Positions 1-64,000 of a stretch of DNA of 64,000 nt are shown piece by piece (within the stretch, counting starts at the first letter, position 1; every line of letters starts with the position of its first letter). A model generated the notes under the pieces. The model was given only the letters and a program-made list of their open reading frames with translations. It searched no databases and had not been told where the DNA came from. The stretch covers positions 2,046,001 through 2,110,000 of the forward strand of contig NZ_CP041203.1 of the NCBI RefSeq assembly GCF_008033115.1. The letters are read 5' to 3'. Origin of the DNA: Cellulomonas sp. Y8 (lineage in GTDB: Bacteria > Actinomycetota > Actinomycetes > Actinomycetales > Cellulomonadaceae). Both the position numbers and the translations under genes were made by a program.

Positions 1-136
1 CCAGAATGAACTTCGCGTCCGCCAGATCACGCCGCGTACACGGTGCACCCGCCAGCGGACGCGAGCGCCACCAGCAGTGGCGAATCCGCCTGGGGACGAC
101 CGCCGTGACGCCGCTCCCGGGCCCTAGCGTCGAGGC

Positions 137-436
137 ATGCACACGATCACGAGAGAAGCGACGGCGCGGGAGTTCCGGACCCACCTCGCGTCCATGGTGA
201 ACGAGGTGGCGTTCGGGCACGGGCGCGTGGGGCTGTGGCGCTACGGCGAGCTCGTCGCGGTCCTCATCGGCGTCGACGACTTCCGGCTGCTCCGCCGGCT
301 CGAGGACGACCCCGGCGCACGCGAGGTCGAGACGCTCGACGAGTGGGCCGCGCGCATCCGGGCGTCCCCCGACACCGGCACCGACCAGCCGCCCATCGGG
401 ACCTCGGTCCCCGCGGAATACCCCCAGGGGGTATAG
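137..436 (+). CDS. Phd/YefM-like antitoxin
   Basis: A 99-residue protein whose first 60 residues resemble Phd/YefM antitoxins: an N-terminal TAREFRTHLASMV-type helix followed by GLWRYGELVAVLIGVDDF, matching the family pattern of a basic turn then a 'VAVLVSxxDYExL' strand-helix. These proteins usually bind their own promoter and neutralise a RelE- or Doc-type toxin, but no toxin gene lies beside it, so it may be an orphan or a stand-alone regulator. The ATG lies 6 nt after TAGCGT (125-130), with no ribosome binding site, suggesting a leaderless transcript. The last four codons and the TAG stop lie within or next to the CsoR operator of the next gene. Family call is by pattern only. Confidence 0.7.
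   Translation: MHTITREATAREFRTHLASMVNEVAFGHGRVGLWRYGELVAVLIGVDDFRLLRRLEDDPGAREVETLDEWAARIRASPDTGTDQPPIGTSVPAEYPQGV
418..434. promoter_or_regulatory. CsoR operator upstream of csoR-copZ-copA
   Basis: A 17-bp perfect palindrome ATACCCCC-A-GGGGGTAT, the typical G/C-tract dyad bound by copper-sensing CsoR repressors. It lies 52 bp before csoR, overlaps a possible -10 (TATAGC, 432-437), and spans the 3' end of the preceding gene. Binding by apo-CsoR here should repress the copper genes; Cu(I) should release it. Confidence 0.85.
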
Positions 437-486
437 CGTTCCACTCGTGACGGGGTGCGGTCGCGCCTCGCCTGGAGGGAGCGGAC

Positions 487-768
487 ATGCACGGGTACAG
501 CGGCGACAAGGACGACTACCTCAAGCGCCTCAAGCGCATCGAGGGGCAGGTCCGCGGCATCGCGCGCATGGTCGACGAGGACGTCTACTGCATCGACGTC
601 CTGACCCAGGTCGCCGCCGTGACCAAGGCGCTGCAGGCCGTCAGCATCGGCCTCGTCGAGGACCACCTGGGCCACTGCGTCGTCGACGCGGCCCGGCAGT
701 CCGAGGAGGCCGGCGCCGAGAAGGTCCGCGAGGCCTCCGAGGCCATCGCCCGGCTCGTCCGCTCCTGA
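487..768 (+). CDS. csoR: CsoR-type copper-sensing repressor
   Basis: A 93-residue all-helical regulator of the CsoR/RcnR family. The Cu(I) ligands of the family are present: Cys35 (VYCIDV), His60 and Cys64 (DHLGHCVVD), the C-H-C set typical of copper rather than nickel or persulfide sensors. The N-terminal stretch with [14 protein letters not shown] is the usual DNA-contacting helix. A strong site GGAGGG precedes the ATG. It starts a unit with copZ and copA, and a CsoR-type dyad lies at 418-434, so autoregulation by copper is the natural reading. Length matches the family. Confidence 0.93.
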
Positions 769-800
769 CCCCCCGACCCGCATCGCGAGAGGAACCACCC

Positions 801-1030
801 ATGAGCCAGACCACCAGCTTCGCCGTCGACGGCATGACCTGCGGCAACTGCGTCCGCCACGTCACCGAGGAGCTCACCGCGCTGCCCGGCGTGACCGACG
901 TGCAGGTCGACCTGGTCGCAGGCGGGTCGTCGCCCGTCATCGTCACCTCGGACGCACCGCTCACCGACGAGGCGATCGCCGCCGCCGTCGACGAGGCCGG
1001 CTACGCCGTCACCCCGCGGAAGTCGCTGCT

Positions 1031-1034
<4 letters not shown>
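801..1034 (+). CDS. copZ: Copper chaperone, heavy-metal-associated domain
   Basis: A 77-residue single HMA domain with the metal-binding loop GMTCGNC near residues 11-17 and the usual beta-alpha-beta-beta-alpha-beta length. It should carry Cu(I) in the cytoplasm and pass it to the ATPase encoded immediately downstream. AGAGG precedes the ATG at 801. The stop overlaps the GTG start of copA (GTGA at 1031-1034), so the two are probably translationally coupled. Confidence 0.93.
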
Positions 1035-3619
<2,585 letters not shown>

Positions 3620-3630
3620 CCCGGCGACCT

Positions 3631-3668
3631 CCTCCTCGGAGGCGTCCGGCGCGGACGTCCCGAGGAGG
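3631..3668 (+). terminator. Hairpin after copA
   Basis: CCTCCTCGG (3631-3639) pairs with CCGAGGAGG (3660-3668), and the loop holds a second perfect 6-bp stem (3643-3648 with 3652-3657). The result is a nearly continuous GC-rich hairpin just after copA, without a T tract, as is usual in actinobacteria. It may attenuate rather than stop transcription into cutC. Confidence 0.6.
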
Positions 3669-3722
3669 TGGCGCCCGGAGGCGCTACGGTCGGCACCGAC
3701 CCCCGCCGCCCAGGAGGAGCCC

Positions 3723-4478
3723 GTGAGCGTGTCCCGACCCGTCCTCGAGATCGCCGTCCAGGACCTGGCCGGCTACCGCGTGGCCGCCGACGCCGGGGCC
3801 GCGCGCGTCGAGGTGTGCGCCGCGCTCTCCGCGACCGGCGGGCTGACCCCGGGCGCCGGCCTGCTCGCGGCGCTGGTCGCCGAGCGCGAGGCCCGCGCCG
3901 CCGGCGGTGCCGCACCGACCGGCGTGCACGTGCTGGTCCGGCCACGGCCGGGGTCGTTCGTCTACGACGCCGACGAGCTCGACGTCCAGGTGCGCGAGGT
4001 CCGCGCGGCGGTCGACCTCGGCGTCGACGGCGTGGTGGTCGGCACCCTGACGGCTGACGGCCGGGTCGACGAGCCCGCGCTCGCCGCGCTGGTCGCAGCC
4101 GCGGACGGCCGCGAGGTCACGTTCCACCGGGCCGTCGACTCCGTGGCGGACCCGCTCGCCGTCCTGGACGCCCTCGCCGCCGCGGGCGTGACCCGGGTGC
4201 TCTCCTCGGGCGGCGAGGCCCGCAGCATCGACGGCGTCCGGCGCCTCGCCGCGATGGTCGAGCACACCGCGGGCGCCGTGCAGGTCATGGCCGGGGGCGG
4301 CGTGCGACCCGTCGACGTCGGCGTGCTCGTCGCGGCCGGCGTGGACGCCGTGCACCTGTCCGCGAGCCGCGCGGTGGCCGGCGACGGCGGACCGGGCGGC
4401 GGGGGCTCCGCGGGTGGGTGGACGGTCACGGACCCGGACCTCGTGGCCCAGGCGGCCGCGGCGCTGGCGCGCGCCTGA
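3723..4478 (+). CDS. cutC: CutC family copper homeostasis protein
   Basis: A 251-residue TIM-barrel protein of the CutC family. Recognisable family segments are LEIAVQDL at the start, VHVLVRPRPGSFVY (about residues 67-80), DGVVVGTL, EVTFHRAVD, and VMAGGGVRP near the C-terminus. CutC proteins are linked to copper tolerance but their reaction is not settled. GGAGGAG lies just before the GTG start. The position after the copper unit supports a shared theme, although a hairpin separates the two. Confidence 0.93.
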   Translation: MSVSRPVLEIAVQDLAGYRVAADAGAARVEVCAALSATGGLTPGAGLLAALVAEREARAAGGAAPTGVHVLVRPRPGSFVYDADELDVQVREVRAAVDLGVDGVVVGTLTADGRVDEPALAALVAAADGREVTFHRAVDSVADPLAVLDALAAAGVTRVLSSGGEARSIDGVRRLAAMVEHTAGAVQVMAGGGVRPVDVGVLVAAGVDAVHLSASRAVAGDGGPGGGGSAGGWTVTDPDLVAQAAAALARA

Positions 4479-4509
4479 CCCCGACCCGGCCACCGGCGCG
4501 AGTACCGGG

Positions 4510-5313
4510 TCAGCGGAACCTGCGGCCCTCGTCGCGCCGGTACGCCAGGACCGCCAGGGCGGCGAACGCCGCCGTCCACGCCAGCAGCACCGGCAGCGCC
4601 CAGGGCGAGCCCTCGATCCCGGTCGTCACCTCGACGACCAGGTCGCGGGTGGCGCGGGACGGCAGGGCCTGGGACAGCGCGTCGAGCCAGGACGGGAACG
4701 CCTCCGGCGGCAGGAACAGCCCGCCGGCGAACGCGAGCGGGAACAGCACCGCCTGCACGACCGCGATCGCCGCCTTCGCCGACAGCGCGTAGCCGATCGC
4801 GAGGCCGAGCAGGGTGAACGGCACCGCGACGACCGGCACCATCGCGAGCCCGCCGAGCCCGCGCGCCGGGGTCACCGACGCCGAGGTCAGCAGGACCGCG
4901 ATCAGGATCACCGGCACCTGCGCGCCGAGGCAGAACACGATCGCGTTCACGATCCGCCCGGCCAGGCGCGGACCGGCGCCCGCGGGCAGCGTGCGGACGT
5001 ACGGGTCGAACGCCAGCTGCCGGTCCTCCGACACCCCCGCACCCAGGGTGAACAGGCACGCCGACATCACGGCGAACGTCCCGAGCTGCGCGACGGCGGC
5101 GACCGAGGCGAGCGGGTCGTCGGCGACGGCGCGCTGCGGCACCACGAAGAACAGCAGCGCGAGCGACGGGAACAGCAGGTTGCCGATGACGGCGATCGGC
5201 ACGCGCACGGACTCCAGCAGCTGGAACCGGGTGTGCAGCAGCGCGAGCGAGAGCCAGGACCGGGTCCCGGTGGACGCGGGGGCGGCGGCAGCGGCGGGCA
5301 CGTCGGCGGTCAT
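4510..5313 (-). CDS. ABC-2 type transporter permease
   Basis: A 267-residue membrane protein with about six hydrophobic segments and the layout of ABC-2 exporter permeases (for example IAVIGNLLFPSLALLFFVV near the N-terminus and a GLFLPPEAFPSWL segment between the last helices). It pairs with the ATPase encoded upstream, whose stop overlaps its ATG (ATGA at 5310-5313). Substrate is unknown; drug or antibiotic efflux is common for this arrangement. Confidence 0.9.
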   Translation of the reverse strand: MTADVPAAAAAPASTGTRSWLSLALLHTRFQLLESVRVPIAVIGNLLFPSLALLFFVVPQRAVADDPLASVAAVAQLGTFAVMSACLFTLGAGVSEDRQLAFDPYVRTLPAGAGPRLAGRIVNAIVFCLGAQVPVILIAVLLTSASVTPARGLGGLAMVPVVAVPFTLLGLAIGYALSAKAAIAVVQAVLFPLAFAGGLFLPPEAFPSWLDALSQALPSRATRDLVVEVTTGIEGSPWALPVLLAWTAAFAALAVLAYRRDEGRRFR

Positions 5314-6251
5314 CGGGTCTCCCGGTCGGTGGTGCCGGACGTGGTGGGCGACGAGGCGGCCGACGACGCAGACGAGGTGAGCGCGAGGAACGCCTCCTCG
5401 AGCGACGCGCCCCGGACCTCGAGGTCGCGGAACGGCACGTCCTCGCGGACCAGCGCCCGCACGACGGCGTCGGCGTCGCCGGCGAGCAGCACGGTGCGCC
5501 GGCCCTCGCGCCGGACGTCGAGCACCCCGGCCAGCGCGCGCAACCGCGGCTCCTCGGCCTCGGGCACCTCGACGAGGACCCGCCGCGCGGCCGCCATCGC
5601 GAGGATCGTCGGCAGGTCGTCGTCGGCGAGCACCCGGCCGCCGCCGACCACGACCACCCGGCGGGCGAGCGCCTCGATCTCCTCGAGGTAGTGGCTGGTG
5701 ACGATCACGGTCGCCCCGCCGGACTGGTAGTCGCGCAGCGCGTCCCACAGCACGTGGCGTGCCTCGACGTCGAGCCCGGTGGTCGGCTCGTCGAGCAGCA
5801 CGACCCGCGGGCGACCGACGAGGGAGAGCGCGACGGCCAGCCGGCGCCGCTGCCCGCCGGACAGCCCACCGGTCTGCCGGCGCGCGAGGTCGGTGAGCCC
5901 GAACCGCTCCAGCACCTCCCCGCGCGGCATCGGGTCGGCGTAGTGCCCGGCCACGAGGTCCACGACCTCGCCGACCCGCAACGTCGACGGCAGCCCGGTC
6001 TCCTGCGGCGTGGTGCCGAGCCCGGCGCGCGCGGCCGGGTCGCGGGGGTCGCGGCCGGCCAGCCGAACCGTGCCGGCGTCGGGCCGGCGCAGGCCGCTGA
6101 CCAGGGACAGCAGCGTCGACTTCCCGGCGCCGTTCGGGCCCAGGAGCCCGACCATCTCCCCGGCGCCGACGGCCAGCGACACGTCGTCCAGCGCGACCAC
6201 GTCGCCGTACCGGCGGGTGACGCCGTCCAGCTCGACGAGGGCGCCGGTCAC
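5310..6251 (-). CDS. ABC transporter ATP-binding protein (exporter)
   Basis: A 313-residue ATPase with Walker A GPNGAGKST, signature LSGGQRRRLAVAL, Walker B VVLLDEPTTGLD and an H-loop TSHYLEE. The C-terminal ~80-residue extension ending in SLEEAFLALT is typical of ATPases that partner ABC-2 permeases (DrrA/CcmA type). It sits between a winged-helix regulator and the permease and overlaps both by 4 bp, which implies strict co-translation. Confidence 0.95.
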   Translation of the reverse strand: MTGALVELDGVTRRYGDVVALDDVSLAVGAGEMVGLLGPNGAGKSTLLSLVSGLRRPDAGTVRLAGRDPRDPAARAGLGTTPQETGLPSTLRVGEVVDLVAGHYADPMPRGEVLERFGLTDLARRQTGGLSGGQRRRLAVALSLVGRPRVVLLDEPTTGLDVEARHVLWDALRDYQSGGATVIVTSHYLEEIEALARRVVVVGGGRVLADDDLPTILAMAAARRVLVEVPEAEEPRLRALAGVLDVRREGRRTVLLAGDADAVVRALVREDVPFRDLEVRGASLEEAFLALTSSASSAASSPTTSGTTDRETR

Positions 6252-6550
6252 CGGGCACCGCCGAGCAGGTCGGTGAGCGCGCGGGTGTACCGGGCGAACG
6301 CGGCCCGGCCCTCCGGCGACAGCTCGACGTACGTGGCCGGCGTGCGGCCCTCGAAGGTCTTCTCGACGGTCACGTACTCCGCCTCCTCCAGCTTGCGCAG
6401 GTGCGTGGACAGGTTGCCGGCCGTCATCTCGAGGAGCTGCTGCAGCCGGGGGAACGCGAGCCGGTCGCCGGGGGCGAGGGCCGCGAGGGTGGCGACGACG
6501 CGCAGCCGGGACTGCGCGTGGATCACCGGGTCGAGGTCGGCGTCCGTCAC
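6248..6550 (-). CDS. Winged-helix transcriptional regulator
   Basis: A 100-residue winged-helix protein related to ArsR/MarR-like HTH_34 regulators: LRVVATLAALAPGDRLAFPRL, then a recognition region LEMTAGNLSTHLRKLEEAEY and a wing with KTFEGRTPATYVELS. It is the likely local regulator of this exporter operon. The GTG start overlaps the stop of the membrane gene upstream (GTGA, 6547-6550). Inducer unknown. Confidence 0.88.
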   Translation of the reverse strand: MTDADLDPVIHAQSRLRVVATLAALAPGDRLAFPRLQQLLEMTAGNLSTHLRKLEEAEYVTVEKTFEGRTPATYVELSPEGRAAFARYTRALTDLLGGAR

Positions 6551-7254
6551 GCGACCGCCCCGCGGCGGGCCGCGCGGCCCCGGCGCTGCGCGACGTGCGC
6601 GAGCAGGGCGCCGACGGCCATCCCGCCGCCGCCCGCCAGCCCCATGACGACGAACGTGCCGGGCAGCCCGACGACGGTGGCGGCCGCGGCGACCACGGCC
6701 ATCCACACCCCGAGGGCGAACTGCGCCCGGTCCTGCCAGAGGGCGCCGCCCGCCATGTAGAGCACCGCGACGATCAGCGCGGAGATGCCGTTGGCGGCGA
6801 GGGTCACCGCCTCGTCCGGCAGGCCGGCGCCCGCGAGCCCGCCGACCAGGGTCTGGCCCGCGGCGAACGCGACGAACCAGGACCAGCCGTAGAGCTGCCC
6901 GGTGCGGCGGCTGACGCCGTCCATGCCGGACATCCGGCGCACGGAGTGCAGCACGGTCGTGGCGACGCCGCTGAGGATCAGCACGCCGAACACCGCCCAC
7001 GCCCACCAGGGGATCGCCGTGACGCCGCGGCCGCTCGTGGCCCACAGCACGCCGTACCCGACCAGCCACGCGACGGACCAGACGCCGAAGATCACGCGGT
7101 CGTCGGTGTAGGCGGTCGTGCGGACCCGGGTGCGCTGGGCGTCGATGATCGCCCGGGCGAGCGCCGGGTCGAGGGGGCCGTCGTCCACCGGCTCGGCACC
7201 ACGAGGTGCGTCGGTGGCTCGGGGCGCGCCGGGTGCGTCGGCGGGGTGCGGCAT
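6547..7254 (-). CDS. Multi-pass membrane protein, first gene of exporter operon
   Basis: A 235-residue protein with a cytoplasmic N-terminus and about five to six hydrophobic helices. Start chosen at the ATG preceded by GAGGA at 8-nt spacing; an in-frame start 18 codons upstream has no such site. It is transcribed ahead of the regulator, ATPase and permease with 4-bp overlaps throughout. I do not recognise a named family. It may be an accessory subunit or a sensor for the regulator. Confidence 0.8.
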   Translation of the reverse strand: MPHPADAPGAPRATDAPRGAEPVDDGPLDPALARAIIDAQRTRVRTTAYTDDRVIFGVWSVAWLVGYGVLWATSGRGVTAIPWWAWAVFGVLILSGVATTVLHSVRRMSGMDGVSRRTGQLYGWSWFVAFAAGQTLVGGLAGAGLPDEAVTLAANGISALIVAVLYMAGGALWQDRAQFALGVWMAVVAAAATVVGLPGTFVVMGLAGGGGMAVGALLAHVAQRRGRAARRGAVA

Positions 7255-7312
7255 GGCGGCAGTCCTCGGGCTCGGCGGCGGCGGACCCGAGCGGGAGCGA
7301 CTCACCAACTAC

Positions 7313-7325
7313 TTTGCGGCGCAAA
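7313..7325. promoter_or_regulatory. Candidate operator of exporter operon
   Basis: The dyad TTTGC-GGC-GCAAA lies 59 bp upstream of the first gene of the exporter operon and about 85 bp before the divergent CPBP gene. It is one of few A/T-containing dyads in the region and a plausible site for the operon's own winged-helix regulator. Inference only. Confidence 0.45.
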
Positions 7326-7410
7326 CCTAGCGCCACGGCGATCGCGTGCACAAGCGCCCGCACAGACGACGTCCAGCCGACGGTCAGCGGCGGGGCCTAC
7401 GCTGCCGGGC

Positions 7411-8286
7411 GTGACCGTCCGTGACCCGCGCCCGCCCGCCGAGCCCGCCCCGGACGCGCCCGGCGCCGCCGCACCCGGGGGCCTCGCCGCCACGGCGCCG
7501 CCACCCGGCACCCCGCCGGTCTCCGAGCGCGCCCGGCGCCGCCGCCTGACGGCCGAGATCTGGATCGTCCTCGGCCTGTCCCTCGGCCAGTCGGCCGTGT
7601 ACGCGGTGGTCAACATCGCCGCGCGCCTCACGGCGGGCACCCCGCTGGCGTCGCAGAGCACCACGCTCAACGCCAGCCGCTCCCCGCGCCCCTACCTCGA
7701 CCTGACGTACCAGCTGCTGTCGATCGGGTTCGCGCTGGTGCCGGTCGCCCTGGCGCTGTACCTGCTGTCCGCGAACGGGCGGAGCGCCGCGCGCCGGATC
7801 GGCCTGGACGGGTCGCGCCCCGGCCGGGACCTGGGCGTCGGGTTCGGGCTCGCGGCCCTGATCGGCCTGCCGGGCCTCGCGCTGTACGTGCTGGGCCGGG
7901 CGGTCGGCATCACGGTCGAGGTGCAGGCCGCCGCGCTGAACGCCGCGTGGTGGACCGTGCCGGTGCTGATCCTCTCCGCGCTGCAGAACGCCCTGCTCGA
8001 GGAGGTGATCGTCGTCGGCTACCTGATGGAGCGGCTGCGCGAGCTGCGCTGGCGGACCCCCGCGATCCTCGTGACCTCGGCGGTGCTGCGGGGGTCGTAC
8101 CACCTGTACCAGGGCATCGGCCCGTTCCTCGGCAACGTCGTCATGGGCCTGGTGTTCGCCGAGTACTACCGGCGCAGACGGCGCACCATGCCGCTCGTGG
8201 TGGCCCACACGGTGCTCGACGTCGTGGCGTTCGTGGGCTACGCGCTGCTCCCGGCGGCGTGGCGCGAGGCGCTCGGGATCCGCTGA
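7411..8286 (+). CDS. CPBP family intramembrane metalloprotease
   Basis: A 291-residue multi-pass protein with the CPBP/Abi motifs: EEVIVVGYLMERL (family EExxxR-type motif), SYHLYQG, and a late VVAHTVLDVVAF helix carrying the last conserved His. An N-terminal Pro/Ala-rich cytoplasmic tail of about 45 residues precedes the first helix. Family members cleave membrane substrates or process bacteriocin-like peptides; substrate here unknown. The GTG lies 7 nt after TACGCT (7398-7403) with no ribosome site, suggesting leaderless expression. Note the usual EExxxR is EExxxxG here (EEVIVVG), a deviation worth checking. Confidence 0.87.
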   Translation: MTVRDPRPPAEPAPDAPGAAAPGGLAATAPPPGTPPVSERARRRRLTAEIWIVLGLSLGQSAVYAVVNIAARLTAGTPLASQSTTLNASRSPRPYLDLTYQLLSIGFALVPVALALYLLSANGRSAARRIGLDGSRPGRDLGVGFGLAALIGLPGLALYVLGRAVGITVEVQAAALNAAWWTVPVLILSALQNALLEEVIVVGYLMERLRELRWRTPAILVTSAVLRGSYHLYQGIGPFLGNVVMGLVFAEYYRRRRRTMPLVVAHTVLDVVAFVGYALLPAAWREALGIR

Positions 8287-8290
8287 CGCC

Positions 8291-8896
8291 TCAGACGGGC
8301 GTCGACCCCGTGGGCGCCCGTCCGCCCGCGGCCAGCTGCCGGCTCAGCGACCGGGTCGCGAACCCCGACACCAGCATCACCACGCCGGCGACGAACGCGA
8401 ACAGCCCGTACACGGTGAGGATCACGTCCACGGTGCCCTGCGGCTTGATCGCCAGCAGCAGGCCGAACAGGAACCCGATCAGCCCGAACACCAGGGTCCC
8501 GGACCAGGCCAGGTCCCGCGCCCGGTACTGGGTCACCGCGACGATCACGGCGGTCACCCCGAGCACCAGCACCCAGAGCGCCAGCAGGTAGAACAGCACG
8601 AGCGCGGTCACGTCCGGCCACAGCATGATGAGCGCGCCGAACCCGATGCTGACCAGGCCCTCGGCGACCAGCCAGCCGAACCCGGGCCGGCCGCGCGCGA
8701 GCAGCGCCTGCATCAGCACGACAGCCCCGTCGACGACGGCGAACACGCCGAACACCCAGACCAGCGCGACGAGGGTGCCGAGCGGCTCGACCAGCAGCAG
8801 CAGGCCCAGCACGATCATCAGCACGCCCCGGAGCACCGGCAGCCACCAGACCGACCGCAGCACCGCCGCGACCCGGCCCTCCACGTCCTGAGCCAC
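8291..8896 (-). CDS. HdeD-like DUF308 membrane protein
   Basis: A 201-residue membrane protein with six hydrophobic helices in three pairs, matching the HdeD/DUF308 family: RGVLMIVLGLLLLVEP, GVFAVVDG, GLVSIGFGALIMLWPD, and a final FVAGVVMLVSGF. In enterobacteria HdeD helps acid resistance; role in actinobacteria unclear. GTG start with GGGAGG six bases upstream. Convergent with the CPBP gene, 4 bp apart. Confidence 0.9.
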   Translation of the reverse strand: MAQDVEGRVAAVLRSVWWLPVLRGVLMIVLGLLLLVEPLGTLVALVWVFGVFAVVDGAVVLMQALLARGRPGFGWLVAEGLVSIGFGALIMLWPDVTALVLFYLLALWVLVLGVTAVIVAVTQYRARDLAWSGTLVFGLIGFLFGLLLAIKPQGTVDVILTVYGLFAFVAGVVMLVSGFATRSLSRQLAAGGRAPTGSTPV

Positions 8897-9086
8897 GCGC
8901 GCCTCCCGGTCGTCGTGCGGTGGGGCGCCGCCCGTCCGGCGGCCTCCTCGCCGGTCACGCTAGCCCCCGGGGGTCATCCTCGCGACGGAGACGGCGCACG
9001 GAGGGAGTCATCCTCGCGGACGGAAATCCGCACGGCGCGCACGCAGCGGCCACCCGGGGCGCCCTGCGCTGCCTAGACTCGCGACC

Positions 9087-11654
9087 ATGCCCGACGCCTC
9101 GACCAGCGCGCCGGCGGCGCCCGGTCGACCCGACGGGCCCGCCGCGGGCGCGCGCACGCAGGTGCCGCTCGACGGGCTGGGCCGCCCGCAGGTGCTCGAC
9201 ACCCCCGCGGTCCGGGTGCACCACCCGAGCGACCTGCTGGGCGTGGTGCTCAGCCTCGTCGGCGCCGTCGCGGTCATGGCGCTCGCGACGTACGCGCACA
9301 ACACGACGTCCGGCGTCGCGGAGGACGTGCAGGGCTTCGCGTCGCTGCTCCGGCAGATCCTCGTCGTGCCGGTCACCCTGCTCGAGACCGTCGTCACCTA
9401 CCTCGTGCCGATCGCCGTCCTGGCGGAGCTCGCGGTGCGCCGGCTCGGGCGGCAGATGGTCGAGGCCTCGATCGCCGCGATCGTCGCGGTGCTCGCGGCG
9501 GCGGGCGTCGCGTGGCTGGTCCAGCACCTCGGCTCGGACCAGCTGGTCGCCGGGCTCTCCGTCCGGCTCAACGGGCAGCTGACGCTGTCCATCCCCGAGT
9601 ACCTCGCGCTCATCGCCGGCCTGCTGACGGCGACCGGCCCGCGCAGCCGCCGCCGGACCGTCTCGTGGTCGTGGAACCTGGTCTGGGTCGCGGTCGGCGT
9701 CATGGTCATCACCGCGGGTGCCTCGCTGCCCGGCGTGGCGGTCGCGCTGCTGCTCGGCCGCGCCTCCGGCCTCGCCGTCCGGTACGTCTCGGGCGTCCGC
9801 TCGGAGCGCGCCTACGGCGCGAGCCTCCTGGCGGGCGTGCGGCGTGCGGGCTGGCAGCCGCGGGTCCTCGTGCGGGTGCCCGACGAGGACGACGACGCGG
9901 CGGACGACGCCGACCACCGCCCCGCCGCGCTGCAGGCCACCCCGGGGACCCCCGCCGTCGCGCCCAGCGCCGGCGCGCGGGCCGCGGTCCGGTACGCCGA
10001 GCACCGCGCGTACGAGATGGTCACCGAGGACGGCCAGGAGCTCGACGTGCTCGTGCTCGACGGCGACCGCCAGGTGATCGGCTTCCTCAGCCGGCTGTGG
10101 CGGTCGCTCCGCCTGCGCGGCCTGGACGGCCGGTCGGTCGTGTCGCTGCGGCAGGCCGCCGAGCGCGCCGCGCTGCTGTCGTACACCGCGACCGCGGCCG
10201 GCGTCCGCAACCCCGCGCTGCGCGGCATCGCCGAGGCCGACTCGTCGATGCTGCTGGTGCAGGACCCCGTCCCGGCCGCCACCTCGCTCGCGGACCTCGA
10301 CCCCGAGGTCATCACCGACGACGTGCTCCGCGCGATCTGGGGCCAGCTCGGCACCGCCCACGAGGCGGGGCTGGCGCACCGCGCGCTGACCAGCGACGTG
10401 ATCCTGGTGGCAGACGGCCCGGACGACCCGACCGTGTGGCTCGTCGGCTGGGACCAGGGCGACGTCGCCTCGTCCGAGCTCGCGCAGCGCATGGACCGGA
10501 CCCAGATGGTCGCGCTCCTCGCGCTCCGCGTGGGGCCCGCCCGCGCCCTGGAGTCCGCCGTGGCGGTGCTGCCCGAGGGCGACATCGCGGCGATCGGCCC
10601 GCTGCTGCAGACCATCACGCTCCCCCGCCGCACGCGCGAGGAGCTGCGCGTGCACAAGGAGGTGCTCGCCGAGCTCCGGTCCGCCCTGGTGGCGCGGCTG
10701 CCCGAGGCCGACGTCGAGCCCGTGCAGCTGGTCCGGTTCGGCGCGCGCGCCGTGCTGACGATCCTGCTGACGACGGCCGCCGTCATCATCCTGCTGACGT
10801 CGATCAACCTGCAGACGATCCTCGACGCGCTCTCGACGACCGACTGGCGGCTGAGCGTTCTCGCGTTCCTGCTCGGCATGGCGACGTTGTTCGGGGCGGC
10901 GCTGTCGCTAGTGGCGTTCTCCCCCGTCAAGCTGTCGCTGTGGCGCGCCTCGGTCGCGCAGTCGGCGTCGACGTTCGTGGCGCTCGCCGCGCCCGCGGGC
11001 ATCGGCCCGGCCGCGATCAACCTGCGGCTGCTGACCCGCCGCGGCACCTCGACCTCGCTGGCGACGGCGACCGTGGCGCTCGTCCAGGTGTCCCACTTCG
11101 TCGTGACGCTGCCGATGCTGCTGGTGCTGTCGGTCGCGTCCGGCACGAACCAGCTCGAGCGGTTCACGGTGTCCCCGACGGTGGTCGTCGTGATCGGCGT
11201 GCTCGCGGCGCTGATCGGCGCCGCGCTCCTGGTGCCGAAGGTGCGGCAGTGGGTCGCCGCCAAGACGCTGCCGACGGTGCAGCAGACCTGGCCCCGGCTC
11301 ATCGAGGTGGTCGGGCAGCCGTTCCGGCTCGCGGTCGGCCTCGCCGGCAACCTCATCACGACGTTCGGCTACATCCTCGCGTTCGAGGTGTGCCTGCTCG
11401 CGTTCAACCAGCACCTGTCCCTGGTGCAGGTCGCGATCGTCTACCTGGCGGGCAACACCGCCGGCTCGATCGCCCCGACGCCCGGCGGCATCGGCACCAC
11501 CGAGATCGCCCTCGCGGGCGCGCTGACGGTCATCGGCGTGAACCCCGGCGTCGCCACCTCCGTGGCGGTGCTGTTCCGGGTGCTGACCTACTGGCTGCGC
11601 ATCCCGGTCGGCTGGGCGTCGATGCGGTACATGCAGCGCGTCGGCGAGCTCTGA
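9087..11654 (+). CDS. LPG-synthase-TM (flippase-like) protein with degenerate kinase-like domain
   Basis: An 855-residue protein with three parts. Residues about 45-250 hold several membrane helices; about 290-520 form a soluble domain resembling an aminoglycoside/ABC1-type kinase; about 550-850 form the lysylphosphatidylglycerol-synthase transmembrane region (PF03706-like), ending in TPGGIGTTEIALAGAL. The kinase-like loop near 424-440 reads HEAGLAHRALTSDVILV, so the catalytic Asp of the HRD loop is replaced by Ala, and the DFG position is GWDQGD. It is probably a pseudokinase or ligand-binding module. A role in lipid or glycolipid translocation is inferred from the C-terminal family. The ATG lies 7 nt after TAGACT (leaderless type). 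Confidence 0.88.
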   Translation: MPDASTSAPAAPGRPDGPAAGARTQVPLDGLGRPQVLDTPAVRVHHPSDLLGVVLSLVGAVAVMALATYAHNTTSGVAEDVQGFASLLRQILVVPVTLLETVVTYLVPIAVLAELAVRRLGRQMVEASIAAIVAVLAAAGVAWLVQHLGSDQLVAGLSVRLNGQLTLSIPEYLALIAGLLTATGPRSRRRTVSWSWNLVWVAVGVMVITAGASLPGVAVALLLGRASGLAVRYVSGVRSERAYGASLLAGVRRAGWQPRVLVRVPDEDDDAADDADHRPAALQATPGTPAVAPSAGARAAVRYAEHRAYEMVTEDGQELDVLVLDGDRQVIGFLSRLWRSLRLRGLDGRSVVSLRQAAERAALLSYTATAAGVRNPALRGIAEADSSMLLVQDPVPAATSLADLDPEVITDDVLRAIWGQLGTAHEAGLAHRALTSDVILVADGPDDPTVWLVGWDQGDVASSELAQRMDRTQMVALLALRVGPARALESAVAVLPEGDIAAIGPLLQTITLPRRTREELRVHKEVLAELRSALVARLPEADVEPVQLVRFGARAVLTILLTTAAVIILLTSINLQTILDALSTTDWRLSVLAFLLGMATLFGAALSLVAFSPVKLSLWRASVAQSASTFVALAAPAGIGPAAINLRLLTRRGTSTSLATATVALVQVSHFVVTLPMLLVLSVASGTNQLERFTVSPTVVVVIGVLAALIGAALLVPKVRQWVAAKTLPTVQQTWPRLIEVVGQPFRLAVGLAGNLITTFGYILAFEVCLLAFNQHLSLVQVAIVYLAGNTAGSIAPTPGGIGTTEIALAGALTVIGVNPGVATSVAVLFRVLTYWLRIPVGWASMRYMQRVGEL

Positions 11655-11696
11655 CCCCACGCGCCGGCGCGCGGCGTCCGGCCTCCGGGCGCGCCG

Positions 11697-11731
11697 ACGG
11701 GCGCCCGGGGCGCGGCGGCGCGGGCGCCCGT
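11697..11731. terminator. Bidirectional hairpin between convergent genes
   Basis: ACGGGCGCCCG (11697-11707) pairs perfectly with CGGGCGCCCGT (11721-11731) around a 13-nt loop. It sits between the stop codons of the convergent flippase-like gene and the riboswitch-controlled small gene, so it can end both transcripts. Confidence 0.7.
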
Positions 11732-11742
11732 GGGGCGTGCGA

Positions 11743-11913
11743 TCAGGAGGCGGAGGTGCACTCGCGCTGCGCGGGCACGAGGTCCCCGTGCGTCGCGAGG
11801 GTCGCCGCGATGCGGGACCAGGAGGACAGGCGCGTCGCGCTGCGCCCCGTCACGTCGGAGCGGAGGTCGGAGCCCTCACGCTCGGCCGGCTCGTAGAAGC
11901 CGCGCTGTTCCAT
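11743..11913 (-). CDS. Small protein (56 aa) under c-di-GMP riboswitch
   Basis: A 56-residue hydrophilic protein starting MEQRGFYEP and ending QRECTSAS. ATG chosen because AAGGA lies 7 bases upstream and because it directly follows a c-di-GMP-I aptamer. It has no signal peptide or membrane segment; it is charged in its first half, with one Cys near the C-terminus. I recognise no family. The riboswitch implies that its output answers cyclic di-GMP, hence lifestyle changes such as attachment or motility. It ends 12 bases before a strong hairpin. Because it is short, a role as leader peptide or small regulatory protein is possible. Confidence 0.75.
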   Translation of the reverse strand: MEQRGFYEPAEREGSDLRSDVTGRSATRLSSWSRIAATLATHGDLVPAQRECTSAS

Positions 11914-11927
11914 GGCAGATCCTTCGT

Positions 11928-12008
11928 TCGGCAGCCCGGCTGACCTGCGGGGGTCCCGTGGCTTTGCGTCCCCTCCTCGCGGAGGGTTTGCCCTTGTCGC
12001 TGACACGG
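11928..12008 (-). ncRNA. Cyclic di-GMP-I riboswitch (GEMM)
   Basis: Read on the minus strand, the leader contains the class I c-di-GMP core: AAGGGCAAACC, a short GC hairpin capped by GCGA, then GGGGACGCAAAGCC, and after a short linker CAGGTCAGCCGGGCTGCCG. These match the universally conserved GGGCAAACC and GACGCAAAGCC segments and the tetraloop-receptor/P3 side of the aptamer. The 3' edge is 14 nt before the start codon of the 56-residue gene, next to its AAGGA site, so control may be at translation. No clear intrinsic terminator lies between aptamer and gene. Confidence 0.92.
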
Positions 12009-12065
12009 CGACTGTAGGCCCGGCGCCGGGCCGAGCGGAAGGGTGCTGCCGGGAAACTTCAGCCC

Positions 12066-12083
12066 AGAACACGCATTTCACCC
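12066..12083 (-). promoter_or_regulatory. Candidate promoter of the riboswitch transcript
   Basis: On the minus strand GGGTGAA (12083-12077) is followed after 5 nt by TGTTCT (12071-12066), about 60 nt before the aptamer. The same GGGTGAA plus 5-6 nt plus TNNNCT layout occurs in both promoters of the divergon at 31546-31602. Functional assignment is inference. Confidence 0.4.
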
Positions 12084-12173
12084 ACTCGGGCCAAAGCGGA
12101 CAAAACGCGCGGACAGCGCCCACCCGGCCCGCGGGACGCCGCTTTCCGGTGAATGCGCAGGTCAGCCTGGTTC

Positions 12174-14126
12174 TCAGGCGGCCGGCACCGCCACAGCCCG
12201 CAGGAACGACTCCAGCAGCGGCCCCGACGTCGTCGAGCCGAAGTCCCCGGTCTCGACGAACACCGCGACCGCGAGGTCGCCCTGCGCCGCGATCATCCAC
12301 GCGTGGTTCTGCAGGTCCTCCCCCGACCCGTACTGCGCCGTGCCCGACTTGGCGATGACCTCGGGCCCCGGCACGTCCTGCAGGAAGTCGCCGCCGCCCT
12401 CGGTCACCACGGCCCGCATCATCGACCGCAGCGCGTCCGCCTCGGCGGGCGTCAGCGGCTGGGCGGGCCCTGGCACGGCGGTCGCGGTCTCCGCCGCCCC
12501 GTCGAGCAGGAGCCGCGGCGTGACCCGCGCGCCTGCCGCCACCGACGCGGCGACCGTCGCCATGCCGAGCGGCGTCGCCTGGACGCGGGCCTGGCCGATC
12601 ATCGACGCGGCGTGGTCGGTGCCGCCGGTGGCCTCGGCCGGCACCTCGCCGAGCGTCGCCGCGAAGCCGAGGTCGGCGCCCGCCACCAGGCCGAGCGACT
12701 CCGCCGCGGCCGCGAGCGCCTCCTGCGGCGCCGTGCCCGCCGCGGTGAGGAACGCGGTGTTGCACGACTCGGCGACCGCCGTCCGCAGCGTGATGTCGCC
12801 CAGGGCGTCGGCCGGGTAGCCCGGGTAGTTCTGGAACGACCGGCCGTCGACGGTGGCGGTCTCCGGGCAGGTGACGGTGCTGTCCGGGGTCAGGCCGGCG
12901 CGCAGCAGCGCGAGCGAGGTCGCGACCTTGAACGTCGAGCCGGGCGCGTACAGGCCCAGCGTGGCCGTCGACATCCCGCCGCCGCCCGGTCCGCTGGCCG
13001 CGGCGAGCACGTCGCCGGTGGACGGCCGGATCGCCACGATCGCGCTCGCGCTGCCCACGACGGTGGCGACCAGGTCCTCCGCGGCCTGCTGCACCGCGGG
13101 GTCGAGCGTCGTGCGCAGCGGCGCGCCCACCTGGGGTTCCACGTGGAACAGCTCCCGCTCCTGCGCGCCGCCGGCGGTCGCGACCACCGTCAACCCGGGC
13201 TCGCCGCGCAGCTGATCGTCGAACTGCGCCTGCAGGCCGCTCAGGCCAGTGAGGTCGCCGGCGACGACGGCGCCGTCCGACTCCTCGACGATCTCGGCGG
13301 TCGCCTGGCCGACCGTCCCCAGCACCGGGCGGGCGAACGCGCGGCTGGGCGCCAGCGGCAGCGCGGTCTCGATCATGTTCACGCCCGGCACCACCGAGAG
13401 CGCGCCACGGTCGTACGCGGGGTCGTCGTCGCGCACCACGATCGCCTCGACGAACGCCTTCTCCCCCGCCGCGGCGACCTGGGCCGCGTAGGCGTCGGCG
13501 TCCAGGCCGAGGGCCGCCGCCAGCTCGCGCGCCGCCCCGTCCGCCTGCTCCGCCGGGACGCGGGTCTTGTCGATGCCGATCCGGAACACCGGGCGCGACT
13601 CGACGAGTACGGCGTCCCCCGCCCCGAGCACGTCCGCGCGCTCCGCCTGCACCCGGTGCACCTGCAGGGCCTCGCCGGCGGCGAGGTCCGGCGCGAGCAG
13701 CATCGACGACCACCGGGCGCGCCACTCGTCGTCGACCTTCGCCAGGTTCGCGTGCGTCGTGTACGTCCACGTGGTGGCGCTGCTGCCGACGTCCCAGGTG
13801 AAGGTCAGCTCGACCGACGCCGCCGCGTCGTCGTCCGCCGCCACCACGTCGCCGGCCGCGACCTCGGGCTGCCACGGGTCCAGACCCGCGTACGCGGCGG
13901 TGCGCGCCTCGCCCGCCTCCGCGGCGGTGGCGCCGTCGAGCGGGACGTCCGCGAAGTCGCCCGACGCGAGGGCGTCGGCGAGGGCGTCCGCGGTCCGCTG
14001 CCGGTCGTCCGGCCCGCCCGAGCACGCCGCCAGCGCCCCCACGAGCGCGAGCAGCACGCCGACCGCCACCCCGCGCCGCGCGGCGCCCCGACCCCCTGCG
14101 ACCCGCACCGACCTCACACGCCTCAC
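12174..14126 (-). CDS. Lipoprotein penicillin-binding transpeptidase
   Basis: A 650-residue class B-like PBP. It has a signal peptide with lipobox LAAC (about Cys35), an NTF2-like MecA N-terminal region (about 40-150), a dimerisation region, and a transpeptidase domain with the three active-site motifs: STFK near 395, SCN near 454, and KSGT near 590. It should cross-link peptidoglycan outside the membrane while held by a lipid anchor rather than a helix. A MecA-type N-terminal domain with lipid anchor is typical of actinobacterial accessory PBPs. The GTG start is the most upstream one giving a basic n-region. Regulation not evident. Confidence 0.92.
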   Translation of the reverse strand: MRRVRSVRVAGGRGAARRGVAVGVLLALVGALAACSGGPDDRQRTADALADALASGDFADVPLDGATAAEAGEARTAAYAGLDPWQPEVAAGDVVAADDDAAASVELTFTWDVGSSATTWTYTTHANLAKVDDEWRARWSSMLLAPDLAAGEALQVHRVQAERADVLGAGDAVLVESRPVFRIGIDKTRVPAEQADGAARELAAALGLDADAYAAQVAAAGEKAFVEAIVVRDDDPAYDRGALSVVPGVNMIETALPLAPSRAFARPVLGTVGQATAEIVEESDGAVVAGDLTGLSGLQAQFDDQLRGEPGLTVVATAGGAQERELFHVEPQVGAPLRTTLDPAVQQAAEDLVATVVGSASAIVAIRPSTGDVLAAASGPGGGGMSTATLGLYAPGSTFKVATSLALLRAGLTPDSTVTCPETATVDGRSFQNYPGYPADALGDITLRTAVAESCNTAFLTAAGTAPQEALAAAAESLGLVAGADLGFAATLGEVPAEATGGTDHAASMIGQARVQATPLGMATVAASVAAGARVTPRLLLDGAAETATAVPGPAQPLTPAEADALRSMMRAVVTEGGGDFLQDVPGPEVIAKSGTAQYGSGEDLQNHAWMIAAQGDLAVAVFVETGDFGSTTSGPLLESFLRAVAVPAA

Positions 14127-14409
14127 CCCGTCGTCCGCCGCCTCACCGGGGGCGACGCGCCGCCGGCACCGTCAGCCTAGGGATCCCGACCTGCACGGAC
14201 GGGCCGTTCTGCGTGCCGATCCGGGGACGTGCTGTGCGCGTCCTGTGCGCACCCGGTCCCGCGCCGCCAGCGGTTGACGACAGCCCCGGACGCCTCTGGA
14301 ATGGTGCGATGTCGCCTCCCGACCAGCCCTGCAGTCCCGTGCGGCGAGCCCGCACCACCCCGCGCACCGGCCCGACGGCCCGCGCCGACCGCACGGGGGC
14401 TCGCCGCTG

Positions 14410-15753
14410 ATGGACTCCGAGACCTGGGGCAACATCGCCCTCGTCCTGCTCTTCATCCTGATCGGCGGCGTGTTCGCCGGGACGGAGATCGCGCTCGTCT
14501 CGCTCCGCGAGAGCCAGATCAACCACCTCGAGCGGCAGAGCGCCCGCGGCGCGCGGGTCGCGTCCGTCGCCCGCGACCCGAACCGGTTCCTCGCCGCGGT
14601 GCAGATCGGCGTCACCGTCGCGGGGTTCTTCTCCGCCGCGTACGGGGCGTCGACGATCGCCCCCGACTTCGCGCCCGTCATCGAGGCGCTCGGGGTGTCC
14701 GAGGGCCTCGCGGGCACCATCGCGCTGGTCGCCCTGACCCTCGTGATCGCCTACCTGTCGCTGGTGCTGGGCGAGCTCGTCCCCAAGCGCATCGCGCTCC
14801 AGCAGTCCGGGCGGGTCGCGCTGGCCGTCGCCCCGCCCCTCGACCGGTTCGCCACGCTGATGCGCCCGGTGATCTGGCTGCTGTCGAAGTCGACGAACCT
14901 GCTCGTCCGGCTGTTCGGCGGCGACCCGCACGCCACCAGCGAGGAGATGTCCGAGGCCGAGCTCCGCGACCTCGTCATCGCCCACCAGGGACTGCCCGAG
15001 GACGAGCGCCGCATCCTCGGCGACGTGTTCGCCGCGACCGACCGCTCGGTGGCGGAGGTCATGCGCCCACGGCCCGAGGTGCACTTCCTCGAGGCCGACC
15101 TCACCCTCGCCGACGCGCTCGACCAGGTCCGCGAGCAGCCCTGGTCCCGGTACCCCGTCATCGGCGAGGACTTCGACGACGTCCTGGGGTTCCTGCACAT
15201 CCGCGAGCTGCTCGAGGCCACCGACCGCACCGGCGTCCGGGTCCGGGACGTCATGCGCGAGATCGTGGTGCTCCCCGGCACGAACAAGCTGCTGCCGTCG
15301 CTGTCGTCCATGCGCCGCGAGGGCGTGCACATCGCGGTCGTCGTCGACGAGTACGGCGGCACCGACGGCATCGTCACGCTCGAGGACCTGGTCGAGGAGC
15401 TCGTCGGCGACATCCGCGACGAGTACGACATGCCGGGGTCCTCGGGCGCCGAGGCCCGCGAGGGCGCGCCCGGCTCCTACGACGCCGGCATCACCATCGA
15501 GGAGTTCACCGAGCTCACCGGGGTGCCGCTCGCCGACGGGCCGTACGAGACCGTCGCGGGGTTCGTGATCGCGCGGCTCGGCCGGCTGGGCGACGTCGGC
15601 GACGCCGTGGACGTCGACGGGCACCGGGTCGAGGTCACCGCGGTCGACGGCCGTCGCATCGCGCGGGTGCGGGTCGTGCCGCCGCCCGAGGAGCCGGCGG
15701 CGCCGGCCCCGGGCGGGACCGCCCCGGACGGGACCGGGGAGGGCCGCGGCTGA
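14410..15753 (+). CDS. CNNM/CBS-domain membrane protein (CorC/HlyC family)
   Basis: A 447-residue protein with a DUF21/CNNM transmembrane domain (about 1-190, starting with GVFAGTEIALVSLRESQ), a pair of CBS domains (about 205-330, including RPRPEVHFLEAD and VVDEYGGTDGIVTLEDLVEE) and a C-terminal transporter-associated CorC_HlyC domain (about 345-425, FVIARLGRLGDVGD). Family members act in magnesium or cobalt transport or resistance; 'hemolysin' is a historical label. A Pro/Gly-rich tail of about 25 residues follows. Confidence 0.93.
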   Translation: MDSETWGNIALVLLFILIGGVFAGTEIALVSLRESQINHLERQSARGARVASVARDPNRFLAAVQIGVTVAGFFSAAYGASTIAPDFAPVIEALGVSEGLAGTIALVALTLVIAYLSLVLGELVPKRIALQQSGRVALAVAPPLDRFATLMRPVIWLLSKSTNLLVRLFGGDPHATSEEMSEAELRDLVIAHQGLPEDERRILGDVFAATDRSVAEVMRPRPEVHFLEADLTLADALDQVREQPWSRYPVIGEDFDDVLGFLHIRELLEATDRTGVRVRDVMREIVVLPGTNKLLPSLSSMRREGVHIAVVVDEYGGTDGIVTLEDLVEELVGDIRDEYDMPGSSGAEAREGAPGSYDAGITIEEFTELTGVPLADGPYETVAGFVIARLGRLGDVGDAVDVDGHRVEVTAVDGRRIARVRVVPPPEEPAAPAPGGTAPDGTGEGRG

Positions 15754-15838
15754 CCCGCGTCCGGGATGCGCGCGGCGCCTCCGTGCCCCACCCTGTTGCC
15801 AACCTGCCGGGACCGGGCACGACGAGGAGGGAGCGCGC

Positions 15839-16246
15839 GTGGGCCACCGACCGCACCGCCTCGTGCTCGACCCCGAGCCCGGCTCCGTCGCGACCGGCCG
15901 CCGCTGGGCCGCGCACGAGGCCGAGCTCGGCCACGCGACCGCCGAGGCGGCCCGCACCGTCGAGCTGCTGACCAGCGAGATCCTCACCAACGCCGTCGTG
16001 CACACCCGCGCGCACCGGCACATCGCCCTCACCGCCGAGTGCCACGACGACTGCGTCCGGGTCGAGGTCACCGACCCCGACCCCACGCTGCCGCTGGTCA
16101 AGCCGGGCAACGCGCGCCGGATCGGCGGCCACGGGATGCGGCTGGTCGACGCGCTGGCCACGGCGTGGGGCGTCGAGCTGCACCCGGGGCGCGGCAAGAC
16201 CGTCTGGTTCGAGACCCCCGCGGGCACCCACGGGCTGACGGCCTGA
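15839..16246 (+). CDS. RsbW-like ATP-binding protein (anti-sigma type)
   Basis: A 135-residue stand-alone GHKL ATPase domain (HATPase_c_2). The N-box is SEILTNAVVHT, and the G boxes are VEVTDPDPTLP and GGHGMRLVDALA. Such proteins in actinobacteria often act as anti-sigma factor serine kinases, but no sigma factor or anti-anti-sigma gene adjoins it, so its target is unknown. GAGGAGGG precedes the GTG start. Confidence 0.85.
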   Translation: MGHRPHRLVLDPEPGSVATGRRWAAHEAELGHATAEAARTVELLTSEILTNAVVHTRAHRHIALTAECHDDCVRVEVTDPDPTLPLVKPGNARRIGGHGMRLVDALATAWGVELHPGRGKTVWFETPAGTHGLTA

Positions 16247-16311
16247 CCGCCTGACGACACCGCCCGCGGCGGGGGATGCCGCTCCAGGCCCCGCGCCGTC
16301 ACGATGGCCGG

Positions 16312-16911
16312 ATGGAGGCGCAGCCGGCCCCGCCCGTACCGTCCCGACCGCACGACGCCACGCGGCCGTCCGGCCGTCGCGCCCGGCTGCGCACCGCCCT
16401 GCGCACCGTCGGCAGCACGGCGCTCATCGTCGGCCTGTACCTGGGCCGGCCGCTGGACCGCGCGACCCCGGCGACGCTCGTGCTGCTCGTCGCCGGCCTC
16501 ACGCTGCTCGTGCTGCTGCTCGGCTGGCAGATCCGCAGCGTCGTCCGGTCCCCGTACCCGGTGCTGCGCGCCATCGAGGCCTTCGCGACCGCGACCGTGC
16601 TGTTCGTCGTGCTGTTCGCCGCCGGGTACACCTCGCTGTCGGAGTCGTCCCCGGGCGCCTTCACCGAGCCCGTCGACCGGCTGGACGCGATCTACTTCAC
16701 GATGACCGTGCTCGCGACCGTCGGGTTCGGTGACATCACGCCCGTCACGGGGACCGCGCGCATGGTGGTGACGCTGCAGATGATCTGCGGGTTCGCGTTC
16801 GCGGCGCTCGTGGGGCGGGAGTTCCTGGCGGCGGTCCGGCGCGCGCAGGACGGGCAGGACGGTGCGGGCGGCCCGGAGCCCTCGGGCCCGCCGCCCGCGA
16901 GCGGCGCCTGA
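16312..16911 (+). CDS. Two-pore-helix potassium channel family protein
   Basis: A 199-residue protein with four hydrophobic segments and a pore loop TVLATVGFGDITPV, in which TVGFG is the K+ selectivity filter. The first two helices form a small N-terminal pair, and the last two flank the pore. The Pro/Gly-rich cytoplasmic tail is short and has no RCK/TrkA domain, so gating is not evident. Start chosen at the ATG 6 nt after CACGAT; an in-frame ATG 12 codons upstream is an alternative. Confidence 0.88.
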   Translation: MEAQPAPPVPSRPHDATRPSGRRARLRTALRTVGSTALIVGLYLGRPLDRATPATLVLLVAGLTLLVLLLGWQIRSVVRSPYPVLRAIEAFATATVLFVVLFAAGYTSLSESSPGAFTEPVDRLDAIYFTMTVLATVGFGDITPVTGTARMVVTLQMICGFAFAALVGREFLAAVRRAQDGQDGAGGPEPSGPPPASGA

Positions 16912-16921
16912 CGCCCGGCGG

Positions 16922-17368
16922 TCAGGCGGGTGCCCGGTGCGCGCCCGTCCCGTCCGCACCCGTCGTCGCAGCCCGCGCCTGACCCAGCGCGTGGTCCTTC
17001 AGCGCGGCGAACTCCTCCGCGCTGATCGCGCCCTCGTCGAGCAGCGCCTTGGCCTGCGCGATCTGCTGGCCCGGGGACCCCGAGCCGGCGACGTCGCGGA
17101 TGTACGCGTCGCCCGCCTGCCGCGCCGCGACCGCCGAGCGGGCGCTGCGCTCGGCCATCCCCCGCCCGCGCGCGATCAGGTACACCAGCGCGGTCACGAA
17201 CGGGAGCACCAGCAGGAAGATCAGCCACACCGCCTTCCACCACCCGCTCAGCCCCCGGTCCCGGAACAGGTCCGAGATGATCGAGAACAGCGCGAACAGG
17301 TAGGCGATGAAGACGAACGCCCAGACGAACCACCAGATGATGTCCCAGAAGTCGGACCAGAACTCCAC
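16922..17368 (-). CDS. SHOCT-domain membrane protein with PLDc_N-type helices
   Basis: A 148-residue protein: two hydrophobic segments (WWFVWAFVFIAYLFALFSII and the following VWLIFLLVLPFVTALVYLIA) of the phospholipase-D N-terminal type, then a soluble segment and a SHOCT motif near the C-terminus (QIAQAKALLDEGAISAEEF). SHOCT often marks oligomerising or DNA-associated small proteins; function unknown. Start at the third of three GTGs, 10 nt after GAGGAG, giving MEFWSDFWD as is usual for relatives. GTGs 2 or 3 codons upstream are alternatives. Confidence 0.85.
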   Translation of the reverse strand: MEFWSDFWDIIWWFVWAFVFIAYLFALFSIISDLFRDRGLSGWWKAVWLIFLLVLPFVTALVYLIARGRGMAERSARSAVAARQAGDAYIRDVAGSGSPGQQIAQAKALLDEGAISAEEFAALKDHALGQARAATTGADGTGAHRAPA

Positions 17369-17549
17369 CGCCACCACGCTCCTCGTGCGACAGGCCGGCG
17401 CTGCGGCCGGGACGGCGGGCGGCGCCGGGCGCACGCCCCTGCTCCGCACGCTAGGACCGGTGGTCGCGGGCCGGACCACCCGGTCGGGATGAGCCGTGAC
17501 CCGCGCCACGACCCGGAATGCGCCGGACCGGCGGCCCGTTCGCACCGGT

Positions 17550-18473
17550 ATGAGAGCTGTCGTGTACGAGGAGTTCGGCGGGGCCGACGTGCTCCGGGTC
17601 GTCGACCGTCCGGAGCCCCACATCGGGGCGGACGCCGTGGTCGTGAAGGTCGCCGCCGCGTCCCTGAACCCGGTCGACTACAAGATCCGCGAGGGGTACC
17701 TCCGCGGCCTGATGGACGTGCACTTCCCGGCGGTGCCCGCCTGGGACGTCTCCGGCACCGTCGTGAAGGCCGGGCTCGACACCCCCGAGCTGCAGGTCGG
17801 CGACGAGGTGCTGGCCTACGCCCGCAAGGACGTCGTGCAGGACGGCACCCTGGCCGAGTACGTGGCGGTCCCCGTCCGGACCGCGGCGAAGAAGCCGGCC
17901 GGGCTGTCGTTCGAGGAGGCCGCCGCGCTGCCGCTGGCCGGGCTCACGGCGCTGCAGACCATCCGCCGCGCCGGGCTCGCCGAGGGCCAGACCGTCCTGG
18001 TGCACGCGGCGGCCGGCGGGGTCGGCTCGATCGCCGTGCAGCTGGCCGTGCACGCCGGGGCCCGCGTCGTCGGGACGGCCTCCGAGCGCAACCACGACTA
18101 CCTGCGCTCGCTCGGCGCCGAGCCGGTCGCGTACGGCGACGGCCTGGTCGAGGCCGCGCGCGCCGCCGCCCCCGACGGCTTCGACGTCGTGCTCGACTAC
18201 GTGGGCGGCCAGGCGGTCGAGACCGCGCCGGCGCTCCTGCGCCCGGGCGGCACGATCGCGTCGATCACCGACGCCCGCGCCCGCGACGAGCTCGGCGGCC
18301 AGTACGTGTGGGTCCGCCCCGACAGCGGCGACCTCGCGCACCTGGCCGACCTCGCCGCGCGCGGCGTCGTCAAGGTCGAGATCGCGGCGACCTACCCGCT
18401 CGAGAAGACCGCCGAGGCGTACCGCGCCCTGGAGACCGGCCACACCCGCGGCAAGATCGTCGTCACGGTCTGA
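17550..18473 (+). CDS. Zinc-type NADP-dependent oxidoreductase (quinone reductase-like)
   Basis: A 307-residue medium-chain dehydrogenase/reductase. It has the GroES-like N-terminal fold (SLNPVDYKIREG, VPAWDVSGTVV), lacks the structural-zinc Cys cluster, and has the dinucleotide motif AAAGGVGSIAVQLA near residue 150. It fits the QOR-like, zinc-independent subfamily that reduces quinones or enones with NADPH. The start is the ATG of MRAVVYEEFGG, the normal family N-terminus. Confidence 0.92.
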   Translation: MRAVVYEEFGGADVLRVVDRPEPHIGADAVVVKVAAASLNPVDYKIREGYLRGLMDVHFPAVPAWDVSGTVVKAGLDTPELQVGDEVLAYARKDVVQDGTLAEYVAVPVRTAAKKPAGLSFEEAAALPLAGLTALQTIRRAGLAEGQTVLVHAAAGGVGSIAVQLAVHAGARVVGTASERNHDYLRSLGAEPVAYGDGLVEAARAAAPDGFDVVLDYVGGQAVETAPALLRPGGTIASITDARARDELGGQYVWVRPDSGDLAHLADLAARGVVKVEIAATYPLEKTAEAYRALETGHTRGKIVVTV

Positions 18474-18519
18474 CCCGCGCCGCCGAGCGCGGTGGCTCGA
18501 GCCGAGCGCGGTGCCTGGC

Positions 18520-18553
18520 GCCGAGCGCGGTGGCTCGGGCTGCCGCGCTCGGC
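18520..18553. terminator. Hairpin/repeat block between convergent genes
   Basis: GCCGAGCGCGG (18520-18530) pairs with CCGCGCTCGGC (18543-18553). Two further direct copies of GCCGAGCGCGGTG start at 18482 and 18501, and another partial inverted copy lies at 18564-18572, so alternative hairpins can form. It lies between the convergent oxidoreductase and peptide-ABC genes. Confidence 0.65.
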
Positions 18554-18578
18554 GCGGACGACGGCGCTCGGCGGCGCC

Positions 18579-20340
18579 TCACACCGCGCGGGCCGCGAGG
18601 AGGTCGCGGGTGACCGGGTGGGCCGGGGCGCCGAAGACGTCCGGCACCGGCCCCTGCTCCACGACCCGCCCCGCGCTCATCACGAGCACCCGGTCGCACA
18701 CCCGCCGGATCACGCCGAGGTCGTGGGACACCAGCACCATCGCCACGCCCGTGTCCCGGCGCAGCTCGACCAGCAGGTCCAGGATCGCGGCCTGCACCTG
18801 GACGTCCAGCGCGGACACGGGCTCGTCGAGCAGCAGCACCCGGGGCTCCGAGGCGAGCGCCCGGGCGATCGCCACCCGCTGCCGCTGCCCCCCGGACAGG
18901 GTCCGGGGCCGGCGGTCCAGGACCGCCGCGGGCAGGTGCACGCGCGCGAGCAGCGCGGCCGCCGCGGCGTCCCGGTCGGCGCGGACGGGCGGTCGGGGCC
19001 CCGTCGCGAGCGCCGCCCGCAGCACCGCCCGCACGGTCGACCGGGGGTCGACCGTGCCCAGCGGGTCCTGCGGCACCAGGCGGACGCCCGACCGGAGCCC
19101 GCGCCGCTCCCGCTCGGGCAGCGCCGACCACGGCCGGCCGTCCAGCAGGACCTCTCCCGCGTCCGGGGCGTCGGCCGCGAGCAGCAGCCGGGCCAGCGTC
19201 GTCTTGCCCGACCCCGACTCCCCCACCAGGCCCACGGCCTCGCCCGCGCGGACCGCGACGTCGACGCCGTCGACGGCCGTCACCGCCCCGCCGCCGGGCA
19301 GCGGGAACACCCGGCGCAGCCCGTCGTCCCTCGAGCACCGCCGCGCCCGGCTCCGGGACCGCACCGGGCCCCTCGCCCAGCCGTGCCGCCGCGACCAGCT
19401 CGCGGGTGTACCCGTGCCGGGGCGCGCCGAGCACGTCGGCGGTGGCGCCCTCCTCGACGACCCGGCCGTCCCGCAGCACCACGACCCGGTCCGCGACCCG
19501 CGCCACGGCACCGAGGTCGTGCGTCACCAGGACGACCGCGGTGCCCGCGTCGCGAAGGTCTCCGAGCAGGCCCAGCACCCGGGCGGCGACCGTGGCGTCG
19601 AGCGCCGTCGTGGGCTCGTCGGCGACGAGCAGCGGTGGCCGGGCGACCACGGCGGACGCGATGAGCGCGCGCTGCCGCATGCCGCCGGACAGCTCCCCCG
19701 GGCGCTGCCGCGCGCGCACCGCGGGGTCGGGCAGCCCGGCCTCGTCGAGCGCGGCCAGCACCCGCTCGGCGCGGTCGACCCGGGAGACCCGCGCCGTCCC
19801 CGGGTCCCCACCGGATCCTCGCGCGGCACCCGGATCGATCGGGTGGCGGCGCGAGAATCCGCGGGGGAACGAGAAGCCGCCCGCGGACCGCGCGCTACCG
19901 GCGCCCGGCCGGCGCACCGCGAGCGCCTCGCCCACCTCGGCGCCGACGGTGCGCAGCGGGTCCAGCGACCCCAGGGCGTCCTGCAGCACCAGGCCGACGT
20001 CCCGCCCGCGCGCCGCGCGCCAGTCCCGCTCGGTGAACCGCAGCGCGTCCCTGCCGAGCAGCGCGAGCCGGTCCGCCCGGACGTCCGCGCGCGCGCCCTC
20101 GCCCGCCAGCCCGACGAGCGTGCGCGCCAGCACCGACTTGCCCGCGCCGGACCCGCCGACGACCGCGACGCACTCGCCCGCCGCCACCCGAAGGTCGACG
20201 CCGTGCAGCACCTCGGCGCCGCCCGGGAACGCGACGCGCAGCCCGGCGACGTCGAGCACCGGCACCCCGTCGCCCGCGACGCCGCCGCCCTCGCCGAGCG
20301 CCGCCCCCGGGCCGCCGACCTCCCCGACCCGCCCCGTCAC
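18579..20340 (-). pseudogene. Fused dual ATP-binding protein of peptide ABC importer, frameshifted
   Basis: Two complete ABC ATPase cassettes in one gene, like a DppD-DppF fusion. The first (from the GTG at 20340) has Walker A GGSGAGKS, signature LSGGMRQRALIA and Walker B LLVADEPTTALD. The second has GESGSGKTT, LSGGQRQRVAIARAL and VLLLDEPVSALD. The reading frame breaks at the CCC run 19328-19330: removing one base joins ...AAVLE to DDGLRRVFPLP without loss. As given, the first frame would run on as nonsense. Either a consensus error or a recent mutation. GTGA overlap with the permease gene upstream. Its product would energise import of peptides or nickel-like ligands. Confidence 0.88.
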
Positions 20341-21254
20341 GACGCCACCGCCCCGACCCGCCGGCCCAGCACCGTCAGGGCCGCCGCGGTCGCCGTGATC
20401 GCGAGGCCGGGGAACACCGTGAGCCACCACGCCGTGTCGATGTACACCCGGCCCGCGTTGAGCATCGCGCCCCACTCCGGCGACGGCGGCAGCGTCCCCA
20501 GCCCGAGGAAGCTCAGCGCGCACACCCACACCACGGCCTGCCCGATCCCGAGGGTCGCGACCGACACCAGCGGCCAGAGCGTGTTCGGCACGACGTGCCG
20601 GCGCAGCACGGTGAGGGGCGGGTGCCCCTCGAGCCGCGCCGCCTCCACGTACCCGCTGGTCGCCACCGACCGCACCCGGGCGCGCAGCATCCGGGCGTAC
20701 CCCGGCGCGGTCGCCGCGCCGACGGCCAGCACCGACGCCTCCACGCCCGCCCCGAGGACCGCCACGAGCAGCAGGGCGAGCACCAGCGTCGGCAGCGCGA
20801 ACAGCACCTCGAGCACCCGCCCGATCCCGGCGTCGAGCCAGCGCGGCCCGAGCCCCGCGGCGAAGCCCAGCACCAGCCCGGCGCCGACGCCGATCGCGGT
20901 CGCGGCCGCGCCGATGCCGAGCGACGCCGCCGCGCCGTGCACGACGCGCGTGTAGACGTCGCGGCCGGACTCGTCGGTGCCGAACCAGTGGCCGGGCTCC
21001 GGCGCGGTGAACGCCGCACGCGCGTCGATGGCGTTCGGGTCGCCCGGGGCCAGCACGTCGGGCCAGAGCACCGCGACGGCCATCCACAGCACCGCGAGCG
21101 CCGCGAGCACGCCCGGGACGCCGAGCCCGCGCACGACCCCGACGGCACCGGCCGTCAGCCGCGCCCCCGCGCCGCCCGGGCCGCCCGCACCCCCGCCCGC
21201 GCCGCGCCCGCCGTCGCCCGCCGCGCCCCGGCGCTCCGCCGCCACGGCCGTCAC
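20337..21254 (-). CDS. Peptide ABC transporter permease, DppC/OppC type
   Basis: A 305-residue permease. The first ~40 residues are Gly/Ala-rich and cytoplasmic; then come a membrane helix, the family segment HWFGTDESGRDVYTRVVHGA, further helices and the EAA-like loop YVEAARLEGHPPLTVLRRHV that contacts the ATPase. It pairs with the DppB-type gene just upstream, overlapping it by GTGA (21251-21254). Substrate class di/oligopeptide by family only. Confidence 0.92.
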   Translation of the reverse strand: MTAVAAERRGAAGDGGRGAGGGAGGPGGAGARLTAGAVGVVRGLGVPGVLAALAVLWMAVAVLWPDVLAPGDPNAIDARAAFTAPEPGHWFGTDESGRDVYTRVVHGAAASLGIGAAATAIGVGAGLVLGFAAGLGPRWLDAGIGRVLEVLFALPTLVLALLLVAVLGAGVEASVLAVGAATAPGYARMLRARVRSVATSGYVEAARLEGHPPLTVLRRHVVPNTLWPLVSVATLGIGQAVVWVCALSFLGLGTLPPSPEWGAMLNAGRVYIDTAWWLTVFPGLAITATAAALTVLGRRVGAVAS

Positions 21255-22300
21255 CCGAGCACCGCCGGCTCCCCGGCGCGCGCGGCCGGTGCCGCCCCGC
21301 CGGGCGTCCCGGGCACCTCGGCGGCGCCCCGCAGCCGCGGGTCGAGCAGCCGCTCGACGACGTCGACCAGCAGCATCACCACGACGTACGCCAGCGCGAC
21401 GACGACCACGGCCCCGACCACCACGGGCACGTCCCGCTGCATCGTCGCGTCGAGCAGCAGCCGGCCGAGCCCCGGGCGGCCGAACAGCGTCTCGACGACG
21501 ACGGCCCCGCTGAGCAGCGACCCGAACGCCCACCCCGACAGCGAGACCGCGGGCAGCACCCCGTGCCGCAGCGTGTGCCGCCAGAGCACCCGCACCGGCG
21601 ACGCCCCGCGGGCCCGCGCGCTCGTGGCGAACGGCGCCACCGCCGCCTCCTCCAGGGAGTCGCGCATGACCTGCCCCAGGAACCCCGCGACCGGCACCGC
21701 GAGCGTCACCGTCGGCAGCACCAACCCCGCCGGGTCGGTGCCGCTGCTGGTCGCCGGGAACCAGCCGAGCGTCGACGAGAACACCACGATCAGCACGGCC
21801 CCGAGCCAGAAGTGCGGCAGCACCGCCGCCACGACCTCGGCCCCGCGCAGCACCGCCGCGCACGCCCGGCCGACGGGCCCGGTGGCCCGCACCGCGAGCG
21901 TCGCCACCGCGAGCGCCAGCACCCACGCGAGGGCGAGCGCCAGCACCGCGAGCAGCATCGTCCCGGGCAGCTGCTCGGCGAGCAGGTCGGAGACCGGCAC
22001 CCGGCGCGCGTACGAGTCGCCCAGGTCGAACGTCGCCACCCGCCAGAGCTGCACCAGGTACTGCACGACGAGCGGCTGGTCGAGCCCGTACTGCGCCCGC
22101 GCGGCGGCGACCGCCTCCGGCCCCGCCTGGGAGCCGGGTCCGCCGAGGATCGCCTCGGTCGGGTCGCCGCCGGCCGCGCGGAGCGCGAAGAACACGACGG
22201 TCGCGACCACCCAGGCCACGAGGGCCGCGGCGCCGATGCGCGCCAGCAGCCACCGCAGCCAGGGGCGGCGGACCGCCCGGCGAACGGCGACGGCGGGCAC
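21251..22300 (-). CDS. Peptide ABC transporter permease, DppB/OppB type
   Basis: A 349-residue permease with family landmarks: GGDPTEAILGG after helix 1, YGLDQPLVVQYLVQL, FDLGDSYARRVPVSDLL and the cytoplasmic coupling loop FATSARARGASPVRVLWRH. The GTG start is 5 nt after the stop of the solute-binding protein gene. It forms the importer channel with the DppC-type partner. Confidence 0.92.
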   Translation of the reverse strand: MPAVAVRRAVRRPWLRWLLARIGAAALVAWVVATVVFFALRAAGGDPTEAILGGPGSQAGPEAVAAARAQYGLDQPLVVQYLVQLWRVATFDLGDSYARRVPVSDLLAEQLPGTMLLAVLALALAWVLALAVATLAVRATGPVGRACAAVLRGAEVVAAVLPHFWLGAVLIVVFSSTLGWFPATSSGTDPAGLVLPTVTLAVPVAGFLGQVMRDSLEEAAVAPFATSARARGASPVRVLWRHTLRHGVLPAVSLSGWAFGSLLSGAVVVETLFGRPGLGRLLLDATMQRDVPVVVGAVVVVALAYVVVMLLVDVVERLLDPRLRGAAEVPGTPGGAAPAARAGEPAVLG

Positions 22301-22305
22301 GGCGG

Positions 22306-23958
22306 TCAGGACCCCAGGCGGGCGTCGAGGAACGTCGGCGTGGACACCGTGTCCAGCGTCCGCATCCCGGAGACGCCGCGGGTGAGGAAGTGGTTCTGCT
22401 GGTCGTAGAGCGGGAGGATGGAGTAGCCCTCCAGCACGACCTGCTGCGCCCGCTCGTAGAGGTCGGCGCGCTCGGCGTCGTCCGCCGTCGCGGAGGCCCG
22501 GTCCAGCAGGTCGTCCAGCTCCGGGTCCTTCACCTGCGCGTGGTTGGCGAAGTAGCCGCTCGGCGCCGGGACCGTGCCGTCCGAGTGGTAGAGGATCCGC
22601 AGCACGTCCGGACCGACCTTCGTGTAGGGCGCGGACACGGCCTCGTACTCGTTCGCACCGAGCGCGGCGTACCAGGCGGACAGGTCGGACGGGGTCAGGA
22701 CGACCTCGAAGCCCACCGCCTTCGCGTTCGCCTGGATCTGCTCGAACAGCGACTGCTCCGCGGCCACCGACTGGTTGGTGCTCACCGGGAACCGCACGGT
22801 CAGACGCTGCCCGTCCTTGGTCCGGTAGCCCTCGTCGTCCGTGCCGGTCCAGCCGGCCTCGTCGAGCAGCTGCTCCGCGCGGTCGATGTCCGTGGTGAAC
22901 AGGTCCTCGTCGCTGTACGCGGTCGGCTCCACGCTCGACAGCGGGGAGTACGACCGGGTCGCGGTGCCGGCGAACAGGGTCTCGATGCCCGGGTCCGGGT
23001 CGGCCGCGCGCACGAACGCCTCGCGCACCCGGACGTCGTCGAACGGCGGCTGCGCGCTGTTCAGCTCGATCCGGTTGGACGAGCCGGGCCGCGGGGCGTC
23101 GACGTGCGTGATGTCGCCGCCCGCCTCGGCCTGCGCGATCGCGTCGGGCTGCGGGTTGTCGACGACCTGCACCTCGCCGGAGCGCAGCGCGGCGTACCGG
23201 GTGGCCGCGTCCGGGATGAACCGCCAGACGATCTCGTCGAGGTAGGCGGGGCCGTCGTGCTCCGCCTGCGGGTCGAGCGGCACGTACTCGTCGTTGCGCA
23301 CCAGGGTCACCTGCTGCTGCGGCACCCACTCGTCCACGACGAACGGGCCGGTGCCGACGGGGGCCGCGCAGTTCTCGTCCGTCCCGCGCTCGATGCCGGC
23401 GGGCGACTCCATAGCGGTCCACTGCTGGCTCAGCGACTCCAGCAGCGCGGAGTCCGGCTCGGTGAGGTGGAACCGGGCGTGCGTCGCGTCCACGACCTCG
23501 ACGGACTCGACCTTCTGCACCGCGAGGTAGCCGGTGGAGGAGCCGGTGTCCGGGTCCTGCAGGTGCTCGATGTTGGCCTTGACCGCCGCCGCGTCGAACG
23601 GGGTGCCGTCCGTGAACGTCACGTCGTCGACGAGGGTGAAGTCCCAGGTCAGCAGGTCGTCGCTGACGGTCCACCCGCTCGCGAGCCACGGGAGGACGGT
23701 GCCGTCCGCGTCCCGGCCGACCAGCGGCTCCAGGTACTGCGTGCTGATCAGGGCCTGCGGGTAGTTGCCGCCGACGTGCGGGTCGAGGCAGGTGGGCTCG
23801 GCGTCACCGGTCGCGTAGACCAGCGTGCCGCCGTCGCGCGGGGTGGCGGCGTCGTCGGCGTCCCCGCCGGAGCCGGTGCAGGCCGCCAGGGCGAGGGCGG
23901 CGACGGCGGCCAGTGCGGCGCCCGTGCGGGCGCGGGTCGGACGGAGGGCGTGGGGCAC
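22306..23958 (-). CDS. Peptide ABC transporter solute-binding lipoprotein
   Basis: A 550-residue SBP_bac_5 family protein with a signal peptide and lipobox LAAC, then GGTLVYATGDAEPTCLDPHVGG, typical of DppA/OppA-like proteins. It captures the ligand outside the membrane and hands it to the permeases encoded downstream. GTG start with AGGTGG just upstream. It is the first gene of the operon and divergent from a TetR gene; the TetR-type dyad at 24009-24029 lies in its promoter. Confidence 0.93.
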   Translation of the reverse strand: MPHALRPTRARTGAALAAVAALALAACTGSGGDADDAATPRDGGTLVYATGDAEPTCLDPHVGGNYPQALISTQYLEPLVGRDADGTVLPWLASGWTVSDDLLTWDFTLVDDVTFTDGTPFDAAAVKANIEHLQDPDTGSSTGYLAVQKVESVEVVDATHARFHLTEPDSALLESLSQQWTAMESPAGIERGTDENCAAPVGTGPFVVDEWVPQQQVTLVRNDEYVPLDPQAEHDGPAYLDEIVWRFIPDAATRYAALRSGEVQVVDNPQPDAIAQAEAGGDITHVDAPRPGSSNRIELNSAQPPFDDVRVREAFVRAADPDPGIETLFAGTATRSYSPLSSVEPTAYSDEDLFTTDIDRAEQLLDEAGWTGTDDEGYRTKDGQRLTVRFPVSTNQSVAAEQSLFEQIQANAKAVGFEVVLTPSDLSAWYAALGANEYEAVSAPYTKVGPDVLRILYHSDGTVPAPSGYFANHAQVKDPELDDLLDRASATADDAERADLYERAQQVVLEGYSILPLYDQQNHFLTRGVSGMRTLDTVSTPTFLDARLGS

Positions 23959-24008
23959 GGGTCCACCTCGGGCGTCGGGGGTCCGGCCGCGGCTCACCCG
24001 CCGACCGG

Positions 24009-24029
24009 TTGTTGCACTGCGTCCAACAA
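24009..24029. promoter_or_regulatory. TetR-type operator between peptide importer and tetR
   Basis: A 21-bp near-perfect dyad, TTGTTGCAC-TGC-GTCCAACAA (one mismatch pair per arm), midway between the divergent importer operon and TetR gene. Size and symmetry fit a TetR dimer site; it could control both directions. Confidence 0.75.
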
Positions 24030-24101
24030 TAGGCGCAGGTGGCGCACGCATCCCCCCCACCGGCTGTGATCCCGGTCCCACGGCCCGCCTAGCATGGGCG
24101 C

Positions 24102-24692
24102 GTGCCGACCCCCGCCCCGCGCCGCTCGGGGCGCCCGCACGCCTCGTCGCGGGCGATGCTCGAGGAGGCCGCCGGCGAGCTGTTCCTCGAGCGCGGGTAC
24201 GCCACCACCTCGGTCGCCGACATCACGCAGCGCGCGGGCGTCTCGCGGAGCACGTTCTTCAACTACTTCACCGCGAAGTCGGACCTGCTGTGGGCGGCCT
24301 TCGACGAGCGGGTCGAGGCGCTGCGGGCCGCCCTCACCGCCGGGCCGGCGGACGCGACGCCGGGCGCCGTGGTCGAGGCGGCCCTGCGCGACCTCGCCGC
24401 CCGGCTGCCCGCGGACCACGTCGCCCTGGCGTTCACCCAGGCCGACACGATGGGGCTCGGCGACGACCTCCGGCTGGCGGCCGCCCGCCGCACCGCCGAC
24501 CTCGGCGCCACCATCGCGGCGTACGCGGCGGGCCGCGGCGTCGACCCGCTGCACGCGCGGGTGGCGGGCGCGGCCTGGGCCGGGGCGCTCGTCGCGGCGG
24601 TCGAGGCCTGGGCGCTCGCGGGGGCCGGGCGGACGCGGCTGCCGGACCTGCTCGACCACGCGCTGGCGCCGGTGCGGGGGGCGCTGGACTGA
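24102..24692 (+). CDS. TetR family transcriptional regulator
   Basis: A 196-residue TetR regulator. The N-terminal HTH is clear: AMLEEAAGELFLERGYATTS, ADITQRAGVSRSTFFNYFTAKSDLL. The C-terminal ligand domain is not assignable. The GTG follows TAGCAT by 6 nt (24090-24095), so it is probably leaderless. It likely represses itself and the divergent peptide importer through the dyad at 24009-24029. Confidence 0.92.
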   Translation: MPTPAPRRSGRPHASSRAMLEEAAGELFLERGYATTSVADITQRAGVSRSTFFNYFTAKSDLLWAAFDERVEALRAALTAGPADATPGAVVEAALRDLAARLPADHVALAFTQADTMGLGDDLRLAAARRTADLGATIAAYAAGRGVDPLHARVAGAAWAGALVAAVEAWALAGAGRTRLPDLLDHALAPVRGALD

Positions 24693-24800
24693 CCTGCCCG
24701 GGGGACGGTCCAGGGCGTTCGAAACATCTCCGGCGCACTCCGAGCGGCGCCTGTGGATGACGCCGGCGGCCGGGGCTGCACGGCGCCTAGCGTCTCGCGC

Positions 24801-24869
24801 ATGACCAGCCACCCCGCTCCCGGGCACTCCCACCGACGCCCCGAGGAGGGGGTGGCGGGATCGCGATGA
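24801..24869 (+). CDS. 22-codon leader ORF coupled to toxin-like gene
   Basis: An ATG 7 nt after TAGCGT (24788-24793) opens a 22-codon frame whose TGA overlaps the ATG of the next gene (ATGA, 24866-24869). The peptide is His/Pro-rich at first and then acidic. The layout suggests that ribosomes enter on a leaderless message and reach the next gene by coupling. It may have no function as a peptide. Confidence 0.5.
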   Translation: MTSHPAPGHSHRRPEEGVAGSR

Positions 24870-25123
24870 GCAAGATAACTTGGCTGCACGGCGATGAGCC
24901 GCTGATCCTCGGCAGCGCGCACCGCCACCGGGTACCCGAGGAGGACGTCCGTCACGCCATCGACCACTCGGTCGCCGGCTTCGACGTGGGCGAGGGCATG
25001 ACCATGGTGATCGGTGCCGACCGCACCGGCGCGCTGATCGAGGTCGGTGTCGTCGCGATGTCCGGCGGCTGGTGCGTGGTCCACGCCATGCGCCCCGCGC
25101 GCCCGAAGCTCCTGAGGAGATGA
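24866..25123 (+). CDS. Small toxin-like protein (BrnT/DUF4258-like)
   Basis: An 85-residue protein with the pattern HRHRVPEEDVRHAIDH, then GMTMVIGADRTGALIEVGVV and a C-terminal VVHAMRPARPKLL. Small actinobacterial proteins with an 'ADDIRHAV ... LVIGPxxDGxLLEVVV ... VIHAMxxRxKF' layout, often paired with a helical partner, look like RelE/BrnT-fold toxins. That link is by pattern memory, not by search. It overlaps the following gene by ATGA (25120-25123), typical of toxin-antitoxin operons. Confidence 0.6.
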   Translation: MSKITWLHGDEPLILGSAHRHRVPEEDVRHAIDHSVAGFDVGEGMTMVIGADRTGALIEVGVVAMSGGWCVVHAMRPARPKLLRR

Positions 25124-25401
25124 CCACCGTGCCCCGATCGCTCGACGAGATCATCGCGAGCGCGGACGCGCTCGCCGACCGGTTCGAGGCCTACGAGCCG
25201 GCCGAGGCGGACCGCGACTCCGTCGACCCGACGACGGCCCTCTGGCTGGCGGCGTCCCGGCGTGCCGCCGCCGAGCGGGACCTGGCGGAGGCCGTGGTGG
25301 AGGCCCGGCGGGCAGGCGTCCCGTGGAAGGTGGTGGGTGAGCTCGTCGGCACGTCCGGCGAGGCCGCTCGGCAGCGGTACGGCCGGCACGCCGCGCGTTG
25401 A
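25120..25401 (+). CDS. Helical partner protein (antitoxin-like, sigma-70 region 4-like C-terminus)
   Basis: A 93-residue, mostly helical, acidic protein: RSLDEIIASADALADRFEAYEP, then AASRRAAAERDLAEAVVEARRAG and a C-terminal HTH-like WKVVGELVGTSGEAARQRYG that could bind DNA. ATG chosen because it overlaps the stop of the small toxin-like gene and follows GAGGAG. The acidic N-terminus could wrap the basic partner while the HTH controls the operon. Function inferred from arrangement only. Confidence 0.6.
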   Translation: MTTVPRSLDEIIASADALADRFEAYEPAEADRDSVDPTTALWLAASRRAAAERDLAEAVVEARRAGVPWKVVGELVGTSGEAARQRYGRHAAR

Positions 25402-25488
25402 CGTCGTCGCCCGCCGTTCACCTGCTCGCCGCGCGCCACCGCCTGCGCGTGTGGCCGCGTCTCACCCGGTGTTCCTAGGATCGACCCC

Positions 25489-26868
25489 ATGAGCGACACC
25501 GGACTGCGGCAGGCCCAGGACAAGATGGCGGCGGCCGGGGTGGCCCCGACCGCGATCGACGTCTTCACCCACTACTACCGGGAGCTCGAGGCGGGGGCCA
25601 CCGGCCTCATCCCCGAGGGCACCATCGACCCCCTGCTCGACCCCCCGCAGCTGGCGGACGTCGACATCGACCCCGAGGCGGCGCGCGAGGCGTTCGCCAA
25701 GACCGCGATCATCAAGCTCAACGGCGGCCTCGGCACCTCGATGGGCATGGACAAGGCCAAGTCCCTGCTCCCGGTGCGCGACGGGAAGTCGTTCCTCGAC
25801 CTCATCGTCGAGCAGGTGCAGCACGCCCGCTCCGAGACCGGCGCCCGCCTGCCGCTCATCCTCATGAACTCGTTCCGCACCCAGGCCGACTCGCTCGCCG
25901 CGCTGGCGGAGCACGAGGGCCTGGCCGTCGACGGCCTGCCGCTGGACTTCCTGCAGAACCAGGAGCCGAAGCTCCGCACGGACGACCTGACCCCGGTGAC
26001 CTGGGAGGCCGACCCGACGCTGGAGTGGTGCCCCCCGGGCCACGGCGACCTGTACACGGCGCTGCTCGCGTCCGGCGTGCTGCAGCAGCTGCTGGACGCG
26101 GGCTTCCGGTACGCGTCGGTGTCGAACTCCGACAACCTCGGCGCCGCGCCGAACCCGACCATCGCCGGCTGGTTCGCCGCCTCGGGCGCGCCGTACGCCG
26201 CCGAGCTGTGCCGCCGCACCGCCGCCGACCGCAAGGGCGGCCACCTGGCGGTCCGGAAGTCCGACGGCCGGCTGATCCTGCGCGACACCGCGCAGACGCC
26301 CGCGGACGAGATGGACTACTTCACCGACGAGCACCGGCACCCGTACTTCCACACGAACAACCTGTGGTTCGACCTGGAGCAGATCGCCGCGGCGCTGGAG
26401 GCCCGGGGCGCGGTGCTCGGCCTGCCGCTGATCCGCAACGTCAAGACCGTCGACCCGACCGACTCCTCCTCGCCCGAGGTGTTCCAGATCGAGACGGCCA
26501 TGGGCGCGGCGATCGAGGTGTTCGAGGGCGCGACCGCGATCGCCGTGGGCCGCGAGCGGTTCCTGCCGGTCAAGACGACCAACGATTTGCTGCTCCTCCG
26601 GTCCGACGCGTACGACCTCGGCGAGGACTCGACGCTGCGGCTCGCGGTCGAGAAGGCCCCGCTGGTCGACCTGGACACGAAGGTCTACAAGACCGTGGGG
26701 AAGTTCGAGCAGCGGTTCCCCGCCGCCCCGTCGCTGCGCGGCGCGTCCTCGTTCACGGTGAAGGGCGACTGGACCTTCGAGCCGGGCGTCGTCGCGACGG
26801 GCGAGGCCGTCGTCGAGGCGGACGGCGCCCCCGGCACCATCCCGGCCGGCACCACGATCGGCGGCTGA
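25489..26868 (+). CDS. UTP--glucose-1-phosphate uridylyltransferase, eukaryote-type
   Basis: A 459-residue UGPase of the UDPGP family (eukaryote-like, not GalU). It shows the nucleotide-binding motif KLNGGLGTSMGMDKAKSLLPV (near 77-97), FLQNQEPKLR, the sugar-binding CPPGHGDLYTAL, and SNSDNLGA. It makes UDP-glucose from UTP and glucose-1-phosphate for wall glycans and storage sugars. The ATG lies 7 nt after TAGGAT (25476-25481), again a leaderless layout. Confidence 0.94.
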   Translation: MSDTGLRQAQDKMAAAGVAPTAIDVFTHYYRELEAGATGLIPEGTIDPLLDPPQLADVDIDPEAAREAFAKTAIIKLNGGLGTSMGMDKAKSLLPVRDGKSFLDLIVEQVQHARSETGARLPLILMNSFRTQADSLAALAEHEGLAVDGLPLDFLQNQEPKLRTDDLTPVTWEADPTLEWCPPGHGDLYTALLASGVLQQLLDAGFRYASVSNSDNLGAAPNPTIAGWFAASGAPYAAELCRRTAADRKGGHLAVRKSDGRLILRDTAQTPADEMDYFTDEHRHPYFHTNNLWFDLEQIAAALEARGAVLGLPLIRNVKTVDPTDSSSPEVFQIETAMGAAIEVFEGATAIAVGRERFLPVKTTNDLLLLRSDAYDLGEDSTLRLAVEKAPLVDLDTKVYKTVGKFEQRFPAAPSLRGASSFTVKGDWTFEPGVVATGEAVVEADGAPGTIPAGTTIGG

Positions 26869-26894
26869 CCCGCACCGCACCGAGGGGGCCGCCC

Positions 26895-27818
26895 GTGGCG
26901 GACGTCGCGCCGACCGAGCAGGCCGGGGCGCGCCACGAGCGGTCCGCCCTGCTGGAGTCCGCGGTCGCCGCGGCGGTGCTCGGCACCGCCGCGGTGGTCG
27001 CGGGCCTGGTCTCCGGGTCGGCGGTCGTCCTGTTCGACGGCCTCTACACGGTCGCCGGGATCGCTCTCGTCGGCGTCTCCGCGCTGGCCTCGCGCGCCGC
27101 GGCCTCGCGACCCGGCGGGCGGTACCCCTTCGGGCGGCACGCCGCCACGCCGCTGGCCGTGGTCGTCCAGGGCGCCGCGCTGGTCGCCACGCTGCTGTAC
27201 GGGGCGGCCGACGCGGTCGGGAAGGTGCTGGCCGGGGGCTCGGACGCCAGCCCGACGACGATGCTGGTCTACGGCGGCACCTCGTCGGTCGTGAGCGCGC
27301 TCGTGGCGTGGCGGCTGCGCCGGCGGTCCGGGGGCTCGGCGCTGGTCGACGCCGAGGTCGTGTCCTGGTGGGCCGGCGCGGCGATCAGCGTGGGCGTCGG
27401 CCTCGGCGGCGCGCTCGCCGCCGTCCTGCAGGCGGGCGGGCGGGACGCCGCCGCGGGCTACGTCGACCCCGTGCTGCTGCTGGTCGTCGTGCTGGTGGTG
27501 GCGCGCCTCCCGGTGCGGCTGCTGCGCGACGGCATGCACGAGCTGCTCGAGGGCGCCCCGCCGCCCGAGGTCGACGCGGCGGTCCGCGCGGCCGTCGACG
27601 CCGCCCGCACCGCGTTCGACCTGCCCGAGCCGCTGCTGCGCGCGACCAAGCTCGGCCGGCGGCTCTACGTGGAGGTCGACTTCGTCGTCGAGCCGGGCCG
27701 GTGGGACGTGGACGACGAGGACGACGTCCGGCGCGCCGTGGTCGACCGGCTCCGGGACCTGCCGCTCGACGTCTGGGCGACGGTCGAGCTCACGGCCGAC
27801 CCGGGCCTCACGGCGTAG
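26895..27818 (+). CDS. Cation diffusion facilitator family transporter
   Basis: A 307-residue CDF protein with about six membrane helices. Family landmarks: ALLESAVAAAVLG, SGSAVVLFDGLYTVAG (the metal-site position, with D in helix 2), GGRYPFGRHAATPL and a second site near SALVDAEVVSWW. The soluble C-terminal domain is present. Metal not predictable; Zn, Mn or Fe are the usual options. GAGGGGG precedes the GTG. Confidence 0.9.
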   Translation: MADVAPTEQAGARHERSALLESAVAAAVLGTAAVVAGLVSGSAVVLFDGLYTVAGIALVGVSALASRAAASRPGGRYPFGRHAATPLAVVVQGAALVATLLYGAADAVGKVLAGGSDASPTTMLVYGGTSSVVSALVAWRLRRRSGGSALVDAEVVSWWAGAAISVGVGLGGALAAVLQAGGRDAAAGYVDPVLLLVVVLVVARLPVRLLRDGMHELLEGAPPPEVDAAVRAAVDAARTAFDLPEPLLRATKLGRRLYVEVDFVVEPGRWDVDDEDDVRRAVVDRLRDLPLDVWATVELTADPGLTA

Positions 27819-27829
27819 CCCGGGGCGGC

Positions 27830-30800
27830 TCAGCCGCGGCGGCGCCGGGCCGCGAGCAGGAGGGCCCCGCCGGCCGCGAGCAGGAGCGCCGCCGCGGACG
27901 CGAGCGCCACGGCGTCCCCGCCCGTCACGCCGAGCGCCGCACGAGCGCCGCCGGCCGTCGGGGCCGCGGCGCCCGACCCGGCCGGGTCCGCGCCGGGCGC
28001 CGGGCCCCCCGGCGTCGTCGCACCGGGCGTCGTCGCACCGGGCGTCGTCCCGCCGCCCGGCGCCGCCACCCGCAGCGTCACCGCGTCGGTCGCCACCGTG
28101 GCCGCCGCGTTCGCGACCACCAGCCGGATCATCAGCCCGTCGTCGGCGGCGGCCGGCGTGTACGTGACGGTGTGCCGCACCGTGCCGGAGGTCGGGGCGG
28201 CCGCGACCCGGAGCGCGAGGGCGCGCGGAGCGGCGGCGCCCGCCTGGGACACCTGCGCCCCGTCGGGGAGGTCGCCCCAGGTCCGCCCGCCGTCGCGCGA
28301 CGACTGCCAGGTGGCGGTCCCCGCGTCCGCGTCGACCACCCAGGACAGCGTGACCGGCCGGCCGGCGACGACCGGGAGGACGCCGTCGGCGCCCACGCCG
28401 CCGGGCTCGGACACCACCTCCGGGGCCGTCACGACGGTGAGGAGGGCCGGGGCGCTGGTGGCGGTCGCGGGCCCGGCGACCAGCGTCGACGCGGCGACCG
28501 CCCGGACGAGGGTGCCGTCGTCCGCCGCCGTGACCGGGAGCTCCAGCACGGGGCCGGTCGCGCCCGGGACCGGGAGCCACGCGGCGCCGTCCGCCGACCG
28601 CTCCCACGTGACCGTGGGCGCCGGGGAGCCGCTCGCGGCGACCTCGAACCGCGCGGTGCCCCCGTCCGGCACCGTGACGTCGGCGGGATCGCCCACCTCG
28701 GGCGGGGTGAGGACACGCAGCACCGCGACCCCGCTGGCGACGTCGGCCGCCGCGGCGTTGGTCGCGAGCGCCCGGTACGACGACCCGTCGGCGTCCGCGG
28801 TGGCCGGCACGGTCAGGGTCCCGGACGTGCCGCCCGCGACGTCGGTCCACGCGCCGCCCGGGGCGCGGACCTGCCACCGGAGGGCGGGCGTCGGCGAGCC
28901 GGACGCGGCGACCGTGAAGGTGGCGGTGCCGCCCGCGTCCGCGGTCGCGTCGGTCGGCTGCGCCGTGAAGGTCGGCGGGGTGTGCACCGTCAGCGTGGCC
29001 GCCGCGCTCGGCACCTCGCCCGTCGCGCCCGTGGCCACGGCCCGGACGAGCAGGCCCTGGTCCCGCGGGTCGGCCGTGCGCTCGTAGACGGGGCCCGTCG
29101 CGCCGGGGACGTCGGTCCAGCCGCCGCCGTCGTCGGTCTGCCAGCGCACGGCCGGCGCGGGCTCGCCGGCCGCCTCGACCTCGAACCGGGCCAGGTCGCC
29201 CGCGACCACCGTGGCGTCGGCGGGGTCGGTGACCTCGGGACCCCACAGGACGGTCAGCGTGGCGGCGGCGGACACGACCGAGCCGGCGGCGCTGGTGGCC
29301 ACGGCGCGGTAGCGGGTCCCCTGGGCGGCGCGCTCCGCCGGGACGACGAGCGTCGGGGAGCCGGCGCCGGGGACGGCCACCCACCCGGACCCGCCCGGGG
29401 TGAGGACGTCCCAGCGCAGCGCAGGCGCCGGGGTCCCCGAGACCGCGACGGTGAAGGTCGCGTCGGCACCCTCGGGCACCGCCTGGTCCTGCGGGTCGGC
29501 CGTGACGACCGGAGCCGCGTGCAGGGTGATCGTGGCGGCGGCGCTCGCCACCTCGCCGGTCGCGCCGGTCAGCACCGCTCGGACCCGCAGCCCCGCGTCG
29601 CCGGAGCCCAGCACGCGGTCGTAGGTCGGGCCGGTCGCGCCCGCCACGTCGGTCCAGACGTCCTGGCCGGCGGGCGCCGTCTGCCAGCGGATCGCGGGCG
29701 CGGGCGACCCGGCCGCGCCGACCGCGAACCGCGCCGTGGTCCCGGGCAGCCCGGCGGCGTCGGCCGGCGGGTCGGTGACCTCGGGTCCCCAGGTGACGGC
29801 GAGGGTCGCCGGGGCGCTGGTCGCCGTCCCTGCCGCGTTGCCCGCGACCACCCGGTACCGGGCGCCGTCGTCCGCGCGGGTGGCGTCCACCGTCAGCACG
29901 GTCCCGGTCCCGCCGGGCACGTCGACCCAGGACGAGGAGCCGGGGGGCGGCGCGCTGCCACCGGACGGTTGGCGCCGGCGACCCGGCGACGGTCGTGGCG
30001 AAGGTGGCCCGGGTGCCCTCGAGCACGGTGGCGCCCGCCGGCGCGGAGACCGTGGGCGGCACGGGCTGCTCGAGGGTCGCCGTGGCGGTGCTCTGGTCGA
30101 CGGTGGCCCGGACCGCGAGCGTGGCCCCGGCACCCCGGGTGAACCGCGCCGCCGGCCGTGCCGTCCGCGGCGAGCGCCGGGTCGGCCTGGACCCCGGCCG
30201 CGTCGTCGACCGGGTGGAACGCCCAGGCCACGGCCCGGTCCGCGAGCGCGCCCAGCAGCGCGGCGGGCGCCGGCGCGCCGTCGGCGAGCGCCACCCGGGC
30301 GGTCGCGGTGACGGCGTCGCCGGTGACCGGCCGGTCCGGGGCCGCGTCCAGCGCGAGCACGGCCCGCGGGGCCGTGGTGGTGACGCCCAGCGCGCCGCAC
30401 GTCGCGTCGGTCGCGCCGGCGGCGCAGCCCCACCAGCTCTCCGTGGCCGGCACCGGGCCCACCACGGACGCGGGGCGCGCGGCGCCGGTGACGCCGTCGG
30501 TGTTGGCCACCAGGACCGAGGACGCGACCGAGCCCGCCGCGAGCCAGAGCGCGCCGCCGTCGGCGGCCCCGCCGGACCCGGTGACGACGTTGCCCTCGAC
30601 CCGGGACCCCGTGACCGCGGTGCTGCCCGTCGCCAGCACCGCCGCGCCGCGCGCCGCCGCGACCGACGCGGAGGTCACGGTGTTGCCGGTGAAGGTCGAG
30701 CCCTGCACGGTCAGCGCGGCGCCGTCGACGTACAGGGCGCCGCCGCCGAGCACGCCGGACCCGCTCCCGCCGGTCACCGTGTTGCCGTCGAACGTCGACC

Positions 30801-31539
30801 CGGTGACGACGACCGTGTCGGCGTCGTCGACGCCGAGCACCGCGACCGCACCGCCGGGCGCCCCGTCGGCCGTGTTCCCGCGGAACGTGCAGCCGTCGAT
30901 CGTCAGCGCGCCGCCGGACATCTGCACCGCACCGCCGGGAGCCGTGGCGTCGCCCGCTCCGGCGGCGTTCGCGCTGCCGGTGACGACGCAGTCGCGCAGG
31001 GTGAGCGCGTCGGGCCGGTCGGGGTCGCCGGTGCCGGCGAGGACCGCGCCACCGCCCCCGACCACCGCCGCGTCGGCCGGGCTCGGGACGCCCCCGCGCA
31101 GCTCGACCTTCTCCACGGTGACGTCCACCCCGCCGACGAGGCCGGGGTCGAGGTCGAGGATCCGCCGGCCCGAGGCCGTGACGGTCCAGGTGCCGGAGGA
31201 CGAGACCACGAGCGTCGCCGGCGCGGCGGGCGCGAAGGTCAGCGGTCCCGCGGCGAGGACGACGTCCGTGCCCGCCGGGACCGTCACGACCGCGTCCGTC
31301 TCGCCGGCGGCGCGGCAGAGCGCCTCGCGCAGCGTGGTGCCCGCGGAGCCGTCGTCGCACCCCGCGGTGAGCGCGGCGTCGGCGGCCGACGTCACCGCGA
31401 TCGCCACCGGCTCGGCGGCGAGGGCCGCGGGCGCGCCGAGCGCCGGGACGCCGGGTGCGACGGTGCCGGCGCCGGCGGCGACGGCGGCGAGCACGAGGGT
31501 CGCCAGGGCGCGCCGGAGGGCGGGTCGCGGGGGGTGCAC
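27830..31539 (-). pseudogene. Large beta-helix/Ig-repeat surface protein, two frameshifts
   Basis: A ~1235-residue secreted protein in three frames. The N-terminal part has a signal peptide, a right-handed beta-helix of the polymorphic-protein type (repeated GNTV and GGGAL-like turns) and WWGC. It is followed by seven Ig-like repeats of ~85 residues, each with a 'SPAPxxRWQ' strand and an 'A(A/S)LTV' end, then a Thr/Pro/Gly spacer with TTPGA repeats. The C-terminus is LGVTGGD, a hydrophobic helix and ARRRRG, resembling an LAXTG-like sorting signal. Frames break near 30145-30153 (one extra base) and at the G6 run 29942-29947 (one extra base); similarity resumes at once. GTG start 6 nt after TAGTCT (leaderless). 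Probably an adhesin. Confidence 0.85.
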
Positions 31540-31545
31540 GCCGGA

Positions 31546-31602
31546 AGACTAGGTGTTTCACCCGAGCGGCGGACCCGTCGTCCGGGTGAATCCTCGTAGG
31601 CT
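31546..31602. promoter_or_regulatory. Divergent promoters with TTCACCCG/CGGGTGAA dyad
   Basis: TTCACCCG (31557-31564) and CGGGTGAA (31583-31590) form an inverted repeat with 18 bp between arms. In the minus direction CGGGTGAA is followed after 5 nt by TAGTCT (31551-31546), in the plus direction after 6 nt by TAGGCT (31597-31602). The symmetry suggests one regulator driving both the surface-protein gene and the tail-collar genes. Confidence 0.6.
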
Positions 31603-31653
31603 CACCCCGCTCGTCGTCCCCGCTCGCCGCCCCCGCAAGGTCCAGGAGTCCCC

Positions 31654-32010
31654 GTGCCCACCCGCCGCACCGTGCTAGTGGCCGCCACCGCGGCCGCCGG
31701 CGTCGCCGCCGTGGGTGGCTCGGTGCTCGCGGCGCGCCGCCCGACCATCCCGCTGACCCTCGCGGCGCTCCGACCCCTCGTGGGCGACCGGTTCGAGGTC
31801 GACGGCCGCACCGTGACGCTCGCGGCCGTGACCGGGCGGGGTGGCGCCCCCGCCACCGAGACGGCCTTCGCGCTGCGGTTCACCGGGGCCGGCGACCTGC
31901 CGGGTGCCACGCGGTCGTTCGCGCACACGGACGGCGACCTGGTCCTGCACGTCGAGCCGGTCGGGCCCGAGCGCAGCACGCTCGAGGCCGTCGTCGGCCG
32001 GACGGCCTGA
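31654..32010 (+). CDS. DUF6916-like small secreted protein
   Basis: A 118-residue protein with a twin-Arg-like start (TRRTVLVAATAAAG) and a compact beta-rich domain: LAALRPLVGDRFEVDG, TAFALRFTGAGDLPGATRSF, ending LEAVVGRTA. This matches the DUF6916 pattern seen beside tail-collar proteins. Function unknown. AGGAG precedes the GTG. It is the first gene of a plus-strand set with two tail-collar genes. Confidence 0.78.
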   Translation: MPTRRTVLVAATAAAGVAAVGGSVLAARRPTIPLTLAALRPLVGDRFEVDGRTVTLAAVTGRGGAPATETAFALRFTGAGDLPGATRSFAHTDGDLVLHVEPVGPERSTLEAVVGRTA

Positions 32011-32025
32011 GGCGAGGAGGACGAC

Positions 32026-32523
32026 GTGGACCCGTACCTCGGCGACATCCGGCTGTTCGCGGGCACCTTCGCGCCCGAGGGCTGGGCCGCCTGCGACGGC
32101 CAGGTCCTCCAGATCAGCGAGAACGAGGCCCTGTACACGCTGCTGGGCACCCGGTACGGCGGTGACGGGACCTCGACGTTCGCGCTCCCCGACCTGCGCG
32201 GGCGGTGGGCCGTGGGCCGCCGCGGCGCGAACCTCGGCGAGACCGGCGGCGCGGAGACGGTCGCGCTCACCGTGCCGCAGCTCCCGGCGCACACGCACGC
32301 CGCGTACGCCTCCGCCGCCGCGGCCACCGGCACCGCACCCGGCGTGTGGGCCGCCGTGGCCACCCCGGCCTACCTGCCCGGCGACCCCGGCGCGGGCGCC
32401 CAGACCATGGCCGGTGACGCGCTGGCGCCCGTGGGGTCCGGCCTGCCCCACGAGAACCTGCCGCCGTTCCTCGGGATGATCCACATCATCGCGACCGTCG
32501 GCATCTACCCGACCCGAGACTGA
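32026..32523 (+). CDS. Phage tail collar domain protein (MdpB-like)
   Basis: A 165-residue single tail-collar protein: YLGDIRLFAGTFAPEGWAAC, CDGQVLQISENEALYTLLGT, RYGGDGTSTFALPDLRGR and a C-terminal LPPFLGMIHIIATVGIYP. These stand-alone 'microcystin-dependent protein' relatives occur in bacterial genomes outside prophages and may be surface or fibre proteins. No other phage genes are nearby. GTG start after GGCGAGGAGG. Confidence 0.9.
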   Translation: MDPYLGDIRLFAGTFAPEGWAACDGQVLQISENEALYTLLGTRYGGDGTSTFALPDLRGRWAVGRRGANLGETGGAETVALTVPQLPAHTHAAYASAAAATGTAPGVWAAVATPAYLPGDPGAGAQTMAGDALAPVGSGLPHENLPPFLGMIHIIATVGIYPTRD

Positions 32524-32532
32524 CGGCTGGAC

Positions 32533-33567
32533 ATGGACCCCTACCTCGGCGAGATCCGCCTGTTCGCGACCGACTTCGTGCCGCGCGGCTGGCTGCCCTG
32601 CGAGGGCCAGACGGTGGCGGTCAACCAGAACACGGCGCTGTTCGCGGTCCTCGGCACGCAGTACGGCGGCAACGGCGTGTCGACCTTCCAGCTGCCGGAC
32701 CTGCGGGACCGCTCGGCGGTGGGCGCCGGCGCGGAGGTCGCCGTGGGCCAGGCCGGCGGCACCGCGAGCACCGTCCTGACCGCGGCGCAGATCCCGCAGC
32801 ACGCGCACCCGGTCCTCGGGTCGGCGGCGCCCGCCGACGCGGCGGAGCCGGCCGGCGCGCGCTGGGCGGCGACGGCAGAGCCGCAGTACGGCTCGGCCGC
32901 CCAGGTCGTCATGGCGCCCGGGACCGTGCAGGCCTCCGGGGCGTCCCAGGCGCACGAGAACCGACCCCCGTACCTCGCGCTGATCTACGGCATCGCCGTC
33001 CAGGGGATCTTCCCGAGCCGGGGCGACGACGGCGGGCCCGCGGCCCCCGCCCTCGTGGGCGAGGTGCGGCTGTTCGCAGGGAACTTCGTCCCGAGCGGCT
33101 GGGCGCCGTGCGCCGGGCAGCTCCTGCCCCTCACGCAGAACACCACGCTGTTCGCCCTGCTCGGCACCGCGTTCGGGGGCGACGGGCGCACCACGTTCGC
33201 CCTGCCGGACCTCCGCGACCGCACCCCCGTCCACGTCGGCCGGGGCAACCCCGGCCGGCGGGACACCGCGATCGGCGAGCCGGGCGGGGCCTCGGCGGTC
33301 GCGCTGACCCCCGAGCAGCTGCCGCCGCACACCCACGCCGTCCGCGGGACCGGCGCACGCGGCACCACGGGGAACCCGTCCGGGGCCTCCTGGGCGGTCG
33401 CCCAGCAGGGGCGCGCGCGGCGCGATCAGTACACGGCGGCCGGACCGACCGTGGGGATCGGCACGACCGGCCCGGCCGGCGGCTCGCAGCCGCACACGAA
33501 CCGCTCGCCCTACCTCGGCGTCACGGCGATGATCGCGCTGAGCGGCGTGTTCCCGGCCCGTCCCTGA
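32533..33567 (+). CDS. Double tail-collar domain protein
   Basis: A 344-residue protein with two full tail-collar units: residues ~1-160 (YLGEIRLFATDFVPRGWLPC ... YLALIYGIAVQGIFPSR) and ~175-344 (GEVRLFAGNFVPSGWAPC ... YLGVTAMIALSGVFPAR). It looks like duplication and fusion of a gene like its neighbour. Each unit has the GG-G-STF/TTFALPDLRDR signature. No signal peptide is visible. Only 9 bp separate it from the single-collar gene. Confidence 0.9.
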   Translation: MDPYLGEIRLFATDFVPRGWLPCEGQTVAVNQNTALFAVLGTQYGGNGVSTFQLPDLRDRSAVGAGAEVAVGQAGGTASTVLTAAQIPQHAHPVLGSAAPADAAEPAGARWAATAEPQYGSAAQVVMAPGTVQASGASQAHENRPPYLALIYGIAVQGIFPSRGDDGGPAAPALVGEVRLFAGNFVPSGWAPCAGQLLPLTQNTTLFALLGTAFGGDGRTTFALPDLRDRTPVHVGRGNPGRRDTAIGEPGGASAVALTPEQLPPHTHAVRGTGARGTTGNPSGASWAVAQQGRARRDQYTAAGPTVGIGTTGPAGGSQPHTNRSPYLGVTAMIALSGVFPARP

Positions 33568-33717
33568 GCGACGCGGGCCGTCACGGACGCCACGGGCCCG
33601 GGCCCGACGTCTCCCCCCACCCCGCGGCCCCGCACCCTCGCGCGCCGCGTGATCGCGCGTGCCCGCGGCCCCGAGGCACCGGTGCGCCGGCCGTCGCCGC
33701 AGGCCACCCCGGCGGAG

Positions 33718-33771
33718 TTGACATCCCGACCGCTCGGTCGTAATTTCTGCCGTACCTACCAAGCGGTAGGT
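33718..33771 (+). promoter_or_regulatory. Consensus promoter with two operator dyads
   Basis: TTGACA (33718-33723), a 17-bp spacer and TAATTT (33741-33746) form a near-consensus sigma-70-type promoter, rare in this GC-rich window. The spacer holds the dyad GACCGCTCGGTC (33728-33739), and downstream lies ACCTACC-AAGC-GGTAGGT (33754-33771). This fits tight repression by a TetR-like factor, but no such gene is adjacent. Drives the MFS gene at 33852. Confidence 0.8.
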
Positions 33772-33851
33772 AGTGGTGGCGCCGGCAGCGTCGGCGCCAC
33801 GACGTCTCAACGTGGAGCCGTCCGACTCCCATGACGCCGAAGAAGGTACGC

Positions 33852-35147
33852 ATGGACGCCCAGGCCACCGTCGCCGCCGAGGGCACCCCCTCGACGCGGG
33901 ACGACATCGCCCCCGACACGGGAGCCCCGTTCACGCGGGCCCGCACCCTGCGCTTCGGTGCCGGGTTCTTCGCGTACGGCCTGCTCTGGATCGTCGGCCT
34001 GCAGATCGTCGCCGCCGTGCTGCTCCCGCAGCGCCTGCGCGACATCGGCGTCGACTCCCCCGAGACCCTCCTGGGCTCCATCAGCGCGATCACCGCGATC
34101 GTGTCGCTGGTGTCGAACCTCGTGTTCGGCAACCTCTCCGACCGGACCCGCGGCCGGTTCGGCCGCCGCACCCCGTGGATCCTCGGGGGCGGCATCCTCG
34201 GCGGCGTCTCGCTGTTCGCGATCGGCGTCCTGACCAGCCCCGGCCTGATCACGCTGTCCTACTGCATCAGCATGGTCGGCCTGAACATGATGCTGGCGCC
34301 CGCGGTCGCCGTCCTCGCGGACCGCGTGCCGGGGAAGGTCCGCGGCACCATGTCCGCGTTCTACGGCGGCGGCCTGGCCGGCGGCGCCCCGATCGGATCG
34401 CTGGTCGGCGCCGCGTTCATCACCAACTCGCTGCCGGGCTTCGTCCTCGGCGGTGCGCTCATGGCCGTCTCGGCGGTCATCGCGCTGGTCGTCTGGCCGC
34501 GCGAGAAGTCGGCCGTCGACCTGCCTCCGGCCGCCGCCGGCTTCGGCGAGCTGCTCAAGTCGTTCCGGCCGCCGCGCAAGGCGCCCGACTTCTACCTGGC
34601 GTTCGCGGGCCGCCTGTTCATGCTGGTCTCGTACCAGATGATCATGGCGTACCAGCTCTACATCGTGCAGGACCACGTCGGGCAGACCACCGCCGAGTCC
34701 GCGGCCACCATCGCCACGATGGCCGTCATCACCCTGGTCGTGTCGCTGGTCGGCTCCGTGGCCGCCGGCCCGATCTCGGACCTGATCGGCCGCCGCAAGC
34801 TCCCCGTGGTGCTGTCGAGCGTGCTGTTCGCCGTCGGTATCGCGATGCCGTGGGTCTGGCCGACCCCCGCCGGCATGTTCCTGTTCGCCGGCATCGCCGG
34901 CCTCGGCTACGGCGTCTACACGTCGGTGGACCAGGCGCTGAACGTCGACGTGCTGCCGAACGAGGAGGAGGCCGGCAAGGACCTCGGCATCCTCAACCTG
35001 TCGACCACCGCCGGCCAGACCGTCGGCCCGCTCATCACCTCGGCCCTCGTCGTGGCGACCGGCGGCTACGGGCTGGTGTTCCCGGTGTCGATCGTCGCCG
35101 CGCTCCTCGGCGCCTTCTTCATCACGCGGATCAAGTCGGTCCGCTGA
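33852..35147 (+). CDS. MFS transporter, sugar-cation-symporter-like
   Basis: A 431-residue protein with about twelve membrane helices. The loop GNLSDRTRGRFGRRTPW between helices 2 and 3 resembles the GPH/MFS sugar symporters, and a repeat of it occurs as GPISDLIGRRKLP after helix 8. Substrate unknown. Start taken at the ATG preceded by AAGG; an in-frame ATG seven codons upstream lacks a site. It is a single gene under the strong, operator-laden promoter at 33718-33771. Confidence 0.88.
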   Translation: MDAQATVAAEGTPSTRDDIAPDTGAPFTRARTLRFGAGFFAYGLLWIVGLQIVAAVLLPQRLRDIGVDSPETLLGSISAITAIVSLVSNLVFGNLSDRTRGRFGRRTPWILGGGILGGVSLFAIGVLTSPGLITLSYCISMVGLNMMLAPAVAVLADRVPGKVRGTMSAFYGGGLAGGAPIGSLVGAAFITNSLPGFVLGGALMAVSAVIALVVWPREKSAVDLPPAAAGFGELLKSFRPPRKAPDFYLAFAGRLFMLVSYQMIMAYQLYIVQDHVGQTTAESAATIATMAVITLVVSLVGSVAAGPISDLIGRRKLPVVLSSVLFAVGIAMPWVWPTPAGMFLFAGIAGLGYGVYTSVDQALNVDVLPNEEEAGKDLGILNLSTTAGQTVGPLITSALVVATGGYGLVFPVSIVAALLGAFFITRIKSVR

Positions 35148-35192
35148 CCTGACACCGCGGCGGCCGCGCGCCGCCCCCACCCCGCCACGGAG

Positions 35193-35224
35193 GCCCCGGG
35201 CCGGACGCACGTCCGACCCGGGGC
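35193..35224. terminator. Bidirectional terminator hairpin
   Basis: GCCCCGGG-C-CGGAC pairs with GTCCG-A-CCCGGGGC around a GCAC loop, one mismatch in 14 pairs. It lies between the convergent MFS and nucleotidyltransferase genes. Confidence 0.8.
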
Positions 35225-35250
35225 TCCGCGCGTCTCGCGCCCGCCCGCGC

Positions 35251-35739
35251 TCAGAGCGCGGCGCCACCCCCGGGCAGCCGTCCCAGCACCGACAGGTCCG
35301 CCCGGTCCACGTCCCGCGGCGGGTAGCCCCTGTGAAACGCGACCTGCTGGGCCACCGACAGGCAGCCGACCGCGCGCGCACCGATCGTCCCCGTCACCAG
35401 GCACCCGGGCGGGTAGTCGAACGTCGTCCCGTCGAGGCCCGCCTGGGTCCCGCGCCCCGTGCCGTCGAACGCCGCCGGGTGCAGGTCGACCCAGCGGGAG
35501 CCCGGGGCGGCGAGCTCGACCCGCACCGGGCGCCAGTCCGTCTCGACGGCGTAGCCGAGCCGGGCCAGCGCCGCGAGCGCGGCGCCCTCGCCGGTCGCGT
35601 CGACGGCCAGGTCCAGGTCCCGGTGCGGGCGGGTCTGCCGCCCGGCGAGGGCGTCGACGCCCCAGCCGCCCGCGACCCACGCGCGGCAGCCCGCGGCCGC
35701 GAGCGCGTCGAGCACGCGGTGCACCTCGTCGGCGTCCAC
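35251..35739 (-). CDS. Nucleotidyltransferase (aminoglycoside/lincosamide type)
   Basis: A 162-residue minimal nucleotidyltransferase. The core reads AWVAGGWGVDALAGRQT, followed by RPHRDLDLAVD, giving the GG..GS-like and DxD catalytic elements, as in LinA/AadB-like enzymes (PF10706 type). Such enzymes adenylylate antibiotics, but many homologues have other or unknown substrates, so resistance should not be assumed. GTG start 8 nt after GGGGAGG. Confidence 0.82.
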   Translation of the reverse strand: MDADEVHRVLDALAAAGCRAWVAGGWGVDALAGRQTRPHRDLDLAVDATGEGAALAALARLGYAVETDWRPVRVELAAPGSRWVDLHPAAFDGTGRGTQAGLDGTTFDYPPGCLVTGTIGARAVGCLSVAQQVAFHRGYPPRDVDRADLSVLGRLPGGGAAL

Positions 35740-35893
35740 CGGCGCCACCTCCCCTCGGCCGCCGTGCGGCCCCACTGTGCCAGCGCGCGGACGCCGGGGG
35801 CACGGCGTACACCGCCCGGACACCTCCGTCGGCCACACTGGCCCGCGACGGCCGGGCACGCGCCGCGACGACGGCACCCGGGAGGAGCACGGC

Positions 35894-37159
35894 ATGAGCG
35901 GCAGCACCGGCCTGGTCCGGCGCCTCGGCCTGGGCGACGCCGTCGTCATCGGACTCGGCTCGATGGTCGGCGCCGGGGTGTTCGCCGCCTTCGCGCCCGC
36001 GGCGCAGGCCGCCGGCTCCGCGCTGCTGGTCGGGCTCGCACTCGCCGCCGTGGTGGCCTACGCGAACGCGACGTCCTCCGCCCAGCTCGCGGCGCAGTAC
36101 CCGGCGTCCGGCGGCACGTACGTCTACGGGCGCGAGCGCCTCGGCGCCTGGTGGGGCTTCCTCGCGGGCTGGTGCTTCGTGATCGGCAAGACCGCGAGCT
36201 GCGCGGCGATGGCGCTGACGTTCGCGGCGTACGCCGTGCCCCCGGGCTGGCAACGTCCGGTCGCGGCCGGTGCCGTCGTGGCCCTCACCGCCGTCAACCT
36301 CCGCGGCATCACCCGGACGGCGCTGCTGACCCGCGTCGTGGTGGTGGTCGCGCTCGGCGCCCTCGCCACCCTCGTCCTCGCCGGGCTGGCCGGCGGCGAC
36401 GCGTCGTGGGCCCGGGTCGCGGTCGGCGCCGACGCGACCTGGTCCGGGGTGCTCGGGTCGGCGGGGCTGCTGTTCTTCGCGTTCGCCGGGTACGCGCGGA
36501 TCGCCACCATGGGCGAGGAGGTGCGGGACCCCGCCCGGACGATCCCGCGCGCGATCCAGCTGGCCCTCGGTCTCGCGGTCCTCGTGTACGCCGCGGTCGC
36601 GGTGACGCTGCTGACGGTGCTCGGCCCGGACGACCTGGCCGCGAGCGCCGCGCCGCTGGCCGACGCCGCCGCCGCGACGGGCCGGCCCTGGGTCGGCGCG
36701 GTGGTCCGCGTCGGCGCGGTCGCCGCCTCGCTCGGCGCGCTGCTCGCCCTGGTCGCCGGGGTCAGCCGCACCACGCTGGCGATGGCCCGCGAGGGCGACC
36801 TGCCACGGCCGCTCGCCGCCGTGCACCCCCGGTACCGGGTGCCGCACCGCGCGGAGGTCGCGCTCGCCGTGGTGGTCGTCGTCCTGGTGCTCACCGTCGA
36901 CCTGCGCGGGGCCGTCGGGTTCTCCTCGTTCGGCGTCCTGCTCTACTACCTGGTCGCGAACGCGGCCGCGCTGACCCAGGACCGCGCGCACCGGCGGTTC
37001 CCGCGCGCGCTCCAGGTGCTCGGCGCCGTCGGGTGCGTCGTGCTCGCCGCGACGCTGCCGCCCGCGTCGGTCGCCGGCGGGGCCGCCGTCGTCGCGGCGG
37101 GGGTCGCGTGGCGCGCCGTCGTGCAGGCCCGCGCCCGGCGTGTGGGTGGCCCGGCGTAG
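35894..37159 (+). CDS. APC family amino acid permease
   Basis: A 421-residue protein with about eleven to twelve helices. Family landmarks: helix 1 IGLGSMVGAGVFAAFAPAA (the unwound GxG(I/V)F site that holds the amino-acid backbone), PASGGTYVYGRERLGAWWGF, and FAFAGYARIATMGEEVRDPARTIPRAI. Close to the cationic amino acid transporter-like branch. Substrate not predictable. GGAGGAG precedes the ATG. Confidence 0.92.
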   Translation: MSGSTGLVRRLGLGDAVVIGLGSMVGAGVFAAFAPAAQAAGSALLVGLALAAVVAYANATSSAQLAAQYPASGGTYVYGRERLGAWWGFLAGWCFVIGKTASCAAMALTFAAYAVPPGWQRPVAAGAVVALTAVNLRGITRTALLTRVVVVVALGALATLVLAGLAGGDASWARVAVGADATWSGVLGSAGLLFFAFAGYARIATMGEEVRDPARTIPRAIQLALGLAVLVYAAVAVTLLTVLGPDDLAASAAPLADAAAATGRPWVGAVVRVGAVAASLGALLALVAGVSRTTLAMAREGDLPRPLAAVHPRYRVPHRAEVALAVVVVVLVLTVDLRGAVGFSSFGVLLYYLVANAAALTQDRAHRRFPRALQVLGAVGCVVLAATLPPASVAGGAAVVAAGVAWRAVVQARARRVGGPA

Positions 37160-37208
37160 CGTCCCCCGCACCGGCGGGCCCGCCGGCGGCTCCGACGAGG
37201 GAGGCACC

Positions 37209-37808
37209 ATGTCCGACGACGTCGCGCGGGACGACCGGGACGGCTGGTGGGGACCGCCCGTCGCCGGGGACGAGGTCGCCTCGCTGGTCGGCTCGCTCGA
37301 GCGGCAGCGGGCGACGTTCGCCTGGAAGGTCGGCGGCCTGGACCGCGCGGCGCTGTCCGCCACGCTCGGCCCGTCCGCGATCACGCTCGGGGGGCTGGTG
37401 AAGCACCTCGCGTTCGTCGAGGTGTTCCACCTGTGCACGCGGGTGAACGGCCGCCGGCCGGGCGACCCGTGGGAGGGCGTCGACTGGGACGCCACCCCCG
37501 ACTGGCCGTGGACCTCGGCCGCCGACGACGAGCCCGAGCAGCTCTACGGCCTGTGGCGGGACTCGGTGCTGCGGGCCCGGGAGTCGCTCGCGGACGCGGT
37601 CGCCGACGGCGGGCTGGACCGGCCGATCGCCTGGTCCGACGACCCCGACGCGCAGCCGAACGTGCGCCGGGTGCTGGTCGACCTCGTCGAGGAGTACGCG
37701 CGGCACGTCGGGCACGCGGACCTGTACCGCGAGGCGGTCGACGGCCTCGTCGGGGAGGACCCGCCGGCGGCGCCGGCGCTGTACCCGCTGCCGGAGCGCC
37801 CAACCTGA
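37209..37808 (+). CDS. DinB superfamily protein (DUF664-like)
   Basis: A 199-residue four-helix-bundle protein: SLERQRATFAWKVGGLD, LGGLVKHLAFVEVFH (first metal-ligand His), DLVEEYARHVGHADLYREAVDG (C-terminal His pair). The spacing of His residues matches the DinB/MST fold, often thiol- or damage-linked hydrolases of unknown substrate. GAGGGAGG precedes the ATG. Convergent with the next gene. Confidence 0.88.
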   Translation: MSDDVARDDRDGWWGPPVAGDEVASLVGSLERQRATFAWKVGGLDRAALSATLGPSAITLGGLVKHLAFVEVFHLCTRVNGRRPGDPWEGVDWDATPDWPWTSAADDEPEQLYGLWRDSVLRARESLADAVADGGLDRPIAWSDDPDAQPNVRRVLVDLVEEYARHVGHADLYREAVDGLVGEDPPAAPALYPLPERPT

Positions 37809-37817
37809 TCCGGGCGG

Positions 37818-38810
37818 TCAGCCCAGCGGCGCCGGCTCCCGCGGCGCCATGCCCGCCGCGCGGTACGCGTCGTCCACCAGCCGCATCGCCGCGACGGCCT
37901 GCGCGGTCCCCGACACCGGGTCCCCGCCGCGCAGCACGGCGTCGGCGAACGAGCGCAGCATCCACACGTACGACGCTGTGGGGTCGACGGGCTCCTCGAC
38001 GACCCGCCCGTCGGCGTGCTCGACCACGATGCGGCCGCCGTTCTGCGGCCCGTACGGGCTGTGCACGGTGATCGTCCCGGTCGTCCCGACGATCCTGGCC
38101 CGCACGCTCTGGTCCTCCGACGCGACCATGCTGGCCCGCACGGTCCCCTCGACCCCGCCCGGCAGGTCCAGGTGCACCACGATCGACGCGTCCACCCCAT
38201 CGACCGCCACGGCCTCGGCCGACCGCACCGTCGGCGCACCCAGGACGTGCGAGAGGAACCGCAGCGGGTAGACGCCCAGGTCCATCAGTGCCCCGCCGCC
38301 CATCGACTCCTGCCACCGGATGTCCCCGCGGTCGGCGATCTCGACGCAGAAGTCGGCCTCCGCGGACGTCACGTCGCCGATCACGCCCTCCGCGAGCAGC
38401 TCGCGCAGCCGCGCCCACGACGGGTGGTGCTGCGAGTGGAACGCCTCCATCACGACCAGCCCGCTCCCCGCGGCGGCGGCCTCGACGTCCTCGGCCTCGG
38501 CCGCGTTCGCCGTGAACGGCTTCTCGCACAGCACGTGCTTGCCCGCGGCGATCGCGCGCAGCACCCACACGCCGTGCAGCGCCGCCGGGGTCGGCACGTA
38601 GACCGCGTCGACGTCCGGGTCCGCGAGCAGCGCGTCGTAGTCGTCGAGCACCCGCGGGATGCCCTCCGCGTCGGCCGTCTCCTGCGCCCGGGACCGGTCG
38701 CGGGCGGCGATGGCCGTCACCTCGACCTCCGGGACGGACGCGGCGGGCACGGCCACCGCGTCGTGCAGGATGCGAGCAGCACCGAGGACCCCGAGACGCA
38801 CCGTCGACAT
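37818..38810 (-). CDS. Gfo/Idh/MocA family oxidoreductase
   Basis: A 330-residue NAD(P)-dependent sugar dehydrogenase-like enzyme. N-terminal Rossmann motif RLGVLGAARI, then VYVPTPAALHG and the signature CEKPFTANAAE (the EKP Lys is catalytic), then GGGALMDLGVYPL in the C-terminal domain. Substrate unknown. Its ATG follows TAGGGT by 7 nt on the minus strand, a leaderless layout. Divergent partner is not obvious: the neighbouring NB-ARC gene is on the same strand and ends 11 bp upstream. Confidence 0.9.
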   Translation of the reverse strand: MSTVRLGVLGAARILHDAVAVPAASVPEVEVTAIAARDRSRAQETADAEGIPRVLDDYDALLADPDVDAVYVPTPAALHGVWVLRAIAAGKHVLCEKPFTANAAEAEDVEAAAAGSGLVVMEAFHSQHHPSWARLRELLAEGVIGDVTSAEADFCVEIADRGDIRWQESMGGGALMDLGVYPLRFLSHVLGAPTVRSAEAVAVDGVDASIVVHLDLPGGVEGTVRASMVASEDQSVRARIVGTTGTITVHSPYGPQNGGRIVVEHADGRVVEEPVDPTASYVWMLRSFADAVLRGGDPVSGTAQAVAAMRLVDDAYRAAGMAPREPAPLG

Positions 38811-38820
38811 GTCCCGCACC

Positions 38821-41241
38821 CTAGCCCGCGGCGGTCGGCTGCGGCGCGCGGTCCGGCGCGAGGTCCGGCGCGCGGTCCGGCGCGGGGTCCGGCGCGCGGT
38901 CCGGCGCGCGGTCCGGCGCGCGGTCCGGCGCGCGGTCCGGCGCGGGGTCCGGCGCGCGGTCCGGCGCGCCCGGCCCGGTCGCGGGCGCCCCCACGGCGGC
39001 GGCGCGCACCTCCGCCAGCGCCGCCACCGCGGCCGCGAGCGGCGCGTCGATCCCGAGCTCGCGGCGCGCGGCCACCGCGATCTCGATGTCCAGCACCGCG
39101 GCGTCGGTGTTGCCGAGCGCCGCGTGCGCGCGGCCGCGCGCCAGGTGCGCCGTCGCCACGATCCGCGGCACCCCGAGCGGCGCCGCGAGGCGCAGCGCCT
39201 CGGACGCCACCGCGCGCGCCTCCTCCCACCGCTCGGCCTCGACGAGGATCGAGGCGAGGTAGACGTGCGCGTTGGCCTCCGTGAACGGCGCGACCTGCGC
39301 CCGGGGGCGGGTGCGCGGGTCGGCGACGCGGGTGATCGTCGCGCGCACGGTCGCCGCGGCCTCGTCGAGACGACCCAGCCGCTGCCGGGCCTTCGCGAGC
39401 GACAGCATCGCCTGCGGCGCGCCCTCGTGGTCGCCCGCCGCCAGCATGCAGTCCACCGCAGCGCCGGCGTCGCGCTCGGCGTGCGCGAGGTCGCCCGACT
39501 GGGACGCGATCCACGACCGGTAGCTGAGCGCCCAGCCCTCCTGGGTGGTGTCCCCGCACCGCCGGGCCGCGGCCAGCGCGCGGTCCGCGGCCGCGCGCGC
39601 CCGCACCAGGTCGCCGCGGCAGATCGACTGCGCCCACGCGCGGTAGCCCTCGTGCACCGCGACCAGCCGGTCGTCGCCCAGCGCGGTCGCCGCGTCGGCC
39701 GACAGGTCGAACACCTCGGCCCAGCGGTCCCACGTCGCCCACAGGTCGGAGAACCAGTGCAGCGCGTCCGCCACCTCCGCGACCCGCGCGTGCGCGCCGG
39801 CGGCCGCCGCGCGGCGGAGCGCGGGCAGCCAGCTCGCCGACTCGGCGCGCAGCCAGGCCTGCGCCGCCTCCTGGTCGGGGAGGTCGACGTCCCGCTCCCC
39901 CGGCGGGGCAGACCCCTCGTGGGCGTGGTCCGGCTCGAACCGGTACCCCGCACGCACGGTCGTCCGGAGCAGCCAGTCGTCGGCCGCGGCGCGCACCGCG
40001 TCGTGCGCGGCCGCGTCCTCCTGGTGCTCCAGCTCGGAGCGGGCGTAGAGCCGCAGCAGGTCGTGCAGCCCGTAGCGGTCGCCGGGCAGGTGCTGCACCA
40101 GGCTGAGGTCCACCAGCTCGTCGAGCAGGTCCTCGGTCCGCCAGACGGACTCGCCGACGAGCGCGGCCGCGAGCCCGGCGCCGGTGGTGGGCGCGTCCAC
40201 GAGGGCCAGCCGCCGGAACAGCCGCTGCGCCCCCGGGCCGAGCTGCTCGTAGGAGGAGGTGAACGCCGCCCGCACCCGCAGGTCGCCCGCGGTGAGGGCG
40301 TCGAGGCGTCGCTCGTCGGCGGCCATCCGGCGCACCAGCCCGTCGATCGTCCAGCCGGCCCGGGCCGCGAGCCGGTTGCCGGCGATCCGCAGCGCCAGCG
40401 GGACGTCGTCGCAGAGCCGGGCGAGCCGCGCGAGGTCCTCGGCGGACCCCCGCCCGGGCAGGATCGCGTCCAGCAGGCCGATCGAGTCGCCGGGCGCGAG
40501 CCGGCCGAGCACCGCGCGGTGCTGCACGCCGTCGAGGCCCGCGAGCGCGCGCCGGCTGGTGACCAGGACGGCGGACGGCCCGTCGGCCGGCACGAGCGGC
40601 CGGACCTGCTCCTCGGACGCCGCGTTGTCGAGGACCAGCAGCACGCGCCGGTCGGTGAGCAGCCCGCGGACGTGCGCGCTCGCCTCGTCGGGGTCGGGCG
40701 GGACGGTCCCCGACGCGAGCGCCTCCGCGACCCGCCGCACCGCGGCGTCCGGCGTCACGGGCTCGTGGTCGACGCCGCGCAGGTCCAGGAAGAGGCGCTC
40801 GGGGAAGTCGTCCCGCAGGTCGCGCGCCACCTGCGCCGCGAGCGTCGTCTTGCCGAAGCCCGGCGGTCCGGTCACGACGGCGACCGGGGCCGGGGCGTCC
40901 GGGCCGCCGCCCCGCAGCACCCGGCCCAGAGCGGCCCGCTCCTGGGCGCGACCGGTGAAGTCGGCCACCCGGCGCGGGAGCGGCAGGGCGTGCGGGACGG
41001 CGGCCGCGGGGCGCCGGCGGCCCTCCCGGGCCAGGCGGAGCAGCGCCGAGCGGTCGTCCGGTCGCAGGCGCAGGGCGTCCGCGAGCGCCTCGACCGTCCG
41101 GTGCTGCGGACCCCGGCTGACGCCGCGCTCGATGTCGCCGATGCCCCGGTCGCTCACCCCCGAGGCGGCGGCCAGGTCCTCGATCGTCAGGTCCGCGTCC
41201 TGCCGGTGCCGGCGCAGGAGCGCTCCCAGGTCGTGGTCCAC
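38821..41241 (-). CDS. XRE/NB-ARC/TPR STAND-type transcriptional regulator
   Basis: An 806-residue signal-transduction ATPase regulator. Residues ~1-65 are an XRE HTH (LTIEDLAAASGVSDRGIGDIE). The NB-ARC core has Walker A GPPGFGKTT (near 130), Walker B VLLVLDNA and the LPLALRI-type GxP motif. A winged region and TPR-like repeats follow (~470-740). The C-terminus is a run of Arg-Ala-Pro-Asp tetrapeptides from the 12-bp repeat array. AfsR-like proteins of this plan regulate metabolism in actinobacteria. The likely target is the divergent alpha/beta hydrolase gene. GTG start after AGAGG. Confidence 0.88.
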   Translation of the reverse strand: MDHDLGALLRRHRQDADLTIEDLAAASGVSDRGIGDIERGVSRGPQHRTVEALADALRLRPDDRSALLRLAREGRRRPAAAVPHALPLPRRVADFTGRAQERAALGRVLRGGGPDAPAPVAVVTGPPGFGKTTLAAQVARDLRDDFPERLFLDLRGVDHEPVTPDAAVRRVAEALASGTVPPDPDEASAHVRGLLTDRRVLLVLDNAASEEQVRPLVPADGPSAVLVTSRRALAGLDGVQHRAVLGRLAPGDSIGLLDAILPGRGSAEDLARLARLCDDVPLALRIAGNRLAARAGWTIDGLVRRMAADERRLDALTAGDLRVRAAFTSSYEQLGPGAQRLFRRLALVDAPTTGAGLAAALVGESVWRTEDLLDELVDLSLVQHLPGDRYGLHDLLRLYARSELEHQEDAAAHDAVRAAADDWLLRTTVRAGYRFEPDHAHEGSAPPGERDVDLPDQEAAQAWLRAESASWLPALRRAAAAGAHARVAEVADALHWFSDLWATWDRWAEVFDLSADAATALGDDRLVAVHEGYRAWAQSICRGDLVRARAAADRALAAARRCGDTTQEGWALSYRSWIASQSGDLAHAERDAGAAVDCMLAAGDHEGAPQAMLSLAKARQRLGRLDEAAATVRATITRVADPRTRPRAQVAPFTEANAHVYLASILVEAERWEEARAVASEALRLAAPLGVPRIVATAHLARGRAHAALGNTDAAVLDIEIAVAARRELGIDAPLAAAVAALAEVRAAAVGAPATGPGAPDRAPDPAPDRAPDRAPDRAPDRAPDPAPDRAPDLAPDRAPQPTAAG
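38850..38969 (-). repeat. 12-bp tandem repeat array in regulator C-terminus
   Basis: Ten copies of a 12-bp unit (plus-strand GGTCCGGCGCGC with GCGCGG/GCGCGA variants) at exact 12-bp spacing. They encode Asp-(Arg/Pro/Leu)-Ala-Pro repeats at the C-terminal end of the NB-ARC regulator. In-frame unit, so copy number can vary without frameshift. Confidence 0.9.
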
Positions 41242-41401
41242 CCTCGCCCGCCTCTGCCGCCGGCCGGCGAGCTCCCCCGAGTTCTGCCGGACTTCTTCCT
41301 GGTCCGCGCGCGGCGCTGCGCGGTCCAATCGTGACCGGGGACGGACGCCCCGGGCAAGTGCCCCGCGGCAGGTCGGTCCGGACCCCGACCGAGGAGGAAC
41401 C

Positions 41402-42223
41402 ATGCCCTACGTCAGCACGCCCGACGGCGCCGAGATCTTCTACCAGGACTACGGCCAGGGGAAGCCCGTCCTGCTGAGCCACGGCTGGCCGCTGAGCTCC
41501 GAGGCCTGGGCCTACGAGCTCAAGGTCCTCGCCGACGCCGGCTACCGCGCGATCGCGCACGACCGCCGCGGCCACGGCCGCTCGTCCCGCACCAGCGGCG
41601 GCAACGACATGGACACGTACGCCCGCGACCTCGCGTCGCTCGTCGAGCAGCTCGACCTGACGGACCTCACCGTCGTCGGGCACTCCACCGGCGGCGGCGA
41701 GGTCGTCCGGTACGCCGCGCAGCACGGCAAGGGCCGGGTGACCAAGGTCGTCACCGCGGGCGCCGTCCCGCCGGTCATGCTGGAGTCCGAGACCAACCCC
41801 GAGGGCACCCCGATCGAGGCGTTCGACGGCATCCGCGAGGGCGTCCTGCGCGACCGCTCGCAGTTCTACCAGGACCTCTCCGAGGCGTTCTACGGCGCCA
41901 ACCGCGAGGGCTCGACGATCAGCCAGGGCCTGCGCGACGACTTCTGGCGGCAGAGCATGCTCGCCGAGCTGCAGGCCGCCTACGACTGCGTCGCGGTGTT
42001 CTCGGAGACCGACTTCACCGAGGACCTCAAGGCCCTGGACGTCCCGATCCTCATCGCGCACGGCGACGACGACCAGATCGTCCCGATCGCGGCGGCGGCG
42101 TACAAGTCGATCGACCTGGTCAAGCTCGGCACGCTGAAGGTCTACCCGGGCGCCCCGCACGGCATCTCCGGCGCGTACCAGGAGGCCCTGATCAAGGACA
42201 TCCTGGCGTTCATCGCCGACTGA
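41402..42223 (+). CDS. Alpha/beta hydrolase, non-heme chloroperoxidase type
   Basis: A 273-residue alpha/beta hydrolase: HGWPLSSEAW (oxyanion region), DRRGHGRSSR, nucleophile elbow GHSTGGG, acid in HGDDDQIVP and catalytic His in GAPHGIS. The set matches cofactor-free haloperoxidases/perhydrolases, which also act as esterases. Physiological substrate unknown. GAGGAGGA precedes the ATG. Divergent from the NB-ARC regulator, which probably controls it. Confidence 0.93.
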   Translation: MPYVSTPDGAEIFYQDYGQGKPVLLSHGWPLSSEAWAYELKVLADAGYRAIAHDRRGHGRSSRTSGGNDMDTYARDLASLVEQLDLTDLTVVGHSTGGGEVVRYAAQHGKGRVTKVVTAGAVPPVMLESETNPEGTPIEAFDGIREGVLRDRSQFYQDLSEAFYGANREGSTISQGLRDDFWRQSMLAELQAAYDCVAVFSETDFTEDLKALDVPILIAHGDDDQIVPIAAAAYKSIDLVKLGTLKVYPGAPHGISGAYQEALIKDILAFIAD

Positions 42224-42240
42224 ACCGCCGGCCCCGCGGC

Positions 42241-42283
42241 CGTCGCCCGGTCCGCGCAACCGCTGTGCGCCGATCGGGCGACG
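42241..42283 (+). terminator. Hairpin after chloroperoxidase gene
   Basis: CGTCGCCCG (42241-42249) pairs perfectly with CGGGCGACG (42275-42283), with a 25-nt loop, 18 bp after the stop codon. Confidence 0.55.
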
Positions 42284-42322
42284 CCCGTCAAGGGCCCTTC
42301 ACGGCCCGCCGATGGGTGAGGC

Positions 42323-43180
42323 ATGACGACCCGCCCGATCCGCGCGCTCGCCGTCGCCCTGCTCGCGGTCGCGACCCTGTCCGGCTGCTTCCGGTTCGAC
42401 ATGCGGGTGGAGGTCGGCGAGGACGACACCGTCTCCGGCTCGTACGTCGTCGCGGTCGACCGGTCGGTGCTCGAGATGACCGGCCAGGACGTCGACGAGC
42501 TGCTCGGCACCGGGGCGGACGGCCCGGGCGGGCTGCTCGGCGAGGACGGCGGGGGCCAGGTCCGCGAGGAGCCCTACGAGGACGAGGACGCCGTCGGGCG
42601 CCGGTACGTGTTCGACGCCGTGCCGTTCGCGGTGTTCAACGGCGAGGGCATGACGCTCGCGCACGCCGACGGTCGCTACACGCTCGACGGCACGCTGCCC
42701 GCGTCGACGGGCGGCACCGACCTGGGCATGTCCGTGCGGGCCGACATCCGGATCGCGTTCACCTTCCCCGGCGACGTCGAGGAGACCAACGGCCAGGTCG
42801 ACCCGGACGACCCCCGCACCGTCTCGTGGACCGGCGACGGCACGCAGGACCTCGTGCTGCAGGCCGTCGCGTCGGAGGCCGGCGCCCCGTGGCTCGGGCT
42901 CGCGGTCGCGGGCGGGGCCGGGCTGCTGCTCCTCGCTGGCGCCGTGGTGCTCGTGGTGCTGCTCGTGCGCCGCCGGCGGTCGCGGTCCGCCGCGGCGGTC
43001 GCCGGCTGGTACCCGCCGGGCGGCACGGGCGGCCCCGCGGCCCCCGACGCCCCCGCCGCCTGGCCGACCGACGGGGCACCGCGCACGCCGCTCGCGTGGA
43101 CCCCCGACCCGGCTCCGGGCGTCCCCCCGGGCGCCGTCCCGCGCCAGCCTCCGGCGGGGCTCCCGCCGTACGGGGGCTGA
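42323..43180 (+). CDS. LppM-like lipoprotein
   Basis: A 285-residue protein with signal peptide and lipobox LSGC (Cys22), then FRFDMRVEVGEDDTVSGSYVVAVDR, the LppM-type start. One membrane helix follows near residue 195-215, then a Pro/Gly/Ala-rich tail ending PPYGG. LppM of mycobacteria affects phagocytosis; role in other actinobacteria not known. Having both a lipid anchor and a C-terminal helix is normal for this family. Confidence 0.85.
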   Translation: MTTRPIRALAVALLAVATLSGCFRFDMRVEVGEDDTVSGSYVVAVDRSVLEMTGQDVDELLGTGADGPGGLLGEDGGGQVREEPYEDEDAVGRRYVFDAVPFAVFNGEGMTLAHADGRYTLDGTLPASTGGTDLGMSVRADIRIAFTFPGDVEETNGQVDPDDPRTVSWTGDGTQDLVLQAVASEAGAPWLGLAVAGGAGLLLLAGAVVLVVLLVRRRRSRSAAAVAGWYPPGGTGGPAAPDAPAAWPTDGAPRTPLAWTPDPAPGVPPGAVPRQPPAGLPPYGG

Positions 43181-43269
43181 GGAGTCGCGGACGAGCAGAG
43201 GGACGACGCGCGCTCGACGTCGTCGACCGGCGATGCGCGCCGCGACCGGAGGGTCCGCCGGGCGAGGGT

Positions 43270-43300
43270 TTGACCCTCGAGCCGGTCGAGGCGTGAGCGT
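43270..43300 (+). promoter_or_regulatory. MerR-type promoter/operator in front of MFS gene
   Basis: TTGACC (43270-43275), a 19-bp spacer containing the dyad CTCGA-GCCGG-TCGAG, and GAGCGT (43295-43300). The GTG start is 6 nt downstream. A 19-bp spacer is characteristic of promoters activated by MerR regulators. A near-copy occurs at 44577-44607. Confidence 0.75.
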
Positions 43301-43306
43301 GCAGCC

Positions 43307-44617
43307 GTGCCCGCGACCCCCGCGCCCACCCCGGCGCTCCCCCGCTCGTTCCTCGTCTGGCTCGGCGGCGTCACCGTCGGTCGCCTCGGCGACGCCGTCC
43401 TCGCCTTCGGGCTCGGCTGGGCCGCGGCCGGGCACGGCGGGACGACCGCCGCGCTCGTGCTCACGCTGAGCGGGCTGCCGCGCCTCGTGCTGCTCCTGCT
43501 CGGCGGGGCGGTCGCGGACCGGTTCGGGGCGCGGCGCATCCTGATCGCCGGCGAGGCGACGCTGGTGGTCCTGGCCGCCGGGCTCGCGGTGGCGCTCGCG
43601 CGGTACGGCACGCCACCCTGGCTGCTGCTCGCCGCGTCGCTGGCGCTCGGCACCGTCACCGCCTTCTGCCTCCCCGCCTCGGGCTCGATGCCGCGGCGCC
43701 TGGTCCCGGACGACCTCCTCACCCGCGCGCTCGCCGCCCGCCAGGGCGCCAACCAGGCCGTCGCGACGGCGGCTGCCCCGCTCGGCGGCGTCGTCGTCGC
43801 CGCCGCGTCGCTGCCTGTCGTGGCGTGGGGAGACGCCGCGGCGCTCGCCGTGTCGCTCGGCGTCCTCGTCGCGGTCCGGGAGCTCACCGGGACGGCGGAC
43901 GACGTCCCGGGGCCGGGCGCGGCTCGACGCCCGCGGCTCGACCTCGCCGACGGGGTCCGCGTCGCCGCACGGACCCCGGGTCTCGTCCCCGCGCTGGTCC
44001 TGACCGGGGCGGGCGCAGCCCTCATGCTCCCGGTGCCGTCCCTGCTCATCCCGCTCCAGGGCCGCGCCTCGGGCTGGGGCGCCGGCACGACCGGGGCGGT
44101 CGCGGGGGCCGCCGGGATCGGAGCGATCGCCGCGGCGCTGCTGCTCACGCGCCGCCGCGCGACCGGGTCGGCGCTCTCCGCCGTCCGCGGCCTCGCCGCC
44201 TCCGCCGCGGGGGCTCTCGCCCTCGCCGGTTCGGCGGTGCTCGCGACGCCCGCGGCCACCGTCGTCGCCGGCGTCGGCGCGCTGGTCCTCGGCGTCGGGC
44301 AGGGCGTGTTCGTCGCCCGGCTGGCCCCGCTGGTGCTCGGGACCGCGCCCCGCACGCACCTCGCCCGCGTCCAGGCGCTGGTCGGGTTCGCGCAGATCGT
44401 GCCGGTCATGATCACGAACGCGATGCTCGGGGCCCTGGCCGAGCACGCCTCGCCGGCGGCGGCCCTCGCGGCGACCGGCGGCGGCCTGCTCGCCTGCGCC
44501 GCCTGGGCACGCCGCCCGGCCCCGCCGGCGCCGGAGCCGTACGACGACCCCCGCGCAGCGACGGCGGCCCCGGCACTTGACCCTCGAGCAGGTCGAGGGC
44601 CCACAGCGGGCACGTGA
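43307..44617 (+). CDS. MFS efflux transporter
   Basis: A 436-residue protein with about twelve helices. Motif A-like GGAVADRFGARRIL lies between helices 2 and 3, and PASGSMPRRLVPDDLLTRA resembles the MFS_3/enterobactin-exporter branch, suggesting efflux. The GTG start is 6 nt after the -10 of a MerR-type promoter. Its last ~14 codons overlap the second MerR operator, and its stop overlaps the GTG of the regulator gene (44614-44617). Confidence 0.88.
   Translation: MPATPAPTPALPRSFLVWLGGVTVGRLGDAVLAFGLGWAAAGHGGTTAALVLTLSGLPRLVLLLLGGAVADRFGARRILIAGEATLVVLAAGLAVALARYGTPPWLLLAASLALGTVTAFCLPASGSMPRRLVPDDLLTRALAARQGANQAVATAAAPLGGVVVAAASLPVVAWGDAAALAVSLGVLVAVRELTGTADDVPGPGAARRPRLDLADGVRVAARTPGLVPALVLTGAGAALMLPVPSLLIPLQGRASGWGAGTTGAVAGAAGIGAIAAALLLTRRRATGSALSAVRGLAASAAGALALAGSAVLATPAATVVAGVGALVLGVGQGVFVARLAPLVLGTAPRTHLARVQALVGFAQIVPVMITNAMLGALAEHASPAAALAATGGGLLACAAWARRPAPPAPEPYDDPRAATAAPALDPRAGRGPTAGT
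44577..44607 (+). promoter_or_regulatory. Second MerR-type promoter/operator, inside MFS 3' end
   Basis: TTGACC (44577-44582), a 19-bp spacer with CTCGA-GCAGG-TCGAG and CACAGC (44602-44607), then 6 nt to the GTG of the regulator gene. It repeats the layout at 43270-43300 almost base for base up to the spacer, yet lies in coding sequence of the MFS gene. Confidence 0.7.
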
Positions 44618-45591
44618 CCGACGACCTGCTCAGCATCGGGGCGCTCGCGCGGGCGAGCGGCCTGCCCGTGAGCGCCCTGCGGTACTACGACGCCGCCGAC
44701 GTGCTCCGGCCCGCGCACGTCGACCCGGCGACCGGCTACCGGTGGTACACCGCGGCACAGCAGCACACCGCCCGCCTGCTCGCTCGCCTTCGTCAGGCCG
44801 GGCTGCCGGTCGCGGACCTGGTCGCCGTCCTCGCCGCCCCGCACGACGCCACCGACCTGCTGGCCCGGCACCGGCGCCGCCTGGAGGACGACCTCGCGGC
44901 CGCGGGTGCGCACCTCGACGCTGCCGCGGACCTGCTCGCCGAGCCGGGCCGGGGCACGCTCGGCACCGCCGACCTGCTTGCGGCCGTCGCGGCGGTCCGG
45001 CACGCCGTGGGGGCCGACCCCGCGTGGCCCGCGCTCGCGGGTGTCCTCCTGCACCTCGACGGCGCCACCCTGCGCGTCGTCGGCTGTGACCGGTTCCGGC
45101 TCGCGGTCGCGACGGTTCCCGTGCGGGAGCCCTCGGGCCCCGAGGTGCGGGTCGTCGCCACGCTCGACCACCTCGACCGGCTCGCCGCCGCCGCACCGCC
45201 GCCCACCGGGCAGGTCGTGCTCGGCGCCCGATCGCTCGACCTGCTCGGCGTGCCCGGCGACCCCGCCGACGGCGCCTACCCCGACTACGAGCGGGTCCTC
45301 CGGACCGGTACGACCACGGCGGGGGTCGCGACGAGGTCCCTGGTCGCCGCGGCGGCCGAGGCGGACGACCTGGTCGTGCTGCGGCTGGGCGGCGGCCGCG
45401 TGCGGATCGACGCGCCGGGCCCCCGGGACGCGCACGCGTTCTGCCGGACGTTCCTGCTCGACGCCGTGCGGGCGGCCCGTGCCGAGCACCTGACCCTCGC
45501 GCTGGACGACGACGGGTCCCCGCTGGGCGTCTCCCCAGCCGGCCGGCCGGGCGACGTGGGCCTCGTGATGCCGGTGCGTCTGCGCGCGTGA
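44614..45591 (+). CDS. MerR regulator fused to DNA polymerase III beta-clamp-like domain
   Basis: A 325-residue protein. Residues ~1-110 are a MerR HTH plus coiled coil (SIGALARASGLPVSALRYYD, GYRWYTAAQ, then ARHRRRLEDDLAAAGAHLD). Residues ~120-325 resemble DnaN clamp domains: LHLDGATLRVVGCDRFRLAVATVPV, DLLGVPGDPADGAYPDYERVL and a C-terminal GDVGLVMPVRL, the last recalling the PxR end of clamps. This part may sense a ligand or form a ring. It probably activates the upstream MFS gene and itself through the two TTGACC-N19 sites. Confidence 0.85.
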   Translation: MTDDLLSIGALARASGLPVSALRYYDAADVLRPAHVDPATGYRWYTAAQQHTARLLARLRQAGLPVADLVAVLAAPHDATDLLARHRRRLEDDLAAAGAHLDAAADLLAEPGRGTLGTADLLAAVAAVRHAVGADPAWPALAGVLLHLDGATLRVVGCDRFRLAVATVPVREPSGPEVRVVATLDHLDRLAAAAPPPTGQVVLGARSLDLLGVPGDPADGAYPDYERVLRTGTTTAGVATRSLVAAAAEADDLVVLRLGGGRVRIDAPGPRDAHAFCRTFLLDAVRAARAEHLTLALDDDGSPLGVSPAGRPGDVGLVMPVRLRA

Positions 45592-45632
45592 CCAACCGGC
45601 CGGTCCCCGGCTCCCCGCCCTACGGTGGCCCC

Positions 45633-46489
45633 ATGCCCGACGACCCCGCCTCCCGCCCGTTCTCCCAGGTCGACGTCTTCACCGCCGAGCCGTACCGCGG
45701 CAACCCCGTCGCGGTCGTGCACGACGCCGACGGCCTCACCGACGCCCAGATGGCCGCGTTCGCGCGGTGGACGAACCTGTCGGAGACGACGTTCCTGCTC
45801 CGCCCCACCGACCCGGCCGCGGCGGACTACCGGCTGCGCATCTTCACGCCCGGCGGCGAGCTGCCGTTCGCGGGGCACCCGACGCTGGGGTCGTGCCACG
45901 CCTGGCTCGCCGCGGGCGGCCGGCCGGCGCGCGGCGGCACGATCGTCCAGGAGTGCGGCGTCGGGCCGGTCGTCCTGCGCCGCGGCGCGGGCGGTCTGCA
46001 GTTCGCCGCCCCGGCGCCGCGGGAGGACGCGCCGGTCGACGCGGCGACCCTGGACCGCGTGCGCGCCGCCCTGGCCCTGCCCGCGGACGCCGTGGTCGAC
46101 CACCGCCTCCTCGACAACGGCCCGCGGTGGCACGTGCTGCTCCTGGACTCCGCGGACCGCGTCCTCGGCCTGCGCCCGGACTGGGCCGCGATCGAGGGCG
46201 TCGACGTCGGCGTGGTCGGGCCGCACCCCGAGGGCGCGGCGAGACGGCGTTCGAGGTGCGCGGGTTCGCCCCGGGCATGGGGCTCACCGAGGACCCGGTC
46301 ACCGGGAGCCTCAACGCCTCGATCGGGCAGTGGCTCATCCGCACCGGCCGGGCCCCGGAGCGGTACGTCGCGGCGCAGGGCACCGCGCTCGGCCGCGCGG
46401 GCCGGGTCCACGTCGAGCGGGACGCCGAGGGCACGGTGTGGGTCGGCGGCGACACCGTGACGTGCATCGAGGGCACCGTCCGCGACTGA
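45633..46489 (+). pseudogene. PhzF family isomerase/epimerase, frameshifted
   Basis: A PhzF-like protein of ~285 residues: FSQVDVFTAEPYRGNPVAVV at the start (with the family N-terminus), LSETTFLL with the catalytic Glu, FTPGGELPFAGHPTLGS, and late GLTEDPVTGSLNASIG. The frame breaks at 46238-46239: adding one G joins HPEGA to GETAFEVRGF. As given, the first frame reads on out of phase. Function within PhzF is broad (isomerases, epimerases); no phenazine genes here. Leaderless-type start: TACGGT then 6 nt to the ATG. Confidence 0.88.
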
Positions 46490-46553
46490 CCGCGCGGCCC
46501 CGCGAGCCGGCCCCGGCGCGCGGGCCTGCGGCATCGCTGCTTGGCTGGACGGC

Positions 46554-47273
46554 ATGCGGACCACCACGCGGACCCTGACCGTCGCCGCGTGCGCCCTCGC
46601 CCTCGCGGGCTGCACCTCGGCGGACCCGACCACGCAGGACCCGAGCACCACGGCGGCCGAGCCGGCGCCGACGTCGTCCGGGGCGGCCCCGACCGGCGAC
46701 CCGACCGCGCCGGTCGCCACCGACGTCCCGCCGGAGGTCATGCTGCCGGAGACGTCCTGGCAGGGCACCGGACCCGAGGGCCCGCGCGAGGAGTCGGCGG
46801 GCGTCGTCGACTGGCGGCTGCCGGAGTCCTGCGACGCGGGCACGCCGACGGAGGCGATCGCGATGCGCACGGTCGCGCAGGGCTCGGGCGAGGCGGAGTC
46901 GCCGGTCGGGGTGCACCAGGTGGTGCTCCTCCCGGACGCGGACGCCGCGGTGGCCGAGGCCGACCGGCTGACCGCCGCGCTCGCCGCCTGCACCCGGTAC
47001 GCCTCCGTCAGCGCGACCACCTACGTGGTCGAGCAGGTCGAGGTCGGCGCGCAGGGCCTGGGCCTCGCGACCGACTACTACGGCGCGTCCGCGGAGGGCT
47101 CGATCGACGACGCGGTGGGCAGCTACCTGGCGCTCACCCGGCGCGGGCCGGCGATCACGCTCGTCGGGTTCGAGGGCGGCGAGGGCACCATCGCGACGGA
47201 GCGCGCGACCGCGACCGGGCTGGCCCAGGAGGCGTGGGGCCTGCTCTGCGCGTACGACGAGGCCGGCTGCTGA
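46554..47273 (+). CDS. Lipoprotein of unknown function
   Basis: A 239-residue protein with signal peptide and lipobox LAGC (about Cys20), a Thr/Ser/Pro-rich linker, and a soluble domain from about residue 70 (SAGVVDWRLPESCD) with three further Cys (two of them likely a disulfide: ACTRYASV and the terminal AGC). It looks like a PknH-sensor-type or similar extracellular domain, but I do not assign it. Start ATG 7 nt after TTGGCT. Confidence 0.75.
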   Translation: MRTTTRTLTVAACALALAGCTSADPTTQDPSTTAAEPAPTSSGAAPTGDPTAPVATDVPPEVMLPETSWQGTGPEGPREESAGVVDWRLPESCDAGTPTEAIAMRTVAQGSGEAESPVGVHQVVLLPDADAAVAEADRLTAALAACTRYASVSATTYVVEQVEVGAQGLGLATDYYGASAEGSIDDAVGSYLALTRRGPAITLVGFEGGEGTIATERATATGLAQEAWGLLCAYDEAGC

Positions 47274-47283
47274 TCCCGCGCCG

Positions 47284-48318
47284 CTAACCGACCGCGGGCG
47301 GCCGGCACCGCAGCACCTCGAGCGCCGCCCCGGGCGCGGCCTCCAGCCGCAGCGCGCCGGCCGACCACGGCACGAGCACGGTCGACCCGCGACGCACCTC
47401 CGTGCGCGTGCCGCCCGGCTGCACGAGCGCGCCCGCGCCGCCGACGACGACCGCCACCGCGAATCCCGCGTCCCACTCGCCCGAGCCGCGCCACCGCTCG
47501 ACCCGGAAGAACGGCGCGGCGGCGGGCAGCAGGTCGCCGCTGTCGACGACCCGGGCGCCCCGCAGCGCGGCGATCTGGGTCGCCGACCGGCCCCGCCGGT
47601 CGACCGCCGCGAGGGCCGCGTCGAACCCGAGCCCGAGATGCCCCGCGGCGGCCCCGTCGATCGCGAAGCCCGCCCACTCGACGAGGATCGAGAGGTCGGT
47701 CGGCTCCTGGAGCTCGACGACGAACGCCCCGGCGCCGATCGCGTGCGGCAGCCCCGCCGGGACCAGGACCGCGTCTCCCGGCTCCAGGTCCAGCACGTGC
47801 ATCGCCTCGAGCACCGCCGCGGTGTCCTGCTCGTCCACCCACCGGCGCAGCTCCGCCGCGCCGACGTCGCGGCGGAACCCCAGGTGCACCGGCGCGGCGG
47901 TCAGCGCCACCCACGCCTCCGTCTTGCCGTGGGCGAGCCCCAGGTGCCGCGCGGCGAACGGCACGTCGGGGTGCGCGTGCACCGGCAGCCGCTCGCCCGC
48001 GTCGAGGAGCTTGACCAGCAGGCCGACGTCGGCCCCGCGCGCGGCCGCGCGCTCCGGGCCGAGCCAGGCGACGGGGTCGGCCGCGACCGCGTCGGTGAGC
48101 GTCGTGCCGCCGGGCAGCACCGTCAGCCCGACCGCGTCCTCGCCGAACAGCGTCGTCGCCGAGCCGACCCAGTCCTCGGGTACGTGGTCGCCCCCGGCCG
48201 GCGAGCCGGTGGGCCCGCGGAACTCCGCGATCCGCGCGCCTCCCGCGTAGAACCGGTCCGCGGGCTGGTTCGCCGGCAGCACGACCGGCCCGGTGGGCGG
48301 ACCGCCCACCGCGGTCAC
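47284..48318 (-). CDS. manA: Mannose-6-phosphate isomerase (class I)
   Basis: A 344-residue type I phosphomannose isomerase-like cupin. Zinc/active-site segments: LLDAGERLPVHAHPD, LAHGKTEAWVAL, LVPAGLPHAIGAGAFVVELQEPTDLS. It would interconvert an aldose and ketose 6-phosphate or a similar sugar pair. It overlaps the kinase gene upstream by GTGA (48315-48318), so it belongs to the sugar island and may act on its specific sugar rather than on mannose-6-phosphate. The symbol reflects family, not proven substrate. Confidence 0.88.
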   Translation of the reverse strand: MTAVGGPPTGPVVLPANQPADRFYAGGARIAEFRGPTGSPAGGDHVPEDWVGSATTLFGEDAVGLTVLPGGTTLTDAVAADPVAWLGPERAAARGADVGLLVKLLDAGERLPVHAHPDVPFAARHLGLAHGKTEAWVALTAAPVHLGFRRDVGAAELRRWVDEQDTAAVLEAMHVLDLEPGDAVLVPAGLPHAIGAGAFVVELQEPTDLSILVEWAGFAIDGAAAGHLGLGFDAALAAVDRRGRSATQIAALRGARVVDSGDLLPAAAPFFRVERWRGSGEWDAGFAVAVVVGGAGALVQPGGTRTEVRRGSTVLVPWSAGALRLEAAPGAALEVLRCRPPAVG

Positions 48319-49513
48319 CGGCCCGCCAGGGCCGCGAGGAACCCGCCCACGAAGGTGTCGCCCAGCCCGATCGTCGTCGGGCGCGGCACGTCCAGCGCGT
48401 ACGCGGGCTCGCACGCCACCGCGCCGGCCGCCGCGCCCGCGACCGCCTCGACCTCCGCCGCGAACCGGGCGCCCAGCGGCCCCGGCTCGCGCGCGCCCGT
48501 CGCGGCGTAGTCGTCGACCGTGAAGTCGTCGCCGTGCAGGTACCGGGTGCTCGCCATCGTGATGCCGCCGCGCAGCGCCGCGCGCAGGTCCCCGGCGCCC
48601 GGCCCGGCCGCCAGGGCCCAGTACTTGGTGTGCACGACGAGGGTGCGCGCGGGCACCGCGGCCCGCAGGTCGACGAGCGCCTTCGCGACGTCCGCCGCGT
48701 CCAGCAGGTCGACGGACCGGCCGATCCAGGCCTGCAGCTCGTCCTCGTTCATCGCCCAGGCGTCGACCCGGCCGGCGAGGGCGTCCCGCACGTCGCCGCG
48801 CAGGGCGGGCACGTGGTACCCGGCGTCCTCGAAGTAGGCGAACGACCCCGGCGCGCGGCCGTCGAGCGCCGCGGCGACGGTCGCGAGCCGGTCGACCAGC
48901 AGCGCGCGGTCCTGGATCACGTTGAACCCCGACACCAGCGTCACGTCGGCGTCCGCCACCGCGCTGCCCAGCCCCGGGTGCAGCACGAGCTCCCGGTTCG
49001 GCGGGTCGTTGACGTAGATGAGCCGGTTCGGGTGTGCGGCGACCACGTCCTCGCCGGCCACCCGCACGGGCGACGCCGCGGGGTCTGCACGATCAGGTGC
49101 GGGTCGGTGGTGTCCCGGTCCGCCGAGCACAGGTAGGTCGTCGACGCCGGCAGCAGCCGCCGGACGTCGTCGTCGATGCTGACGAGGTGCACCAGGGCCG
49201 GCAGGTCGCGCACCCGGTCCATCGCGATGGCGGCGCGCACGCAGGTGCCGCCCAGGGTCACGCGGCGCTCGAACCGACGGGCGAATGCCTCGACGATCTC
49301 CGAGGACGCCACGAACCGCTCCCCCCCGACACCGTCCCGGACGAACCCGAGCAGCGACCGCAGCAGGTCCCGCTCGCTGAGGATCGGCACCCCGGCGTCG
49401 AGCTCGTCGGCCCGCAGGCCCCACTCTGCCGCCAGCCGGGTCAGCGTCGCGGGGTCCCAGTCGATCTCGTAGTCGACGGTCCCCCCGAGCCCGAGGACGT
49501 AGCGCGTGCCCAT
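48315..49513 (-). pseudogene. ADP-dependent phosphofructokinase/glucokinase-family sugar kinase, frameshifted
   Basis: A ~399-residue kinase of the ADP-dependent PFK/GK family (ribokinase fold). N-terminus RYVLGLGGTVDYEIDWDP; middle LGGTCVRAA; LVSGFNVIQDRA; NxxE-like MNEDELQ; and the C-terminal GLGDTFVGGF with the catalytic Asp. The frame breaks at the G4 run 49080-49083; adding one base gives LIVQTPAASPVRVAGED without a gap. Most studied members are archaeal, so a bacterial one inside a sugar island is notable. ATG with GAAGGAG upstream. It overlaps manA by 4 bp. Phosphoryl donor and sugar untested. Confidence 0.85.
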
Positions 49514-49594
49514 CTGCCGCTCCTTCGCGGTCCGTGCGGTTGTGCGGTGCTGCGGTGCCAGCAGCCGCCGGCGGCGCTGCTCGTGGTGGTGCAG

Positions 49595-49630
49595 CCCGGT
49601 CCGGGCCGGGGTGAACCGACCCGGACCGGG
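49595..49630 (-). terminator. Hairpin after aldolase gene
   Basis: CCCGGTCCGGG (49595-49605) pairs perfectly with CCCGGACCGGG (49620-49630), 14-nt loop, 18 bp past the aldolase stop. It separates the import/aldolase genes from the kinase-isomerase pair and may reduce read-through. Confidence 0.7.
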
Positions 49631-49648
49631 GCGTCCGTGGCGCCGACC

Positions 49649-50515
49649 TCAGTACAGGTCGGCCTTGCCCGCGGCGTCGAACAGCTCGATCTTCTGCGCA
49701 GCGACGGCGTTCATGGCCTCGATGGCCGGCGGCTGGATCGTGTTCGGCTCGCGCAGGGTGAGGTCGGCGAGGACCTCGCGCATCCGGTCGTGGTACGCGA
49801 CCTTGATGTCGCTGGAGATGTTGATCTTGTTCACGCCGAGCTTCACCGCGCGGCCGATCTCGTCGTCCGGGTTGCCCGACCCGCCGTGCAGCACGAGCGG
49901 GATGGGCAGCCGGGACTTGATCTCGGTCAGCAGGTCCAGCTTGAGCTCCGGGGTGAGGCCCTTCGGGTACAGGCCGTGCGCCGTGCCGATCGCGACGGCG
50001 AGGCTGTCGACGCCGGTGCGCCGCACGAAGTCGACGGCCTGGTCCGGGTCGGTGTAGATGATGTCCGACACCGCGACACCCGCCTCGGCCTGCTCGTCGA
50101 GCTTGCCGATCGTGCCGAGCTCGCCCTCGACCGAGACGCCCACGGCGTGCGCGGCCTCGACGACCTTGGCGGTCAGCGCGACGTTCTCCTCGTACGGGAG
50201 CATCGAGCCGTCGATCATCACCGAGGTGAAGCCGATCTGGAACGCCCGGAGCATCTGCTCGTAGGTGCCGCCGTGGTCCCAGTGGATCGTCACCGGCACG
50301 GTCGCCTTGTGCGCCCGCTGGATCAGCGCGGGCAGGACGTCGTGGCCGATGTGGCTGACCTCGTCGGGGTGGATCGCCACGATCAGCGGCGCGCGCCGCT
50401 GCTCCGAGACGTCGACGATGCCGTTGAACATCGCGTAGTCGCTGATGTTGAACGCCGGCACCGCGAAGCTGTGCTCGTTCGCGACGGCCAGCAGGTCCGC
50501 GCCGTTCATCAACAT
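49649..50515 (-). CDS. Class II ketose-bisphosphate aldolase
   Basis: A 288-residue zinc aldolase (fructose/tagatose-bisphosphate family): AVPAFNISDYAMFNGIV, VTIHWDHGGTYE (zinc His/Asp segment), VSVEGELGTIGKLDE, GTAHGLYPKG, LVLHGGSGNPDDEI, VNKINISSDI. It would cleave a ketose-1,6-bisphosphate to dihydroxyacetone phosphate and an aldehyde. Its place after the importer and before the kinase and isomerase suggests the last step of the sugar route. GAGGAG precedes the ATG. Confidence 0.94.
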   Translation of the reverse strand: MLMNGADLLAVANEHSFAVPAFNISDYAMFNGIVDVSEQRRAPLIVAIHPDEVSHIGHDVLPALIQRAHKATVPVTIHWDHGGTYEQMLRAFQIGFTSVMIDGSMLPYEENVALTAKVVEAAHAVGVSVEGELGTIGKLDEQAEAGVAVSDIIYTDPDQAVDFVRRTGVDSLAVAIGTAHGLYPKGLTPELKLDLLTEIKSRLPIPLVLHGGSGNPDDEIGRAVKLGVNKINISSDIKVAYHDRMREVLADLTLREPNTIQPPAIEAMNAVAAQKIELFDAAGKADLY

Positions 50516-50573
50516 GGGGTGACTCCTCTTTCGTGTCGGGTCGTGCGTCGTTGCCGTGCCGTGGCCGAGGTCG

Positions 50574-51458
50574 TCAGACCTTGACCGCCCCTGCAGTCAT
50601 CCCACCGATGAAGTACCGCTGGAAGAACAGGAAGAGAATGAGGACGGGAATGCACCCGAGAATGCTCATCGCCATCATCTCGTTCCAGTTGTACGAGTGC
50701 TGGCCCATGAGGAGCTGGATGCCGATCGGGACGGTCCGCATGTCCTCGGTGCGGGTGAGCGTCAGCGCGAACAGGAACTCGTTCCACGCGATCATGAAGG
50801 TGTAGATCCCGACGGAGACCAGGCCGGGCACCGAGATGGGGACGAGGATGCGCCACAGGGCGGTGAGCGGCCCGGCGCCGTCGACCTTGACGGCCTCGTC
50901 GAGCTCCCGCGGCAAGGTGTTGAAGTAGCCGGTCATCATGATGATCGCGTAGGGCAGCGTGAACACCATGTACGTGAGGATCAGGCCGGGGTAGGTGTTG
51001 TAGAGCCGCAGCGCCACCACCAGGCCGAAGTACGGGATCAGCAGCGTGATGGGCGGAACTGCCTGGACGCTGACGATCACGACGTTGATGACCTTCTTGC
51101 CGCGGAACTCGTAGCGGCTGAACGCGTAGGCCGCGAGCACCGCGACGAGCAGCGTCAGCAGCGTCACCGCGCCTGCCACGAGGTAGGAGTTCCCGAAGAA
51201 CCGGAGCTTGACCGGGTCCGTGAGGATCGACGTGTAGGCGTCGAACGAGAACCCCTCGGTGATCAGCCGCGGCGGGGACGCGAAGATCTCCGGGTTCGCC
51301 TTGAACGAGCTCGACAGCATCCAGAGCACCGGCAGGCCGGCGAACAGCGCGCCGAGCGTCAGCGCGAGGAGCACCAGCGCCTTCTGGCCGGTCTTGGCGG
51401 GCGGGCGGCGCAGCTCGCCCGAGCCGGTGCGGACGGGGGTCGGGGTCAGGGTCGCCAT
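50574..51458 (-). CDS. Carbohydrate ABC transporter permease, MalG type
   Basis: A 294-residue permease with six helices and the EAA loop DEAVKVDGAGPLTALWRILVP near the C-terminal third. The N-terminus is cytoplasmic and Pro/Thr-rich. The ATG at 51458 is 1 nt past the MalF stop; an overlapping GTG at 51467 is the alternative. No ATPase gene lies in the cluster, so a shared MsiK-type ATPase elsewhere probably drives it. Confidence 0.93.
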   Translation of the reverse strand: MATLTPTPVRTGSGELRRPPAKTGQKALVLLALTLGALFAGLPVLWMLSSSFKANPEIFASPPRLITEGFSFDAYTSILTDPVKLRFFGNSYLVAGAVTLLTLLVAVLAAYAFSRYEFRGKKVINVVIVSVQAVPPITLLIPYFGLVVALRLYNTYPGLILTYMVFTLPYAIIMMTGYFNTLPRELDEAVKVDGAGPLTALWRILVPISVPGLVSVGIYTFMIAWNEFLFALTLTRTEDMRTVPIGIQLLMGQHSYNWNEMMAMSILGCIPVLILFLFFQRYFIGGMTAGAVKV

Positions 51459-51459
51459 G

Positions 51460-52443
51460 TCAGTCACGCGCCTTCTGGTGCCGGACGTAGAAGAATGCGA
51501 GGACCATCGACAGCAGCAGCACGACCACCGCGGACGCGGACGCCACCGAGAACTCGTAGCGGCTGAACGCGAGCTTGTAGGTGAAGGTGCTGAGCATCTC
51601 GGTCGCGTTGATCGGCCCGCCGCCCGTGGTCATCCAGATCAGCGCGAACTGCTGCGTGGTCCAGATGAAGTCCAGCAGCGCCATCGAGATGATGATCGGG
51701 CGCAGCTGCGGGAGGGTGACGTTCCGGAACTGCTGGAACGGCGTGGCCCCGTCCACCCGGGCGGCCTCGTACAGGTCCTTCGGGATGCCCTGCAGGCCGG
51801 CCAGCAGGCTGATCATGAAGAACGGGTAGCCGGACCAGATGTTGATGAACGTCACCGCGGCGAGCGCGGTGCTCGGGTCGGCCAGCCACTCGGTCTGGCC
51901 GCCTGTGATCCCGAGCGAGCCGAGCAGGTAGTTGACGACGCCGTTCGGGTTGAGCAGCAGCCGCCAGAGCACCGCGATGATCGCCACCGTGAACAGCCAC
52001 GGCAGGACGTAGATCACGCGGAAGAAGGCCTTGGTGCGGTGGCTCAGCAGCGGGGTGTTGAGCAGCATCGCGAAGCCGAGGCCGATCGCGAAGTGCGCCA
52101 CCACGCTGGAGACGGTGAACACGAGGGTGTTGCGGACCGCGGTGAAGAACACCGGGTCGGTGAGCACCTCGGCGTAGTTGGCGAACCCGACGAACGCCGA
52201 GTTCTTGGTCGTGATCACGCCGTCCAGCAGCGAGTACCAGATCACCATGACGATCGGCGTGAGCATGAGGATCGCCATCAGGACGCCGGTCGGCGTCAGG
52301 AACCCGTAGGGCGTGAGCCGACGCTTCAGCCGGTCCCAGCCGGAGCGGGCGGGCGGCTGCTCGGCCGGGGCCGCGCGGTCCGGCCCCGGCGAGCCGCCGG
52401 CGGTGGGAGCGACCACGGGCCGCTCGACGTGCGAGGTGAACAC
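51460..52443 (-). CDS. Carbohydrate ABC transporter permease, MalF type
   Basis: A 327-residue permease. After a ~40-residue cytoplasmic tail the helices start at PYGFLTPTGVLMAILMLTPI; the EAA loop is YEAARVDGATPFQQFRNVTLP. It partners the MalG-type gene downstream. AAGGAGGA precedes the GTG. Part of the sugar island importer. Confidence 0.93.
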   Translation of the reverse strand: MFTSHVERPVVAPTAGGSPGPDRAAPAEQPPARSGWDRLKRRLTPYGFLTPTGVLMAILMLTPIVMVIWYSLLDGVITTKNSAFVGFANYAEVLTDPVFFTAVRNTLVFTVSSVVAHFAIGLGFAMLLNTPLLSHRTKAFFRVIYVLPWLFTVAIIAVLWRLLLNPNGVVNYLLGSLGITGGQTEWLADPSTALAAVTFINIWSGYPFFMISLLAGLQGIPKDLYEAARVDGATPFQQFRNVTLPQLRPIIISMALLDFIWTTQQFALIWMTTGGGPINATEMLSTFTYKLAFSRYEFSVASASAVVVLLLSMVLAFFYVRHQKARD

Positions 52444-52521
52444 TCTCGGTCCTCCTTGACCGGGGGGACCACGCCGGGCGGGTTCAGGGGTCCCCGCCCG
52501 GCGCGGTCGCTCGGGGGTCGG

Positions 52522-53817
52522 TCAGAACTCGCTCTCCCACTGCTCCTGCGCAGCGGCGAGCGCGTCGTCGACGCTCTGGTCGCCGTTCAGGCTCTTCTGC
52601 AGCTGCTCGCCGAGCTGCCGCATCAGCTCCTCGGCGACGGGCAGGCCGGTGAACTCGTTGGCCGGGTAGCCGTCCTGGTAGATCTCGAACGCCGTCGCGA
52701 ACAGCTCGTTGTCCTCGACGAAGTCCGGCACGGACTCCGTGTTGCCCGGGAACGCGTTCGCGATCGACGACAGCTCCGCGTTGGTCTCCTCGCTCATGAG
52801 GAACTCGACCAGCTTCATCGCCTCGGCCTTGTGCTCCGAGTTCTCGGCGACGCCGATGCCCCACGAGGCGTAGGGGATGCCGCGCTCACCCGTGTACCCG
52901 TCCTCGGCCGGGATCGCGGAGATCGAGAACTGCAGGTCGGGGTTGGCCTCCTGGATCGTGGTCACGTGGGCCAGGGAGTCGATCATCATGCCGACCCGGC
53001 CGTTCGTGAACTCCTCGACCTTGTCCTGCTCCTTCATCGTGAAGGAGCCCGGCGCGACGACCCCCGCGTCCCAGAGGTCGGCGACGAACTGCACACCGCT
53101 CTCGACGTCGGGGTTGTCGGCCAGCGCGGGCTGGCCGTCGTCGAGCATCGAGCCGCCCGACGCCCAGACCCACGACATGACGTCGTTCTGCACGCCGTTC
53201 GGGGCCTCCAGCGACAGCGGCAGCACCCAGCCGTACGTGTTGTCCCCCAGGGCGGTGATGCCCTCGGCCGCGTCCTGGAACTCGGTGCGGGTGCTCGGCG
53301 GCGCGTCCACGCCGGCCTGGGCGAGCAGGTCGTCGTTCGTGAACATCGGGTACACGAAGTTCACGACCGGGATCATGTAGGTCGAGCCGTCCACCTGGAC
53401 CTGGCTGACGAGCTGTCCGTCGTCGAACCCGTCGTCCGCCATCAGGGCGGACAGGTCGGCGATCGCGCCCTGCTTCGCGAAGTCGTTGACCCAGGCGCCG
53501 TCCAGGCCGACCACGTCCGACATCGTGCCGGCCGCGGCGCCGGCGAGGACCTGCTCCTTGGTCGACGCGTACGGGCCGCTCAGCAGCTCGACGGTGATGC
53601 CGGGGTTCTCGTCCTCGAACTTGTCCATCAGCTCGCGGAACGCGCCGTCGGGCAGCTCGGGCTCCCACCACTGCGCGAACTCGAGCGTGACGTGACCGCC
53701 CTCCGACCCGCCACCGACCGCGGCGTCGCCACCGCTGCCGCACGCGGTCAGGACCAGGGCCGAGGCCCCGGCGATGGCCGCGGCACTGAGGTACCGCATC
53801 CGAGCTCCGTTGCTCAT
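52522..53817 (-). CDS. Extracellular sugar-binding lipoprotein
   Basis: A 431-residue SBP_bac_1 family protein with signal peptide and lipobox LTAC (about Cys26), then EFAQWWEPELPDGAFREL and the family's DVVGLDGAWVNDFAKQGAIADL. It binds the sugar that defines this island. First gene of the minus-strand operon; GGAGGG precedes the ATG. Direct repeats at 53853-53897 lie upstream and are likely DeoR targets. Confidence 0.93.
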   Translation of the reverse strand: MSNGARMRYLSAAAIAGASALVLTACGSGGDAAVGGGSEGGHVTLEFAQWWEPELPDGAFRELMDKFEDENPGITVELLSGPYASTKEQVLAGAAAGTMSDVVGLDGAWVNDFAKQGAIADLSALMADDGFDDGQLVSQVQVDGSTYMIPVVNFVYPMFTNDDLLAQAGVDAPPSTRTEFQDAAEGITALGDNTYGWVLPLSLEAPNGVQNDVMSWVWASGGSMLDDGQPALADNPDVESGVQFVADLWDAGVVAPGSFTMKEQDKVEEFTNGRVGMMIDSLAHVTTIQEANPDLQFSISAIPAEDGYTGERGIPYASWGIGVAENSEHKAEAMKLVEFLMSEETNAELSSIANAFPGNTESVPDFVEDNELFATAFEIYQDGYPANEFTGLPVAEELMRQLGEQLQKSLNGDQSVDDALAAAQEQWESEF

Positions 53818-53852
53818 GACTCTCCCTCCGGGATGCCGCTTTGTGCGGCTGA

Positions 53853-53897
53853 GTGCGCTTCTCTGCGTGTTTGAGCACGCTAGTGCGGGTCTCTGCG
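53853..53897. promoter_or_regulatory. Direct repeats, candidate DeoR operator
   Basis: GTGCGCTTCTCTGCG (53853-53867) and GTGCGGGTCTCTGCG (53883-53897), 13 of 15 identical, 30 bp apart (about three helical turns). A looser copy, GTGCTAGAAGTTTCTGC (54073-54089), overlaps the start of the DeoR gene. Repeats at helical spacing fit DeoR-family binding. Confidence 0.6.
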
Positions 53898-54088
53898 GTC
53901 GTCAAGGGCGGATCCCCGCGCGTTATCGCACCGAGACCTGACGACACCGTCCCACGGTCATGCCCGTCGTACCGGGCGATCGCGGGGCAAACCGGTCGCG
54001 AGCAGCCGCGACGGCACGATGCGCGACCATGCGGTAGGTATCCGCGACTTCCTGCGAGAGCACGCGGTTTTGTGCTAGAAGTTTCTGC

Positions 54089-54901
54089 ATGTCGTCCTCC
54101 GACACCGCACCGCGCCGCCTCCCGGCAGGGCGCAAGGCCGAGCTCGCCGCGTACGTGACCGAGACCGGCGAGGTCACCGTCGCGCAGCTCGCCGACCGGT
54201 TCGACGTGTCCGCGGACACGATCCGCCGCGACCTCGACCAGCTCGACGCCGACGGCGTGCTCGTCCGCACCCACGGCGGCGCCGTCGGTCTCAGCACCGC
54301 CCCGCGCCCCAACACCGAGCTCGACGTGCGGATGCGCATGCAGACGCAGGCCAAGGAGCGGATCGGCGCCCGGGCGGCCGCGCTGGTGCGGGACGGGCAG
54401 GCGATCATCGTCAACGCCGGCACCACGACGCTCGCCCTCATCCGGGCGCTCGCCGAGCGACGCGACCTGACCGTCGCCACCAACAGCCTGCGCGGCGCCA
54501 CCGAGCTGGCCCCGTCCGCGTACCGCGACCTCTACGTGTTCGGGGGCAGCGTGCGGATCACCGACCAGGCCACGCTCGGGCCGGTGCGGCTGCCCGCGTG
54601 GACCCACCAGCCCGAGGTCGACATCCGGTGCGACCTCGCGCTCATCGGCGTCGGGGCCGTCTCCGCCGACGTCGGCTACTCGACGAGCAACCTGGTCGAG
54701 GCCTCGATGATGGGCGACATGATGGACCGCGCCGACCGGGTCGCCGTGCTCGCCGACTCGTCCAAGTTCAGCCGGCGGCTGTTCGCGCAGATCGCCGAGC
54801 TCGGCCGGGCGGACTACCTCGTCACCGACGCCCCGCCGCCCGCCGAACTGCGCACGGCGCTGGACGAGGCCGGCGTCGAGGTCCTGCTCCCGGAGTCCTG
54901 A
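54089..54901 (+). CDS. DeoR/GlpR family sugar regulator
   Basis: A 270-residue DeoR regulator: N-terminal HTH (AELAAYVTETGEVTVAQLAD, VSADTIRRDLDQLDADGVLVRTHGG) and a C-terminal sugar-phosphate domain with VNAGTTTLALIRAL, LIGVGAVSADVGYST and VLADSSKFSRRLF. DeoR members usually repress and respond to a phosphorylated sugar. It faces the sugar island and is the natural regulator of it. ATG 7 nt after TAGAAG, so possibly leaderless. Confidence 0.93.
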   Translation: MSSSDTAPRRLPAGRKAELAAYVTETGEVTVAQLADRFDVSADTIRRDLDQLDADGVLVRTHGGAVGLSTAPRPNTELDVRMRMQTQAKERIGARAAALVRDGQAIIVNAGTTTLALIRALAERRDLTVATNSLRGATELAPSAYRDLYVFGGSVRITDQATLGPVRLPAWTHQPEVDIRCDLALIGVGAVSADVGYSTSNLVEASMMGDMMDRADRVAVLADSSKFSRRLFAQIAELGRADYLVTDAPPPAELRTALDEAGVEVLLPES

Positions 54902-54903
54902 GC

Positions 54904-55398
54904 GTGGCCGCCGCCGCTGCCGCCCGCACGAGCGCGGGGTTGCTGCTGCACCGGCCGGGCGCCGGGGGCCCCGGCGCGCCCGAGGTCCTGCTCGGGCACA
55001 TGGGCGGCCCGTTCTGGGCGCGGAAGCCGCACGGCTGGACCGTCCCCAAGGGCGAGCCGCTGGACGGCGAGGACCCGCACACCACCGCGCTGCGGGAGTT
55101 CGCCGAGGAGGTCGGCGTCCCCGCGCCCGACGGGGAGGACGTCGACCTCGGCGAGGTCCGGCAGCGCGCGGGGAAGGTGGTCCGGGTGTGGGCGCGGGCC
55201 GCCACCCTCGACCTCGACGCCCCGCGCGGACCGGTGAGCCAGGTGACGGTCGACTGGCCGCCGCGCAGCGGGCGCACGGTGACGTTCCCGGAGCTCGACG
55301 AGCTGCGGTGGGTGCCGGTGCCGGAGGCTCGGGAGCTCGTCGTGACCGCCCAGGCGGAGTTCCTGGACCGGCTGCTGGCACACCTCACCGGCCGCTGA
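54904..55398 (+). CDS. Nudix hydrolase
   Basis: A 164-residue Nudix protein with the box G-x5-E-x7-REFAEEVG (starting at KGEPLDGEDP), preceded by VLLGHMGGPFWARKPHGWTVP, a layout common to the MutT-like/diadenosine-type branch. Hydrolyses a nucleoside diphosphate-linked substrate. GTG start only 2 nt after the DeoR stop, so co-transcribed with it, though a functional link is not evident. Confidence 0.9.
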   Translation: MAAAAAARTSAGLLLHRPGAGGPGAPEVLLGHMGGPFWARKPHGWTVPKGEPLDGEDPHTTALREFAEEVGVPAPDGEDVDLGEVRQRAGKVVRVWARAATLDLDAPRGPVSQVTVDWPPRSGRTVTFPELDELRWVPVPEARELVVTAQAEFLDRLLAHLTGR

Positions 55399-55512
55399 GC
55401 CGGGGCCCGTCGTGCGGGCGACGAGTCGTCCACAGGTGCCGTGGTCGTGCCTCGTCCCCAGGCGGGCGTCGGTCGCCGGGGTCGTGTCGGTGGGCGTCGG
55501 TAGTGTCGTTCC

Positions 55513-57419
55513 ATGGCATCTGACCTGCAGGAACACCCCGACGGCGACCCGGTCGCCGCCGTGGTGCTGCCGGTCTACGGGCCCGACGGGACGTGCCTGA
55601 CGGACTTCGGCCCGGACCCCGTGGTGGCGGCCGGTGGGGTGCCTCGGACGGGTGAGCAGCGGCAGATCGAGGCGATCGCCGCGTGCCCGCCGGGGCCCGA
55701 GCTGGACGCCTGGCTGCGAGGGCTGGACCTGCAGGTGCTGTCCTCGATGGTGCTGGTCGAGGTGATCGCCGCGCAGGACCGGGTCGAGAGTCATCAGCAC
55801 GCCCGCAAGCTGGCCATGATCGCCGAGCTCGCCTCCCGGGACGAGATGAGCCCGAGTGGTCCCCGCTGGCCGGTGCCCCGCCGACGCAGACCTGCGTGGC
55901 CGGGGACGAGCTGGCGATGCGGCTGGGGTGGCCACGGGTCACTGCGATGAAGACCGTGCACCGGGCGCTGGTGCTCGACGGGATGCTCGGCGCCACCCGG
56001 GAGGCCCTCGAGGTCGGGCACCTCGACGCCGGCAAGGCCCAGGTCCTGACCGCCGGGTTGGCGGACCTGTCCTTCCAGGTCGCGCACGCGGTGGAGGACG
56101 CAGTGCTGCCCGACGCCGACCAGTGCTCGGTCGCCGAGCTTCGCCAGCGCGTCGAACGGGAGATCCGGCTGGTCGACCCCGAGGGCGCCGCCGCACGCCG
56201 CGAGCGGGCCCGCTGCACCAGGAGGGTCTCCCACCCGCGCCCGCAGCCGGACGGCATCGCCTCGATGTGGCTGGTCCTCGACGCGGCGGACGCGCTCCGG
56301 GTCGACGGGGTCCTGACCCACGCCGCGAAGACCGCGAAGGCGCTGGGTGACGACCGGACCCTGGACCAGCTGCGCGCGGATGGTCTGCGCGACCTGGTGG
56401 TCGGGGACGTCCCCGCGTCGGACGGTCCGGCGTTCGAGGTCCGTCTGTCCCCGGGCCTGCCGGTGCCGCCGGAGCCGCGACGGTCGTGGAACGGGGCGAC
56501 CATGACCGACCGGGACGGTGCGCTGCTCACCCGCCCGGTGGAGCCGATCCCGATCGCGACGCTCATCCCGCTCGGCGACTCAGGTGCACACTCGGTGCCC
56601 GGCTCGGATGACCCCCGCGTGCTGGCCGGGCCGCCCGCCACCTCGACCGAGACTGCGACGGAGACGAAGACCGCGCCCGCGACGGCGACCAAGACCGGTA
56701 CCGGAGCCGCGGTGCCTGGCGCTCCGACCGACGCCGTCGCGCCGGGCGCGCCGAGCGAAACCGCCGCGCCGGGCGCGCCGACAGATGCCTCTGCACCAGC
56801 CGCTGCGCCGAGCACCGTCGCGACGACCCCCGCGCCCGCTCCCGCGCGCCGCGGCTGCACCCGCTGCTCCGGCCGCCCCGGCGCCGAGGTCCGCATCACC
56901 ATCCCGGCGTCCACCCTGCTCGGCCTGGACGACCAGCCCGCCCACCTCGACGGCCACGGCCCCATCGACGCCGTCCAGGCCCGGGCCCTGGCGATCGGCG
57001 GGGTCTGGCAGCGAGTCGTCACCGACCCGCTCACCGCCCGGGTCCTGGACGTCGGCCGCGAGCGATACCGACCATCCGCCGCCCTGGCCGAACTCGTCCG
57101 CGCCCGCGACGGAACGTGCGCCGCACCCGGCTGCAGGGTCCCCGCCTGCGCATGCGAGCTCGACCACACCCAGGAGTTCCACCCCCAACCCGGCGGTGAC
57201 CCCGACGCGCCCCTGGGCCGCACCGACGCCGACAACCTCGGACCGGTCTGCCACCGGCACCACCGGCTCAAGACCGACGGCGGGTTCCGGCTGCGGCAGA
57301 TCGAACCCGGGCTCTACGAGTGGATCACCCCCACCGGACACCGATACCTCACCCGTCCCGGCACCGGGCAGTGCCACGACGCGACCGCCGACCCCTATGA
57401 CGCGCCACCCCCGTTCTGA
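55513..57419 (+). pseudogene. DUF222/HNH endonuclease-like protein, frameshifted
   Basis: A ~635-residue protein of the actinobacterial DUF222-HNH family. DUF222 covers ~50-330 in two frames; a Thr/Ala/Pro-rich linker with GAPT/GAPS repeats follows; the HNH domain is near the C-terminus (CAAPGCRVPACACELDHT ... NLGPVCHRHHRLK). The frame breaks at the CCC 55851-55853; adding one C joins RDEMSP to EWSPLAGAP. These genes occur in many copies in actinobacteria, some thought to be mobile (13E12-like); no target known. ATG 6 nt after TAGTGT. Confidence 0.88.
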
Positions 57420-57490
57420 GCCCAGCGAGTCGGTCGCTCCGACGCATCCGTCCCCGTACGAGCGCGCCCCTCCCCAGTGGCGTGCCGCAC

Positions 57491-57556
57491 CTCGGGCTGC
57501 TGCCCAGGCCGACCCTGCCGCGCCTCGGGCTGCTGCCCAGGCCGACCCTGCCGCGC
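57491..57556 (+). repeat. Two tandem 33-bp repeats
   Basis: Units start at 57491 and 57524 (CTCGGGCTGCTGCCCAGGCC...), nearly identical over 33 bp, just after the HNH gene. Each contains a small GGGCTGCTGCCC dyad. No gene assigned here. Confidence 0.85.
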
Positions 57557-57560
57557 CGCA

Positions 57561-57620
57561 CCCATCCGGGCGTGCCCGCACCCATCCGGGCGTGCCCGCG
57601 CCCATCCGGGCATGCCCGCC
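57561..57620 (+). repeat. Three tandem 20-bp repeats with hairpin potential
   Basis: CCCATCCGGGCGTGCCCGCA recurs at 57561, 57581 and 57601 with one or two changes. Each unit holds CGGGC-GT-GCCCG-type symmetry, so the block can fold into serial hairpins and may help end transcription of the HNH gene. The rest of 57420-57766 shows no supportable gene. Confidence 0.85.
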
Positions 57621-57779
57621 CCAGGCCAGGCGTCCCGCCCAAGGTCGAGCGTGTCCGCTTCCTGTCCAGCGGGCCCGCATCCAGCGTGTCCGGGCCCCTC
57701 GGCCGCTCCCCGAGCGTGCGTGCGCTCGCCATGGCCCGCGCACAGGGGCGTGTCAGTGGTGGGTCGTACGGTTCGGGAC

Positions 57780-57977
57780 ATGAGCAGGCGGGCCATCGAC
57801 CACGAGCGACTCCGGGAGATCCACGCGCGGTTCTCGGCGACGCCGCCGCCGTGCACGCTCGCGGAGCAGGACGCCTACGACCGGCTCGAGGCCGAGCTCA
57901 TCGAGGCGATGGGCCTGACCCGGGACGAGTTCGAGCGGATGTCCGCGACGTACGCCCAGCTGCGCCGCGCGAGCTGA
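57780..57977 (+). CDS. Small hypothetical protein (65 aa)
   Basis: A 65-residue mostly helical protein: RRAIDHERLREIHARFSATPPP, AEQDAYDRLEAELIEAMGLTRDEFERM. No family recognised. Support comes from the ATG lying 7 nt after TACGGT (57767-57772), like its leaderless neighbours, and from codon bias (G/C third positions) through the frame. Confidence 0.6.
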   Translation: MSRRAIDHERLREIHARFSATPPPCTLAEQDAYDRLEAELIEAMGLTRDEFERMSATYAQLRRAS

Positions 57978-58000
57978 CCGGGCCGGTCCAGGCCGCCCGC

Positions 58001-58150
58001 CTCCGCGACGCGGCTGCTCTTGCACTCGGCCTCCGCGACGGCGCCGGTCCTGCCGTCCGTCTCCGCGGCGCGGCCGCTCCTGCCGTCCGCCTCCGCGTCG
58101 GCGCCGGTGCTCGCGTCCGTCTCCCTCACGGGGCCGGTCACCGCTCGCCC
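58001..58150. repeat. 30-bp degenerate tandem repeats
   Basis: Five units at exact 30-bp spacing (58001, 58031, 58061, 58091, 58121), each beginning CTCCGCGACG or a variant and holding a CGGCGCCGGT- or CGGCCGCTCC-like middle. The unit length is in frame, and decapeptide repeats would result in either direction, but no convincing start or partner gene exists. Lies between the 65-residue gene and the acetyltransferase. Confidence 0.85.
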
Positions 58151-58164
58151 CGCGTCCGGCCGGG

Positions 58165-58752
58165 TCAGCGGTCGATGTCCTCCCGGACGACCCGCGCGGG
58201 GTTCCCGACCGCGACGACGTTCGCCGGGATGTCCCGGGTGACGACCGACCCCGCGCCGATGACGGAGTTGTCCCCGATCGTGACGCCCGGGCACACGATG
58301 ACGCCGCCCCCGAGCCAGACGTTGTCGCCGATCGTGATCGGCTTCGACCCCTCGAGCTTGTCCTTGCGGGGCTGCGGCTCGATCGGGTGGATCGGGGTCA
58401 GCAGCTGCACGTTCGGGCCGATCATGCAGTCGTCGCCGATGTGGATCGGCGCGACGTCGAGGGCCGTGAGGTTGAAGTTCACGAAGGTGCGGGCGCCGAC
58501 GTGGATGTTCGTGCCGAGGTCGACGTGGAGCGGCGGGCGGATGCCCGAGCCCTCGCCCAGGGTGCCGAGCAGGTCGGTGAGGATCGCGCGGGCCGCCGCG
58601 TCGTCGAGGAGCGCGACCCGGCCGTAGGCCTCGGTCAGCCGCGCTGACCGGCGGGTGAGGTCCTCGATCTCCTCGTCGGCGACGTACAGGTCGCCCGCGA
58701 GCATCCGCTCGAGGTTGGTGCGTGGGTCGTCGGCGAAGTAGTCGGTCGTCAT
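58165..58752 (-). CDS. Maltose/galactoside O-acetyltransferase family protein
   Basis: A 195-residue left-handed beta-helix acetyltransferase with an N-terminal Mac domain (NLERMLAGDLYVADEEI) and hexapeptide repeats (FVNFNLTALDVAPIHIGDDCMIGPNVQLLTPIHP, ITIGDNVWLGGGVIVCPGVTIGDNSVIGAGSVV). It moves acetyl from acetyl-CoA to a sugar. Start ATG 7 nt after TAGCAT on the minus strand; an in-frame upstream ATG lies before that box. Confidence 0.92.
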   Translation of the reverse strand: MTTDYFADDPRTNLERMLAGDLYVADEEIEDLTRRSARLTEAYGRVALLDDAAARAILTDLLGTLGEGSGIRPPLHVDLGTNIHVGARTFVNFNLTALDVAPIHIGDDCMIGPNVQLLTPIHPIEPQPRKDKLEGSKPITIGDNVWLGGGVIVCPGVTIGDNSVIGAGSVVTRDIPANVVAVGNPARVVREDIDR

Positions 58753-58791
58753 GCGGACGATGCTAGGGAGCACCGTGCTGACCGCGCCGCG

Positions 58792-60276
58792 TCACCAGAC
58801 CGGCGGCCGCCGATCCGGCCACCGCAGCCGCTCCTCCAGCTGCGCCGCGAGGGCCAGCAGCACGTGCTCACCGCCGGGCCGGCCGACGAGCTGCACGCCC
58901 ATCGGCAGCCCCGCGGGGGCGCCGGCGTCGGGCTCGGTCCAGTGGGTCGGCACGGTGATCGCGGGCAGGCCGCACACGTTGAGCATCGACGTGTACGGCG
59001 TGTACTCGCACTGCTGGGCGAAGTTCCGCTCCGGGTCCTCGGCGTCGTACCAGCCGAGCGGCCGCGGGGTGAGCGCCATGGCGGGCAGCAGCACCGCGTC
59101 GTACTCCTCGACCCGGGCGACCATGGTCCGCTCGAACGCCGCGAGCGCCCCGACGGCCTCGACGAGCTGCCGCGCGGGGACCGCCCGGCCGCGCTCGATC
59201 AGCCACTGCGTCAGCGGCTCCAGCAGCGCCAGCCGCTCGGGGTCGTCGATCGGCACGGCGGCGGCGCCGGCCATCCACAGGGTCCGGAACGCCGGCGCGT
59301 ACGCGGGGTCGGGCTCCCAGGTGCCGGTGTCGACGACGGCGTGGCCGAGGCCGTCGAGCGCGGCGGACCCGGCGTCGAGCGCGGCCCGCGCCTCGGGGCC
59401 GAGGACGATGTCGTACGCCCCCTCCCACGCGCTGAACGTGCTGACGCCGATCCGGAAGGCCGCGCGCCCGCCCGGTGTCCGCCCCTGCTGGGCGGCGTCG
59501 AGGTAGGAACCCCGCTGACCGGCGGCCGTGCGCAGCGTCCGCGGGTGGTCGGCGGTCCCGTCCGCGCGCCGCGGCAGCATGCCCTCGAGCAGCAGCGCGG
59601 CGTCCGCGGTGGTCCGGGCGATCGGCCCGTGCACGACCAGCCCGCCGAGCGACTCCACGCCACCGCCGGCCGGCAGCAGCCCGCGGGTGGTCTTCAGCCC
59701 GACGAGCCCGCAGGCCGCGGCGGGGATGCGGACCGAACCGCCGCCGTCGGACCCCGGCGCGACCGGGAGCAGCCCGGCGGCCACCGCGACGGCCGCCCCG
59801 CCGCTCGACCCGCCCGACCCGCGCGAGGGGTCCCAGGGGTTCCGGGCGGGCGGGCCGACGAGGGTCTCGGTGTACGAGGGGAACCCGAGCTCGGGCGCCG
59901 CGGTCTTGCCGAGCGACACGATGCCGGCGTCGTCGAGCACCCGGGTGATGTCGCTGCTGACCTCGGGCACGTACCGGTAGGGCCCGGCGAACGCCCGCGA
60001 GCCGTAGCCGGTCGGTACGCCGGCCCGGTCGGTGAGGTCCTTGTCGGCCGTGGGCAGTCCCCAGAGCGGGGCGTCCGGTCCGGGGCGGCCGTCGCGGCGC
60101 AGGGCGGCGGCGCGCTCCCGGGCGAGGTCCGGCGTGACCGTCGAGAAGGCGCCCAGCCCGGGGTCGCGGTCCGCGATGCGGGCCAGGTAGTGCTCGGCGA
60201 GGTCGGCGGGGTCGAGCTCGCCGGACCCCAGCAGGTCACGGAGGGCCAGGGCGGTCATCTCGTGCAGCGCGGTCAC
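58792..60276 (-). CDS. Amidase signature family hydrolase
   Basis: A 494-residue amidase with the Ser-cisSer-Lys triad: Lys in PTADKDLTD (~79), cis-Ser in GGSSGGAAVAVAAG (~155), nucleophile Ser in GSDGGGSVRIPAA (~181). The GGSSGG loop and GxGxDxGGSVRxPA are the family hallmark. Substrate unknown; aryl or aliphatic amides or GatA-like. GTG 6 nt after TAGGCT (leaderless type). Confidence 0.94.
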   Translation of the reverse strand: MTALHEMTALALRDLLGSGELDPADLAEHYLARIADRDPGLGAFSTVTPDLARERAAALRRDGRPGPDAPLWGLPTADKDLTDRAGVPTGYGSRAFAGPYRYVPEVSSDITRVLDDAGIVSLGKTAAPELGFPSYTETLVGPPARNPWDPSRGSGGSSGGAAVAVAAGLLPVAPGSDGGGSVRIPAAACGLVGLKTTRGLLPAGGGVESLGGLVVHGPIARTTADAALLLEGMLPRRADGTADHPRTLRTAAGQRGSYLDAAQQGRTPGGRAAFRIGVSTFSAWEGAYDIVLGPEARAALDAGSAALDGLGHAVVDTGTWEPDPAYAPAFRTLWMAGAAAVPIDDPERLALLEPLTQWLIERGRAVPARQLVEAVGALAAFERTMVARVEEYDAVLLPAMALTPRPLGWYDAEDPERNFAQQCEYTPYTSMLNVCGLPAITVPTHWTEPDAGAPAGLPMGVQLVGRPGGEHVLLALAAQLEERLRWPDRRPPVW

Positions 60277-60400
60277 CCGGCCAGCCTAGGCACGCGGCGC
60301 CCGGGCGGACGGGCCTCCCCGGAGCGAGCACCTACCCGGCGGCGCTTCGCGCGACACGCGGCGCACCCAGGTGCGACCGTCCCGCGCGAGCATGGGCCCC

Positions 60401-60823
60401 ATGCCCGCCGCCGTCACGCTCGAGGACCGCCTCCCCACCCCGCACGAGCACCGCCGCCTGGCCGAGGCCGTCGGCTGGGCCCACGCGTTCGACTGGCCGT
60501 CCCAGCCCGCGTCGCTCGCCGGCTCGACCCTGGGCGTCGTGGCCGTGGCCGCCGACGGCGAGACCGTCGGCATGGCGCGGGTCGTCGGCGACGGCGTGAA
60601 GTACTTCATGGTCCAGGACGTCGTCGTGCTGCCCGGCCGGCAGGGGCAGGGCCTCGGGCGGGCGCTGGTCGCACGGGTGCTGGACCTGATCGCCCGGCGC
60701 GCGCCGGCGCCGGCGTTCGTCACGCTGTTCGCGACGGCCGAGGGCAGTGCGCTCTACCGGGCGGCGGGGTTCGAGGTCGGCGACATGACGGGCATGGTGC
60801 GCGTGGTCGAGCCCCGGCCCTGA
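60401..60823 (+). CDS. GNAT family N-acetyltransferase
   Basis: A 140-residue GNAT protein with acetyl-CoA site VVLPGRQGQGLGRALVARVL and the late strand FATAEGSALYRAAGFEV. Acceptor unknown. ATG chosen 7 nt after GAGCAT; upstream in-frame ATGs lack support. Confidence 0.88.
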   Translation: MPAAVTLEDRLPTPHEHRRLAEAVGWAHAFDWPSQPASLAGSTLGVVAVAADGETVGMARVVGDGVKYFMVQDVVVLPGRQGQGLGRALVARVLDLIARRAPAPAFVTLFATAEGSALYRAAGFEVGDMTGMVRVVEPRP

Positions 60824-60855
60824 GCGCACCGGCGCACACGGCGCCCCGAGCCGTG

Positions 60856-61236
60856 TCAGGCGTCCTCCGGCACCAGCCGCAGCGTCACGTCCACGACCTG
60901 CGGACCCACGACGGACCCGACGATCCGCGGCCCGAACCGGTCGTACTTCGCGTGGTACGCCGCGTCGACGGCGTCGTGCGCGGCCGGGTCGGCGGCCACG
61001 AACCGCACGTCCCGGGTCACGCCGCCGGCCTCGACGCGGCCGCGCCCGGACGCCTGCGCACGGCGGAACCAGCCGTTCCCCGGGCCGTACGCCGAGCGGA
61101 CCACGAGGTCGTCGCCGACCCGCACCACCCAGATCGTCACGGCCGGCCGGAGCGTGCCGTCCGGCCGGGAGGACGCGAGCCGCAGCTCCTCCGCCCGTCC
61201 CACCCGGTCGAGCTCCTCGGCGGTCCAGCCGCTCAT
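60856..61236 (-). CDS. DUF2255 family protein
   Basis: A 126-residue protein: ELRLASSRPDGTLRPAVTIWVVRVGDDLVVRSAYGPG, RDVRFVAADPAAHDAVDAAYHAKYDRFG. Matches DUF2255, a flavin-reductase-like split-barrel protein of unknown role. Overlaps the cupin gene upstream by ATGA (61233-61236), so both are made together. Confidence 0.85.
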   Translation of the reverse strand: MSGWTAEELDRVGRAEELRLASSRPDGTLRPAVTIWVVRVGDDLVVRSAYGPGNGWFRRAQASGRGRVEAGGVTRDVRFVAADPAAHDAVDAAYHAKYDRFGPRIVGSVVGPQVVDVTLRLVPEDA

Positions 61237-61643
61237 CGCGGCTCGCCCCCGGCGTACTGCGCGTCGTCGACCGGCTCGGCCCACGTGGTCTCCGAGCCGT
61301 CCCGCGCGTCGGTGGTCTCCCACATCGCCAGGTGCTCCATGAAGGCGTCGGGGCCGGCGCCGTGCCAGTGCTCCTCGCCCGGCGGGCACCAGACGGTCTG
61401 ACCCGGCAGCGCCTCGACCACGCGCCCGTCGCGGGTCCCGACGCGGGCGACGCCCTGGGTCACGCGCAGCGACTGCCCCGCGGCGTGGCTGTGCCAGTGC
61501 GTGCGGGCGCCGGGCGCGAACCGGACCACGTTGACCCGCAGCCGCGACGGGGCGGGCGGGGCGGCGAGGACGTCGAACCAGACGTCGCCGGTGAACAGGG
61601 CGGACGGGCCGGCGGTCGTCGGCTCCTGGGTGCGGATCTCCAC
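61233..61643 (-). CDS. Cupin-domain protein
   Basis: A 136-residue cupin: metal ligands in THWHSHAAGQSLRVTQG and PPGEEHWHGAGP. It resembles the small cupins linked to carboxymuconolactone decarboxylases and (R)-mandelonitrile lyase. Function not certain. GTG start with GAGGAG 6 bases upstream. First gene of a two-gene unit divergent from the MmyB-type regulator. Confidence 0.88.
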   Translation of the reverse strand: MEIRTQEPTTAGPSALFTGDVWFDVLAAPPAPSRLRVNVVRFAPGARTHWHSHAAGQSLRVTQGVARVGTRDGRVVEALPGQTVWCPPGEEHWHGAGPDAFMEHLAMWETTDARDGSETTWAEPVDDAQYAGGEPR

Positions 61644-61743
61644 GCAGGTCTCCTCGGTGCGCTCCGGCGCCGCGCGGACCGCGGCGCACTGTCCCAGCAG
61701 ACACCCGCGCCGTCGCACCCGGGAGGCCCCGCCGTGACGGGTA

Positions 61744-61760
61744 CTGGCAGGACCTGCCAG
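61744..61760. promoter_or_regulatory. Operator dyad between cupin unit and regulator
   Basis: Perfect dyad CTGGCAG-GAC-CTGCCAG, 17 bp before the TACCGT -10 box (61778-61783) of the regulator gene and 101 bp from the divergent cupin start. A good candidate site for the adjacent HTH regulator. Confidence 0.65.
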
Positions 61761-61789
61761 CCGCGCGGCGCCGGACGTACCGTCGAGGC

Positions 61790-62701
61790 ATGGACAACCG
61801 CGACGAGGTGCGTGACTTCCTGGCGTCCCGCCGGGCGCGGATCACGCCCGCCCAGGCCGGGCTCACCGCCTACGGGTCGAACCGCCGCGTCGCCGGGCTG
61901 CGCCGCGAGGAGGTCGCGATGCTGGCCGGGGTGTCCTCCGACTACTACGTGCGCCTCGAGCGCGGGAACCTGTCGGGTGTCTCCGAGTCGGTGCTGGGCG
62001 CGATCGCCCGGGCGCTGCAGCTCGACGAGGCCGAGACCCTGCACCTGCACGACCTCGCCCGCGCCGCCGGCCCCCGCACCACCCGCGCCCGCCGCCGGCC
62101 CACGCCGCCCGTGCCGCCGAGCGTCCAGGTGATGCTCGACGCGATGACCGGGGCGCCCGCCGTGGTGCGGAACGACCGGCTCGACATCCTCGCGACCAAC
62201 GCGCTCGGCCGGGCGCTCTACGCGCCGCTGTTCACCGGGCCGTCCCACGTCGAGGGCCGCCCCGCCAACCACGCGCGGTTCGCCTTCCTGGACCCCGCCG
62301 CCCACGACTACTGGGTCGACTGGGAGAAGGCCGCGAAGGACACGGTCGGCATCCTGCGCGGAGTCGCGGGTCGCGACCCGCACGACAAGGCGGTGCACGA
62401 CCTGGTCGGCGAGCTGTCCACCCGCAGCGAGGAGTTCCGCGAGCGCTGGGCCCGGCACGACGTGCACCTGCACCGCGGCGGGCTCAAGCACATCCAGCAC
62501 CCGGTCGCCGGCCGGCTCGACCTCATGTACGACACGCTGCCGATCGCGCAGGCACCCGGCCTGACGATGCTCGTGTACACCGCCGCTCCCGGGACGGCGT
62601 CGGCCGACGCCCTGCAGCTCCTGGCGAGCTGGTCCGCGAGCGCCGACGCCACCGCGGCGGCGGAGCCGTCGCCCGCGACCCCCACGACCGCCGTCGGCTG
62701 A
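61790..62701 (+). CDS. XRE family regulator with MmyB-like ligand-binding domain
   Basis: A 303-residue protein: N-terminal HTH (RRVAGLRREEVAMLAGVSSDYYVRLERG) and the MmyB-like domain from ~105 (MLDAMTGAPAVVRNDRLDILATNALGRALY ... KHIQHPVAGRLDLMYDTL). MmyB-type regulators bind fatty-acid-like ligands and typically control an adjacent oxidoreductase. Here the flanking cupin/DUF2255 unit and aldo/keto reductase are the likely targets. ATG 6 nt after TACCGT. Confidence 0.92.
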   Translation: MDNRDEVRDFLASRRARITPAQAGLTAYGSNRRVAGLRREEVAMLAGVSSDYYVRLERGNLSGVSESVLGAIARALQLDEAETLHLHDLARAAGPRTTRARRRPTPPVPPSVQVMLDAMTGAPAVVRNDRLDILATNALGRALYAPLFTGPSHVEGRPANHARFAFLDPAAHDYWVDWEKAAKDTVGILRGVAGRDPHDKAVHDLVGELSTRSEEFRERWARHDVHLHRGGLKHIQHPVAGRLDLMYDTLPIAQAPGLTMLVYTAAPGTASADALQLLASWSASADATAAAEPSPATPTTAVG

Positions 62702-63760
<1,059 letters not shown>

Positions 63761-63859
63761 GCGCGCCGGCACCCCGGCCTACGGTCTCCCGCGCCACCGC
63801 CCGCGATCGGCGTGGGCACGGCCGGAGACGGTAGGCCGCGCCCCCGCGGCGACCCGGGG

Positions 63860-64000
63860 TCAGGCGCGCGGGAGCGGGCGCGGGGGCGCGGTCGGCTGGT
63901 CCGGGAGCAGGGCGGCCACCGTGGTGAGGACGCCCCACACCAGCGCCGGGCGGGTGTGCGCGAACCGCACACCCGCAGCCCGGCGGCGCTCGCCCCGGCG
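63860..64000 (-). CDS. C-terminal part of unidentified protein, cut by window edge
   Basis: The last 46 codons of a minus-strand frame open to the window edge: ...VRFAHTRPALVWGVLTTVAALLPDQ then a Pro-rich end. G/C third positions favour this frame, but the piece is too short to name. Could be wrong frame. Confidence 0.4.
   Translation of the reverse strand, partial: RRGERRRAAGVRFAHTRPALVWGVLTTVAALLPDQPTAPPRPLPRA

Follow-up and report, generated by a model that had tools for sequence, protein, structure and literature searches.

The minus strand of the window, a stretch of 64,000 nucleotides from Cellulomonas sp. Y8, carries a riboswitch of a known class, c-di-GMP-I, and the target of this riboswitch is a new, genus-wide family of small proteins. 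This verdict rests on the covariance score and on conservation. The explanation that best accounts for the data, with a probability of roughly 0.6, is a small-protein gene repressed by the riboswitch; that its peptide tunes BldC and WhiG is a much weaker guess. An orphan small protein thereby gains a likely input, c-di-GMP, together with a tight linkage of gene and aptamer across the genus and a motif that can be tested.

The aptamer and its presumed ligand-contact bases

The aptamer is located at positions 11926–12001 (minus strand). A cmscan search of positions 10500–13500 of the window gave one match over the gathering score, RF03167 (c-di-GMP-I-GGC), with 68.5 bits against a cut-off of 59 (E value 2e-15), covering the model over its full length (1–80 of 80; acc 0.93). 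In a whole-genome search the aptamer also scored 65.4 bits with RF01051 (c-di-GMP-I), well over the cut-off of 35 bits for this model, yet it is matched slightly better by RF03167, its best match in Rfam. Both GEMM-I core segments, GGGCAAACC and GACGCAAAGCC, are present. An earlier note on this DNA had proposed a c-di-GMP-I riboswitch and had named a covariance-model search beforehand as one test of it. The scores and the core segments confirm this observation, and the interpretation built on it is largely upheld, with c-di-GMP as the predicted ligand.

Three bases, G20, A47 and C92, which we take to be the ligand contacts as numbered in the Vibrio Vc2 structure, appear on inspection to be present in the window aptamer. 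The base on the 3′ side of GACGC is A in the window, and G in the consensus of the RF03167 model. In a search that would have accepted A, G or T here, this A was found in 132 of 132 loci, and by eye it is present in the other 14. The base is presumably A47, and the window site is therefore read as a canonical c-di-GMP-I site. The name of RF03167 may list the contact bases; in that case the Cellulomonas copies would carry the canonical base, and the window copy would lack the G-for-A change after GACGC that the name implies.

The base at G20 separates c-di-GMP from c-AMP-GMP riboswitches, an A in this place being the change of the c-AMP-GMP variants. The window aptamer has G here, in contrast to those variants. 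By eye, three of the 146 aptamers described below (L079, L130 and L148) have A at the presumed G20, so that the ligand may differ among the copies. These three read AGAGCAAACC, and the others xGGC. Two of them (L079 and L148) precede near relatives of the window's gene. Their ligand, and that of L130, could possibly be c-AMP-GMP, which would amount to a natural change of ligand within one gene family. Passages of a published study (PMC7266159) describe c-di-GMP as the ligand of most GEMM RNAs and c-AMP-GMP as that of rare variants.

Covariation was assessed in an alignment of 46 rows, consisting of the window and 45 leaders picked for diversity from the 108 that fit the search pattern. Because this pattern required both GACGCAAAG and a G in the G20 position, the alignment is blind to variation at these positions. 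The aptamer helices are paired in 97.6% of the cells, and slid controls pair 23–47% of them. Double changes are found in 35 cells, where shuffles give 15.2 and none of 500 reaches the observed number, although these shuffles, like those for the P1 extension below, ignore the relatedness of the sequences. Two pairs in each of helices P2 and P3 have double changes, and both helices appear to be supported by covariation. The number of pairs with a double change (4 versus 2.8; 36 of 500 shuffles as high) and the number of further pair types (11 versus 10.0; 138 of 500) do not exceed the shuffles, and the two inner pairs of P1 never vary in the 46 rows.

An aptamer match is found in 78 of 118 genomes (over the cut-off in 74), with a strong concentration in the genus (70 of 72 genomes, versus 8 of 46 outside it). 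From among the matches listed, 146 aptamer loci (L003–L148; 140 from the genus) were taken. The next gene is the small gene in 67 of them, a BldC-family gene in 62 (one of which, L126, is apparently frame-shifted), whiG in two, and another gene in 15, including a response regulator and secreted-looking proteins. In seven loci (L015, L028, L072, L078, L085, L120 and L146) the aptamer is followed by a long frame with a start that looks secreted by eye, and three of these (L078, L085 and L120) share a common type of protein. The window genome itself has a second aptamer, at G000:C1:3826621-3826695 (L010), which precedes the other riboswitch target of this genome, a 74-residue BldC-family gene (NF033787, 101 bits). 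The domain matches of this genome include 17 GGDEF, 11 EAL and 2 flagellin, and c-di-GMP signalling as well as flagella are therefore expected.

A plasmid origin of the element was considered and rejected: a search of the plasmid collection yielded four Deinococcus records, whose matches take up 19–30% of the query and lie in its aptamer part. These plasmids (NC_012527.1, NZ_CP026518.1, NZ_CP092187.1 and NC_015170.1) show 76–90% identity to the aptamer part, and no annotated gene lies under the matched stretches. In the open-licence literature searched, we found no description of the gene family controlled by the window aptamer, of a riboswitch-linked bldC or of a c-di-GMP riboswitch in Cellulomonas, and a passage on c-di-GMP-I-GGC gives no description of this small-gene system.

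The small-protein family

The gene behind the aptamer encodes 56 residues and spans positions 11743–11913 (minus strand), with its ATG at 11913–11911. The next gene (9087–11654, plus strand) is convergent to it, and no other gene lies directly behind it on the minus strand. The 56-residue frame is thus the only direct candidate for the target, in agreement with the earlier note. The Shine-Dalgarno site AAGGA that the note had also reported is present at 11920–11924, 6 nt before the ATG; the distance of 14 nt between leader and start codon needs correction, as the ATG lies 12 nt after the last base of the aptamer. The strong hairpin said to close the gene does not stand. Folding of the 76 nt starting at the stop codon gives −48.4 kcal/mol; shuffles average −44.05 kcal/mol, and the difference is not significant (z −1.22; 22 of 200 shuffles as good). 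A terminator scan lists nothing behind the stop codon.

With a profile of the family, 67 of the 71 genus genomes give a match and none of 45 other genomes does; the genus genomes without a match are G012, G049, G053 and G056. All 71 matches with E values below 1e-7 (66 in the fetched aptamer loci, the window, and four further ones, L199–L202) have an aptamer directly upstream, so the small frame is conserved behind homologous aptamers. One weaker match (G022, E value 5e-4, L203) has neither an aptamer core nor an ATG at the start of the match. A further small-gene case, L042 in G071, falls outside the profile search. A wide protein search with the profile gave 99 proteins, and those named by organism are from Cellulomonas, except one from a metagenome that is labelled Rugosimonospora. 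The 56-residue protein matches no family in NCBIfam, Pfam, PADLOC or PHROGs. Judged by these searches, it appears to represent a previously unnamed family present in nearly every Cellulomonas genome examined, and restricted to Cellulomonas among the genomes searched. The members have 38–58 residues.

The frame is, on the evidence of its sequence, a real gene. Residues M1, R28, W32, A36 and P47 are invariant over 55 sequences, and the columns for M, R, W, A and P do not vary across 68 copies either (all 68 have a start and a stop by selection of the sequences). The GC content by codon position is 0.74/0.61/0.90. Between the window and ten near relatives (L029–L031, L035, L036, L038–L040, L079 and L148) dN/dS is 0.14–0.53. 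When all 2049 usable pairs are taken together, the median is 0.69 and 19% of the pairs reach 1 or more; distant pairs, for which the ratio is unreliable, give values of up to 2.0. An AlphaFold model (mean pLDDT 72, pTM 0.38) has one helix, residues 15–42, which by eye is not a membrane segment. The protein is probably a small regulator; that it acts as a small effector of lifestyle change, as the earlier note suggested, would be a further step beyond this.

Two other accounts of the gene have to be weighed here. The open reading frame might not encode a functional protein at all, being instead a leader peptide or filler in a transcript that acts as RNA. The small size, the lack of a known family and the lack of a confident fold beyond one helix are consistent with this, but the invariant residues, the GC pattern of the codons and the near-clade dN/dS values argue against it so clearly that we consider it very improbable. 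Alternatively, the riboswitch and the gene are real, with the cell envelope or a flippase-like neighbour, rather than BldC and WhiG, as the target of the protein. Of 67 small-gene loci, examined in stretches of about 2–3 kb, 58 have a convergent flippase-like gene next to the small gene, and a PBP-like gene is found in 23. Moreover, of the four genomes without the small gene, three (G049, G012 and G053) give no match in the flippase search, and the fourth (G056) gives matches of only 32% and 29% identity. The neighbour is convergent, however, and is not co-transcribed. In addition, four extra copies of the family lie away from the main locus, two beside a frame that by eye is permease-like (L084 and L135) and two beside a sigma gene (L090 and L095), and the modelled helix does not look like a membrane segment. 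An envelope role is unlikely on balance, and a regulatory peptide acting on BldC and WhiG is kept as the guess we favour.

The leader and the direction of the switch

A −35-like element, CTTCCG (12036–12041, minus strand), and a −10-like element, TACAGT (12011–12016, minus strand), lie just upstream of the aptamer. Of 65 distinct small-gene leaders, 42 show the arrangement CTTCC-N19/20-TANNNT and 23 do not fit it; TAATGT- or TACAGT-like elements occur at the same place in small-gene leaders. A scan for the sigma-70 consensus listed no promoter at the leader. If these elements are the promoter, transcription might start at about 12004–12006, which is a guess from the sequence. Two overlapping terminator-like hits with TTTTG are located at 12126–12109 (minus strand), between the PBP-like gene and the leader, and they fit a separate transcript for the riboswitch leader.

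The proposed mechanism would begin with a short mRNA, made from its own promoter and starting a few bases upstream of the aptamer. The closing helix P1 would adjoin, or reach into, the Shine-Dalgarno site of the gene for the 38–58 residue protein. Bound c-di-GMP would hold P1 closed and block the ribosome site, and the small protein would be made mainly at low c-di-GMP, when the cell is motile or growing.

Immediately 5′ of the aptamer lie bases that pair with others beside or within the Shine-Dalgarno site. The 5′ strand of this P1 extension, GUC (12002–12004, minus strand), pairs with bases near the ribosome site in most relatives, and the 3′ strand, GA (11924–11925), runs into the Shine-Dalgarno site. 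At the best of three offsets, at least three contiguous pairs are formed in 41 of 46 leaders. The pair total is 195, compared to 175.4 (sd 5.6) in shuffles, none of 2000 being as high. One BldC subgroup has GUUG/CGAC in place of GUC/GAC. In the window itself only U and C pair, giving an extension of two pairs, as in 4 others of the 46. As P1 borders on the ribosome site and the pairing of its extension exceeds that of the shuffles, repression of translation by c-di-GMP is favoured, and we regard an OFF switch as the probable direction.

The opposite direction has some support from folding. Translation would be turned on if c-di-GMP broke a competing structure that pairs the 5′ GUGUC with GACGC of the core. 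At three of four lengths (100, 150 and 200 nt) the most stable predicted fold of the window leader contains this pairing, which is seen again in the series that compares folding with and without a forced aptamer. The outcome of that comparison is mixed. With a 40-nt tail, forcing the aptamer raises the accessibility of the window's Shine-Dalgarno site from 0.60 to 0.87, but with a 20-nt tail it lowers it from 0.60 to 0.24. Among the small-gene leaders that fit the pattern of the script, to which the folding counts are confined, accessibility goes down in 10 and up in 3 of 16 with the 20-nt tail, and down in 8 and up in 8 of 18 with the 40-nt tail. For the BldC leaders the corresponding counts are 11 drops among 18 and 12 among 19, with two rises in either set. 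These drops and the P1 pairing, which runs toward the ribosome site in most relatives, leave an ON switch conceivable and distinctly the less likely of the two directions.

The VPxQR motif and a possible link to BldC and WhiG

The small protein carries a VPAQR motif near its C terminus (residues 46–50; 11764–11778, minus strand). Among 68 copies, the VPxQR columns have P in 100%, Q in 97% and R in 81% of the ungapped rows. For comparison, [VI]P.Q occurs three times in the 14019 residues of 38 window genes picked by script. Similar motifs are found in two known regulators. All 54 tails read of riboswitch-linked BldC proteins have [VI]PxQ, the tail being GVPQQ in the riboswitch-linked copy of the window genome and GIPQQR in Streptomyces BldC. 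Of 15 Cellulomonas WhiG proteins read from the best-scoring loci, 14 carry GVIPxQ in their N-terminal extension, and the fifteenth has GVIPSP (another locus, L185, gave no readable extension). In L175–L184 and L186–L188 this extension is long and variable, with GVIPxQ conserved except in L187. In 16 order-level loci (L159–L174) the motif was not seen by eye in up to 110 residues.

The likeness is confined to the motif. Unlike BldC, the 56-residue protein has no helix-turn-helix match (no NF033787), and unlike WhiG/FliA (TIGR02479) it has no sigma domains. Homology to either protein beyond the motif was sought with hhalign and rejected: only the motif is aligned, with probabilities of 1.1% and 1.4% and E values of 0.048 and 0.037, for a motif that had been noticed before the comparison. 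Passages of a study of BldC (PMC5859096) that list the residues of its head-to-tail interface do not include the tail motif. The motif link among the small protein, BldC and WhiG is a lead and not a result.

A few loci bring the aptamer and the sigma factor gene together. In G058 and G061 (L077 and L121) the aptamer directly precedes whiG, with PxQR motifs near the start of WhiG. In G006 (L205 from 586) the aptamer is followed by a divergent small gene, in which LPTPN replaces the motif, and then by a FliA-type sigma gene. The latter scores 169.8 bits, below the TIGR02479 cut-off, and has Sigma70_r2; one possible GTG start of it overlaps the stop codon of the small gene. By coordinates, a family member and a sigma gene have the same spacing in G011.

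In Streptomyces, c-di-GMP acts through the c-di-GMP-binding proteins BldD and RsiG. In Cellulomonas, the small protein may be a largely helical peptide, with VPxQR near its C terminus competing for, or joining, a partner shared by the BldC tail and the WhiG extension, and this would tune the BldC/WhiG circuit. Taken by itself, the proposal that the peptide regulates this circuit through VPxQR is a tentative and weakly supported guess. If it is true, riboswitches would couple a developmental circuit of the Streptomyces type to c-di-GMP in a relative that has flagella. We are at least as doubtful of the wider idea of a Cellulomonas c-di-GMP riboswitch regulon that sets a second BldC, a peptide whose VPxQR mimics the BldC tail and the WhiG extension and, in some species, WhiG in parallel, by which c-di-GMP would reach the BldC/WhiG circuit through RNA.

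Co-loss of the small gene and WhiG is not relied on for this link. Among the 71 genus genomes, no WhiG over the cut-off is found in G007, G013, G049, G053 and G056, of which G007 and G013 keep the small gene. In a GyrB tree (29 rows from 30 chosen genomes, G053 being left out) G049 and G056 fall in separate clades. Co-loss is weakened further by incomplete genomes (G053 is 61% complete, G012 and G013 89%). As the flippase-like neighbour is missing too, gaps or wider deletions are possible in place of co-loss.

The tail motif of BldC is old, as it is present in Streptomyces BldC and in three of the five BldC copies without an aptamer that were read in Cellulomonas, the other two having LPQQ and VPQP. 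These (L249–L253) are additional BldC copies in five of six checked genomes, and the 300 nt upstream of each contain no aptamer core.

What the first reader, a model, noticed from the sequence alone, without database searches (positions are those of the whole stretch)
11743..12008. c-di-GMP-I riboswitch controlling a 56-residue gene of unknown function
The minus-strand leader contains both invariant GEMM-I core segments (GGGCAAACC, GACGCAAAGCC) and the receptor/P3 side, ending 14 nt from a start codon with its own AAGGA site. The only gene it can serve is a 56-residue hydrophilic protein with no recognised family, closed by a strong hairpin. A dedicated second-messenger switch on such a small gene suggests a small effector of lifestyle change.
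Basis: partly seen in the sequence, partly recalled or inferred. Interest (0 to 1): 0.8.

Follow-up and report, generated by a model that had tools for sequence, protein, structure and literature searches.

The report
c-di-GMP riboswitch with dedicated microprotein
A short RNA switch of the class that senses the bacterial signal c-di-GMP sits directly in front of a tiny protein gene of unknown function, and the two are found together across Cellulomonas and some related bacteria, so this looks like a real, dedicated signal-to-small-protein unit.

Summary
The anatomy is confirmed. Rfam finds one structured RNA in the window, c-di-GMP-I-GGC (RF03167, 68.5 bits, cut-off 59), at 12001-11926 minus; standard c-di-GMP-I also scores 65.4, cut-off 35. 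A 56-codon ORF starts 12 nt later with AAGGA. It matches nothing in Pfam, NCBIfam, PHROGs or PDB, yet belongs to a real, fast-evolving family: 108 profile matches in 221 genomes of the taxonomic family, 105 directly behind an aptamer; the other three are marginal. The locus is syntenic in the genus (56 of 61 loci), and dN<dS in 15 of 15 pairs near the window's gene. A -10-like box lies 5-8 nt before the first P1 nucleotide in 66 of 70 leaders (shuffled 4.6), so the predicted leader is little more than aptamer plus Shine-Dalgarno: translational control is likeliest, direction unresolved. The same aptamer precedes bldC in the genus and fliA/whiG in two genomes. A P-x-Q motif recurs in the microprotein, FliA N-tail and BldC C-tail, a weak lead. 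Ligand and protein function were not tested.

The parts
12011..12016 (-). -10-like box TACAGT, 6 nt before the predicted start of transcription
   Evidence: Sequence; a TANNNT box 5-8 nt before GT[CT][AG] occurs in 66 of 70 small-ORF leaders against 4.6 in shuffled flanks. Inferred, no TSS mapping.
12004..12004 (-). predicted first transcribed nucleotide, G of GUCAGCGA
   Evidence: Inferred from the conserved spacing to the -10-like box
11926..12001 (-). c-di-GMP-I class aptamer (RF03167 c-di-GMP-I-GGC; also RF01051)
   Evidence: Rfam 68.5 bits; RF01051 65.4 bits; covariation in P2 and P3 over 115 distinct aptamers
11920..11924 (-). Shine-Dalgarno sequence AAGGA, beginning one nucleotide after the aptamer model ends
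   Evidence: Sequence
11743..11913 (-). 56-codon microprotein gene (P0001)
11683..11742 (-). G+C-rich hairpin directly after the stop codon, possible transcript end
   Evidence: -39.5 kcal/mol, z -2.1; no U-run
12174..14126 (-). upstream neighbour on the same strand: penicillin-binding protein (PF00905, PF03717, PF05223)
   Evidence: conserved neighbour in part of the genus
9087..11654 (+). convergent neighbour: membrane protein with PF03706 (LPG_synthase_TM)
   Evidence: conserved neighbour in 53 of 61 genus loci

Best explanation
A c-di-GMP-I class riboswitch controls translation of a dedicated, monocistronic microprotein. Transcription starts at the first nucleotide of the aptamer's P1 strand (inferred). 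The aptamer fills nearly the whole leader of about 91 nt and ends right at the Shine-Dalgarno sequence. With no room for a terminator before the start codon, ligand binding most likely changes ribosome access (or mRNA stability) rather than transcription elongation (inferred). I lean to c-di-GMP switching the gene OFF (about 60:40), because the stabilised P1 abuts the Shine-Dalgarno and because the same leader type stands before a flagellar-type sigma gene in two genomes, which high c-di-GMP would classically silence; the direction is not shown. The product is probably a short-lived regulatory peptide: one helix around an invariant W, then a conserved P-x-Q tail and often a C-terminal Ala-Ala. 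It belongs to one c-di-GMP regulon with bldC, and in two genomes also fliA/whiG. The aptamer, the gene's reality, its conservation and the obligate pairing are shown; ligand, direction and function are inferred.
For: Aptamer; covariation and invariant boxes over 115 distinct aptamers. Real gene: 13 of 81 genus genomes with strong P0001 matches, each right behind an aptamer; 108 profile matches in 221 genomes, 105 directly behind an aptamer; synteny in 56 of 61 genus loci; dN<dS in 15 of 15 pairs of 6 related sequences. Blind database search: 122 matches, 120 listed, none with a precomputed Pfam domain, named ones 'hypothetical protein'. Promoter spacing: 66 of 70; leader 90-95 nt to AUG. Ligand is plausible: 17 GGDEF matches in the own genome. 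Peptide shape: helix 16-41, mean pLDDT 70.9, pTM 0.36.
Against: No binding, expression or ribosome data. Rfam's best model is the variant family c-di-GMP-I-GGC, whose ligand I could not look up. No conserved anti-Shine-Dalgarno partner was found: native pairings are no better than swapped ones (1409, 905, 243 and 292 of 2000 permutations as good), only P1 extension in the small class stands out (7 of 2000; 195 of 2000 for bldC). The accessibility model gave small differences and is biased by its own constraint. Over all 2228 usable pairs the median dN/dS is 0.79, with 1498 below 1, so constraint on the protein is weak at depth. The model of the peptide is low-confidence.
Confidence: 0.72

Rival explanations
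1. The ORF is only a leader peptide or mRNA-stability device; the riboswitch acts on the neighbouring gene.
For: The protein evolves fast (median dN/dS 0.79 over all usable pairs) and its middle is variable in length and sequence.
Against: The next gene downstream is convergent (9087-11654 +), so there is no gene to lead into; the frame, start and C-tail are kept, with M1, W32, A36, P47 and Q49 invariant in 50 of 50 aligned sequences, and dN<dS in 15 of 15 close pairs.
Confidence: 0.12
2. The aptamer senses a different ligand (for example another cyclic dinucleotide) rather than c-di-GMP.
For: Best Rfam model is the separate variant family c-di-GMP-I-GGC.
Against: RF01051 also matches far above its cut-off (65.4 against 35), for L316 and two more loci it is the better model, and the boxes that hold the recalled c-di-GMP contacts (G20, A47, C92, numbering recalled) are the usual ones in the family here: CGCAAAG in 115 of 115, CCGA in 115 of 115 distinct aptamers, both required in part by my search pattern. 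17 GGDEF matches in the genome.
Confidence: 0.12
3. The transcript works mainly as RNA: an antisense to the 3' end of the convergent PF03706 gene, gated by the aptamer.
For: Convergent arrangement, kept in 53 of 61 genus loci; 88 bp between the two stop codons.
Against: A hairpin follows the stop codon; protein-level conservation and a well-formed start site would be unneeded; related genera keep aptamer plus ORF.
Confidence: 0.05

Closest known systems
c-di-GMP-I (GEMM-I) riboswitches, RF01051 and its variant family RF03167 c-di-GMP-I-GGC
   Same: Covariance score above cut-off for both, P2 with GNRA loop, P3, core boxes, position directly upstream of a gene.
   Different: Very short leader without room for a terminator, predicted start of transcription at the first P1 nucleotide; output is a lineage-restricted microprotein. 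No ligand data.
BldC family (NF033787)
   Same: bldC follows the same aptamer in this genome and across the genus; BldC ends in a similar P-x-Q tail (49 of 50 distinct BldC).
   Different: The microprotein has no MerR-like HTH; profile comparison aligns elsewhere, p 0.089.
FliA/WhiG sigma factors and the RsiG-(c-di-GMP)-WhiG switch
   Same: In two genomes the same aptamer stands directly before a FliA/WhiG gene; the sigma N-tail carries a [VIL]P-x-[QP] motif in 50 of 50 genus loci read.
   Different: RsiG is a protein c-di-GMP receptor (passages of PMC8325347); here control is by RNA, and the microprotein has none of the sigma regions. I did not search for RsiG.

Membership tests
c-di-GMP-I riboswitch | Covariance score above the curated cut-off | tested here: met
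   RF03167 68.5/59, RF01051 65.4/35
c-di-GMP-I riboswitch | P2 and P3 supported by covariation; P2 closed by a GNRA loop | tested here: met
   115 distinct aptamers: GNRA in 115; P2 pair 4 seen as GC, TA, AT and CG, P3 distal pair 2 as AT, GC, TA and CG. 10 cells at these two pairs or P2 pair 1 are non-standard (AC, TC, CA).
c-di-GMP-I riboswitch | Binds c-di-GMP | not testable with these tools
   No ligand assay. Genome has 17 GGDEF matches.
c-di-GMP-I riboswitch | Acts in cis on a downstream gene by an expression platform | tested here: inconclusive
   Position met in 105 of 108; no conserved switching partner for the Shine-Dalgarno.
BldC family | MerR-like HTH (NF033787) | tested here: not met
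   P0001: 0 NCBIfam and 0 Pfam families
FliA/WhiG sigma factor | Sigma-70 regions 2-4 | tested here: not met
   P0001: 0 Pfam families; the aptamer-led FliA/WhiG P0122 has them
Leader peptide / uORF | Short ORF ahead of a co-directional gene | tested here: not met
   Downstream neighbour is convergent in the window and in 53 of 61 genus loci

The most novel reading that the evidence does not exclude
The microprotein is a c-di-GMP-gated peptide antagonist (or chaperone) of the FliA/WhiG sigma factor and perhaps BldC: its W-helix plus P-x-Q-R tail imitates the conserved G-V-I-P-x-Q-R motif in the disordered N-tail of FliA and the V-P-x-Q tail of BldC, and competes for the same partner. In this lineage the role that the protein receptors BldD and RsiG have in Streptomyces would be carried by three RNA switches (bldC, microprotein, sometimes fliA).
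Probability: 0.1. Interest if true: 0.82.

Novelty: new variant of a known kind. Interest (0 to 1): 0.55.

Why it matters
It gives an undescribed protein family an input signal before it has a function: found in the family only behind this aptamer, a gene that makes c-di-GMP signalling in non-sporulating actinobacteria testable. It also shows bldC, a developmental regulator known from Streptomyces, under an RNA switch across a genus, which my searches did not find in print (0 papers with bldC, riboswitch and c-di-GMP in the held open-access library; subscription papers are mostly missing there).

Tried and rejected
Expression platform: I tested three alternative pairings by swapping partners between loci. 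P1 extension (5' GUC with post-aptamer GAC) is better than swapped in the small-ORF class (7 of 2000) but not clearly for bldC (195 of 2000); Shine-Dalgarno with the P3 3' strand (1409 and 905 of 2000) and a local hairpin (243 and 292 of 2000) are not supported. Relatedness of sequences was not controlled. A 7-bp pairing of GCAGGUC with GAUCUGC seen by eye in the window's own leader was therefore not used. SD accessibility with P1 forced or forbidden: P1 on more open in 13 of 68 and 13 of 56, but the 'forbidden' constraint itself frees partners of the SD.

Other FliA N-tails carry the same motif without an aptamer, and G013 and G027 also have a separate aptamer plus microprotein, so I dropped 'fusion': the aptamer simply also precedes fliA there.

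P-x-Q-R as a specific motif: the own genome holds 87 matches to the DNA pattern for [VI]PxQR against 133 for the backward control, so no enrichment. Profile comparison microprotein/FliA tail p 0.0064 but probability 5.9%, microprotein/BldC p 0.089 aligned elsewhere, FliA/BldC p 0.06. My own class 'small' required a [VIL]P.[QP] motif, so its 64 of 65 is circular; the invariance rests on A2.

Plasmid records: no match to P0001 at E 1e-5. No solved structure.

Full report
Observation. The minus strand of 11743-12016 reads: -10-like TACAGT (12016-12011), GUCAG, aptamer, AAGGA, ATG, 56 codons, stop, hairpin. cmscan of the window against Rfam gives one match at gathering, RF03167 c-di-GMP-I-GGC, 68.5 bits. 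The ordinary c-di-GMP-I model RF01051 gives 65.4 bits at the same place in the own genome.

Gene. P0001 has no match in Pfam or NCBIfam, PHROGs or, as profile A2, in the PDB sequences. In the genus, 31 of 81 genomes match at E<=0.1, 13 of them strongly (E 7e-19 or better); all 13 lie right behind an aptamer, and so do several of the weak ones. Reading the frames behind the fetched aptamers showed a family of 38-66 residue proteins with ends of the type MDQRG... and ...W..hA...VPxQRE..AA. A profile (A1, 26 sequences) found 122 database proteins, 120 listed, none with a precomputed Pfam domain; those with a source name are called hypothetical protein, mainly of Cellulomonas and Actinotalea. In A2 (P0001 and 49 of the 120 listed hits) M1, W32, A36, P47 and Q49 are invariant.

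Pairing with the aptamer. Profile A2 gave 108 matches at E<=0.001 in 102 of 221 genomes of the family, 5 of 25 genera. 95 have a listed RF03167 place directly upstream on the same strand (window -70 to +130 nt, list, which were capped). For the other 13 I took the DNA: 10 have a c-di-GMP-I class aptamer there, two of them as RF03167 below its gathering score and three best as RF01051; 3 have none. Those three are the marginal matches G069:2068201, G150 and G068:2806746 (E 5e-4 to 8e-4, frames of 401-1197 aa). So 105 of 108. Caveat: the seeds of the profile came from ORFs behind aptamers; the database step was blind to them. The profile missed members that other calls show (G009, G073).

Conservation. 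In 61 genus loci with distinct leaders, 56 also hold the window's convergent PF03706 gene (53) or its penicillin-binding protein (17); five (L149, L161, L168, L220, L254) show neither, three of them (L161, L168, L254) being extra copies and the stretches short. Among six sequences near the window's gene dN<dS in 15 of 15 pairs; over all 2228 usable pairs the median is 0.79 and 1498 are below 1, with saturated divergence in many.

Distribution. RF03167 is matched in 79 of 81 genomes of the genus, 116 of 221 of the family in 7 of 25 genera, and 157 of 396 sampled from the phylum (large searches use stricter filters). Nine named contigs hold near relatives of P0001: seven titled Cellulomonas (one of them a MAG), one Cellulosimicrobium cellulans, one Micrococcales MAG.

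Other targets. The second copy in the own genome precedes bldC. Of 139 distinct leaders collected, 70 precede the small ORF, 56 bldC, 2 fliA/whiG and 11 others (mostly the genus, with some related genera; classes set by simple motif rules, the small class by a rule that includes the P-x-Q motif). In the phylum sample targets differ: many secreted proteins and some pilin-like frames (my reading of the translations). In G013 and G027 the aptamer precedes a FliA/WhiG gene; these two also keep an aptamer plus microprotein elsewhere. FliA/WhiG was found in 77 of 81 genus genomes. G004 has neither aptamer nor FliA match nor microprotein, but G045 has the microprotein and no FliA match, so co-occurrence says little.

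Aptamer. Over 115 distinct aptamers P2 and P3 vary with kept pairing, all P2 loops are GNRA, and the A47 and C92 boxes are constant, partly by my search pattern (position numbers recalled from the Vc2 structure, not from a call). 17 GGDEF matches in the genome make the ligand plausible.

Leader. A TANNNT box lies 5-8 nt before GT[CT][AG] in 66 of 70 small-ORF leaders against 4.6 in shuffled flanks; spacer 7 in 54. For bldC the same test gives only 12 of 56 against 4.4; those leaders show CATAGT instead. From the predicted start the distance to AUG is 90-95 nt. No terminator fits before the start codon, so translation is the likely level. The switching partner is not identified.

Function. The AlphaFold model is one helix, residues 16-41, mean pLDDT 70.9, pTM 0.36. 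45 of 65 distinct small proteins end in Ala-Ala, like an ssrA-type degron (recalled), but the window's ends in Ala-Ser. The motif [VIL]P-x-[QP] is in the N-tail of FliA in 50 of 50 genus loci read, the window's own genome included as IPRQQ, and [VIL]P-x-Q in the last 15 residues of 49 of 50 distinct BldC, with R after it in 36; the own BldC has VPQQA. This is the ground for the novel reading. Against it: no enrichment in the own genome (87 to 133 for the control), weak profile similarity, and the BldC structure paper, of which I saw passages, places head-to-tail contacts elsewhere (PMC5859096).

Literature. Seen as search listings; passages: PMC12452182 and PMC7266159, PMC5859096, PMC8325347. 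The paper I believe defined the GGC variant (Weinberg 2017, recalled) is not held. I found no paper on this unit or on a bldC riboswitch in these searches.

Noticed in passing
G000:C1:3826621-3826695 (L001 1501-1575): Second aptamer of the genome, directly before bldC; the same arrangement across the genus.
   Followed up: partly
L154, L188 (genomes G013, G027): The same aptamer directly before a FliA/WhiG sigma gene; RNA control of a flagellar-type sigma factor.
   Followed up: partly
L187-L216, L261-L280: Conserved [VIL]P-x-[QP] motif (often GVIPxQR, sometimes doubled) in the otherwise variable N-tail of FliA/WhiG, 50 of 50 loci read.
   Followed up: partly
L028, L030, L113, L155, L162, L225: Aptamers before large secreted proteins (frames beginning with signal-like stretches, sharing LLFGAFVA or a close variant); not scanned for domains.
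   Followed up: no
L230 (genome G076): The frame behind the bldC-type aptamer starts like bldC and then departs from it; bldC looks disrupted there, or the assembly has an error.
   Followed up: no
L097, L105: RF03167 in other actinobacterial groups 115-124 nt before frames with a pilin-like GFTLIELMVVILIIGI start.
   Followed up: no
P0024, P0037: Deposited versions of the microprotein carry an N-terminal extension that is a read-through of the aptamer: start codons placed too early.
   Followed up: no
L260 (genome G089): A divergent BldC-like 66-residue protein behind an aptamer that keeps only the end VPTQVR clearly.
   Followed up: no
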